A stretch of 43,371 nucleotides of DNA from Sulfuricurvum sp. (GTDB lineage Bacteria; Campylobacterota; Campylobacteria; Campylobacterales; Sulfurimonadaceae), in the NCBI RefSeq assembly GCF_019163035.1, contig NZ_JAFLKV010000036.1, forward strand, positions 1-43,371, read 5' to 3'. Under the pieces are notes generated by a model. The model was not told where the DNA came from. It saw only the letters and a list, made by a program, of their open reading frames with translations, and did no database searches. A program made the position numbers and the translations under genes. This document shows positions 1 to 43,371 of this stretch, in pieces (positions within the stretch are counted from its first letter, which is position 1; each line of letters begins with the position of its first letter).

Positions 1-4
1 CGAT

Positions 5-1060
5 TTAATCAACTAGTATTGCTCTTAACTGTCTATACTTATAGATTATTTTTTCTCCAATACTCTCTACCTCTTCATGCGTCATTTTTCCAAATGAAAA
101 ACTGATCGCCATGCTAGCTTCTTCTGTTGAATACCCTATAACCTTCAAAATACGTGAGGGTTGAGATAATCCCAGAGAACAAAGCTCTCCGTTGGTTAAA
201 AAGATCCCTTCAAGTGCCATAGATCGGATCAAATCTCGGGCAAATATACCATCAAATCCGATATAACAGGTATTAGGGAGAGTCAAGCTAGGATTTATCA
301 TCAACTTCACTCTGCACCCAAGAGCATCTGTAATTTGCTTCACAAAACAATCTCGTATATTTCTTATGTGGTCATAAGAATCATTTGCCGATTTCATATA
401 CGTATGATAAAAATGATCATAAACTGTTAGATCGATAGCGGGGATCATATCTGAGAAATTACATTTACTGCAAAGGAAAACACCCGAATGTTTAAACGAA
501 CCCACTTTATAGCCCCAGACAAATGCCGCAAATACTTTGGGTGTGTTCTCAAGTTTCAACGCATTGCTTAAATCCAAAATTAGATGTTTCATGTCAAAAT
601 ATCGGTTAACTCTTTTCATTGACTCAATATAAAATGTATCTTCATCAACCGCACTGCACACTAAATAGCGAGCTCCGCGCTCTTTAGCCAAAGCCAAAGA
701 TTTTTCACACAGTCCACCCGCGGAATCAGCATCTATCCAGAGAACGGTACGCCCTGATTTTTCGAGAATTAGTCCTGCATGATAAAGATTATAAGGGAGC
801 TTTGAAGAAAAGGCGATGATCTCTTTTGACGGAACGGCCTGATCGATAAAAAAACTCACAGCAGTAGGCGAAAAATTACAAAATACTCCTTCGGAATATC
901 CGAAAGATGATGCGAAGGAGCGGTTTAAATTTTTTAAGAGTTCAAGACTTTCACCATCACCGCTGCGTAAGCGTATCCCTATGGGTGCGGATTCAAACGG
1001 CTGAAAGCTCGGTGCGTGGTTGACATCGAGACAATAGAGCTTTTTATGAGGCTGCAACAC
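5..1060 (-). CDS. Cysteine desulfurase-like PLP enzyme (NifS/IscS-like aminotransferase class V), divergent
   Basis: 351 aa ORF; PLP-Lys-like segment WGYKVGSFKHSGVF (cf. SAHKxxGPKG) and Cys-loop-like LTNGELCSLGLSQPSRILKVIG followed by ISFSFGKMTHEEV (cf. SSGSACSSG...LRxSLGRxTTEEE); start overlaps the fdhD 3' end. Confidence 0.75.
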   Translation of the reverse strand: MLQPHKKLYCLDVNHAPSFQPFESAPIGIRLRSGDGESLELLKNLNRSFASSFGYSEGVFCNFSPTAVSFFIDQAVPSKEIIAFSSKLPYNLYHAGLILEKSGRTVLWIDADSAGGLCEKSLALAKERGARYLVCSAVDEDTFYIESMKRVNRYFDMKHLILDLSNALKLENTPKVFAAFVWGYKVGSFKHSGVFLCSKCNFSDMIPAIDLTVYDHFYHTYMKSANDSYDHIRNIRDCFVKQITDALGCRVKLMINPSLTLPNTCYIGFDGIFARDLIRSMALEGIFLTNGELCSLGLSQPSRILKVIGYSTEEASMAISFSFGKMTHEEVESIGEKIIYKYRQLRAILVD

Positions 1061-1898
1061 ATACCTCTTCTATAACGCAGGGGGTCGAATCGGTTTGAAT
1101 CACCGTATGCGCGGTATCGACGCGTGAGGAGTGGGTATAGAGATTCATTTTACCCTCTCGTGCGAATCCGATCAACGTTATACCGTGAAGTTGGGCGGTT
1201 TTAATCCCCAACCGTGTCGGAGCCGCTTTGGAAATCACCATCGTGATACCGTGCATAACACATTTAACGACCATTTCCATTGAAAGTCTGCCGCTTACGA
1301 TTAAGAATGCGTCTTGGGTATCGGCGTGAGATAATCGGGCTTTGCCGATGACTTTATCGATAGCGTTGTGACGACCGACATCTTCCGCTTCGATCGCTTC
1401 ACCCTCTTGAAGTACCAATCGTGCTTTATGGACGCATCCGCTTTGGCGGAACAGTGCACTGCTACCGTAAAAACGATCCACTTCGTCAAACAGCATATCA
1501 ACGTTATAGCTAATGGTAGAGCGGTTAAACTCTTTGACAATTTTATCTTCCACATTCCCTGTCACACCGACACAGCATCCTGTGGTAAGGGTCTTCTCTT
1601 TAAAAAGGTTTTGAATATTCTCTTCATTAACTGATGCGTCAATATAAACCGATAAACCGTTATCGGAAATTCTTAAAGAATGGATATCTTCCACGTGAGT
1701 AATAACCCCCTCACTCATCAAGAATCCGACGATGTGAGCATCTTGATCCTGAGCAATCCCCATAACGGAGAGGAGTTTCATTCCGTTTAGATAAAAGTCG
1801 ATTCGCTCTTCGGCAATAATCTCATCTTCTTCAATCATCACTGAGCCGTTACGATACACTTTTTCGATAATCAATTTTTTAAGAACTTCTTGTGACAT
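1044..1898 (-). CDS. fdhD: Formate dehydrogenase accessory sulfurtransferase FdhD
   Basis: 284 aa; TTGCCVGVTG, DVGRHNAIDKVIGKA and SGRLSMEMVVK motifs typical of FdhD. Confidence 0.93.
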   Translation of the reverse strand: MSQEVLKKLIIEKVYRNGSVMIEEDEIIAEERIDFYLNGMKLLSVMGIAQDQDAHIVGFLMSEGVITHVEDIHSLRISDNGLSVYIDASVNEENIQNLFKEKTLTTGCCVGVTGNVEDKIVKEFNRSTISYNVDMLFDEVDRFYGSSALFRQSGCVHKARLVLQEGEAIEAEDVGRHNAIDKVIGKARLSHADTQDAFLIVSGRLSMEMVVKCVMHGITMVISKAAPTRLGIKTAQLHGITLIGFAREGKMNLYTHSSRVDTAHTVIQTDSTPCVIEEVCVAAS

Positions 1899-1921
1899 GT
1901 CGATACCCTGTATATAAAATT

Positions 1922-1941
1922 GCGGAGGAAAAATCCTCCGC
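1922..1941 (-). terminator. Perfect 8-bp-stem hairpin between fdhC and fdhD (attenuator/terminator-like)
   Basis: GCGGAGGA-AAAA-TCCTCCGC; on the minus strand followed by the T-rich AATTTTATAT. Confidence 0.5.
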
Positions 1942-1949
1942 TTGGAACA

Positions 1950-2897
1950 CTATTGTCGTCCCGCTTTTTTCAAATCATCCAATACATCCGGAGCAACTTG
2001 TTCGAGATATTCTCTCGGATAGCTGCCGCTCCATAGTCCTTTTAGATATCCTTTGACCGAAACCGCCGAAGCGTAGACGAAATCAAGGATAAAGAACATA
2101 ATCAGAACACTGGCACCGAAGTGTAGATAGAGCAATACACGTCGGAATTGAATAACATCCGCATGAGTCAATGAACTCGGATGCAATGTAATAATCATCG
2201 CACCGCTGAAACACAGTGCTGCCCCCATAGCGGCATAGAAAAACCAGATAACGCGCTTGGAAGGTTTAAAGCTTCCCGGCAAGAAATGGCGGAAAGTACT
2301 GTTCTTTCTCCACCCTTTCATATCTTTAGCCGCAATAACGGTAAAGACGAGCCAAACCGCGATCCATGCCAAACCGGTTAATTCATGGAATTCTCTCAAG
2401 ATACGAGGAATATCTCCCCCCTCAGAGCGTAAACCCCATGTAATATTGAATCCGGTCAATACGAGTATGGAAATCATTCCGATATTCAGCCAAATTACCG
2501 CTCGTTGGAACGATGTCAATACTTGAACCGTATCGTTAGGTCTCGTAATCGTCGGTGTTACCCGACCGTTTTTAATGTACAAAAAGACAAAAATCATAAT
2601 CTCGGCAAAAAATACATACCAGATATACTCTTGTCGCTCATTGCTCGCACGAATAATTTCAGGAGCAACCGTGTTATATGCCGGACCGAAAGCGGCATTT
2701 ATCATTTGCTCCAACTCTGAAGCGGGAGCAGTAAGTACACCGCTGGTATCACCGATCAGTGCATGCATCGTATATTGGATCAGGTAACCCCAATCCATAA
2801 TCATCAAAAATCCGACAAAAACGAATCCGACAACACCAAGCCCAAGAGCCGTTAGAATGTAGGCTTTATTACACTCCCAAAAAGTTTTACTTTCCAT
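1950..2897 (-). CDS. fdhC: Formate dehydrogenase gamma subunit, membrane cytochrome b
   Basis: 315 aa multi-TM protein with His residues in TM segments; directly downstream of fdhB. Confidence 0.88.
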   Translation of the reverse strand: MESKTFWECNKAYILTALGLGVVGFVFVGFLMIMDWGYLIQYTMHALIGDTSGVLTAPASELEQMINAAFGPAYNTVAPEIIRASNERQEYIWYVFFAEIMIFVFLYIKNGRVTPTITRPNDTVQVLTSFQRAVIWLNIGMISILVLTGFNITWGLRSEGGDIPRILREFHELTGLAWIAVWLVFTVIAAKDMKGWRKNSTFRHFLPGSFKPSKRVIWFFYAAMGAALCFSGAMIITLHPSSLTHADVIQFRRVLLYLHFGASVLIMFFILDFVYASAVSVKGYLKGLWSGSYPREYLEQVAPDVLDDLKKAGRQ

Positions 2898-3483
2898 TGT
2901 TGTATGCCTCCCATCCGTATGGTTTCAACGATGTATTATCACCGCGTTTAGCAGTGCGATACTCATAAATCTTATCGACTTCAGAGGCATCGCCGGCAAT
3001 GAGCGCTTTGGTTGAACACATCGATGCACACATCGGGATTTTCCCCTCGGCGATACGGTTTTGTCCGTAATGTTCAAATTCATTCTCGCTGAGCGTTTCA
3101 TCCGGTCCACCGGCACAAAAGGTACATTTATCCATGACCCCTTTGACACCGAAGATACCTTCATGTCCAAACTGCGGAGCACCGAAAGGACATGCATAAA
3201 GGCAATAGCCGCATCCGATACATTTATCTTTGTCATGCAATACGATTCCGTCCGTTCGGATATAAAAACAATCCGTCGGACACACTTTTTGGCACGGTGC
3301 ATCGGAACAATGCATACATGCCACCGAGAGAGATTTCTGTTTACCTTCGATCCCCTCGTTAATGGTTATAACCCGTCGGCGATTCACGCCGACAGGAATT
3401 TCATGCGCTTCTTTACACGCGACGACACACCCGTTACAATCGATGCATCGGTAATCGTCACAATAAAATTTCATACGTGACAT
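2887..3483 (-). CDS. fdhB: Formate dehydrogenase beta subunit, 4Fe-4S protein
   Basis: 198 aa; CIDCNGCVVACKEA, CMHCSDAPCQKVCP, CIGCGYCLYACPFGAP clusters. Confidence 0.92.
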   Translation of the reverse strand: MSRMKFYCDDYRCIDCNGCVVACKEAHEIPVGVNRRRVITINEGIEGKQKSLSVACMHCSDAPCQKVCPTDCFYIRTDGIVLHDKDKCIGCGYCLYACPFGAPQFGHEGIFGVKGVMDKCTFCAGGPDETLSENEFEHYGQNRIAEGKIPMCASMCSTKALIAGDASEVDKIYEYRTAKRGDNTSLKPYGWEAYNNGK

Positions 3484-3495
3484 TTATCAGCCCCC

Positions 3496-6336
3496 CTACG
3501 CTTTTTCAATACGCACGAGCGTACATTTGGTTTCAGGGCAAGCGGTGACAATGTCATACCCGTAACTTGTAACCTGATTCGAGTTTTCTCCGAGCGCATA
3601 CGGTGCAGTCCCCTTCGGATATTTGTCTACGAGGCTTTTACCGCTCCATAGACCCGAAAAGTTTTGCGGCATGAAAATATCCGTTTCAGCGACCGAATAA
3701 CTGTAGACCGCTTTGACTTTAATCTTACCTTCGCCCGTTCCATGTACCCAAATCATGTCACCGTTATCAACCCCATATTTTTTGGCGAGTGTCGGATGGA
3801 TATGTGCGTACATTTCCCCCGCTAGTTCGGCCAAATATTTTGAGGCTCGAGTTTCGGTTCCCGTACCCATGTGTTCAACAATACGTCCTGTGACCACATT
3901 GATCGGGAAATCCGCAACCCAGTTTTGTTTGTTCTGCTCACTGGCGTAACGAATGTTCGTACGATAGTGATCTTTTTTGTCTTCAAACGTCGGATATTTG
4001 GCAACCAAATCTTGACGGAAGCTGTGAAGCGGTTCACGGTGTTTAGGAAGTTGGTCAGCCCAATCCCATGCACGTGCTCTCGCTTTTCCGTTTCCGTACG
4101 GACATAGTCCTGCTTCCAACGCTTTGTTAACCAGAATATACGTATTATCGTTTTTCCAGTTTTTACCTTTGACTTTCTCTTTTTCTTCAGCCGTTAACGT
4201 GATGCCGAAAGATTCGATATTGTCTGCGGTAATTTCAAGATGCCCGCCTTTGAATCGTGAACCGGCCGGTTCATTAACCGCAAGCAATGTTTGTCCATTT
4301 TTCTCAGCGACAACCACTGGCTTGCCATCAGGTCCCTTGTCCGTCCATCCTGCACGGAATCCCATACCACCTTCCATAACCGAAACATCGGTTCGGTACA
4401 TGATCGGAGTTCCCGGGTGTTTATCACTCCAGCACGGCCACGGCAATCCGTAATACTCACCCTCAACCACACCGGAGCCTCTTAGAGTAAGCGGATCAAA
4501 CAGCGCCCAATTCTCTTGTTGGCGTTTCATACGTTCCGGTGTTACCCCTTGAAGACCGATTGTTTTGACGGCACGGTTAAACTCTCTTGTCGCATCTTCC
4601 GGCCATTCATAACTCGGTTTACCGTTTTTCAACGAACGGGTAAATTCTTCATAGAATCCGAGTCGTTTTGCAAATTCAAATAAAATTTCGTGGTCTTCTT
4701 TTGCTTCATACAAAGGTTTCACAACCTGTGAACGCCATTGATAACTGCGATTTGTCGCCGCTACCGAACCTGAACTTTCAACTTGGCTGGCTGCCGGAAG
4801 CAAGAACATATTATCGGTACGATCGGTAATAACCGCCGCATCATTGACATACGGATCGATAAAGACGACCAAATCTAGTTTGTCTAACGCTTCTTTCGTT
4901 TTATGGGTCATTGTAATGGTTGAAATACCGTTCCCGATACAAATCAACGCTTTGAGCGGTGTACCCGCATTGTTTGCGGCATTCTCATCATCAATAACAC
5001 CCCAAGGCCATGTAGAGAGGGCAAACCCTTTTTTCTCCATCATATCTTTGGTTTTAAATCGACCTTTTAACCATTCGTAATCGACTTGCCATTGTCCTGA
5101 ATAATATTTCCAAGACCCCTCATTGATCGGGTAGTATCCCGGCAAAATGTCGGATAGATTGGCCATATCACTCGCCCCTTGAACATTATCATGTCCGCGA
5201 AGAATGTTACATCCGCCACCCACTTTTCCGATATTTCCGAGGAACATTTGCATAATAGGCCCTAAACGGGTATTGCTCGTTCCGATCGTATGCTGCGTCC
5301 ATCCCTGATTCCAGATCAAACAACCCGGGGAATTTTCTGCAAAGAGTTTCACCACTTCAAGGAATTTTTCCGCTGTACATCCACACACATTCGCAACGAC
5401 GTCCGGCGTATACTGTTCTGCTTCGACAACAATGGATTCCCAATCGAAAACACGCTCATCCAAATATTGCTTGTCATGCAAGTTGTTTTTAACAATGTAA
5501 CGGATCATTCCGTATAAAAATGCGATATCGGTTCCGGTTCGAATACGTGCAAACAAATCCGCATGCGCAGATGTTTTAGTATATCTCGGATCGATCGAAA
5601 TAATTTTCGCACCGTTCTCTTTGCCTTTTAGAATGTGTTGCATTCCGACAGGGTGATTGACCGCAGGATTAGCTCCCATAATCAAAATAACTTTCGAATT
5701 TTGCATATCTCCCAGATGGTTGGTCATACCGCCATACCCAAGTGTATTCGCCACACCGGCGACTGTAGGGCTATGTCAGATACGAGCCTGATGATCGATA
5801 TTATTCGTTCCCATAAACGCGGCAAATTTGCGGATATAGTACGATTGCTCGTTCGATACTTTGGCTGACCCGAGCATCATGATGCTATCAGGTCCATATT
5901 TTTTTTGAAGAGCTTGAATTTGTGCACTGACCGAATCAAGTGCTTCATCCCATCCAATACGTTCCCAAACACCGTCTTTTTTGACTGTCGGGTAGCGTAA
6001 ACGATTGGTTGAACGCACTTTATCGATCAGGTCAGCACCTTTACAGCAATGACCGCCGAGACTTACAGGATGCTCTTGGGCAACCTCTTGTCTTACCCAG
6101 ACACCGTCTTTTACTTCCGCAATAATTCCGCATCCGACCGAGCAGTGGGTACAAATAGTTTTCACTTTTTTTGAACCCGGATAAGCTTCTTTCAGCTGAC
6201 TCGGCGTTGCTTTGACAACTGGTTCACTTGCTGAGCAAACAGCAACTGCACCGATCGAAGTGAGAGCACCCATTTTTAAAAATGAGCGGCGCCCAATCTT
6301 CGAATTCAACAATTCCGTTGAGTTTCTTGGACTCAT
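3496..6336 (-). CDS. fdhA: Formate dehydrogenase alpha subunit, selenocysteine-containing, Tat-exported (about 946 aa by UGA readthrough)
   Basis: ORF 6336..5776 ends at TGA (5776-5778) in context ...DHQARI-U-HSPTVAGVANTLGYGG and continues in frame to 3496; N-terminal RRSFLKMG Tat motif and CTHCSVGCG 4Fe-4S motif; SECIS-like hairpin follows the UGA; selA/B/C/D in the same window. Confidence 0.95.
5748..5762 (-). promoter_or_regulatory. Bacterial SECIS-like apical stem-loop downstream of Sec UGA
   Basis: Minus strand TCGCC-GGTGT-GGCGA, 13 nt after the UGA codon; GGU-type loop like E. coli fdhF SECIS (TTGCAGGTCTGCA). Confidence 0.75.
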
Positions 6337-6357
6337 TCGTTCTCCTTTTCTTTAAAA

Positions 6358-6573
6358 TTAGAGGGCAGATTTATAAAATTTGTCCCAATATTCCGTTTTA
6401 GTGTAGAGTGTTTCATCTTTGCGGGAATTCCCGACAGCTACCCCATCACCTTCGGTGTGTTCACCCCGATGGCGACTGGGGTGCGTCGCGGTGATCAAGC
6501 CTAAACTCCCCGCCGCAACAACGCCTCCGATCCCTAACCGTTTGAGAAAATCTCGTCGTCCGTTAGTGTCCAT
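6358..6573 (-). CDS. Small twin-arginine signal protein of the formate dehydrogenase region
   Basis: 71 aa; MDTNGRRDFLKRLGIGGVVAAGSLGLI Tat motif plus short soluble tail; immediately upstream of fdhA. Confidence 0.8.
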   Translation of the reverse strand: MDTNGRRDFLKRLGIGGVVAAGSLGLITATHPSRHRGEHTEGDGVAVGNSRKDETLYTKTEYWDKFYKSAL

Positions 6574-6587
6574 TGTTACCTCCTTTC

Positions 6588-7169
6588 CTAAGATAAATAG
6601 AATTCAAAATATGATTTTTCAAATGCGATAAAAAGGGCGAGAAACGAAGCACACTCTTGGTAAAAGTCAGCTCGGTTACTGTTGAACTGCGCATCGATGA
6701 ATCCGCCGATATAGGGCTCTATAACACTTTGAAAGAGTTTCTTCTGCAACGGGCTATGTCCATCGTTGAGCAAGCTGGCGGAAAGACCGAACAATATTCC
6801 GGCTTCATCTTCCCCGACACACACGAAATCGGCTTTAATATATCCCGCTTCACACATAATCTCTTTGGTCATAATTGTCGGCATTCCGAGTTCGCGTTCA
6901 TCATGATAATAGGACATAGATGAATTGATAAAATCACCAAACGGGAGATTAAAGAGGACATGGGCTTCACGCGCTACCTCGTCTTTATTATCCTGCAATG
7001 AGGTGATCATACGATCGGTGTATTCCTTGATCCCCTCTGCAAACGGGGATTCACTGACGGCACGTAGTACCGTGAGGATCGATTCCGAATCTTTCTCTAC
7101 CCCTTCGTTTCGGTATAACGAACCTAAGACAGTGTAAATTGCGGCTCTGGCGCCTACTAGCGATTCCAT
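6588..7169 (-). CDS. TorD/DmsD-family molybdoenzyme chaperone
   Basis: 193 aa; helical protein with ARAAIYTVLGSLYRNE, YYHDERELGMP; operon position next to fdhA. Confidence 0.75.
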   Translation of the reverse strand: MESLVGARAAIYTVLGSLYRNEGVEKDSESILTVLRAVSESPFAEGIKEYTDRMITSLQDNKDEVAREAHVLFNLPFGDFINSSMSYYHDERELGMPTIMTKEIMCEAGYIKADFVCVGEDEAGILFGLSASLLNDGHSPLQKKLFQSVIEPYIGGFIDAQFNSNRADFYQECASFLALFIAFEKSYFEFYLS

Positions 7170-8671
7170 TAATATCCTTCCTTAGCGCCATTGTCAAAAT
7201 GATCTTTGAGCATTAGTTTCGGCTTACACTCCGCACAGCAGTAGAGGGTTCGCGTTTTAACATCATCCCACATCAATGAAGCAAACATACCCGCCACTTT
7301 AGCAATGGCCTTTTCCGTTGCAAACGGCTTACCGCATTCAACACAGCAAAACACTTCGTCTTTGGCAACCGCCGAAAAGGTTACATAGCTCTCCTCTTCT
7401 CTAAAACGCCCCGGTACTAAAGTAATGGAGTGTTCAGGACAGGTACTCTCGCAATGACCGCATCCGGTACACAATGCCGGATTAAGGGCAAGAGATTGAT
7501 TCTGTGGTTGTGCTTGGAAAGCACCGCTTTTGCACACATAGGCACATCCCATGCACAAAGTACATTTGTCATCAACATACAAATCATTAAAAAGTGAATG
7601 TTGCAATGTATACACGTTGTTGCTATATCCTTTTAAAGACGCCAACCCTTCACTCACTGCCATACGAAGAGGTAAATTGTTCAATCGTCTAGCAAGCGGT
7701 GTAAAACGTTTAGAATGGCGCGATGCTGAAACGATATCTCCGATCACATCGCCGCCGAAGCGTTCAAAGATACGGTTCACATTACAAATTGCCACTTGGG
7801 TAGATACCGGCAGCGCTGTTATATCCGGAAAGTAAACGTCTCCTCCAGATTTGAGAACCATTAACGAGAGATAAAGTTCATTGAGAAGAGAATAATTCGG
7901 AACGCTGAGTATCACTGTTTCGCTGTAGAGAGGTGAAGAGAGTTTCATCAAATCGGCATCGGTCGCAACGAGAACACCGTAACCTTCGCTATTTTCCAAC
8001 GCAGCGATTAACCCCGCAACATTAAAACGGGAATTTTGGATGGCTCCGGATGGGCATACCGCAACACACGAACCGCATTCTGTACAGTCGCTTAGACGTA
8101 AATGGATGGTTTTTGCCTCTGTATCTTCGACAAGAGCGGAATACTCACAGCTATCCAGACAGGCACGACATGCAGGCAAATCTTTGGAAGCGTAATCGCA
8201 TTGCCCTTCTGTGAAAAGAAGGCTTTTTGTAAAGGTGGTTTTGGTTGCTCTGGCAGTAAGTTGGGGAGCAACACGTGATAAATTACCGTGAATCTCAATC
8301 GCATCGTATTTAAGCCATGGATTATTGTCTCCGCAGTAAATTAAAGAGGATGCAGGATAGCTAACGATCTCGTTACCCGCTCGAACATTTACATGATAAT
8401 CGCCGGCACGTCCTTCAATCCGAACAATTTTAGAAGCATCGACAACTTGTACATTGAACCCTTCGTCTAAAGACCCTATCAAACTGTAAGTACCGTCGTT
8501 TATCAGAACAATAGAGTGTTGATTATTTAGAGGATACGAGAAGTCAAGCGTATTATCAAATAAAGTGTCATCCACACTCTGTTGAATACGAATCAGTTTA
8601 TCTTTATAAGTATCAGGTGAGTTTTCTAATAAATACATACAGGCGTATGTCATAGCGCTATAATCGGTCAT
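7169..8671 (-). CDS. Multi-cluster 4Fe-4S ferredoxin-like protein of the fdh operon
   Basis: 500 aa; CRACLDSC, CTECGSCVAVCPSGAI, CTLCMGCAYVCKSGAF, CTGCGHCESTCPEHSI and C-terminal CCVEC/CCAEC zinc-ribbon-like pairs. Confidence 0.8.
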   Translation of the reverse strand: MTDYSAMTYACMYLLENSPDTYKDKLIRIQQSVDDTLFDNTLDFSYPLNNQHSIVLINDGTYSLIGSLDEGFNVQVVDASKIVRIEGRAGDYHVNVRAGNEIVSYPASSLIYCGDNNPWLKYDAIEIHGNLSRVAPQLTARATKTTFTKSLLFTEGQCDYASKDLPACRACLDSCEYSALVEDTEAKTIHLRLSDCTECGSCVAVCPSGAIQNSRFNVAGLIAALENSEGYGVLVATDADLMKLSSPLYSETVILSVPNYSLLNELYLSLMVLKSGGDVYFPDITALPVSTQVAICNVNRIFERFGGDVIGDIVSASRHSKRFTPLARRLNNLPLRMAVSEGLASLKGYSNNVYTLQHSLFNDLYVDDKCTLCMGCAYVCKSGAFQAQPQNQSLALNPALCTGCGHCESTCPEHSITLVPGRFREEESYVTFSAVAKDEVFCCVECGKPFATEKAIAKVAGMFASLMWDDVKTRTLYCCAECKPKLMLKDHFDNGAKEGY

Positions 8672-8719
8672 AAAAATCCTTTGTCGTGTATTACGATCAG
8701 ATTTTTGCCAACGTGTAGC

Positions 8720-8734
8720 GATACAGCCTGTATC
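8720..8734. promoter_or_regulatory. 15-bp palindrome in the fdh operon leader
   Basis: GATACAG-C-CTGTATC, perfect 7+1+7, 50-64 bp upstream of the first fdh operon start. Confidence 0.45.
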
Positions 8735-8748
8735 TTTTTGGGCAATAA

Positions 8749-8765
8749 GTAAACTATTATTTTAC
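8749..8765. promoter_or_regulatory. 17-bp palindromic operator candidate (fdh operon)
   Basis: GTAAACTATTATTTTAC. Confidence 0.6.
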
Positions 8766-8857
8766 GTTTTGTAATTATTCTTCATTGTGGCTTAAATTAA
8801 TATTAAAGTCATTTATTTAATTTTATAGAAAATTCAAGCGGAATATAAGATAGTTAA

Positions 8858-8874
8858 GTTAAAATATTTTTAAC
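8858..8874. promoter_or_regulatory. 17-bp palindromic operator candidate (between fdh operon and selC)
   Basis: GTTAAAA-TAT-TTTTAAC, perfect. Confidence 0.6.
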
Positions 8875-8917
8875 CTTTTATGCTTTATGTGGAATAATTT
8901 GAGGGGAAAAGAGGATT

Positions 8918-9020
8918 TGGCGAGAAGGTGAAGGAATTGAACCTTCCTTCGAACAGCCACCTGCCCGAACAATGGGTTTGAAGTCCATGGTGCCCACCAG
9001 GGTCACATACCTCCCATCTC
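8918..9020 (-). tRNA. selC: tRNA-Sec (UCA anticodon)
   Basis: Minus strand GAGATGGGAGGTATGTGACCCTGGTGGGCACCATGGACTTCAAACCCATTGTTCGGGCAGGTGGCTGTTCGAAGGAAGGTTCAATTCCTTCACCTTCTCGCCA; TCA anticodon loop CTTCAAA, long variable arm, T-loop GGTTCAAT, encoded CCA; next to selA. Confidence 0.93.
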
Positions 9021-9045
9021 ACAATGCCATTCTAGCTAAATAAAA

Positions 9046-9062
9046 GTTAAATATTTTTTAAC
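9046..9062. promoter_or_regulatory. 17-bp palindromic operator candidate (selA/selC)
   Basis: GTTAAATATTTTTTAAC, 18 bp upstream of the selA ATG. Confidence 0.6.
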
Positions 9063-9080
9063 CTGTATCGGAGCACTACG

Positions 9081-10433
9081 ATGGAGACCCATAGCAGACC
9101 TGCCATCCCTCAACTGGGGAGATTTTTGGATCGAACTGAGTTTATCACTCTTAATCGCCAAACACTAACCATCTTAGCTCGTCAACTTTTTGAAGAGATT
9201 CGTCACGGTAAAACCGATATCGGAGCAAATACTGATGAGTCCGTTTTGGTAGAAATAATCTTATCCCGATTGGATACGCTGTGTCATGATTCATTGATTC
9301 CTTTGATCAACGCGACAGGGATTGTTTTGCATACCAATCTCGGACGAAGCCCCATCGAAAAATCAATACTTGATGAAATGCAGGAGAGCATCGGGAGCTA
9401 CTGTAATCTTGAATTTGATATTGATAGCGGAAAACGAGGGGAACGCTACGGACATTTGACTAAAAAACTCTCATTTTTACTGGGATGCGAAGATGCCATC
9501 GTCGTTAACAATAACGCAGCAGCCGTCTTTTTGATCCTAAATACCTTCGCTAAAGGAAAAGAGACCATCGTATCGCGAGGAGAATTGGTAGAGATCGGCG
9601 GTTCCTTTAGAATTCCCGATGTGATGAGGGAGAGTGGAACCCTGCTAAAAGAGATAGGGACGACCAACAAAACCAAAGCCTCTGATTATACGGCGGCAAT
9701 CACTCCGCAGACGGCGGTTATGATGAAGGTTCACCGCTCCAATTTCTCCGTTGTTGGTTTTACCCATGAGGTAGCATTTGAAGAGCTGATACCTATTGCT
9801 CAGTCTAATAATGTTATCGACTACTATGATGCCGGTAGTTTGAATCTTTTCGACGCTCCCTATCTGGGGAATGAAACGTGTGCCAAAGCACTGTTTGAAC
9901 ACGCACCTTCCCTCGTTAGCTTTAGCGGAGACAAACTGTTGGGCTCCGTACAAGCGGGAATCATCGCCGGAAAAAAAGAGCTCATCGACAAAATCAAAAA
10001 AAATCAACTCTTACGGATGCTTCGAGTCGATAAACTGACGATGTCCGTATTGGAAAAAACCCTTACTCGCTATATCCAAAAAGGGCCTCAGGCGATAAAA
10101 ACCCATAAACTCTTATCTAAAACACTTATTGATATGCAACTACAGGCTGATTTTGTCCTCTCAGGGGTTGATCACTCATATAAACTTTCCACAGGTAAAA
10201 CATCCACCTATGCGGGAGGAGGTTCACTTCCACAGCATCTGCTAGAGAGTCTCGCACTAATTATCGAAGATCACCCTAAAAATGCCGAACGCACGATTAA
10301 AGCACTCCGTGCGCAGGGTCTCATTGCCCGAATCGAAAAAGATAGGGTTCTTATCGACTTACGCAGTATCGATGATGATGAGCTATCACAGGTAATGAAG
10401 ATTTTAAATACCGTTTTGGAGGAACGCCCATGA
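9081..10433 (+). CDS. selA: L-seryl-tRNA(Sec) selenium transferase
   Basis: 450 aa; NATGIVLHTNLGRSPI and SFSGDKLLGSVQAGII motifs. Confidence 0.95.
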   Translation: METHSRPAIPQLGRFLDRTEFITLNRQTLTILARQLFEEIRHGKTDIGANTDESVLVEIILSRLDTLCHDSLIPLINATGIVLHTNLGRSPIEKSILDEMQESIGSYCNLEFDIDSGKRGERYGHLTKKLSFLLGCEDAIVVNNNAAAVFLILNTFAKGKETIVSRGELVEIGGSFRIPDVMRESGTLLKEIGTTNKTKASDYTAAITPQTAVMMKVHRSNFSVVGFTHEVAFEELIPIAQSNNVIDYYDAGSLNLFDAPYLGNETCAKALFEHAPSLVSFSGDKLLGSVQAGIIAGKKELIDKIKKNQLLRMLRVDKLTMSVLEKTLTRYIQKGPQAIKTHKLLSKTLIDMQLQADFVLSGVDHSYKLSTGKTSTYAGGGSLPQHLLESLALIIEDHPKNAERTIKALRAQGLIARIEKDRVLIDLRSIDDDELSQVMKILNTVLEERP

Positions 10434-12262
10434 AAACCACTATAGTCGGTCTGGCCGGACATGTCGATCACGGGAAAACGTCACTTATTCGTGCATTAAA
10501 CGGTTTTGACGGGGATCAGACCCGCGAAGAGAAACGGCGCGGTTTGACGATGGATCTCAGCTTTACACAGATGGATCAACAGGAGAAACGGATATTTTTA
10601 GTCGATGTTCCAGGACATGAAAAATTTGTAAAACACTATTTGGCAGGGGTATTCGGTTTCGACGTTCTTCTACTGATTGTCGCGGCTAATGAAGGGATTT
10701 GTAAACAAAGTATTGAGCATCTCGAACTCGCGCATCTTGCCGGAGTAAAAAGTGTTATTTTGGTTCTTACCAAATGCGATCTGGTAGAACCGGATGATGC
10801 GGCAATCGTCGAAAAAGATATTTTAAACCTCATCGAAAATATCGGTTTAAAGAGTTTATTTTCAGCTCATGTAGGACGACATGATCCCTCCTCCTACGAA
10901 CAGCTCAAACATAAACTCTTCTCGTATGATTTACCGCAACGTCCACAAGAGCCTTATTTTCGTTACTATATAGATCGGAGTTTTTCCAAAGACGGCTATG
11001 GAACCATTGTCACCGGAACCGTTTTAGGTGGTTCCTTAAAAACCAAAGATAAAATCACTATTCCGCGACTCAAAACTACCGCTATTGTTAGAACGATTCA
11101 TTCAGGGCTGAACTATGTCCCCACTGCCCTTCCGAATGAGCGTATAGCCCTTAACCTCTCAGGCGTAAAATCGCATGATCTTAAACGGGGAGATATCCTT
11201 TGTACCCCTAATTTTCTACGCGGCTTCCTTCAGATTGATGTCATGATCACGCCTCTCAAAGGGGTGACACTTAAACATCAAAGTGAAGCGACGGTATACA
11301 TAGGTTCAGCCCGCCACAACGTCGTATTAAAAATCATCTCCGAACATGACACCTATGCTATTGCCATTTTTGAAAGCACCACCCCGATTTACGCCTTGTA
11401 TCGTGAAAAATTTATTCTGCGTGATGCGCAGGGGACGCTCGGAGGAGGCGAAGTCCTTAATCCCATAGCCGATCCTATGAAACGAAAACAAAAAAATGAA
11501 TTTCTTCTTTTGCTACAGCAGAAAAAACTCTCCGAAGCGTTTGCTATGCTGATGGAGATTCATAAGAAAGGTTTCGGTTTGATCGGAGCCTATCAGCGTT
11601 TCGGGATGGATCATACCTCTGCGCTTGAGTTAGCAATGGGAGTTGCGAATTCTTACCTCGATCATGATGAAAAAGTACTTTATCCCTCTAGCACGTTAGA
11701 GATGCTTAAAGAGTATATTCGAGCGATTTATAAAAAAAACAGACGTGCCCTCCTCTCTAAAAACTCGCTCCATTTACGGTTTATCTGGGCATCTGTCAAT
11801 CTTTGCCAAGAAGTCCTTACTCAACTCGAATCAAATGATGAGCTACAATTTAGTGAGGGGTTATACCGAAGTGTCCATTGTGATATTGAAGATATGCCGC
11901 AGTATATGGAAGAGTCTCTCTATGGTATTTTAGAGACACAGGGGTGGGCACCAGAAGCTCCGTATGTGATTTATGAAAGTCTCGATCTTGATCGTATTCA
12001 CGGGGACGACACGATGAAACGGCTCTGCAGTGCCGGAAAAGTGATTCGACTGGCGCACAATCTTTTTATCAGCGCACCTCACCTATCGCACACGATGCAG
12101 TATCTACGCGGAGTCATCAGTGACTATGGATATGTCGATATCGAGCTGGCCAAAACGCAAACAGGGCTAAGCCGAAAGTATTTGATAGCCTATCTGGAAT
12201 ATCTTGACCGATTTGAAGATATACAATGCGAGGGTACTCGCCGATCTTTGAAGGCGGCATGA
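10430..12262 (+). CDS. selB: Selenocysteine-specific elongation factor
   Basis: 610 aa; GHVDHGKTSLIRAL, DVPGHEKFVKH, TKCD GTPase motifs and C-terminal winged-helix region; 4-bp overlap with selA. Confidence 0.95.
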   Translation: MKTTIVGLAGHVDHGKTSLIRALNGFDGDQTREEKRRGLTMDLSFTQMDQQEKRIFLVDVPGHEKFVKHYLAGVFGFDVLLLIVAANEGICKQSIEHLELAHLAGVKSVILVLTKCDLVEPDDAAIVEKDILNLIENIGLKSLFSAHVGRHDPSSYEQLKHKLFSYDLPQRPQEPYFRYYIDRSFSKDGYGTIVTGTVLGGSLKTKDKITIPRLKTTAIVRTIHSGLNYVPTALPNERIALNLSGVKSHDLKRGDILCTPNFLRGFLQIDVMITPLKGVTLKHQSEATVYIGSARHNVVLKIISEHDTYAIAIFESTTPIYALYREKFILRDAQGTLGGGEVLNPIADPMKRKQKNEFLLLLQQKKLSEAFAMLMEIHKKGFGLIGAYQRFGMDHTSALELAMGVANSYLDHDEKVLYPSSTLEMLKEYIRAIYKKNRRALLSKNSLHLRFIWASVNLCQEVLTQLESNDELQFSEGLYRSVHCDIEDMPQYMEESLYGILETQGWAPEAPYVIYESLDLDRIHGDDTMKRLCSAGKVIRLAHNLFISAPHLSHTMQYLRGVISDYGYVDIELAKTQTGLSRKYLIAYLEYLDRFEDIQCEGTRRSLKAA

Positions 12263-12304
12263 TGGAAAAGTATCCCATTTTAAACCAAATTTATCGATTA
12301 TAAA

Positions 12305-12321
12305 GTAAACTATTTTTTTAT
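12305..12321. promoter_or_regulatory. Degenerate 17-bp operator candidate
   Basis: GTAAACTATTTTTTTAT, 2 mismatches to the 8749 site; 15 bp upstream of the GTG start at 12337. Confidence 0.45.
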
Positions 12322-12336
12322 TTTTATTCTTAAAGT

Positions 12337-13497
12337 GTGATGATGCAAAAAAACATTAAACCCATATCTCTCCTATTGCTTCTCATCACACTGATCGTAC
12401 TCTATTTTCTATTCCCTTTTGAACGCGAACATAAAAACGATATCGTGTTTGGTAGCAGTGCCGCACTTTCGGGTCCATTGCAAGACAACGGTATCGATTA
12501 TACGAATGGAATAGCGTGCGGATTTAAGGCATTCAATGATGCCGGCGGAATACAAAATCGCCACATCAAGCTACGTGTATTGGATGACCAATACGAGCCT
12601 TTCATCACGAGAAAAAATATTGATTCTTTAATGCGGGATCCGGATTTATTCGGTATTCTCGGCGTTGTCGGAACACCTACCTCCGAAGAGGCACTCAAAA
12701 TCACTGCCAGAACGCAAATACCTTTTTTAATGCCCCTCAGCGGCGCTGAGTTTTTATATAACTACCATTATGAGCATCTCTTTACTCTCCGCCCGAGCTA
12801 CGCCGATGAAGCACGCCGAATGGTTCATCATATGCAAAAACAAAATATTCAAAAGATTGCAATTTTTTATCAAAACGATAGCTATGGACTTGCATCACTA
12901 TATGCCCTCCAAGAAGCAGTTCGTCCCACATCCATTAAAGTAATTGCCGAGGGGGTCTACAATCGCAATACACTCTCCATCCATTATGCGTTTAATGAGA
13001 TTACGAAAGCGCAGCCTGATGCCGTTGTGATCGGAGGTGCCTTAAAGCCGACTGTCGAGTTTATCCGCAAAACGGCACAGTTTAACCCGAATCTTTCATT
13101 TTATACTTTCTCTTTTGTCGGCTATGAACCTCTTCGCAAAGCTCTACTATCGGAAAATTTAAAGAACATACCGATGTACATGACCCAAACCGTCCCTCCA
13201 CTGAGTAAAAATCTCGCTGAAATCGTCCTTTTTAAACGTCTTTATAAACACTATTATCCATTGAAAGAACCGACTTCTATAGCATTTGAGGGATATCTGG
13301 CATCACAAGTTATCCTTAAAGCACTGAGTAATTCCTCAACGCTATCACGTTCTTCATTTGAGCATGCCCTCTCAAAACTTGAATTTTCTCTTGTTGATCG
13401 ACAAATAATCCGTTATAGCAAGTCATACCATCGGGGACTGCAAAATGTCTACCTTTTACCGTTAAACTCCGAAACCGGAGGTGATGTCGATGAGTAA
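12337..13497 (+). CDS. Type I periplasmic binding protein (branched-chain amino acid/amide ABC-type), likely sensory
   Basis: 386 aa; N-terminal hydrophobic anchor, IVFGSSAALSGPLQDNG...AFNDAGGIQNRHIKLRVLDDQY; no permease/ATPase nearby; overlaps kinase gene. Confidence 0.8.
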   Translation: MMMQKNIKPISLLLLLITLIVLYFLFPFEREHKNDIVFGSSAALSGPLQDNGIDYTNGIACGFKAFNDAGGIQNRHIKLRVLDDQYEPFITRKNIDSLMRDPDLFGILGVVGTPTSEEALKITARTQIPFLMPLSGAEFLYNYHYEHLFTLRPSYADEARRMVHHMQKQNIQKIAIFYQNDSYGLASLYALQEAVRPTSIKVIAEGVYNRNTLSIHYAFNEITKAQPDAVVIGGALKPTVEFIRKTAQFNPNLSFYTFSFVGYEPLRKALLSENLKNIPMYMTQTVPPLSKNLAEIVLFKRLYKHYYPLKEPTSIAFEGYLASQVILKALSNSSTLSRSSFEHALSKLEFSLVDRQIIRYSKSYHRGLQNVYLLPLNSETGGDVDE

Positions 13498-15097
13498 GCC
13501 GTGCCGCTATCTGAATATTTTTTATCAACTATCATTGGGGATGAAGACTCGTATATTGATCGCTGTTACTGCATTAGGGATTCTTATTATCGGATTCATT
13601 GCGACATTGACCCTGTATGGAATGAAAAATAGCTTCGATAATTCCTTTCATTTACGCACTCTCTCAATCGCCCGCCTCCAGACGATCAAAGACGTTCATA
13701 CCCTCAACATACTCAATACCTACCGAGATATTATCGATAACCACACCGATGTAGAAAAAACCTATGAAGTCCTTAATATTCTTAAAAAAAACCTCGATTT
13801 ACGTTGGAATGAGTACTCTTTGTCACGACACGATATTCAAACCAATTTTTTTGATACTATGGATGAAACGATACTTTCAACGTTTCTTACCCCTATTCCC
13901 AATACCATTATGATTGATGAAGACGAAATCTATTCGAAAGCGAATCTCAATATTCAGCGTCTCTTAAAAACCATCGATACGATAACGGTTCTTTATAAAA
14001 ACAACCAACGTCCACAAGCCGATGCACTTATCAAAAGTGATCTTTACCCGATTTTAGATACTACTAACATCTATTTAGAACAACTGACGGCCTTTCATTT
14101 ACAACGCTCCATCTATGAAAAAGAGAAAACGGATCGTCTATTTGGTGCTACTTCGTGGGTGATATTCGTAATGATATTTGTAGTTCTAGGAATTTCAGTC
14201 TTTTTGGCTTATTTCATATTAGAACATATCAAAACACTTCATCAATCACTAGAAGATCGTGTACGCGACAAAACCAAAGAACTCGTAGATCTAAATACAT
14301 CCCTTGAACTTCGTATTACACATGAGATTCGTCAAAGCAGGCTAAAAGATGAAATGCTCCATCAGCAGGCTAAACTAGCGTCTATGGGAGAGATGATTTC
14401 CAATATTGCTCATCAGTGGCGACAACCGCTTAACGCACTCACTATCCTAATTCAAACTTTCCGACTAAAAAGCCGCAGTAATAAATTGACGCCGGAGTTT
14501 ATCGATTCTCAAGTCACCGAAGGTCTCCGCATCGCAAACACTATGTCCGATACTATAGAGAGTTTCCAAAACTACTTTAAGCCGAATAAAGTGAAAACCA
14601 TTTTTCCTCTCCTTGAGACGATTCGCCATGCCGTTAGCTTGATTGAGGGGATATTGCATCATGCGAATATAGACGTTGAATTCAATACGAAAAAGGAGAT
14701 TATGATTTCAGGCTATCCGAACGATTTCACCCAAATCATTATCAATCTCCTCAATAATGCAAAAGACGCATTACTGATCTCACCCGACAAACTCAAAATG
14801 ATACGAATTCACATCACTCACAAACCGGAAAAATCACTCTTGCTCATCCGTATTATCGACAATGGAGGGGGCATTCCCTCCTCCGTTCTTAAAAGAATAT
14901 TTGAACCTTATTTTACGACAAAACATCAATCCAGCGGAACAGGTATAGGATTGTATATGACTCAAAAAATCATAGCAGACCAATTCGAGGGGATGATCAG
15001 TGCGCAAAATATCAGATTGCTTTTTAATGAAACCTATTATAATTGTGCTTCTTTTAAAATCACAATACCACTATTCGAGATTGAGAGTAAAACATGA
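13481..15097 (+). CDS. Membrane sensor histidine kinase
   Basis: 538 aa; two TM segments, SMGEMISNIAHQWRQPLNAL H-box, NLLNNAKDAL, DNGGGIP, GTGIGLYM. Confidence 0.9.
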   Translation: MMSMSKPCRYLNIFYQLSLGMKTRILIAVTALGILIIGFIATLTLYGMKNSFDNSFHLRTLSIARLQTIKDVHTLNILNTYRDIIDNHTDVEKTYEVLNILKKNLDLRWNEYSLSRHDIQTNFFDTMDETILSTFLTPIPNTIMIDEDEIYSKANLNIQRLLKTIDTITVLYKNNQRPQADALIKSDLYPILDTTNIYLEQLTAFHLQRSIYEKEKTDRLFGATSWVIFVMIFVVLGISVFLAYFILEHIKTLHQSLEDRVRDKTKELVDLNTSLELRITHEIRQSRLKDEMLHQQAKLASMGEMISNIAHQWRQPLNALTILIQTFRLKSRSNKLTPEFIDSQVTEGLRIANTMSDTIESFQNYFKPNKVKTIFPLLETIRHAVSLIEGILHHANIDVEFNTKKEIMISGYPNDFTQIIINLLNNAKDALLISPDKLKMIRIHITHKPEKSLLLIRIIDNGGGIPSSVLKRIFEPYFTTKHQSSGTGIGLYMTQKIIADQFEGMISAQNIRLLFNETYYNCASFKITIPLFEIESKT

Positions 15098-15762
15098 ACC
15101 ATTCACTTAATAAATACAACATCCTGATTGTAGACGATGAAGTACCTATTTTAAATCAAATGTCATTTATCTTAGAAGACTTTGTCGCCAAAGTCTATAC
15201 GGCAACCGATGGGATCACTGCGCTAGAGCAGCTTTCTAAACATAAAATTGATATTGTTATTACCGATATTTTAATGCCGAACATGAATGGCATAGCCTTC
15301 ATCTCCGAAATCAAAAAACGAAATATTTCTCTCTCAGCTATCATTATTACAACAGCTCATTCGGAAACGAACTATCTTCTTGATGCCATTAAATTACGCG
15401 TGGACGGTTACTTGCTTAAACCGATTATGGCAGATGAAATGCTCGAATTGATTGATAAATCAATAGCCCTAAAAGCCAAAGAAGATGAATTATGGATCAA
15501 AGACCGTATGCTTGAGGGGATTAGTACCTTTGTCGGAGGAAAAAAAATAGAGATTATCCGTTATCTCTTCGAGCATGTTGACGCGGAAAGTGTCTTTTAC
15601 GGCTCCTATGAAGATATTATGCTCGCACTCAACGTTAGCAAGCCGACCGTTGTTTCAACATTTAGACAGTTGATTGAGGTCGGTATTGTTACCAAACTCA
15701 AAAATAAAATTTATCGTGTAAATGCTTCAGCACACAGCGAGAAAAGTGTGATTGAACCTTAA
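15094..15762 (+). CDS. Response regulator with C-terminal winged-helix DNA-binding domain
   Basis: 222 aa; REC ILIVDDE...DIVITDILMPNMNG...LKP; C-term ALNVSKPTVVSTFRQLIEVGIVTKLKNKIYRV. Confidence 0.88.
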   Translation: MNHSLNKYNILIVDDEVPILNQMSFILEDFVAKVYTATDGITALEQLSKHKIDIVITDILMPNMNGIAFISEIKKRNISLSAIIITTAHSETNYLLDAIKLRVDGYLLKPIMADEMLELIDKSIALKAKEDELWIKDRMLEGISTFVGGKKIEIIRYLFEHVDAESVFYGSYEDIMLALNVSKPTVVSTFRQLIEVGIVTKLKNKIYRVNASAHSEKSVIEP

Positions 15763-15773
15763 AAAAGGTTCAA
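15752..15773. terminator. Bidirectional hairpin containing both convergent stop codons
   Basis: TTGAACCTT-AAAA-AAGGTTCAA, perfect 9-bp stem. Confidence 0.65.
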
Positions 15774-16565
15774 CCATTTCATTGCACTCTCAAGATCATT
15801 ATACCCTTGTAGCTCATACTCTCCCGTTATAACCCATTTGGATAACGCCTCCATCTCCATCATTTTGGTGATGTCGCTACGCTGAGTATCCATCCCCAGC
15901 ATAAATTCGACAAATTCATTAACATAGGATGCATTAGGGGTAATGTTGGTGAAATTGCAATGCGAATACCCTCGACTTTTGTAAAACGGTCTGAGCGACG
16001 AACCGCTCAGTCCCAGTTCGATCATCCGCATCCATGTCGATGTGGCAAGGGCGATAGCGTCGTATTCGTTATTTTTGAGTTTTTCCAAAATATCGTATTC
16101 GCTTCGTCCGGTATCGCCGTGTTTCCCCAAATCACTATCCATACGGTTCATCGTATAATCGCGATTTGGCTCTAACCCTTGCTCTTTTAAATAATAGGCG
16201 GGGAGGATAAACGCCTGTGCCGAGTCACCACTGCCGAAACAGACCCGTTTATTTTTCAAATCTTCCAATGTTTGGATATTGGAATCTTGATGGGCGATAA
16301 ACATCGAGGTAAAATCGACATCACTGTCCCGCATCAAAAGTGCTTCCGCAAACGGAGCACGTTTTTTCGTCCGAAGCCACGCGACATTGGTATTCCACGC
16401 CAAATCGACTTTGTGATCCAATAGCGCTTGTACCTGTGTCTCGTAATTGGAGAACAGTACATAATCAAGATCAAATTTTTTCTCTTTGGCATAATCACGG
16501 ATGATCTCCCAAATGAGGACTACTTTCGGGTCATACGCGACCACGCCTACCATTAATGATGCCAT
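15759..16565 (-). CDS. PhnD/SsuA-type substrate-binding-like protein without signal peptide
   Basis: 268 aa; VGVVAYDPKVVLIWEI...VDLAWNTNVAWL...KRVCFGSGDSAQAFILPAYYL; begins directly at the mature-like fold. Confidence 0.75.
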   Translation of the reverse strand: MASLMVGVVAYDPKVVLIWEIIRDYAKEKKFDLDYVLFSNYETQVQALLDHKVDLAWNTNVAWLRTKKRAPFAEALLMRDSDVDFTSMFIAHQDSNIQTLEDLKNKRVCFGSGDSAQAFILPAYYLKEQGLEPNRDYTMNRMDSDLGKHGDTGRSEYDILEKLKNNEYDAIALATSTWMRMIELGLSGSSLRPFYKSRGYSHCNFTNITPNASYVNEFVEFMLGMDTQRSDITKMMEMEALSKWVITGEYELQGYNDLESAMKWLNLF

Positions 16566-16580
16566 GTGAATTCCTTTTAT

Positions 16581-17705
16581 TTAGGGTATTTGTTGTCCGG
16601 TTAACGCTTTGCCGAGCCAAACGCTGAGTACATCGGTTGAGGGAGCCATAACCGCAGCGGCATACGCATCTCTCAAATAGCGCTCAAGCGGAAGCCGTTT
16701 GCTGTATGCGTGCCCTCCTCCGACTTTCATCGCACGGCTGCATACGTCCACCGCATTAGTACTCGCTTCCAATCGAGCCGATATAATCAACGCCAGAGCA
16801 TCGCTGCGTCCTTCCAGCGCGGCTTGTGCCGCATTGAGCGTTAATGCTTTGGAAGCACTCGCCGAAGAAAAAAGTGCTGCGATATGCAGCTGTACGGTTT
16901 CGATTTGCGAGAGAGTCGAACCGTCAGTATATGCGCGTGACGATGCATACTCAATCGCACATCCGCTGGCCGCAAGCGATAAACCCGTATAGACGGAGGC
17001 AAGCCCCAGAATAAAGAACGGAGCAACCACATTAAAGACAATTCCGACACCGTCTCCGTGAGCACCTACAAGATGATCGTCGCTGATGGCAACATTCTCA
17101 TAATAGACAGGGACACTGGCATTTCCTCGCATCCCTAATCCGTCCCAAGCACTATCGTCATGACGCATCCCTTCCATCGTATTGGGAGTTGCGAAAACGC
17201 TCAGCCCTTCTCCTTCGGGATTTGCGGCTAAAACAAGATAATAATCGGCATGATGCGCCGAGGTCACAAAGCTTTTTTTTCCGTTGAGAAGATATCCGTT
17301 CTCCGTTTTTACCGCTTTAATTTCGGGATTGTAAAAATGGGTTCCTGTCCCTGTTTCACTAAATGCAAGTGCCAAAGCCAACTCACCCGAAGCGATTTTC
17401 GGCAAATAAAACTCTTTTTGCTCCGATGTTCCGAAAGCAACGATGGACATCGTCGCAACGTTATGCATCATGTAGCACAGCGCGGTTGTTGCACACACGC
17501 TTCCCAATGCCATACATGTTTCGACGTGATCGACAATGCTTCCTGATGCGCCTCCGTACTCTTTAGGGACGAGCAAACCCGTATATCCCTCTTTTTTAAG
17601 AGCCGTATAGGCTTCTTTCGGAAATACACCCTCTCTATCGGCTTGCACCGTATACGGCGCGACATGACATTGCGCAAAAGCGCTCACTTCTTCAAATAAT
17701 CCCAT
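16581..17705 (-). CDS. Acyl-CoA dehydrogenase-fold flavoprotein
   Basis: 374 aa; LALAFSETGTGTHFYNPEIKAVKTENGYLLNGKKSFVTSA, GGGHAYSKRLPLERYLRDA; canonical C-terminal YEGT segment replaced by VMAPSTD. Confidence 0.85.
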   Translation of the reverse strand: MGLFEEVSAFAQCHVAPYTVQADREGVFPKEAYTALKKEGYTGLLVPKEYGGASGSIVDHVETCMALGSVCATTALCYMMHNVATMSIVAFGTSEQKEFYLPKIASGELALALAFSETGTGTHFYNPEIKAVKTENGYLLNGKKSFVTSAHHADYYLVLAANPEGEGLSVFATPNTMEGMRHDDSAWDGLGMRGNASVPVYYENVAISDDHLVGAHGDGVGIVFNVVAPFFILGLASVYTGLSLAASGCAIEYASSRAYTDGSTLSQIETVQLHIAALFSSASASKALTLNAAQAALEGRSDALALIISARLEASTNAVDVCSRAMKVGGGHAYSKRLPLERYLRDAYAAAVMAPSTDVLSVWLGKALTGQQIP

Positions 17706-17715
17706 TTATTCTTCC

Positions 17716-18936
17716 TTACATAAAATTTGCAGTATGAGACATAGATATCTCTTTAGCTGTTTCTTCATCAAATCCGCATTCGATCATGCGGCGTACTCGG
17801 TTTTCTCCCATCCTTTTTTTAAGTTGCTCCACCCGCTCATATCCGAGCGCATACCCATCTTCATCACTTCCTCCGGCTAAAATGGCTAAGGAGGAGAGCA
17901 AAAGCTCATTTTCCTGATTCATCTCATCCAAATACACTTTTCGGCTATCCACCGCCTCTTTCAGATACGCTATTCTTTTAGGATTGGCCTGAACAAGCGC
18001 TTTGACATGTACCAATCCGTAATTGACATGACGCTGTTCATCTTTTTTGGCAAGGGTGACAATTTTTTTCGTGACTGGATCGGGGGCGTATTTGATCAGA
18101 AAATCGAGCAGATCCAAAAAGGTCCCCTCTCCCAATACGTGAAGTAAAAATGAAGTTTTAAAATAGTCTTTTTCGATAAAAAGAGAGTAGAGGGAACGTT
18201 GCGTTGCGGTCGTCGAGTATTGCAGTCCTATTTTTTTTGCATTGGCACGACGTGAAAATGCTTCGATATGACGTGCTTCATCATAAATGATTGTCCCCAG
18301 AAACATCACCAGTTCCATATAATAGGGAGAAATTTTGGACAAAAATTTTCCGGGGATATACAAAGCGGAGAACTCATTTTCCGCGAGATAGGTCATCACC
18401 TGACATATCGCCGTTTCAATCTCAGGATCAAGATCGGGGATCGCTGCCCAATCTATATCGGTATCGGCACTCCATTGATTCTGCTTCGCTTCTTCATAAA
18501 GCCGTGTGACATTTTTTGCCCAAAGAAACTCTTTTTCGCTCAGTTCAAAAGCATACAGAGGAGAGGAGTTTTCGATATGGGCACCGCGGGGCATTAAACC
18601 AAAGAGTTTCGGCGCGACATCAAGCGCCGGTTCTGTTCGTCCATCAAACCCTTGTTCATCCGATAGAGTATGCGATTCAAAATCTTTTCGTACAAGATAC
18701 GAAAAACCCTCAAGATCGGAACTGGTAGCGACTAGAGAACATCGATTGACCTGTACCCACCCCTCAAATTCAAAAGATACGGAACGCTGAACAACGGTAA
18801 CTTTAAAGATTTCACCCATCCGAAGCGTCGGAAGAAGTGCATTAAGGCGTAAAAGCCAGGCCTGAGTGAGGGAAGAAGAACGTATCGTATGTTCTGCGAC
18901 ATACGTGTTCATTAAAAAGAGGTCTTGTCGTTCCAT
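17716..18936 (-). CDS. Ferritin-like diiron carboxylate protein
   Basis: 406 aa; E...ExxH...E...ExxH pattern: ENEFSALYIPG, DEARHIEAFSRR, GEGTFLDLLDF, DEQRHVNYG. Confidence 0.8.
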   Translation of the reverse strand: MERQDLFLMNTYVAEHTIRSSSLTQAWLLRLNALLPTLRMGEIFKVTVVQRSVSFEFEGWVQVNRCSLVATSSDLEGFSYLVRKDFESHTLSDEQGFDGRTEPALDVAPKLFGLMPRGAHIENSSPLYAFELSEKEFLWAKNVTRLYEEAKQNQWSADTDIDWAAIPDLDPEIETAICQVMTYLAENEFSALYIPGKFLSKISPYYMELVMFLGTIIYDEARHIEAFSRRANAKKIGLQYSTTATQRSLYSLFIEKDYFKTSFLLHVLGEGTFLDLLDFLIKYAPDPVTKKIVTLAKKDEQRHVNYGLVHVKALVQANPKRIAYLKEAVDSRKVYLDEMNQENELLLSSLAILAGGSDEDGYALGYERVEQLKKRMGENRVRRMIECGFDEETAKEISMSHTANFM

Positions 18937-18957
18937 AAAGTCTCCGATAGAGGCAGG

Positions 18958-18990
18958 AACAACAGCATGATCAGAGCGACGGCTGTTGTT
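18958..18990 (-). other. Stem-loop in 5' leader of the diiron operon
   Basis: AACAACAGC-15 nt-GCTGTTGTT, perfect 9-bp stem, 22 bp upstream of the start codon. Confidence 0.5.
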
Positions 18991-18991
18991 T

Positions 18992-19006
18992 GTCTAAGCC
19001 TTAGAC
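18992..19006. promoter_or_regulatory. 15-bp palindrome in diiron operon leader
   Basis: GTCTAAG-C-CTTAGAC, perfect 7+1+7. Confidence 0.45.
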
Positions 19007-19026
19007 CTTATAGCGCCAAAAATTAA

Positions 19027-19043
19027 GTTAAAAATATTTTAAC
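19027..19043. promoter_or_regulatory. 17-bp palindromic operator candidate (diiron operon)
   Basis: GTTAAAA-ATA-TTTTAAC, perfect. Confidence 0.6.
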
Positions 19044-19064
19044 CTTTTTTTCTTTACAAGAGAC

Positions 19065-20114
19065 TTAATTACTATCAATTACTACAATATCATAGCCCTC
19101 ATAGGGGAGAACGTCACCGACAATAGCGGCACTCAAACCTGAATCAATGCATTTCACTACCATTTGTTGTGCAAATTCCTGAGGTACACTCACTAAAAGT
19201 CCCCCCGAGGTCTGAGCATCAAACAGAATCATTTCCCGCTCAAATTCGATCGAAGAGGCTAAATAGACATGCGGTTTATTATACTCACGGTTGGCATGCG
19301 ATCCTGCGGGGATAATCCCCATAGAAGCCATTTCAATCGCTTCGGGAAAATAGGGAACCTTAGCGAGATCAACCCGCATCGTCACGTTTCCAGCACTCAT
19401 CTCCCGCATGTGTCCCATAAAACCGAAGCCCGTTACGTCCGTACACGCCGATGCGTGAGACTCTCTGGCGATCAATGAGGCTTTATAATTAAGGGTACGG
19501 AGATTTTCGGCCACTTTCATGGCAAGTACTGGATCTAGCAGATCAGACTTAATCGCCGTAATCAAAATCCCCATCCCCAAAGGTTTGGTCAATATAAGAA
19601 CATCTCCGATCTTCGGGGTATTGTTACGCAGTACTTTATTCGGATGGACAAACCCCGTACATGAGAGACCATACACCATTTCAGGTGTTCGGATCGTATG
19701 CCCGCCGACGATTACCGCTCCGCACTCGATCGCTTTATTCTGCCCTCCTCTCATGATTTCTGAGAGGATTTCAGGCGTGTGGTGCTCAGAATCAAATCCG
19801 ACCACATTAAGTGCCGTTTTGGCATCCCCACCCATCGCAAACACATCACTGAGTGAATTTGCAGCAGCAATTTGCCCATAGATGTAAGGGTCATCCACAA
19901 CTGGAGTAATAAAATCAACAGTCTGAACAATAGCCAAATCATCATTGATTTTATAGACTCCCGCATCTTCATTTCCTTCAAAACCGACAATCAAGTCTTT
20001 GTGAAATGATTGGATATGACATGTCGATTCGGCTAAAGATCCGGGTGAAAGCTTGGCGGCACACCCTGAAGCACGAACAAATTTTGTGAGTTTAGCATCA
20101 GTATTCATCATCAT
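19065..20114 (-). CDS. selD: Selenide, water dikinase (selenophosphate synthetase), Cys type
   Basis: 349 aa; RASGCAAKLSPGSL active site (Cys codon TGT), DFITPVVDDPYIYGQIAAANSLSDVFAMGG, TDVTGFGFMGH, DAQTSGGLL. Confidence 0.95.
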   Translation of the reverse strand: MMMNTDAKLTKFVRASGCAAKLSPGSLAESTCHIQSFHKDLIVGFEGNEDAGVYKINDDLAIVQTVDFITPVVDDPYIYGQIAAANSLSDVFAMGGDAKTALNVVGFDSEHHTPEILSEIMRGGQNKAIECGAVIVGGHTIRTPEMVYGLSCTGFVHPNKVLRNNTPKIGDVLILTKPLGMGILITAIKSDLLDPVLAMKVAENLRTLNYKASLIARESHASACTDVTGFGFMGHMREMSAGNVTMRVDLAKVPYFPEAIEMASMGIIPAGSHANREYNKPHVYLASSIEFEREMILFDAQTSGGLLVSVPQEFAQQMVVKCIDSGLSAAIVGDVLPYEGYDIVVIDSN

Positions 20115-20183
20115 ACAATTCCCTATTCTTTTTATTTTTTATTCAAGAATTGTAATGGTTAAAATTGAATTTAGACTGAAAAA

Positions 20184-20200
20184 GTAAAATATTATTTTAC
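20184..20200. promoter_or_regulatory. 17-bp palindromic operator candidate (selD)
   Basis: GTAAAAT-ATT-ATTTTAC, perfect, 70 bp upstream of the selD start. Confidence 0.6.
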
Positions 20201-20327
20201 CAGTATTCTTTATCGATAGCCACTGAAGTAGTTTAGAGACCAAATGCCATAATTTCTCTACGAATATACCTTTATTTTTTCTACAATAGCGTCAAAACAA
20301 AGCTGTGAAAGAAGCTTAGGAGTTAAT

Positions 20328-20669
20328 ATGTATTATCTTTATGATCAAAATTCTCTAATTCCTTTACATAACACACCTGATGAAGCGATCGCATTGGCCA
20401 GTTTCTGCGATAATATTTTAGTCACGAATCGGATAGAGGAAGCCATACATATAGCGAAGTATCCTAAGTCAGCTTTTTTACTTCATCCAAAAAATACACT
20501 GAGTCTTTTTAGTTATTGTAAATACCAGATACGCTATCGCTCCTTGGAAGAGTTTCGGATCATTTTGTATGCCTCTCCTAAAAATATTTTGTACCGAGTG
20601 CTATCATGTATTGCAGTCATTTCCTTCGGAACCTATCGTCTGATACCATTTCCAATGAAAAAACAATGA
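20328..20669 (+). CDS. Hypothetical protein, 113 aa
   Basis: ORF with AGGAG-like RBS (ttaggagttaatATG) and ATGA overlap with downstream lipocalin. Confidence 0.6.
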   Translation: MYYLYDQNSLIPLHNTPDEAIALASFCDNILVTNRIEEAIHIAKYPKSAFLLHPKNTLSLFSYCKYQIRYRSLEEFRIILYASPKNILYRVLSCIAVISFGTYRLIPFPMKKQ

Positions 20670-21187
20670 AAACCCTACTCTTTTTACCTTTTATAGCCTT
20701 TTTTTTCTTGAGTGGATGCACCTCTGCACCCACTCCAAACCTTCCCACAGTTAAAAAAATCGATTTGAATCGTTATGCAGGTACTTGGATCGAAATCGCC
20801 CGTTATGAAAACCGTTTTGAAATCGGATGTGTAGGTGCAAGCGCCCAATACACTCTCGAAAAAGATCATGTACGTATCATCAACAGCTGTTACAACACAC
20901 AAGGAGAGAAAAGCGGTGAAGCTATTGGACGAGCCTACGCAGTAGAAGAGAGCAACAACAGCAAACTCAGAGTAAGTTTTTTTCGCCCCTTTTATGGAGA
21001 TTACTGGGTTGTGATGCTGGGAGAAGATTATCAATACAGCGTAGTCGGTGATCCAAAGAGAAAATATCTCTGGATACTTTCACACACAAAAGAACTAACC
21101 GAAGAGGACAAAAAAACCATTCTCGCCTATCTTCCCACGATCGGTTATGATCCTAGTAAACTCTACTGGACAACGTTAAAACCATGA
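20666..21187 (+). CDS. blc: Outer-membrane lipocalin lipoprotein (Blc family)
   Basis: MKTLLFLPFIAFFFLSGC lipobox; YAGTWIEIARYENRFEIGC lipocalin signature; start taken at ATG 20666. Confidence 0.9.
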   Translation: MKTLLFLPFIAFFFLSGCTSAPTPNLPTVKKIDLNRYAGTWIEIARYENRFEIGCVGASAQYTLEKDHVRIINSCYNTQGEKSGEAIGRAYAVEESNNSKLRVSFFRPFYGDYWVVMLGEDYQYSVVGDPKRKYLWILSHTKELTEEDKKTILAYLPTIGYDPSKLYWTTLKP

Positions 21188-21262
21188 CCTTCAAGTAGTT
21201 TGTTGATATAGCATCGTGTCATATTTTTTCTCTTATTGTGCACAAATCGGTATGATCACAAC

Positions 21263-22501
21263 ATGACAATTGAACAAAAACTCTCAATTTTAACCGACTC
21301 TGCAAAGTACGACGTTTCATGTTCCTCATCGGGATCGGTACGCACCCTCGATTTTGGAGGGGTAGGCAGTGTGGGTAATGGCGGAATCTGTCATGCGTAC
21401 TCTGCCGATGGACGTTGCATTTCACTTTTGAAAATCCTTTTAACCAACTACTGCCTCTACGATTGTGCCTACTGTGTTAACCGAATTAGCAACGATATTC
21501 GGCGTGCCGCTTTTACACCCGAAGAGGTGGCAGAACTTACGATTAACTTTTATCGCCGAAACATGATTGAAGGGTTGTTTCTAAGCTCAGGCATTATCAC
21601 GAGCGAAGATCATACCATGCGACTGATTTTAAAAACACTTCAGCTTTTACGTCACTCCTATGGGTTCAACGGTTACGTTCATGTTAAACTCATCCCTGGC
21701 GCATCAGAGGAGTTGATCATCCAAACCGCAGCACTCGCCGATCGGGTAAGTTCGAACATTGAACTCCCCAGTTCTGCGAGCCTAGCGCTCCTCGCCCCGG
21801 ATAAAACTCGTGAAAAAGTTCTTCAGCCACTTACAATGGCAAAAAACTACTCACTTGAGCACCAAAAACGCCCTATTGGAATGTCAACCCAGCTCATCAT
21901 CGGAGCAACTCCTGAAAACGACCTCGATATTCTTCGGCTTAGCTCCAGTTTATATGACAAAGCGATGCTAAAAAGGGTATATTACTCCGCGTACATACCC
22001 ATAAATAATACAAAAAATCTCCCTGCCTTAACGACCCCTCCTCCACTTTTGAGAGAACATCGCCTTTATCAGGCTGATTGGCTGATACGCTTTTACGGGT
22101 TTGGATTTGAAGAAATACTCAATGAAGAAACTCCCTATTTGGATGAGCGATTTGATCCTAAACTCTCCTGGGCACTGAGAAACCTCCATCTGTTCCCTAT
22201 CGAAATCAACACGGCTGAGCGTGAAATACTCCTACGTATTCCAGGGCTTGGGGTGCGAGGTGTCAATAAAATTCTAAAAGCACGTCGATTCAGAGCTCTC
22301 AATGTCTATGATTTGGAGACGATGAAAATCTCCCTCAAACGTTTGCGCTATTTCGTCACAGTGAGGGGCAAACTGCTGGTAGATCACTCTTTGGACTATC
22401 AGCAGATCCAAACCGAGCTCTTATTGCTCCCGAAACCTTCCCCCGCCGCTCAGCCGACCTTGTTCGATCATTTTTACCCCACAGTAATGGGTGAACTATG
22501 A
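21263..22501 (+). CDS. Putative DNA modification/repair radical SAM protein (TIGR03916-like)
   Basis: CLYDCAYCVNR radical SAM CxxxCxxC-type motif, C-terminal HhH-like LLRIPGLGVRGVNKILKARRF; paired with downstream DNA metabolism protein. Confidence 0.85.
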   Translation: MTIEQKLSILTDSAKYDVSCSSSGSVRTLDFGGVGSVGNGGICHAYSADGRCISLLKILLTNYCLYDCAYCVNRISNDIRRAAFTPEEVAELTINFYRRNMIEGLFLSSGIITSEDHTMRLILKTLQLLRHSYGFNGYVHVKLIPGASEELIIQTAALADRVSSNIELPSSASLALLAPDKTREKVLQPLTMAKNYSLEHQKRPIGMSTQLIIGATPENDLDILRLSSSLYDKAMLKRVYYSAYIPINNTKNLPALTTPPPLLREHRLYQADWLIRFYGFGFEEILNEETPYLDERFDPKLSWALRNLHLFPIEINTAEREILLRIPGLGVRGVNKILKARRFRALNVYDLETMKISLKRLRYFVTVRGKLLVDHSLDYQQIQTELLLLPKPSPAAQPTLFDHFYPTVMGEL

Positions 22502-23238
22502 TTCTTTGGGAATACGATGGGAGTTTTGAGGGATTTTTATCCTTAGTGCATAAAAGCTATGCACTCAAAACGATCCCCGATACCATCACTCGCAGCCAGA
22601 ATTCAGGGACATTGTTGGATGAAAGTATATGGATAGAAACCGATCCTTTTAACTCCGAAAAAGTAGCTGCATCACTCCAAAAATATTTCTCAAAAGAAGC
22701 AATTGAACGGCTGATGCACGCTTTTTTGTGTGACGATGTTAATCCTGAGCGGGATATTCTTCTCTATATTCGGATAGGATTCAAATCAGCAGAATATTTA
22801 AACGACTTGGCTCATCCAACCATCTATGCTATCCACGGCTATCAACGACGTGTTTTATCTACGCTCCACAAGATGAACGCCTATTTACGTTTCGAAGAGC
22901 TTGAAGACAAAACTCTTTACGCAAAAATAGAGCCCCCTCGAAATGTTCTCCCATTGATGGGTGCACACTTTTGCAAACGCCTTCGCGGTGAACCGTTCAT
23001 CATACATGATAGACTCAGATCGTTAGCTCTTTGGTTTAGAGAGGGTGAGATGAAAATTGAGTCTGTTGAAGGGTATACCAACCCCGAATCAAGTCCAAAT
23101 GAGAAAAAATTCCGCCATTTATGGAAAACTTTTTTTGATCATGTCGCCATCGAATCACGAAAGAATCCTTCACTTCAGCGCTCTCATGTACCATTAAAAT
23201 ACCGTATTTATATGTCTGAATTTTTCATTTCACCTTAA
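22498..23238 (+). CDS. Putative DNA metabolism protein (TIGR03915/DUF4130-like), radical SAM partner
   Basis: 246 aa; YDGSFEGFLSLVHKSY start, FRHLWKTFFDHVAIESRKNPSLQRSHVPLKY end; 4-bp overlap with radical SAM gene. Confidence 0.85.
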   Translation: MILWEYDGSFEGFLSLVHKSYALKTIPDTITRSQNSGTLLDESIWIETDPFNSEKVAASLQKYFSKEAIERLMHAFLCDDVNPERDILLYIRIGFKSAEYLNDLAHPTIYAIHGYQRRVLSTLHKMNAYLRFEELEDKTLYAKIEPPRNVLPLMGAHFCKRLRGEPFIIHDRLRSLALWFREGEMKIESVEGYTNPESSPNEKKFRHLWKTFFDHVAIESRKNPSLQRSHVPLKYRIYMSEFFISP

Positions 23239-23324
23239 ATGCGAATAGACATAAAATATCTACGAAAATTCTATTTTTTTTCCTATTATTCCTCTTTACA
23301 CTTCATTTGAAATGGATCTTTTTA

Positions 23325-24266
23325 ATGACTAAACGTAAAGTGATTCTTTTACTCAACATGGGAGGCCCAAATAACCTCTCTGAAGTAAAAATATTTTTGA
23401 ATAACATGTTTAATGATCATCGTATTATTAGTGCTCCAAAACCGATTCGTAGAATGATCGCATGGCTCATTACGTCCCGCCGCCACAAAGAAGCCGAACA
23501 TAATTACTCTCTTATCGGTGGAAAATCGCCGATTTTGGGTCATACCCATCACGTAGTAAAGGCACTCTCAGAGCATGTTGATGCTGATGTACACTACGTG
23601 ATGCGCTACACTCCCCCTTTTACGAATGACGTTTTACAGTCGGTCGCTTCGTACGATGAAATATATGCGATACCTCTCTACCCTCATTTCTCAACCACCA
23701 CGACACTCTCATCGTTCGATGCGCTCTATGAAGAAGCACAAAAGCTTGGTATTTCGGAGAAAATCCGAACGGTAGATCGCTACTATAATGATCTCACTTA
23801 TAATGCAACCATAGTGGAGAGGATTAAAGAGGCACTAGGTAATGATAACGAGAGTGAGTTTGAACTGATTTTTTCCGCCCATGGTTTGCCGAAAAAAATT
23901 ATCGATCATGGTGATTTGTATCAGCGCCATATACGTGCCAATGTCTATTACGCCAGACGTGCACTTAATGAAGCGGGGATATTTTTTCATAACACCCATC
24001 TGGCTTACCAATCACGTTTAGGACCTATGGAGTGGATTCGTCCCTATTTAGAAGATAAGCTTAGGTCTTTGAAAAAGAAAAAAGTGATTATCTATCCAAT
24101 CGCTTTTACGATCGATAATTCTGAAACCGAGTTTGAATTAGATATTGAATACCGCGAAAAAGCTGAAGCGATGGGATTCGAAGAATACCGTCTAGCCAAA
24201 GCACCGAATGATCATCCACTCTTTATCCAAACGCTCCAAACGCTCTACTATTCGATGCACGTATGA
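23325..24266 (+). CDS. hemH: Ferrochelatase
   Basis: VILLLNMGGPNNLSEVKIFLNNMFND, FSAHGLPKKIIDHGD, AYQSRLGPMEWIRP. Confidence 0.95.
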   Translation: MTKRKVILLLNMGGPNNLSEVKIFLNNMFNDHRIISAPKPIRRMIAWLITSRRHKEAEHNYSLIGGKSPILGHTHHVVKALSEHVDADVHYVMRYTPPFTNDVLQSVASYDEIYAIPLYPHFSTTTTLSSFDALYEEAQKLGISEKIRTVDRYYNDLTYNATIVERIKEALGNDNESEFELIFSAHGLPKKIIDHGDLYQRHIRANVYYARRALNEAGIFFHNTHLAYQSRLGPMEWIRPYLEDKLRSLKKKKVIIYPIAFTIDNSETEFELDIEYREKAEAMGFEEYRLAKAPNDHPLFIQTLQTLYYSMHV

Positions 24267-25693
24267 TCAGAGAATATGCAGTCGTAGGAGGAGGAATCGG
24301 GGGGTGTAGTATCGCTGCATTATTGAATGCCCACGGTCATGATGTCGTATTAATCGAAAAAGAGCCGACCCTCGGTGGATGTGCTTCCACCTTTATTCAT
24401 CACGGTAATAGCTACAATGCCGGTGCAACGACGATCTCAGGCTATCATGAGGGTGGAGTAGTTAAAAGGCTATTCGACACCGTGGGCGTTACTCCCAATC
24501 TGATCTCTACCAATCCTGCCATCACGATACTCCAAGGGAAAAAGAGCTGTATCCGCTATAGAGACATCGATACATTTGTCAAAGAGATGGAACGTTTTTA
24601 TCCTCATCCAAAGCATGGTGAGTTTTGGAAACTCGTATACTCTGTTCAAGAAGCGTTTTACACACTCGAAGCTAGTTACTACTATTCCAACCGATCGTGG
24701 CTAAAAAAAATCGCGTCATTGCTCAGTTTTTATCCTCTACTGAAAACATTTCGATCCTATCTTTTCTCTAATTCCAGAGAGTTTATCACGCGATTTTACG
24801 GGGATGTTACCCCTGAGTTTATGGATTTTTTGGATGCACAAATCCTCATCGTTGCACAAGCTTCGAGTGATAAGGTTAATTTCTTTACGGCGGCTCTCGC
24901 ATTGGGATACACATTTTATGAAACCCATTATCCTATAGGAGGGATGGGAACAATATGCGAGTCTCTTACCTCTAAAATTGCTGATATTCGTAAAGGTTGT
25001 AAAGTGATCACGATAAAACGTGACAAAAAACTTTATCATATTACTACATCTGCTGGCATCATTCGTGCCCGTAATCTCATAATGGGAACCTCTCATTATG
25101 AGAGTTCGCAATGGTTTGATGATAAAGAAATCAGAGATTATTATGCCTCTTTTGAGAAACGAAACAACCATCAAAGCGCCTTTATTCTCTATATGAAGAT
25201 TAAATCTGATACTGTTTTTCAGCACCATTATCAGCTTATTAGTGATTCTGTGATTCCCTATACCATCTCCAAATCACTTTTTGTCTCTTTTAGTGATCCT
25301 TTCGATACCGCTTTTACTACGGGGTACTACCATATCACGGCATCAATCCATACGGATTCACGCATTTGGCTCGGATTAAGCCCATCGTGCTACAAAACTC
25401 AAAAAACCGAGCTTCATGATTTGCTTCAAGGATGGATTTGTGATAGACTCTGCATACGAAGAGATGAGATCGTTGAAAGTTTTGCTGCAACTCCCAAAAC
25501 CTTTAGTCGCTACATCAACCGAACCCAATTGGGAGGCAATGCTATGACTCTCTGGAATTTTCTCCCCCTCCTTCCCTCTAACGATACCCACATTCGAGGA
25601 TTTTATCAGGTAGGTGATACCTCCTATGCCGCGCAAGGGTGGCCGGGAGTCGTGATGGGTGCATTTAATTGTTTGAGATTGATTCATGAGTAA
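24263..25693 (+). CDS. FAD-dependent oxidoreductase, phytoene desaturase/CrtISO-like
   Basis: 476 aa; VVGGGIGGCSIAALLNAHGHDVVLIEKEPTLGG dinucleotide-binding motif; C-terminal GFYQVGDTSYAAQGWPGVVMGAFN. Confidence 0.85.
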   Translation: MIREYAVVGGGIGGCSIAALLNAHGHDVVLIEKEPTLGGCASTFIHHGNSYNAGATTISGYHEGGVVKRLFDTVGVTPNLISTNPAITILQGKKSCIRYRDIDTFVKEMERFYPHPKHGEFWKLVYSVQEAFYTLEASYYYSNRSWLKKIASLLSFYPLLKTFRSYLFSNSREFITRFYGDVTPEFMDFLDAQILIVAQASSDKVNFFTAALALGYTFYETHYPIGGMGTICESLTSKIADIRKGCKVITIKRDKKLYHITTSAGIIRARNLIMGTSHYESSQWFDDKEIRDYYASFEKRNNHQSAFILYMKIKSDTVFQHHYQLISDSVIPYTISKSLFVSFSDPFDTAFTTGYYHITASIHTDSRIWLGLSPSCYKTQKTELHDLLQGWICDRLCIRRDEIVESFAATPKTFSRYINRTQLGGNAMTLWNFLPLLPSNDTHIRGFYQVGDTSYAAQGWPGVVMGAFNCLRLIHE

Positions 25694-26708
25694 TATCGAA
25701 CTCCGAATCACACCGCGTGACTGGATCAGTGTACTGTTGATCGGGATGCTTTTTTCAACATTACTTTCAAGCTTTGGGTACTATTTACTGGGTTTCAAAC
25801 CACTCCATGGCGGGTTATTCGGGATGGCTCTAGGTTTTTTTATCACCCTTTTTTCGCTCGTATTTATAACCCTCATGAACCGCTATCTCCTCCCTGAAAT
25901 TGAAAAACGTTTATGGAACACTATCGCTGCAATATTTTCTTTTTTATCTGGCTTTTTAGGGGCTTTGAGTACCTATTATATACTTGAGCATAGCTCCGTA
26001 GAGATCATCTCTACATTTGCAACTCACCCCTATCAAAACGCCTCCATCATAGGGATTCTTACCTATTTGATCGGGGCGCTAATGTATCGATTTGTCAAAA
26101 CCCGGAACCAAAAAGAGCATATTGATCATCTTTTCGTCCAAAGTCGTGTCGGATCACTCGAAACACAGCTTAATCCCCATTTTCTTTACAATGCCCTTAA
26201 CTCGCTCGCAGAACTGATCCACCAAGATCCTCTTAAAGCCGAAGAAGCTGTGCTCAAAATTTCTGCTTTTTTACGAAATACGATGCACGAAGCCCCACTT
26301 ATACGCCTAGATGAAGAGATTAAAAACGCACACGATTACATCGATCTTGAAAATATCCGCTTCGGAGGTTCTATCGTTGTTCGTGTAAATTCAGACTCAT
26401 CGTTCAATCAATGGCTGGTTCCCAAATTCTCCATTCAGCTTTTGTGCGAAAATGCTCTTAAACACGGGATGATCCGATCTTCCGATCCCTTTACCATCAC
26501 CATAAGAACATTTTATGATGACGCCTTGCATATTGAGGTTTCAAACAGCGGTCGAGCTATCACCTCTATTGCTTTTGGTATCGGGCTCTCTAACCTCCAA
26601 GAGCGGCTCACCCATCTATGCGGCGGCAAACTCACGATTACCCATCTCGATCCGCCAACCTACACATTATCCCTAAAGGAGTGTCATGAATATCTTGATT
26701 GTCGATGA
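25686..26708 (+). CDS. LytS-type membrane sensor histidine kinase
   Basis: 340 aa; four predicted TM segments, LETQLNPHFLYNALNSLAELI (His_kinase family), HATPase. Confidence 0.9.
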   Translation: MSNIELRITPRDWISVLLIGMLFSTLLSSFGYYLLGFKPLHGGLFGMALGFFITLFSLVFITLMNRYLLPEIEKRLWNTIAAIFSFLSGFLGALSTYYILEHSSVEIISTFATHPYQNASIIGILTYLIGALMYRFVKTRNQKEHIDHLFVQSRVGSLETQLNPHFLYNALNSLAELIHQDPLKAEEAVLKISAFLRNTMHEAPLIRLDEEIKNAHDYIDLENIRFGGSIVVRVNSDSSFNQWLVPKFSIQLLCENALKHGMIRSSDPFTITIRTFYDDALHIEVSNSGRAITSIAFGIGLSNLQERLTHLCGGKLTITHLDPPTYTLSLKECHEYLDCR

Positions 26709-27381
26709 TGAACCCCTAGCCCTAGCCCGGCTAAAACGGTTACTCACCTCACTGAATCACACCTCTATCACCCAAGCCTCCAGCGGCTCCGAAGCGATAG
26801 AACTCGCCGCACAATATCCATTTGATATTGCTTTTTTGGATATTTCTATGGCGGAAATGGATGGAATCGAACTCGGCTACGCCCTACGATACCATCATGA
26901 AAATCTTTCCATCATTTATCAGACTGCCCATGAAAATTATGCACTAAAAGCCTTTGATGTGGGTGCAGTTGATTATCTCTTAAAACCCTATACCGCTGAA
27001 GCATTGGAGCGTGCAATCACTCGGGTAAATGTCAAACCTAAAGAGCTCCGTCTTATTTCAAAAGCAGGAGATAACCATTATCTCCTCACTCCTGAAGTCA
27101 TTTTTTACGTCAAAGCCGATTTATCTGAAGTCATCTTCCGCTCCGATGAAGGGTTTTCGTATTATCCGAAAAAAATTTCCGATGTCGAAACACTACTTGA
27201 ACCCTATGGATTTTTACGGATACACCGCTCTTATCTCATAAATCTTAACCGTATAAAAGAGATGGAAACAATCGATCAAAGCCGTCTCAGTTTTACCTTC
27301 GATGGGATCAAAGAGTCTATCGAGAGCTCCAAAGAGGGGGCAAAACAATTTCGTCATTCATTTAAAGGAACAACAATATGA
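26686..27381 (+). CDS. LytTR-family response regulator
   Basis: 231 aa; REC ILIVDDEPLALARLKRLL plus LytTR YPKKISDVETLLEPYGFLRIHRSYLINLNRI. Confidence 0.92.
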   Translation: MNILIVDDEPLALARLKRLLTSLNHTSITQASSGSEAIELAAQYPFDIAFLDISMAEMDGIELGYALRYHHENLSIIYQTAHENYALKAFDVGAVDYLLKPYTAEALERAITRVNVKPKELRLISKAGDNHYLLTPEVIFYVKADLSEVIFRSDEGFSYYPKKISDVETLLEPYGFLRIHRSYLINLNRIKEMETIDQSRLSFTFDGIKESIESSKEGAKQFRHSFKGTTI

Positions 27382-28325
27382 CACTCGCTGTATCTAGCTG
27401 CCTATTAGGCGAAAAAATTCGATTTGATGGGGGACATAAACGGGATCGTTTTATCACGGATGAGCTCTGTGGATTTGCTGAATTTGTCCCTTTTTGCCCT
27501 GAACATTTAGCCTTTGGGACTCCCCGTCCCTCTGTTCGTCTGGTAAGTGTAGAGGGAGCGGTTCGGGTCCATTCGAACAAAAGCGGTGAGGATTTATCTG
27601 ATGCACTGCTCCAGAGCTGTCATGACGAACTCACTAACCTTGAAGCCAAGAGCTTGTGCGGGATCATCTTCAAATCCAAATCACCTAGTTGCGGAATGAA
27701 AAGTGCCAAACTTTATCTCGAAAACGGCTACTGTGAAGGGAAAGAGGACGGTGTGTTTATGCATCTGTGCCGTGAGCGGTTTCCTCTCCTGCCGATGGAG
27801 GAAGAGGGACGACTTGAAGATGCGTGGCTGAGAGAAAACTTTGTGATGCAGATTTTTGCCTACGATGCGTATGAGACATTCAAAGCCTCAAACCCCTCAT
27901 TAGGTGATTTGGTACGTTTTCATACAATCAATAAATTTCTCCTTCAATCTAAAGACGAAGCTCTCTATCGAGAACTAGGCAATATCGTCGCTAACCGAGA
28001 AAACCATACACTTCAAATGTTATTGGGGATCTATGAGTTGGGATTTAAAACCGCCATTGCGCGAAAAAGTTCGATCAAAAAAACCCGTAATGTATTAGAC
28101 CATTTGGCTGGATTTTTCAAAAATGAGCTCACTAAAAGCGAAAAAGAGGCATTGCATACCCAAATAGGTGATTATGCTTCGAAAATAATCCCCCTCATAG
28201 TTCCCGTCTCGACGATCTACCTTTATGCTAAAAAATACAACACAGAATATCTACTGGATCAAACATTTCTAACCCCCTATCCTAAAACCCTCTCGTTGCG
28301 TTCTCATATCAGCGGCGGTAAATGA
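27378..28325 (+). CDS. DUF523-DUF1722 (YbgA-like) protein
   Basis: 315 aa; AVSSCLLGEKIRFDGGHKRD and C-terminal YbgA-like region; directly upstream of photolyase. Confidence 0.9.
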   Translation: MTLAVSSCLLGEKIRFDGGHKRDRFITDELCGFAEFVPFCPEHLAFGTPRPSVRLVSVEGAVRVHSNKSGEDLSDALLQSCHDELTNLEAKSLCGIIFKSKSPSCGMKSAKLYLENGYCEGKEDGVFMHLCRERFPLLPMEEEGRLEDAWLRENFVMQIFAYDAYETFKASNPSLGDLVRFHTINKFLLQSKDEALYRELGNIVANRENHTLQMLLGIYELGFKTAIARKSSIKKTRNVLDHLAGFFKNELTKSEKEALHTQIGDYASKIIPLIVPVSTIYLYAKKYNTEYLLDQTFLTPYPKTLSLRSHISGGK

Positions 28326-29698
28326 GGATGCGTCGGATACTGTGGTTTCGACGAGATCTCAGAGCTGAGGATAACACGCTTCTATCCCAAGTGGGAGATG
28401 TTCTCCCCATTTTTATTTTTGATACCGATATACTCGAAAAACTCTCCCCAAACGATAGACGAGTCACCTTTATTTTTAACGCGCTATTGCGATTAAAAGA
28501 AACCCTAAAAATGCGCAATCTCGATTTAGCCATTTTTTACGGAAAACCGACCGACGTGTTTCAATGGCTCTTAGCTCAAGAGTCCTTTGATGATGTATGT
28601 GCCTCAGGAGATTATGACCCCTACGCACGTGAACGAGATCGTGAAGTGTCACATCTTATCCCTTTTACCTACCTTCACGATACCTATATCTTTGAACCGG
28701 ATGAAGTTCTAAAAAACGACGGTTCACCCTACCTAGTTTTTACCCCGTTTTACAATCGGGCTAAACTAGTGTTTCGACCTGAACACAGTGCCGAATCGGT
28801 TGCAGTTTCTCAAAATCTGATCCCCTATTATTATGAGGGTATTCACCACATTGATGGAAATGCTCACACCCTCCTCACCATCTCCCTTAGTTCCATTGGC
28901 TTTATTGAGCAACCGCTGACACCGCATCAACAACTCTCTCCTACAGATAAATTAGATCAGTTTGCTTTGAAACTGGGTAGTTATCCACATGATCGGGATT
29001 TTATGGCACTTGATGCGACGTCGGGACTCTCAACCGATCTGCGATTTGGAACAATCTCGATCCGAGCCGTGATTCGATGGTTGGTGGAGCAAAAAAAAGA
29101 GGGAGTCGATACTGAACCTTTTTTTCGTCAGCTCATTTTTCGTGAATTTTATGCGATGCTTTTAGCTCATTTCCCCCGTCTCGTCGATCAAAACTTCCGC
29201 TACCCATTTAGGGGAATAGATAATAACGACTATTTTGAGGCATTCTGCACAGCATGTACCGGAGTCCCTATCGTCGATGCGGGAATTCGTGAACTGTTAG
29301 CGAGCGGAGAGATGCATAACCGTGTACGGATGATCTGTGCCTCGTTTTTTACTAAAAATTTGCTGTTACCGTGGCAATGGGGGGAACGGTTTTTTGCAGA
29401 GCATTTGATGGATTACGATGCGAGTTCGAATATCCTCTCATGGCAATGGAGCGCTGGTACGGGAGTCGATCCGCAACCTTATTTTCGGATTTTCAACCCC
29501 TATACGCAAAGTGGTAAGTTTGATAAGGAGGGACTCTATATCAAAAAATATCTTCCTGAACTATTCTATCTCCCACCTAAAATATTCTCTGATGAAGCAT
29601 TATGGAGAGAATACATTTGGAATGAGTATCCTAAGCCGATCGTGGATCATAAGCAAAGTTCTAAGCGAGCATTGGAGTATTTTAAAAATAGTTTGTAA
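28322..29698 (+). CDS. phrB: Deoxyribodipyrimidine photolyase
   Basis: 458 aa; ILWFRRDLRAEDN, RMICASFFTKNLLLPWQWGERFFAEHLMDYDASSNILSWQWSAGTGVDPQPYFRIFNP. Confidence 0.95.
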   Translation: MRMRRILWFRRDLRAEDNTLLSQVGDVLPIFIFDTDILEKLSPNDRRVTFIFNALLRLKETLKMRNLDLAIFYGKPTDVFQWLLAQESFDDVCASGDYDPYARERDREVSHLIPFTYLHDTYIFEPDEVLKNDGSPYLVFTPFYNRAKLVFRPEHSAESVAVSQNLIPYYYEGIHHIDGNAHTLLTISLSSIGFIEQPLTPHQQLSPTDKLDQFALKLGSYPHDRDFMALDATSGLSTDLRFGTISIRAVIRWLVEQKKEGVDTEPFFRQLIFREFYAMLLAHFPRLVDQNFRYPFRGIDNNDYFEAFCTACTGVPIVDAGIRELLASGEMHNRVRMICASFFTKNLLLPWQWGERFFAEHLMDYDASSNILSWQWSAGTGVDPQPYFRIFNPYTQSGKFDKEGLYIKKYLPELFYLPPKIFSDEALWREYIWNEYPKPIVDHKQSSKRALEYFKNSL

Positions 29699-29751
29699 AA
29701 TTTTATTACTCAAATCTAAAAAAGACACTTTAAAGACACTTTTATAATACA

Positions 29752-30480
29752 ATGGAGGCAATGAATATAAATTTACTTATCAAATTATCGAATAATTGTT
29801 ATTGGGAGCCTAAAACACAGGCAGTTATCTATGATAATCATCCCGTTCCCTTAACATCAAATATGACGACACTCTTAACTCTTCTGATCGAGCACTACGA
29901 TAGACCTATAAGCAGTATTGATATATTTTTTCATATTTGGGATGATTATGATAAAGAGTTTAACCCAAAACATATTCGTAGTTTAATCAGTAATTTGAGA
30001 AAAAGGCTCCCTTGTTTAATCATTAACAATTATTATGGGGGGCACTATGTCCTGAAAAAGTTTCGTGACAACATACCTGATATTACCGACTATGTCCTTG
30101 AAATTTTGGATCAAGCCAAAAATGGGTTAACTATATCTGACCCGAATCAGCCAGACAACCCCGTCATTTTTGTCAATGAAGCATTTACCGATTTGTTCGG
30201 CTACACTTCTGAAGAGGTTATAGGTCGTAACTGTCGTTTTTTACAGGGAGAGGATCGAGATCAAACGGGACTTGACGAAGTACGCGAAGCGCTTAGTAAA
30301 CAGCGAGATGTCACCGTTACCCTGCGTAACTACACTAAAAGCGGAGAGCTTATTTTTAATGAACTCACTATTAGCCCTATTTTCGACAAGAAAAATAATA
30401 AGATAAAGTATTTTTTGGGGGTTCAGAAAAATGTGACCGCCGTACAAAAATTGATTCAACAAATCAAAAGGATGATTTAG
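29752..30480 (+). CDS. Winged-helix (OmpR-type) plus LOV-domain protein
   Basis: 242 aa; N-term Trans_reg_C-like fold; C-term PVIFVNEAFTDLFGYTSEEVIGRNCRFLQGEDRDQ...NELTISPIFD...FLGVQKNVT, canonical LOV Cys motif. Confidence 0.88.
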   Translation: MEAMNINLLIKLSNNCYWEPKTQAVIYDNHPVPLTSNMTTLLTLLIEHYDRPISSIDIFFHIWDDYDKEFNPKHIRSLISNLRKRLPCLIINNYYGGHYVLKKFRDNIPDITDYVLEILDQAKNGLTISDPNQPDNPVIFVNEAFTDLFGYTSEEVIGRNCRFLQGEDRDQTGLDEVREALSKQRDVTVTLRNYTKSGELIFNELTISPIFDKKNNKIKYFLGVQKNVTAVQKLIQQIKRMI

Positions 30481-30483
30481 ACG

Positions 30484-33400
30484 ATGGTTAAAGATAAAAA
30501 AGTAGATACCTACAAAAATTTGACGATTGTAGGGCTAGGTGCCAGTGCCGGTGGGTTTGAAGCACTTCAAAAATTTATCCAAAACATCGAGCTCTCTGAC
30601 CGAGTTACCTATGTTATCGTCCAACATCTCGATCCAAAACAACCCACATTATTAGGAACGTTACTATCACGTTTTTCAAAAATCCCGATTACGGAAATCA
30701 CGGATGGATTAGAGCCTTTGGCGGATAATATTTACTATTGTCCACCAAATTCGGATCTATTAATCGAAAATGGGCGTTTCATCCTCACCGCCCCCTCGAT
30801 AAAACCCTATCCTAAACCCTCTGTCAATCGATTTTTAAAGTCATTGGCTCAAGAGAAAAAAGAAAAAGCGATCGGTATTATCCTCAGCGGTACCGGAAGT
30901 GACGGTGCAGAGGGGATCATCGCCATTAAACAAAACGGCGGGATCGCTCTCGCGGAAAATGAAAACGCAAAATATTTTTCGATGCCGAAAGCGGCTATCG
31001 ACACACACGCCGTAGATGCTGTTCTCCCCTCAGAACTTTTAGCACAGGGGATTACCTACGCGATTGATGATCCCAAATACTTTGACCGTCATTTTGATCT
31101 TTTAGACAATATTGACAAAATCTTTAAACTTTTAAATCAAAAAAGTGACGTTGATTTCAGTGACTACAAAGAAAATACTATCCATCGCCGCTTAGAGCGC
31201 AGAATTATCGATACAAAATCCGAAAGTGTGGATGATTATATCGATCTGCTTCAGCGCTCTCCCGCAGAAATTTTAAAGCTAAAAAAAGAGCTACTCATCA
31301 TCGTTACCTCTCTTTTTCGAGATAAAGAGGCATTTAAAGCTCTTGAAAAAGAGTTAGAAACCCTCCTCCGAGATAAACTCGATAACCACTTACGCATTTG
31401 GATTGCTGCGTGCGCTACCGGTGAAGAGGCATACTCTGTCGCTATCGTGGTGACAGAGCTGTTGAAAAAAATGGAAATTACGAAAAAAGTAACTATTTTT
31501 GCGACTGATGTGAGTGAAGAAGCAATTGACGAAGCCCGAAATCGAAGCTTCAATGATGATGAAATCAGCGAAGTTGATCCACATATACTTGCTAATTACT
31601 TTGTCGAAAAAAACCACCGTTTTTCCCCTACAAAACCGATACGTGACATGATCGTGTTTTCAAAACACGACGTCATCAAAGACCCACCGTTTCTTAACCT
31701 TGATCTCGTTAGCTGCCGCAATCTTTTGATCTATTTTAATGCAGATCTTCAACATCGTGTTATCAGTATCTTCTCTTATGCAATGCGGTATCAAGGTTTG
31801 ATGTTTTTGGGCCTCTCTGAAACAATCGGAAACCTCACCTCTATTTTTGCCATCATCGATAATAAACATAAAATTTATCGCAAATCGACTGATATGGGAA
31901 ATTCCGATATCGATGCCCTCGCCTATTTCCAGAGAAAAGATTTCCAACGCGGCTCACGAAAACTGCGGGATGAAGTCAATGTTCTGGATATCAATGTCTC
32001 AATCAACAGTGCCGTTTCAGGATACTTCGCACAAAACGGCGTGGTCGTCGATTCGAACGGGGGTATTTTATTTTTCAAAGGTGAAAACAGCCATCTCTCT
32101 CACCCCAGCGGTTTAGTAACCAATGAGATCTACAAACAAGTGAGTGATTTTCTTCGCCTCGATCTGCGTGCAACTCTCAACGAAGCGGTCAAAAATGAGT
32201 CGGTAGCGGTTTCCAAAAAAATCCGTATTCTCCCCCTCACGGATGATCGCATCTACATCATAATCACCGTCTTTCCCCTTGGTCGCAATAAACTCGCCGA
32301 AAGTAGCTATTTTGTCACCTTCGAAGAGATCAATGAAACCGAACGCTCCCCGCTTCTGTCGCATCAGATGCAAGCACACGACATCAATGATGTCAATATC
32401 CTTGAAAATGAGCTAACCGCACTCAAAGAGCGTCTCCAAATCACCATCGAAGAGCTAGAAACTTCCAATGAAGAGCTCCAAAGCACCAACGAAGAGCTCC
32501 AAAGCACCAACGAAGAGCTCCAAAGTACCAATGAAGAGATGGAAACCTCTAACGAAGAGTTACAAAGTACGAACGAAGAACTCAGCACCGTCAATGATGA
32601 GCTTCAGCACAAAAACAAAGAGTTGGCGTTTGTCAATGAAGCGCTCAACCGAGTGGTTGAAGTGATTAACACCGATGTGTTAATTTTGGACAAAAATCTC
32701 GATCTCTTTCTCCATACCAAAGGGATGGAACGTTTTTTCCAAATCAACTATTCCCATAAAATCAATTTGAGCGAAATCGTCATCAATGCCCTCGTTAACA
32801 TCCCGAACCTTTTTGATAATGTCAAAAGTGTTGTCCAAAACAAAACCGAGATTGAATACGATTTGATCATTGATAGCCGAATCTATTGGTTTCAAATCAA
32901 AGCGATCAATTTTACTACCGACGATTTCGGCGTCATTATCGGATTTACCGATAAAACCGATATTATCCGCAACCAAGAACTAATGTTTCAGCAATCCAAA
33001 CTCGCTAGTATGGGGGAGATGATCGGCAATATCGCCCATCAATGGCGTCAGCCGCTTAACTCGCTCGCACTCAACCTTTTCGGGGCCGAGAAAAAATTTC
33101 GTGCGCATACCCTTAGTGAAGAGGTATTTCGCGATTTTGTCGAAGAGTCCCAAAAAACGATCCAGCATATGTCGCTTACAATCGATGATTTTCGCGATTT
33201 TTTCAATCCCAATAAAATGAAAAAAATATTTCATCTCAACGCCCTCATCACTAAAACGATCTCCTTCGTCAGAGACTCGTTTAAACAATCAGGAATCACG
33301 ATTCTCCATGATGAAATGAATGATTGTGAGATTTATGGCTATGAAAATGAGTTTTCACAAGTGCTAATCAACATTCTCAACAACTCCAAAGATGCAATTT

Positions 33401-33684
33401 TAAGCTCTCAAAAAAGTGAGGGAACCATCCGGTTCAAAGTTGAAAAAGATACACAAAGAGTTACCATCTTCATCACCGACAACGGTGGGGGAGCTTCTGA
33501 TGAGATTATGAACCGCTTATTTGAACCTTATTTCACAACCAAAGAGAAAAAAGAAGGGACTGGAATCGGCTTATATATGTCCAAAATGATTATCGAAAAC
33601 AGTATGAATGGATCCATTGAAATGAAGTCGATTAAAAACGGGATGAAAACCTCTATTTCACTGCTAGTAGGTGAAAATGCTTAA
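30484..33684 (+). CDS. CheB-CheR-coiled coil-PAS-histidine kinase fusion
   Basis: 1066 aa; CheB GLGASAGGFEALQ, LSGTGSDGAEGI; CheR SLFRDKEAF, AACATGEEAYS; (EELQSTN)n; SMGEMIGNIAHQWRQPLNSL; GTGIGLYM. Confidence 0.93.
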   Translation: MVKDKKVDTYKNLTIVGLGASAGGFEALQKFIQNIELSDRVTYVIVQHLDPKQPTLLGTLLSRFSKIPITEITDGLEPLADNIYYCPPNSDLLIENGRFILTAPSIKPYPKPSVNRFLKSLAQEKKEKAIGIILSGTGSDGAEGIIAIKQNGGIALAENENAKYFSMPKAAIDTHAVDAVLPSELLAQGITYAIDDPKYFDRHFDLLDNIDKIFKLLNQKSDVDFSDYKENTIHRRLERRIIDTKSESVDDYIDLLQRSPAEILKLKKELLIIVTSLFRDKEAFKALEKELETLLRDKLDNHLRIWIAACATGEEAYSVAIVVTELLKKMEITKKVTIFATDVSEEAIDEARNRSFNDDEISEVDPHILANYFVEKNHRFSPTKPIRDMIVFSKHDVIKDPPFLNLDLVSCRNLLIYFNADLQHRVISIFSYAMRYQGLMFLGLSETIGNLTSIFAIIDNKHKIYRKSTDMGNSDIDALAYFQRKDFQRGSRKLRDEVNVLDINVSINSAVSGYFAQNGVVVDSNGGILFFKGENSHLSHPSGLVTNEIYKQVSDFLRLDLRATLNEAVKNESVAVSKKIRILPLTDDRIYIIITVFPLGRNKLAESSYFVTFEEINETERSPLLSHQMQAHDINDVNILENELTALKERLQITIEELETSNEELQSTNEELQSTNEELQSTNEEMETSNEELQSTNEELSTVNDELQHKNKELAFVNEALNRVVEVINTDVLILDKNLDLFLHTKGMERFFQINYSHKINLSEIVINALVNIPNLFDNVKSVVQNKTEIEYDLIIDSRIYWFQIKAINFTTDDFGVIIGFTDKTDIIRNQELMFQQSKLASMGEMIGNIAHQWRQPLNSLALNLFGAEKKFRAHTLSEEVFRDFVEESQKTIQHMSLTIDDFRDFFNPNKMKKIFHLNALITKTISFVRDSFKQSGITILHDEMNDCEIYGYENEFSQVLINILNNSKDAILSSQKSEGTIRFKVEKDTQRVTIFITDNGGGASDEIMNRLFEPYFTTKEKKEGTGIGLYMSKMIIENSMNGSIEMKSIKNGMKTSISLLVGENA
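32449..32595 (+). repeat. 21-bp coding tandem repeat, 7 units (EELxSTN heptads)
   Basis: Units at 32449, 32470, 32491, 32512, 32533, 32554, 32575; 32470 and 32491 units identical (gaagagctccaaagcaccaac). Confidence 0.9.
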
Positions 33685-35761
33685 TTCCTTGATACTTTTG
33701 TACGTCGAAGATGACGAATCTACGATTAGTGCATTTAGCAATGCTTTTGGTGATGATTTTAAAACAATCTTGATTGGACGCAATGGAGAAGAAGGGCTTG
33801 AACTTTTTCATAAATACTCACCGCATATGATTATCAGCGATCTTCAGCTTCCCAAAATGAGCGGGCTTGACATGATCGAAGAGATACGCAAAACGGATAG
33901 TTCGATTCCGATTATCGTCAACTCTGCATTTAGCGATACCAATCTCCTCTTGCGTAGTATAGATTTACGTGTTGATAGTTATGTACTGAAACCGACCAAT
34001 CCCAATCAACTTTTGAATGTTATGCACAAAGTAGCCCGAATAAATGTTCTGGAGAGTCTACTAAAAACCTCAAAAGAGACTATGCAGACGATTATCGATG
34101 AAATTCCTGATCCCATTTTGTATATCAAACCTGATTACTCGGTCATGATGCTCAACAACGCTGCCAAAAATTTAAATCCAAATATTGTTAACGATGAATC
34201 GATTAAATGCTATGGACTCAACTACCACTTAAAGCATCCATGTACGGAACATGACCATGTATGCCCTATAAAACAGGTGGGAATTACTAAAAAATCTATT
34301 ACTGTTCGTCAAATTCATATATTGGAGAGTGGAGAAAAACGCCATGTTGAGATACACATGCGTCCTATTTTTGATGAAGAGGGAGAAATTTCTGCTTATC
34401 TCGAAATATCTCACGATATCACCGACTATATTATTATTCAAGATCAACTTTTTTCTGAAACACAAAAACTTTCTCATATTTCGATGCACGATCCTCTCAC
34501 TCAACTTCCGAATCGACGCCTTCTAAATGATCGTATTGAGCAAACCATTCAACATAAACATCGATCAAAAGAACTTTTTGCCCTATTTTTTATCGATTTG
34601 GATCATTTCAAAGAGGTCAATGATTCGATGGGGCATTTAAGCGGTGATCAACTTCTCATTGAAGTAGCAAAAAGGATAACAAAAGTAACTCGCAATGGCG
34701 ATACTATTGCCCGAATCGGAGGTGATGAATTTGTTCTTATAATCGAAAATGGCTCAGATGTTACCCATTTTGCTCATGTTGCAGAAAAATTGAAAAAGCT
34801 TTTTGAAACCCCTTTCCTGATCGGTGGCAAAAAGATCTTTAGCGCATGCAGTATCGGTATCAGTATCTATCCGAATGATGGAGATAATGCAGAAGCTCTT
34901 TTGAGTAATGCGGATGCGGCGATGTACGCTTCGAAAGAATCGGGTCGAAATAAATACCATTTTTACACACCGCAAATGAGAGAGGAAGCGACTACCTATC
35001 TCCAAGCCGGAAATGAACTCAAAGAGGGGATTAAAAACAATGAATTGATTCTATTTTATCAGCCGATAATTGATTCATTAACGAATCAGTGCCTCTCTTT
35101 TGAAGCATTAATCCGTTGGAATAATCCGAAAAAAGGGCTTATTACTCCTAATGATTTTCTACCGACAGCGCATAAAGCAGGATTGATGATAGAAATAGAC
35201 GAGTGGGTTATTACTACGGCTATCAAAACATTTAGCCTCCTATCTCCTGCATTTAAAGAACAAGGTTCTGTTGCAATTAATCTTACTGTAGAGACTCTAC
35301 TAAATGAATCTTTTGTTAAGTTTATTGAAAACATTGTTGCTTCTTATGGACTAAAACCAGAAAACCTAGTTTTAGAGATTGTGGAGACCTCTTTGATGAG
35401 TGATATCATTACTGCCAAAAGAGTGATTAGTGATTTACATGCATTAGGGGTTAAAATTGCAATTGATGACTTTGGTACAGGATATTCGTCGCTGAGTTAT
35501 ATTTTGGAGCTTGATATTGATATCTTAAAAATTGATCAATCGTTTATCCGTAAAATAGGTGTGGATGAGCGAGGACCTACTCTGATTAAAAGTATCATAG
35601 CCCTCTCAAAAATCATTGATGTTACCATCGTAGCCGAAGGTGTCGAAACAGCGGAACAAAAAGAGTTTTTGGTCACGCAGGGGGCAAATGAGCTCCAAGG
35701 GTATTTATTTGCTAAACCGATGAAGCAGCTTGATTTGATTCAATTTTTACCATTAAAATAA
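33671..35761 (+). CDS. Response regulator-PAS-GGDEF-EAL protein (cyclic-di-GMP turnover)
   Basis: 696 aa; REC LLYVEDDES..., PAS, ARIGGDEFVLI, FEALIRW, DDFGTGYSSLSYI, VAEGVET; GGDEF and EAL signatures both intact. Confidence 0.93.
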   Translation: MKMLNSLILLYVEDDESTISAFSNAFGDDFKTILIGRNGEEGLELFHKYSPHMIISDLQLPKMSGLDMIEEIRKTDSSIPIIVNSAFSDTNLLLRSIDLRVDSYVLKPTNPNQLLNVMHKVARINVLESLLKTSKETMQTIIDEIPDPILYIKPDYSVMMLNNAAKNLNPNIVNDESIKCYGLNYHLKHPCTEHDHVCPIKQVGITKKSITVRQIHILESGEKRHVEIHMRPIFDEEGEISAYLEISHDITDYIIIQDQLFSETQKLSHISMHDPLTQLPNRRLLNDRIEQTIQHKHRSKELFALFFIDLDHFKEVNDSMGHLSGDQLLIEVAKRITKVTRNGDTIARIGGDEFVLIIENGSDVTHFAHVAEKLKKLFETPFLIGGKKIFSACSIGISIYPNDGDNAEALLSNADAAMYASKESGRNKYHFYTPQMREEATTYLQAGNELKEGIKNNELILFYQPIIDSLTNQCLSFEALIRWNNPKKGLITPNDFLPTAHKAGLMIEIDEWVITTAIKTFSLLSPAFKEQGSVAINLTVETLLNESFVKFIENIVASYGLKPENLVLEIVETSLMSDIITAKRVISDLHALGVKIAIDDFGTGYSSLSYILELDIDILKIDQSFIRKIGVDERGPTLIKSIIALSKIIDVTIVAEGVETAEQKEFLVTQGANELQGYLFAKPMKQLDLIQFLPLK

Positions 35762-35838
35762 AATATTTTTAGGCGCTTGACAAGATGTTATCGTGTCTAA
35801 AGTAAATATGAAGTACAATTAAATAAAAAAGAGGTTTT

Positions 35839-36216
35839 ATGAATTCCGAAAAGGTTATTTCCGGTTTTTTTATCATCCTTGCGCTTACCCTGAATTTCGG
35901 GTTTGTGTACGGTGATTTTGATGTCATCGCGTATCACAGTGTCTATGAACTGGTTGCCGCTATTACCGTAAATATTATTGCTACCATTATGAAATTGGGA
36001 GATAAAACCCAAACAGGCTCCGTCCTCCTCGCTACTAGTTTTGTAGCGGATCTTCAACTCATTGCGGCTGCATCGTTTTGGGGGATTGTGAATATGACGG
36101 GAGTAATGAGTGTAGAATTGTTTACGATTGTTGTCTCTCTTGCAGCGGGTGCATTAGTCGCTAACGTTATATCCGTCACCCTCTTCGTCGGTGAAACTCT
36201 TTTACTTAAACGCTGA
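35839..36216 (+). CDS. Small integral membrane protein (DUF6394-like)
   Basis: 125 aa, mostly hydrophobic; linked to K+ channel gene. Confidence 0.65.
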   Translation: MNSEKVISGFFIILALTLNFGFVYGDFDVIAYHSVYELVAAITVNIIATIMKLGDKTQTGSVLLATSFVADLQLIAAASFWGIVNMTGVMSVELFTIVVSLAAGALVANVISVTLFVGETLLLKR

Positions 36217-36227
36217 TATCCTAATCG

Positions 36228-37901
36228 ATGAGTAACGAATCGACAATCTGGCTTTTTTTACGAAAAATGAGGACTCCCCTCATTGTTCTCAATCTTGCAC
36301 ACTCAATCCCAGTTATTTTATTAACCCTTGTTCCGGGTGTAGACGGAAGCGGAAAAACGGTTTACCTAAGTTTTTTCGATGCGATGTATATTGTCGGATA
36401 TACGGCAACGACCATCGGATTCGGTGAAATCCCTTATCCATTTAGCTATCCGCAACGAATGGTGGTTCTACTTACTATTTACGCCTCTGTTCCGGCATGG
36501 ATTTATGCGTTAGGTTCGATCATCGCATTGTTTCAGGAAAAAACCTTTACTACTGCGATGAAAATGAATAACTTTCGGCGGAGAGTCCATCATTTGGGTC
36601 AAGATTTCATCATTATCTGTGGCTATACCGATGCGGGAAAACTGCTGATTGATAAACTTAACAAAGATAACCTTTACCGAATCATTGTTATCGATAAAAG
36701 CATCGAAAAAATCGAAGCATTACAAAGTGAAATGTATCTCCCCTCAATTCCCGCTATCGTCGCGGATGCTTCCATGACCGAAGTCCTTAAATCTTCCGGT
36801 ATTGAATCCCACCATTGCAAATTTATCGTTACCCTTTTCGATGATGATCAGCTCAACTTAAAAATTTCCGTTCGTGCCCGTATCTTGAATAAAAAACTTC
36901 ATATTATCGCTCGTTCAGGTATTAAACAAGGGGGAGAAAATCTTTCAAATATTGGTGTCGATCATGTCATCGATGCTTTTTCTATTATCTCAAAACGGAT
37001 CGATTTTGCACTTCGTTCTCCGTATCTTTTTAATCTTCTTAGTTGGGTTCAAGGGGGGAATTTGCATGTTAGTAAAAGTGATATTCTCCCTAAAGGAAAA
37101 TACATCGTATGTGCAAAAGGTCGTTTTGGAAAGACGCTTCAAAATACCCTCGATAACAACCAAATCGAATACACTTATCTCGATATTAACAAAGATACCC
37201 ACGAAAAAGTCTCTTCGGATCAAGATTTCTTTATTCAGGCGGGGATCATGGAAGCGGCCTGCATTATTGCAGGAACCAATGATGATGCAATCAACCTCTC
37301 AATCATCGCTACCGCGCGGACTCTAAATCCTAATATTTTTGCTATCGTTCGGGAAAATGAGCTCGAAGAGCGAAGCCTTTTTAGTAATCTAAAAGTTGAC
37401 AAAATTTTCGTACTTGATCAAATCGCCGCACTGGATGGCTACAACTACATTGATAGACCGATGACATTCAAATTTATCGATGAGATTTCTAAACAAAGCT
37501 ATGAAACATTTGTTGATACGTTATTGCTCATTACTAAACGTGTTAATAAACGCCCTGCCCTTATCGAGATGGAAATTGATGAGCAACAGATGTATGCCCT
37601 TAGTCGCTATTTAACAGAATCTACAGTAACCATTAAGCAACTTATCGATAATCCGTATCGTGATGGAGACAATCTAGAAATCGTTATTTTAGGACTTGAA
37701 CGAGAAAATGGTGAATTTATCCTTTTACCAGATGGTAATACAGTGCTTCGACCACATGACCACATACTCTTAGCGACAACCCGTCCGAGCTTAGATCGTT
37801 TCCAAACCATTGTCAACCATTATTATGAACTCTATTATGTCATTCACGGTGTCGAAGCACGACGATTTAAATTCCCTTTTAGAAGAACTGCTAAATACTA
37901 A
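36228..37901 (+). CDS. Potassium channel protein with TrkA-N/TrkA-C (RCK) domains
   Basis: 557 aa; selectivity filter-like TATTIGFGEIPYP, RCK FIIICGYTDAGKLLIDKL, second RCK-like region. Confidence 0.9.
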   Translation: MSNESTIWLFLRKMRTPLIVLNLAHSIPVILLTLVPGVDGSGKTVYLSFFDAMYIVGYTATTIGFGEIPYPFSYPQRMVVLLTIYASVPAWIYALGSIIALFQEKTFTTAMKMNNFRRRVHHLGQDFIIICGYTDAGKLLIDKLNKDNLYRIIVIDKSIEKIEALQSEMYLPSIPAIVADASMTEVLKSSGIESHHCKFIVTLFDDDQLNLKISVRARILNKKLHIIARSGIKQGGENLSNIGVDHVIDAFSIISKRIDFALRSPYLFNLLSWVQGGNLHVSKSDILPKGKYIVCAKGRFGKTLQNTLDNNQIEYTYLDINKDTHEKVSSDQDFFIQAGIMEAACIIAGTNDDAINLSIIATARTLNPNIFAIVRENELEERSLFSNLKVDKIFVLDQIAALDGYNYIDRPMTFKFIDEISKQSYETFVDTLLLITKRVNKRPALIEMEIDEQQMYALSRYLTESTVTIKQLIDNPYRDGDNLEIVILGLERENGEFILLPDGNTVLRPHDHILLATTRPSLDRFQTIVNHYYELYYVIHGVEARRFKFPFRRTAKY

Positions 37902-38460
37902 CCCTATCTTCCATCGCTTTGGTGAGAGAGAGAATATCGACGTTTTCTAAACTTACCCCTGTCGGAACACCCTGCGCAATACGGCTAAAACGGACATCAA
38001 AATTGATTAGTTTATCTTCAATATAGAGCATCACACCCTGATTCGCGATTGATGGAGTGAGGGCGAAAATCACCTCTTTAATCCCGCTTTGAATAATCCC
38101 GCGCAGATGAGAAATATCTAGCTCTTCGATAGACTCCAGCACGAAATAGCGACCATCAAAGAGACCGTTCTCTTCAAATGTCAAAATATCTTTGGCATTT
38201 TCAACGATACAGAGTATTTCGTGATTACGACACTCATCACTGCAAATCGAGCAAAGCTCATCTTCGCTCAACCCTCCGCATGATCGGCATTTTTTGAGGC
38301 TAGTGATTGCATTTTCGATGGCATGAGCGAGTTTGAGAGCACCGAAACTATCGTGCATAACCATATGATAGGCTAGACGTGTTGCGGACTTTTGTCCTAT
38401 AGCAGGGAGCTGTTGCAGAGCATCGACAAGGCGATTAAATTTTTCAAGTGATCGTTTCAT
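37891..38460 (-). CDS. recR: Recombination mediator RecR
   Basis: 189 aa; LPAIGQKSATRLAYHMV, CRSCGGLSEDELCSICSDECRN, Toprim. Confidence 0.95.
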   Translation of the reverse strand: MKRSLEKFNRLVDALQQLPAIGQKSATRLAYHMVMHDSFGALKLAHAIENAITSLKKCRSCGGLSEDELCSICSDECRNHEILCIVENAKDILTFEENGLFDGRYFVLESIEELDISHLRGIIQSGIKEVIFALTPSIANQGVMLYIEDKLINFDVRFSRIAQGVPTGVSLENVDILSLTKAMEDRVSI

Positions 38461-38576
38461 AATCGATATTGTAGCAAACGTTGTGCCATAAATAGTTTAG
38501 TCTTTATGACTCAATTAAGCTAACACTCTTTTTGACATGGTATAATTGCGCGAAAATATGTTTTCGGAGTCAATTC

Positions 38577-39692
38577 GTGGAAAATTTGAGTTATTATGAA
38601 ATTTTAGAAGTCACTAAAAATGCTAATGGTGATGAGATCAAAAAAGCGTACCGCAAAATGGCGAAGCTCTACCATCCTGACCGTAATCCGAATGATGAGA
38701 GTGCAGAACATAAGTTCAAACTCTGTAATGAAGCGTACCAAGTTTTGAGCGATGATCAACAACGTGCACGCTATGACCGTTACGGCAAAGAGGGATTGCA
38801 AGGGGGCGGTGGACGACGTCAAAGCGGTGGTTTTGATGATTTAGGATCTATTTTTGAAGAGATGTTCAATGGCTTTGGCGGAGGCGGTCGTAAGCAATCA
38901 CGCGCAGCAACGGATAAATTCCCACTCGATATGGGTGTGGAGATGCGTGTGAGCTTCAAAGAGGCAGTTTTCGGATGCGAAAAAGAGGTGACGTTTACCA
39001 CTAAAAATTCGTGTAAAACATGTAAAGGAACCGGAGCCAAAGAGGGCAAAGTGACCAGTTGCAGCCAGTGTGGCGGCAAAGGGCAAGTGTATGTTCGCCA
39101 AGGTTTTATGACCTTCTCTCAAACCTGCCCTGCGTGTCACGGCGAGGGGACGATGGCGAGTGAAAAATGTCCTGATTGTAAAGGTAAAAGTTTTACCGAG
39201 ATCAAAGAGAGCGTTACGATCAAAATCCCTGCCGGAATCGATACGGGAAATCGTTTGCGTGTATCAGGACGCGGTAACACTGGAAAAAGCGGTGTAAGAG
39301 GTGATATGTATGTGACGTTTGAAGTGGAAGAGGACAGCCACTTTATCCGTAACGGAAACGACATCTACCTCGAAGTTCCAGTTTTCTTTACCCAAGCAGT
39401 ACTCGGTGAAAACATTACTATACCTTCACTAAATGGAGAGCTGACACTCGAACTCGAAACGGGAACCAAAGACGGACAGCAGTATCGCTTTAGAAATGAA
39501 GGTGTTACCGATGTTCACGGACGGGGCAAAGGGGATTTGATTGCTCAAATCCACCTCACCTACCCTAACCGCCTGAACTCAACGCAAGAAGAATTGCTCC
39601 AAAAGCTCCAAGAGAGTTTTGGGATCGAATCCAAGCCACATGAATCGATGTTTGAATCAACATTTGAAAAAGTAAAGGGATGGTTTAAATAA
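38577..39692 (+). CDS. dnaJ: Chaperone DnaJ
   Basis: GTG start with GGAG RBS; J domain [21 protein letters not shown] / [10 protein letters not shown] / [10 protein letters not shown] / CPDCKGKSF zinc fingers. Confidence 0.95.
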
Positions 39693-39696
39693 ATTC

Positions 39697-39757
39697 GTCA
39701 TTCCGTACGTGATACGGAATCTAAGATGAATGGATCCCGAATCTAGTTCGGGATGAC
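39697..39757. repeat. Double-hairpin palindromic repeat (REP/MITE-like) between dnaJ and the ccsBA gene
   Basis: ATTCCGTA-CGTGA-TACGGAAT (39700-39720) and ATCCCGAA-TCTAG-TTCGGGAT (39734-39754), flanked by GTCAT...ATGAC. Confidence 0.7.
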
Positions 39758-39765
39758 AAGAATTT

Positions 39766-42700
39766 CTACTTCGTACTTCTTTTTGGATACGCCATCGCAA
39801 TAATGATTGCAATCACGGCATACGTCCACGGTACAAAATCAGGTACCGGAACGGGATCCCCTTTTGCATACGAGTGCATACCGCCTAGATAATAGTTTAC
39901 CCCGAAATAGGTCATTAGCACCGACGTAAATGCCAATAGTGATACAACGCTGAAGATGTAATCGCTATACGCCCCTTTGATCATACGCAAGTGGATAACC
40001 ACCGCATAGACCAAAATAGTGACAAGTGCCCATGTCTCTTTCGGATCCCATCCCCAGTAACGTCCCCAGCTCTCATTTGCCCAAACTCCTCCGAGGAAGT
40101 TTCCGACGGTAAGAAGTACCAACCCGATGATGAGACTCATCTCATTGATCGCATTGAGCTCTTTGATCGCCAGATTAAGACGAGTTTCATTAGAGGGTTT
40201 TTTGAGGATAAAGAGGATGAGAGTAATCATCCCTAGCAATGCACCAAGTCCAATGAATCCGTAACTAGCAGTAATCATCGCAACGTGAATCGCTAACCAG
40301 TAGGATTGGAGAACCGGAACGAGGTTGGTCACCTGCGGATCCATCCAATTGAGATGGGCGACAAATAGGATAAGCCCTGTCATGATCGACGTTGCCGCCA
40401 TCGTCATTACCGAGCGACGTGAGAAGATAAATCCTGCCAATACACTCGCCCAACCGATATAGATCATCGACTCATAGCCGTTTGACCACGGTGCGTGTCC
40501 TGAGATATACCAACGCATGATAAGACCTGCGGTGTGTGCCGTAAAGAAAAGAACTAACAGACCAAAGGATACTTTGCTCAGCCACTCTTCGCGGAAGGTT
40601 GGTTTGATAATTTTGATGAATGACAAGATCATCAACGTAAACCCGACAACAAAATAAAGCGGCCAAAGTTGCTCGAAAATATTCGATTTGTTGTAAAAAA
40701 TTTCGACTTTTGATTTCATATCACTCGGATAGACACTCGCACCCACAAAGCGTTGGTATTTGTCGATACGCTCCAATGCTTCATCCGCTTTACTCCAATC
40801 ACCGCTTTTCATCGCTTCATCGATTGAACCGAAATAGCTAATAGCGAGAAGTCGGACAATCTCCGATTCTTTTGGACTAAGCCCTTGCAATGCTTCGATA
40901 GTTGCATCCCACTTGTGGTTTTTATCGCTTGGTTTCGGCCATATACGTACCAATGAACCGGTATAAACCATATAGGCAACATTAACCCGTTCGTCTACTT
41001 GTAAGAGAGCTTTATCGAATTTACCCCGTTTCCCCGGTGCTTTTCGGTTTGCTTCATTGACCAATTTTTCCAATTTGTAGCCGCTAATCTCATCAGGAGC
41101 TAGAAAAAACTGTGAGAATGCTGCTGTTTTCGCACTCTCAGGAATCCCGAGTAGCTTGTTGATCTCTTTGTCACCTGTGCGGATAATGGCAATCTCACGC
41201 CACGCATCGGGACGGAGCATCATCCCTAACACGACTTGATTTGAGGTCAAACCTAAAAATGTGTCGTTACGGTTTAGTTTTGCCAAGATCTCATGACTAA
41301 GTGTATCCATCGGCTTCATACGCCCACTGGCATCTTGGACGATGAGATGACCGAATTTATCGGCATGGGCTTTATCGAACCCTTTTGCCGTAGCGATAAC
41401 CGGATTTTCTTCATCCGCAGCGATAGCGTTTGTCGAACTAAATAGTACTAAGATAACCACCGCTAACGCTGCAACGGTACTTTTGGCTTTAATCGATTTT
41501 AGTTTTTCACCCAGAGCGGCAAAACGACCGCTTTTCACGATCAATACCCCAAACATCCCGATAGAGAGCAACAAATATCCGATATAAGTAATCAATGTCC
41601 CCGGATCGTGGTTAACCGAGAGAATCGTTCCGAGTTCATCTTGATCAAACGACGATTGGAAAAATCGGTACCCCTCATAATCCAAAATATGATTCATATA
41701 AATCCTAAAATCAAATTTTTCTTGATTGGCGGGATCGAGGACAGTCACTTCACTCGCATACGATGCCGGTGACATCGATCCCGGATAGCGCTCTAGCTCG
41801 AAATCACGTAGTGCGATGGCAAACGGGATTTTACGTTCGATGGAGCCGTAAGAAGATTCGATAACGGTATTACCCAAGATCACTTTTTTCGCTTCACCGA
41901 CTTCACCCGCTGAGCCTAATACGACCTCAGTCGTTTTGTTCTCTCCGCTACTAAAAGTAAGTGTTAGGGCATCGTGAGAGTCTTGTTGCATCATAGGCCC
42001 TTTTTTCCCTTTGGACGAAGCAGAGACCAGTTTCATTGAAGCTTTCGGGAAGAATTCGCGCAATACAAAACCGCTTTGGGTACTTTGGAACAAGGTTCGC
42101 TTGGTCATCTCATTCTTACCCTTGGAGAGAACGGATGTTTTCTGCGTATCCATACTGAGGGTTGCCAAAGCTGTTGGTGCACTCAAATACGCTTTCTCCC
42201 CCTCAACACTGAGAGAAACTACCGGTTTATCAAACGTTTTATTGGAATCAAAATCGATAACCAAATCATTGGCTTCGACAAACTCACCGCGTTGGAGAGA
42301 GACTTGTTGTGCTCCTGCCGCGCCTGTGACCATCAGATTAAAGAGCGGTTGACCTTTTGGATCGGCAACCATTTCATAGCTAACATCCCCCATATAGTTA
42401 TCAAGTTTAACTTTGATCGTTTCACCGTTGAGTGCCAACTCACGCTCAAAATGGTTAGATGTTCGTTTAGAGAGATATAAAGCCTCTTTAAAGGGATAAG
42501 CTTTTCCATCTTTGATGACATTAAACGAGATGTAAGGTTCAGAACTGACCAAAACATCGCGACTTTCCCCCTCGCGGATGTGCATTGTTCCCTCAAACCC
42601 GATATAGCGTGTGACTGCCGCACCGATGAGGATAATCAAAAAAGCGGCATGAAAGATAAAAACAAGCCACTTGCCACGGCGAGCCATGTTGAAGTTGATA

Positions 42701-42894
42701 ATATTGAGCGTCAGATTGATCGCCAATAACGCAAGAAGGATTTCAAACCAACGGGCATTATAAATATCCGCCTTAGCAGACATCGCGCCGTAATCGTTTT
42801 CAACAAACGTCGCATAGCCGATAGAGACGGCAAAAATGAGCATAAGAGCTGCCATGGTTTTCATGGAGCCGAGCAGTGAGAGAACTTTGTTCAT
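39766..42894 (-). CDS. ccsBA: Fused ResB-CcsA (system II) cytochrome c biogenesis protein
   Basis: 1042 aa; N-terminal ResB-like region, C-terminal CcsA with WANESWGRYWGWDPKETWAL. Confidence 0.92.
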   Translation of the reverse strand: MNKVLSLLGSMKTMAALMLIFAVSIGYATFVENDYGAMSAKADIYNARWFEILLALLAINLTLNIINFNMARRGKWLVFIFHAAFLIILIGAAVTRYIGFEGTMHIREGESRDVLVSSEPYISFNVIKDGKAYPFKEALYLSKRTSNHFERELALNGETIKVKLDNYMGDVSYEMVADPKGQPLFNLMVTGAAGAQQVSLQRGEFVEANDLVIDFDSNKTFDKPVVSLSVEGEKAYLSAPTALATLSMDTQKTSVLSKGKNEMTKRTLFQSTQSGFVLREFFPKASMKLVSASSKGKKGPMMQQDSHDALTLTFSSGENKTTEVVLGSAGEVGEAKKVILGNTVIESSYGSIERKIPFAIALRDFELERYPGSMSPASYASEVTVLDPANQEKFDFRIYMNHILDYEGYRFFQSSFDQDELGTILSVNHDPGTLITYIGYLLLSIGMFGVLIVKSGRFAALGEKLKSIKAKSTVAALAVVILVLFSSTNAIAADEENPVIATAKGFDKAHADKFGHLIVQDASGRMKPMDTLSHEILAKLNRNDTFLGLTSNQVVLGMMLRPDAWREIAIIRTGDKEINKLLGIPESAKTAAFSQFFLAPDEISGYKLEKLVNEANRKAPGKRGKFDKALLQVDERVNVAYMVYTGSLVRIWPKPSDKNHKWDATIEALQGLSPKESEIVRLLAISYFGSIDEAMKSGDWSKADEALERIDKYQRFVGASVYPSDMKSKVEIFYNKSNIFEQLWPLYFVVGFTLMILSFIKIIKPTFREEWLSKVSFGLLVLFFTAHTAGLIMRWYISGHAPWSNGYESMIYIGWASVLAGFIFSRRSVMTMAATSIMTGLILFVAHLNWMDPQVTNLVPVLQSYWLAIHVAMITASYGFIGLGALLGMITLILFILKKPSNETRLNLAIKELNAINEMSLIIGLVLLTVGNFLGGVWANESWGRYWGWDPKETWALVTILVYAVVIHLRMIKGAYSDYIFSVVSLLAFTSVLMTYFGVNYYLGGMHSYAKGDPVPVPDFVPWTYAVIAIIIAMAYPKRSTK

Positions 42895-42967
42895 GGTTAA
42901 CCTATTTGAAAAATATTCGCTATTGTAGTGGGTGTTCGGTAAATGTTTGTTAATTAAAAATTAATAC

Positions 42968-43371
42968 TCACACACCTTCAAGAATCATTGCTTCCGCCAC
43001 CCGTTTAAATGCCGCGATATTGGCACCATCGACGAAATTTCGCTCCACTCCGTACTCTTTTGCCGTAAGTGAAACTCGTTTATAAATCTGACACATCAGC
43101 TCATCAAGTTTACGATCTACTTTATCAAAATCCCATTTTTCCATCGAAGCGTTTTGGCTCATCTCAAACTCACTCACCGCTACTCCTCCTGCATTGGACG
43201 CTTTTCCCGGCGCAAAGAGTATCCCTTCGCGTTGTAGAAGAGTTATTGCTTCAGGCAAAGTCGGCATATTTGCCCCCTCCACTACTGCGACACATCCGTT
43301 TGAAATCAGCTTTTTCGCATCCGATACCGTCAGTTCATTTTGGGTCGCACACGGGAACGCCGCGAAACACG
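42968..43371 (-). CDS. gdhA: NADP-type glutamate dehydrogenase, C-terminal part (truncated by window end)
   Basis: Frame open to the window edge: CFAAFPCATQNELTVSDAKKLISNGCVAVVEGANMPT...GILFAPGKASNAGGVAVSEFEMSQN. Confidence 0.92.
   Translation of the reverse strand, partial: CFAAFPCATQNELTVSDAKKLISNGCVAVVEGANMPTLPEAITLLQREGILFAPGKASNAGGVAVSEFEMSQNASMEKWDFDKVDRKLDELMCQIYKRVSLTAKEYGVERNFVDGANIAAFKRVAEAMILEGV

Follow-up and report, generated by a model that had tools for sequence, protein, structure and literature searches.

Why does a Sulfuricurvum sp. carry genes of a diiron protein, an acyl-CoA-dehydrogenase-fold (ACAD-fold) flavoprotein and a PhnD-like solute-binding protein among its selenocysteine (Sec) genes, and does this combination serve selenium? 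To our knowledge, it is largely unknown how bacteria sense selenium sufficiency and how they acquire Se from scarce or organic sources. A gene cassette that tracks Sec decoding in two phyla and has its own conserved leader hairpin offers a concrete, testable handle on both sensing and acquisition. The association of this cassette with selenium is well supported, and we consider the cassette a promising candidate for a new component of selenium handling in bacteria.

The cassette, its neighbours and its distribution

The window, i.e. the whole stretch of DNA that was analysed (43,371 nucleotides), contains the cassette as three called open reading frames on the minus strand: the diiron gene (17716-18936, 406 aa), the ACAD-fold gene (16581-17705, 374 aa) and the PhnD-like gene (15759-16565, 268 aa). 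A preliminary description of this DNA had reported them as tightly spaced and located between the regulatory trio next to selB and selD; the coordinates proved exact, the intergenic gaps are 10 and 15 bp, and both flanks were confirmed. On the plus strand, selA (9081-10433) and selB (10430-12262) are followed by the trio, composed of a periplasmic binding protein, a histidine kinase and a response regulator (12337-15762). SelD (19065-20114), the gene of tRNA-Sec (selC, 8922-9015; Rfam RF01852, 51.3 bits) and the selenoprotein gene fdhA (3496-6336) are located on the minus strand, the last one with an in-frame UGA (5776-5778) followed by the SECIS element UCGCC-GGUGU-GGCGA.

The cassette shares an operator-like 17-bp palindrome, GTTAAAWATWTTTTAAC, with the Sec genes, as had been noticed earlier. 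Its zero-mismatch sites in the window start at 8858, 9046 and 19027 and lie upstream of the fdh operon (8858-8874), upstream of selA (9046-9062) and before the cassette (19027-19043), where 0.06 matches would be expected in the window with up to two mismatches allowed. The whole genome (2.05 Mb) contains three exact sites, all of them in this locus, and the palindrome is conserved in relatives. Between selD and the cassette, the palindrome comes about 22 bp after the stop codon of selD and precedes the diiron gene by about 90 bp; selD itself has only a diverged version. As the trio of binding protein, kinase and response regulator recurs in selenium/fdh loci of Arcobacter (L177, L178), it is a candidate reader of the palindrome.

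The order of the three genes is kept in Sulfuricurvum, Arcobacter, Helicobacter relatives and Brachyspira, but of these only Sulfuricurvum has the cassette next to selD. Among 347 Campylobacterota genomes, SelA is present in 41/41 of those with the cassette versus 203/306 of those without it (Fisher p 1.8e-7 by genome, 0.003 by genus), and within the host genus the identical 5 of 41 genomes hold both SelA and the cassette. Of 21 further genomes with the cassette, 20 have SelA (all but a 1.2-Mb MAG), as do all 26 Brachyspira examined; since SelA is universal in Brachyspira, its presence beside the cassette in that genus fits the association without adding information. Physical linkage does not explain the association, because cassettes of Arcobacter, Helicobacter and Sulfurimonas are located away from selA and selD. 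The selenium link is thus stronger than the preliminary description could know, and the possibility it had raised against itself, that the three genes occur routinely in genomes without selenium genes, is not borne out: cassette genomes are nearly all SelA-positive.

Domain make-up of the three proteins

The first protein is a fusion of an N-terminal TusA-like domain (aa 1-84), which had been overlooked, and a C-terminal R2lox-like diiron oxidase domain (aa 140-406), the part recognised before. The E/ExxH/E/ExxH motif of the latter (E188, E220xxH223, E270, E300xxH303) shows little or no variation among 29 homologues, and the C-terminus HTxNFM is invariant. R2lox is the nearest structural and sequence neighbour of this domain: R2lox entries are its top fold matches (TM <=0.66), and the dinuclear metal ligand set of R2lox (E, ExxH, E, ExxH in a four-helix bundle), with its pattern of carboxylates and histidines, is present. 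The cassette protein nevertheless scores low against the curated R2lox family NF006200 (44.4 bits versus a cut-off of 194) and differs by its additional TusA-like domain.

TusA is a sulfur carrier. The likeness of the N-terminal domain to it is supported by the secondary structure of the model, which has the beta-alpha-beta-alpha-beta-beta order of the TusA fold, by matches to PF01206 (TusA) in 16 of 23 members (best 4.9e-8), and by retrieval of the TusA structures 1dcj and 3lvj with the domain profile (E 4e-4). The sulfur-carrying Cys of the TusA CPxP motif is absent; an IPxGK-type sequence without Cys is found at its place. SirA/TusA-like proteins have been linked to SelD (PMC2432076). With the YedF/SirA-like selenium proteins of that study the cassette protein shares a TusA-type domain in a selD-linked gene, but it lacks the conserved CPxP Cys and its fusion partner is a diiron oxidase, not DsrE.

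Domain profiles confirm the ACAD fold of the second protein, a distant relative of Rv1679 (FadE16) that reaches 263.8 bits against the Rv1679 family NF049984 (curated cut-off 600). The catalytic Glu at the SCAD/MCAD position is replaced by an invariant Ala, with VMAPS in place of IYEGT.

The PhnD-like fold assigned earlier to the third protein was likewise confirmed. This distant relative of Rv1680 (268.8 bits against NF049985, curated cut-off 400) is predicted to be cytosolic: it lacks a signal peptide and starts at the mature fold. Outside Rv1680, its top functional-family match is a "putative selenate" binding protein, at 81.6 bits and below the cut-off of that family. Motifs AWNTNVAW, GSxDSxQA, DxGKHGDTGxS and HCNF are invariant. 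The fold (PhnD1 5lq8, E 3e-22) and the general pocket layout are those of PhnD, PtxB, AioX and ArrX. Unlike these ABC substrate-binding proteins, which have an export signal and a partner transporter, it has neither a signal peptide nor an ABC transporter gene beside the cassette in the window; moreover, it has SAQ where they have the anion-binding STS motif, and HCNF and GKHGDTG are invariant. An enzyme of the menaquinone-type or Thi5-type PBP fold was rejected, Thi5 being merely a distant fold match.

A SECIS-like hairpin in the leader RNA

The leader of the cassette mRNA carries the hairpin GUCUA-AGGCU-UAGAC (18992-19006, minus strand), 55 nt before the start codon, which is SECIS-like but without UGA. 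The same leader contains a second stem, AACAACAGC/GCUGUUGUU (18958-18990, minus strand). A second copy of the hairpin, GAUAC-AGGCU-GUAUC (8720-8734, minus strand), is located about 50 nt before a 500-aa ferredoxin-type gene heading the fdh operon. In the window leader, an alternative fold would pair the 5' arm of the hairpin with the ribosome-binding site (z -2.8).

The hairpin is conserved: it was found in 42 of 54 cassette leaders, including those of Brachyspira, versus 1.4 in shuffled sequences. Its stems of 5-7 bp covary and its loops read CGUGH or AGGYU. A blind tally of loops in 51 leaders gave CGTGT 15 times and AGGTT 13 times, and among 15-mers picked by loop motif with no requirement for pairing, 20 of 32 pair fully versus 2.7 (maximum 8) after shuffling.

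All leader loops obey the rule for bacterial SECIS loops, a G within the first two positions followed by G/U (PMC13188914), and they fit the description of epsilonproteobacterial SECIS elements as hairpins of 5/6 bp whose loop holds an invariant G (PMC4607533). The loop of the E. coli SECIS, GGUUGC-AGGUCU-GCACC (PMC3834832), resembles the leader loop AGGUU. The published model of bacterial SECIS elements further demands that a UGA precede the loop by 16-37 nt and that the energy be <= -7.5 kcal/mol; no in-frame UGA was seen upstream of the hairpin in the leaders inspected, and at -1.6 to -5 kcal/mol the hairpins are weak and fall short of the threshold. Membership in the covariance family of the fdhA SECIS found no support, as the leader model R1 fails to recover the true fdhA SECIS; leader hairpins therefore form a distinct class at the sequence level. 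The window leader and seven other loci gave no Rfam match for the hairpin at gathering score, which dismisses a known riboswitch. A selenoprotein operon was also rejected: the stop codon of the diiron gene varies (TAA/TAG/TGA), and in-frame UGA codons are absent before the hairpin in the inspected leaders.

SelB reportedly binds a SECIS-like hairpin, free of UGA, in the untranslated leader of E. coli selAB. This element (Thanbichler and Boeck 2002, as cited in PMC8124441) resembles the cassette hairpins in its SECIS-type loop, its place in an untranslated leader and the lack of UGA; the cassette hairpins differ in being weaker and in preceding a non-sel operon in another phylum, where reading by SelB is putative. 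Upstream of selA in other genomes the hairpin was not found. Within the searched distance it precedes 3-4 of 9 Cys-fdhA genes versus none of about 36 Sec-fdhA genes. As to the sign of the putative control, the window hairpin heads the operon of a Sec-FdhA as well, which fits poorly with simple repression by sufficient Se.

Possible role of the cassette

We tentatively favour the explanation that the cassette is a selenium-status-controlled part of the selenium regulon of Sec decoders and encodes an oxidative system whose target would be a small compound of Se or S and whose purpose is probably Se salvage. The palindrome would tie the cassette to the sel and fdh genes in Sulfuricurvum, and the UGA-less SECIS-type hairpin would make its expression depend on selenium status; the simplest way would be binding of SelB, either alone or together with Sec-tRNA, in the manner of the E. 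coli selAB leader. The three products would form an oxidative enzyme system, in which two members, the diiron protein with its TusA-like domain and the flavoprotein of Glu-less ACAD fold, may attack a small Se- (or S-) molecule by oxidation or cleavage, and the cytosolic PhnD-like member may bind an anionic substrate or product and pass it along. Se would thereby be freed for SelD once Sec-tRNA runs short. Against this explanation speak the weakness of the hairpins, their separation from the fdhA SECIS at the level of sequence, the hairpin copy that heads the operon of the Sec-FdhA, and an ACAD-SBP pair in SelA-less actinobacteria. The redox or oxygenase step guessed at in the preliminary description is plausible, though unproven. 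A wider proposal, a regulon of Campylobacterota and Brachyspira with UGA-less SECIS-like leaders read by SelB, which would include Cys-fdh copies and a new Se-salvage system of TusA-diiron fusion, Glu-less ACAD-fold flavoprotein and cytosolic PhnD-like carrier, we consider doubtful. Read by SelB and used for Se salvage, the cassette would widen the role of SelB from elongation factor to regulator outside its own operon and give the combination of R2lox, ACAD and SBP, which has mycobacterial relatives, a first function.

Alternatively, the cassette could belong to a formate/formate-dehydrogenase regulon and not to selenium itself, have a substrate or product connected to formate, and co-occur with Sec because FdhA of these bacteria is a selenoprotein. 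Operator and hairpin common to the cassette and the fdh operon in Sulfuricurvum, the hairpin upstream of some Arcobacter Cys-fdhA copies and the presence of FdhA in all cassette-bearing Campylobacterota tested agree with this. However, more than 30 Sec-fdhA upstream regions are without the hairpin, and three of three cassette-bearing Brachyspira gave no match to this FdhA although they possess SelA, and Brachyspira cassettes have the hairpin; the selenium link is therefore not simply one to this FDH, and the formate explanation appears unlikely. The preference of the hairpin for Cys-fdhA over Sec-fdhA would also suit a cassette that, like Cys-FdhA, is a selenium-free substitute for a selenoenzyme when Sec is unavailable and not a Se scavenger. 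This we judge very improbable: no obvious selenoenzyme is common to all carriers (a search of the tested Brachyspira gave no FdhA, and two of those tested that bear the cassette gave no GrdA), and the folds of the cassette proteins are unlike any known selenoenzyme.

The pair of ACAD and cytosolic SBP might instead form the centre of an unrelated step, biosynthetic or catabolic. The diiron gene would then replace a radical-SAM enzyme as its O2-dependent counterpart, and the Sec link would be a correlation of lifestyle. The top matches of the pair are Rv1679/FadE16 and Rv1680, full-length and in the same order in mycobacteria; our literature search found no published work bearing on their function. 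Actinobacterial loci contain the ACAD-SBP pair followed by a radical-SAM gene, without the diiron/TusA protein, and SelA is absent from 5 of 7 and present in 2 of 7 of these genomes, so the core chemistry of the pair need not involve Se. As an account of the whole cassette, the unrelated step strikes us as possible but rather doubtful, for the diiron form is essentially restricted to SelA genomes in two phyla, the operator is common to cassette and sel genes, and the leader hairpin is SECIS-like.

The cassette and its products

The three open reading frames of the cassette lie exactly where the preliminary description placed them: a diiron gene (17716-18936, minus strand), an ACAD gene (16581-17705, minus strand) and an SBP gene (15759-16565, minus strand). 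Upstream is selD (19065-20114, minus strand); on the other side of the cassette lie a PBP/histidine kinase/response regulator trio (12337-15762) and, with it, selA-selB. The window further contains tRNA-Sec (8922-9015) and fdhA with an in-frame UGA (3496-6336). The genome is Sulfuricurvum-like, near relatives titled Sulfuricurvum sharing 88-97% identity. In the fdh locus, fdhD is adjoined by a NifS/IscS-like protein (5-1060, minus strand), a possible selenium or sulfur donor, whose match is limited to the C-terminal part of cysteine desulfurases.

Residues 1-84 of the diiron-gene product form a beta-alpha-beta-alpha-beta-beta domain in an AlphaFold model of moderate quality (mean pLDDT 76, linker below 50). 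PF01206 matches 16 of 23 homologues (best 4.9e-8) and a profile of the domain retrieves TusA structures (E 4e-4); the domain is TusA-like, and it lacks the sulfur-carrying cysteine. The remainder is an R2lox-like diiron domain, with complete ligand set and invariant C-terminus. One Arcobacter MAG (locus L041, 7570-8860) has a single in-frame stop in this gene, either decay or sequencing error, and the fragment with four in-frame stops that is all a Brachyspira genome retains of it (G439:C2:461375-461581) is a decayed cassette.

The second product has an ACAD fold with an invariant alanine at the position of the catalytic glutamate of short-chain ACADs, so that ordinary alpha,beta-dehydrogenation of acyl-CoA is unlikely. 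The third adopts a PhnD/PtxB-type fold in a confident model (pLDDT 92.9), is devoid of a signal peptide, and carries new invariant motifs as well as SAQ in place of STS, the anion-binding motif of PhnD1. Their nearest NCBIfam families, Rv1679/FadE16 and Rv1680 respectively, both score below cut-off.

Co-occurrence with selenocysteine genes

The diiron-ACAD-SBP order is kept in Sulfuricurvum, Arcobacter-type, Helicobacter-type and Brachyspira genomes; among the genomes compared, selD adjoins the cassette only in Sulfuricurvum. In Campylobacterota, all 41 genomes with the diiron gene (of 347) encode SelA, against 203 of the 306 without it (p 1.8e-7 by genome and 0.003 by genus, neither being a full phylogenetic correction). 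Within the window's genus both genes occur in the same five of 41 genomes, where they are physically linked. SelA is also present in 20 of 21 further diiron-cassette genomes, which partly overlap with the 347-genome sample; the exception is a 1.2-Mb MAG. Actinobacteria have ACAD-SBP followed by a radical-SAM gene, with no diiron gene, and SelA in two of seven.

All 26 Brachyspira encode SelA. A search confined to the FdhA kind of the window found no match in three cassette-bearing Brachyspira. GrdA with an in-frame UGA is encoded by six of nine genomes tested (L151-L156), hence Brachyspira make glycine-reductase selenoproteins.

A hairpin in the cassette leader

A short hairpin precedes the cassette, in the window GUCUA-AGGCU-UAGAC (18992-19006, minus strand), in Arcobacter AUCUC-AGGUU-GAGAU, in Brachyspira AAUAAAC-CGUGA-GUUUAUU and in Helicobacter GUUUC-CGUGU-GAGAC plus many variants. 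It is present in 42 of 54 leaders, versus 1.4 in shuffles, and a blind tally over all hairpin loops singles out CGTGT and AGGTT. Each of the five pairs shows variation in both partners, in rows pre-chosen for pairing; because of that choice the fair test is shuffling of loop-motif 15-mers collected irrespective of pairing, of which 20 of 32 distinct ones pair fully versus 2.7 with shuffled 3' arms (maximum 8 in 2000 trials). In Helicobacter-type cassettes the hairpin recurs once more, between the diiron gene and the ACAD gene. Rfam returned no match to the hairpin. The entire window leader (18934-19010, minus strand) can also adopt a fold (z -2.8) in which the hairpin's 5' arm pairs around the ribosome-binding site, which suggests alternative structures.

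The E. coli selAB leader reportedly holds a SECIS-like element without UGA. The loops of our hairpin satisfy the bacterial SECIS rule (G in the first two loop positions, then G/U; PMC13188914), conform to the epsilonproteobacterial description (PMC4607533) and, as AGGUU, resemble the E. coli loop AGGUCU (PMC3834832). Unlike SECIS, the hairpin has no UGA and its energy is weak, and a covariance model built from it missed the fdhA SECIS YGCC-GGUGU-GGCR. It is therefore at most a SECIS-like candidate, which might work like the E. coli selAB leader element (Thanbichler and Boeck 2002, as cited in PMC8124441).

Proposed shared control and role

The 2.05-Mb genome has just three exact copies of the 17-bp palindrome, which precede the fdh operon (8858-8874), selA (9046-9062) and the cassette (19027-19043) and are retained in sister genomes; by eye, Arcobacter cassettes are preceded by looser GGTAAA-N5-TTTACC elements. 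Selenium/fdh loci of Arcobacter-type genomes (L177, 425-3805; L178, 1925-5314) contain the PBP/histidine kinase/response regulator trio as well, which makes it a candidate reader of the palindrome and the likely regulator of its regulon.

The hairpin likewise stands ahead of the Cys-containing fdhA of Arcobacter relatives (L144, L147, L189; L145 is GC-rich and doubtful). Counted by distinct loci, it lies upstream of 3-4 of 9 Cys-fdhA versus none of about 36 Sec-fdhA genes, in two combined searches of differing upstream distance; the automated test, in which some of the Sec loci had been drawn twice, compared 4/9 with 0/38 (p 7e-4), and hand computation with 36 Sec-fdhA gave p of about 0.0009 for four Cys-fdhA and 0.006 for three. 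A counter-example to simple repression of selenium-free isoenzymes is the window's own fdh operon, whose first gene, encoding a 500-aa ferredoxin-type protein, has the hairpin in front of it.

The most economical reading makes the cassette one branch of a response to selenium status, with enzymes that act on a small selenium or sulfur compound. Selenium or sulfur chemistry is proposed because of the TusA-like domain, the similarity of the SBP to selenium-associated PhnD-type proteins and the co-occurrence with Sec genes, and oxidation because of the diiron domain and the Glu-less flavoprotein. The enzymes would probably free selenium when Sec-tRNA runs short.

In two genomes (G196, G276) the hairpin precedes other genes in the spacer divergent from selD. 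Divergent copies at L160 (1856, minus strand), L165 (1338, minus strand) and L166 (5842, plus strand) head a Cys-FdhA operon, a 2-hydroxyacyl-CoA dehydratase-like/activase pair and a transglutaminase-like/MerT/HMA operon; these names were assigned by eye. Upstream of Cys-fdhA in L144, L147, L148 and L189, the leaders are long (300-450 nt) and are closed by a conserved terminator-like element made up of a stem, GGGG, a T-run and CCC. This element lies immediately before fdhA or before the small twin-arginine gene preceding fdhA and may act in transcription attenuation.
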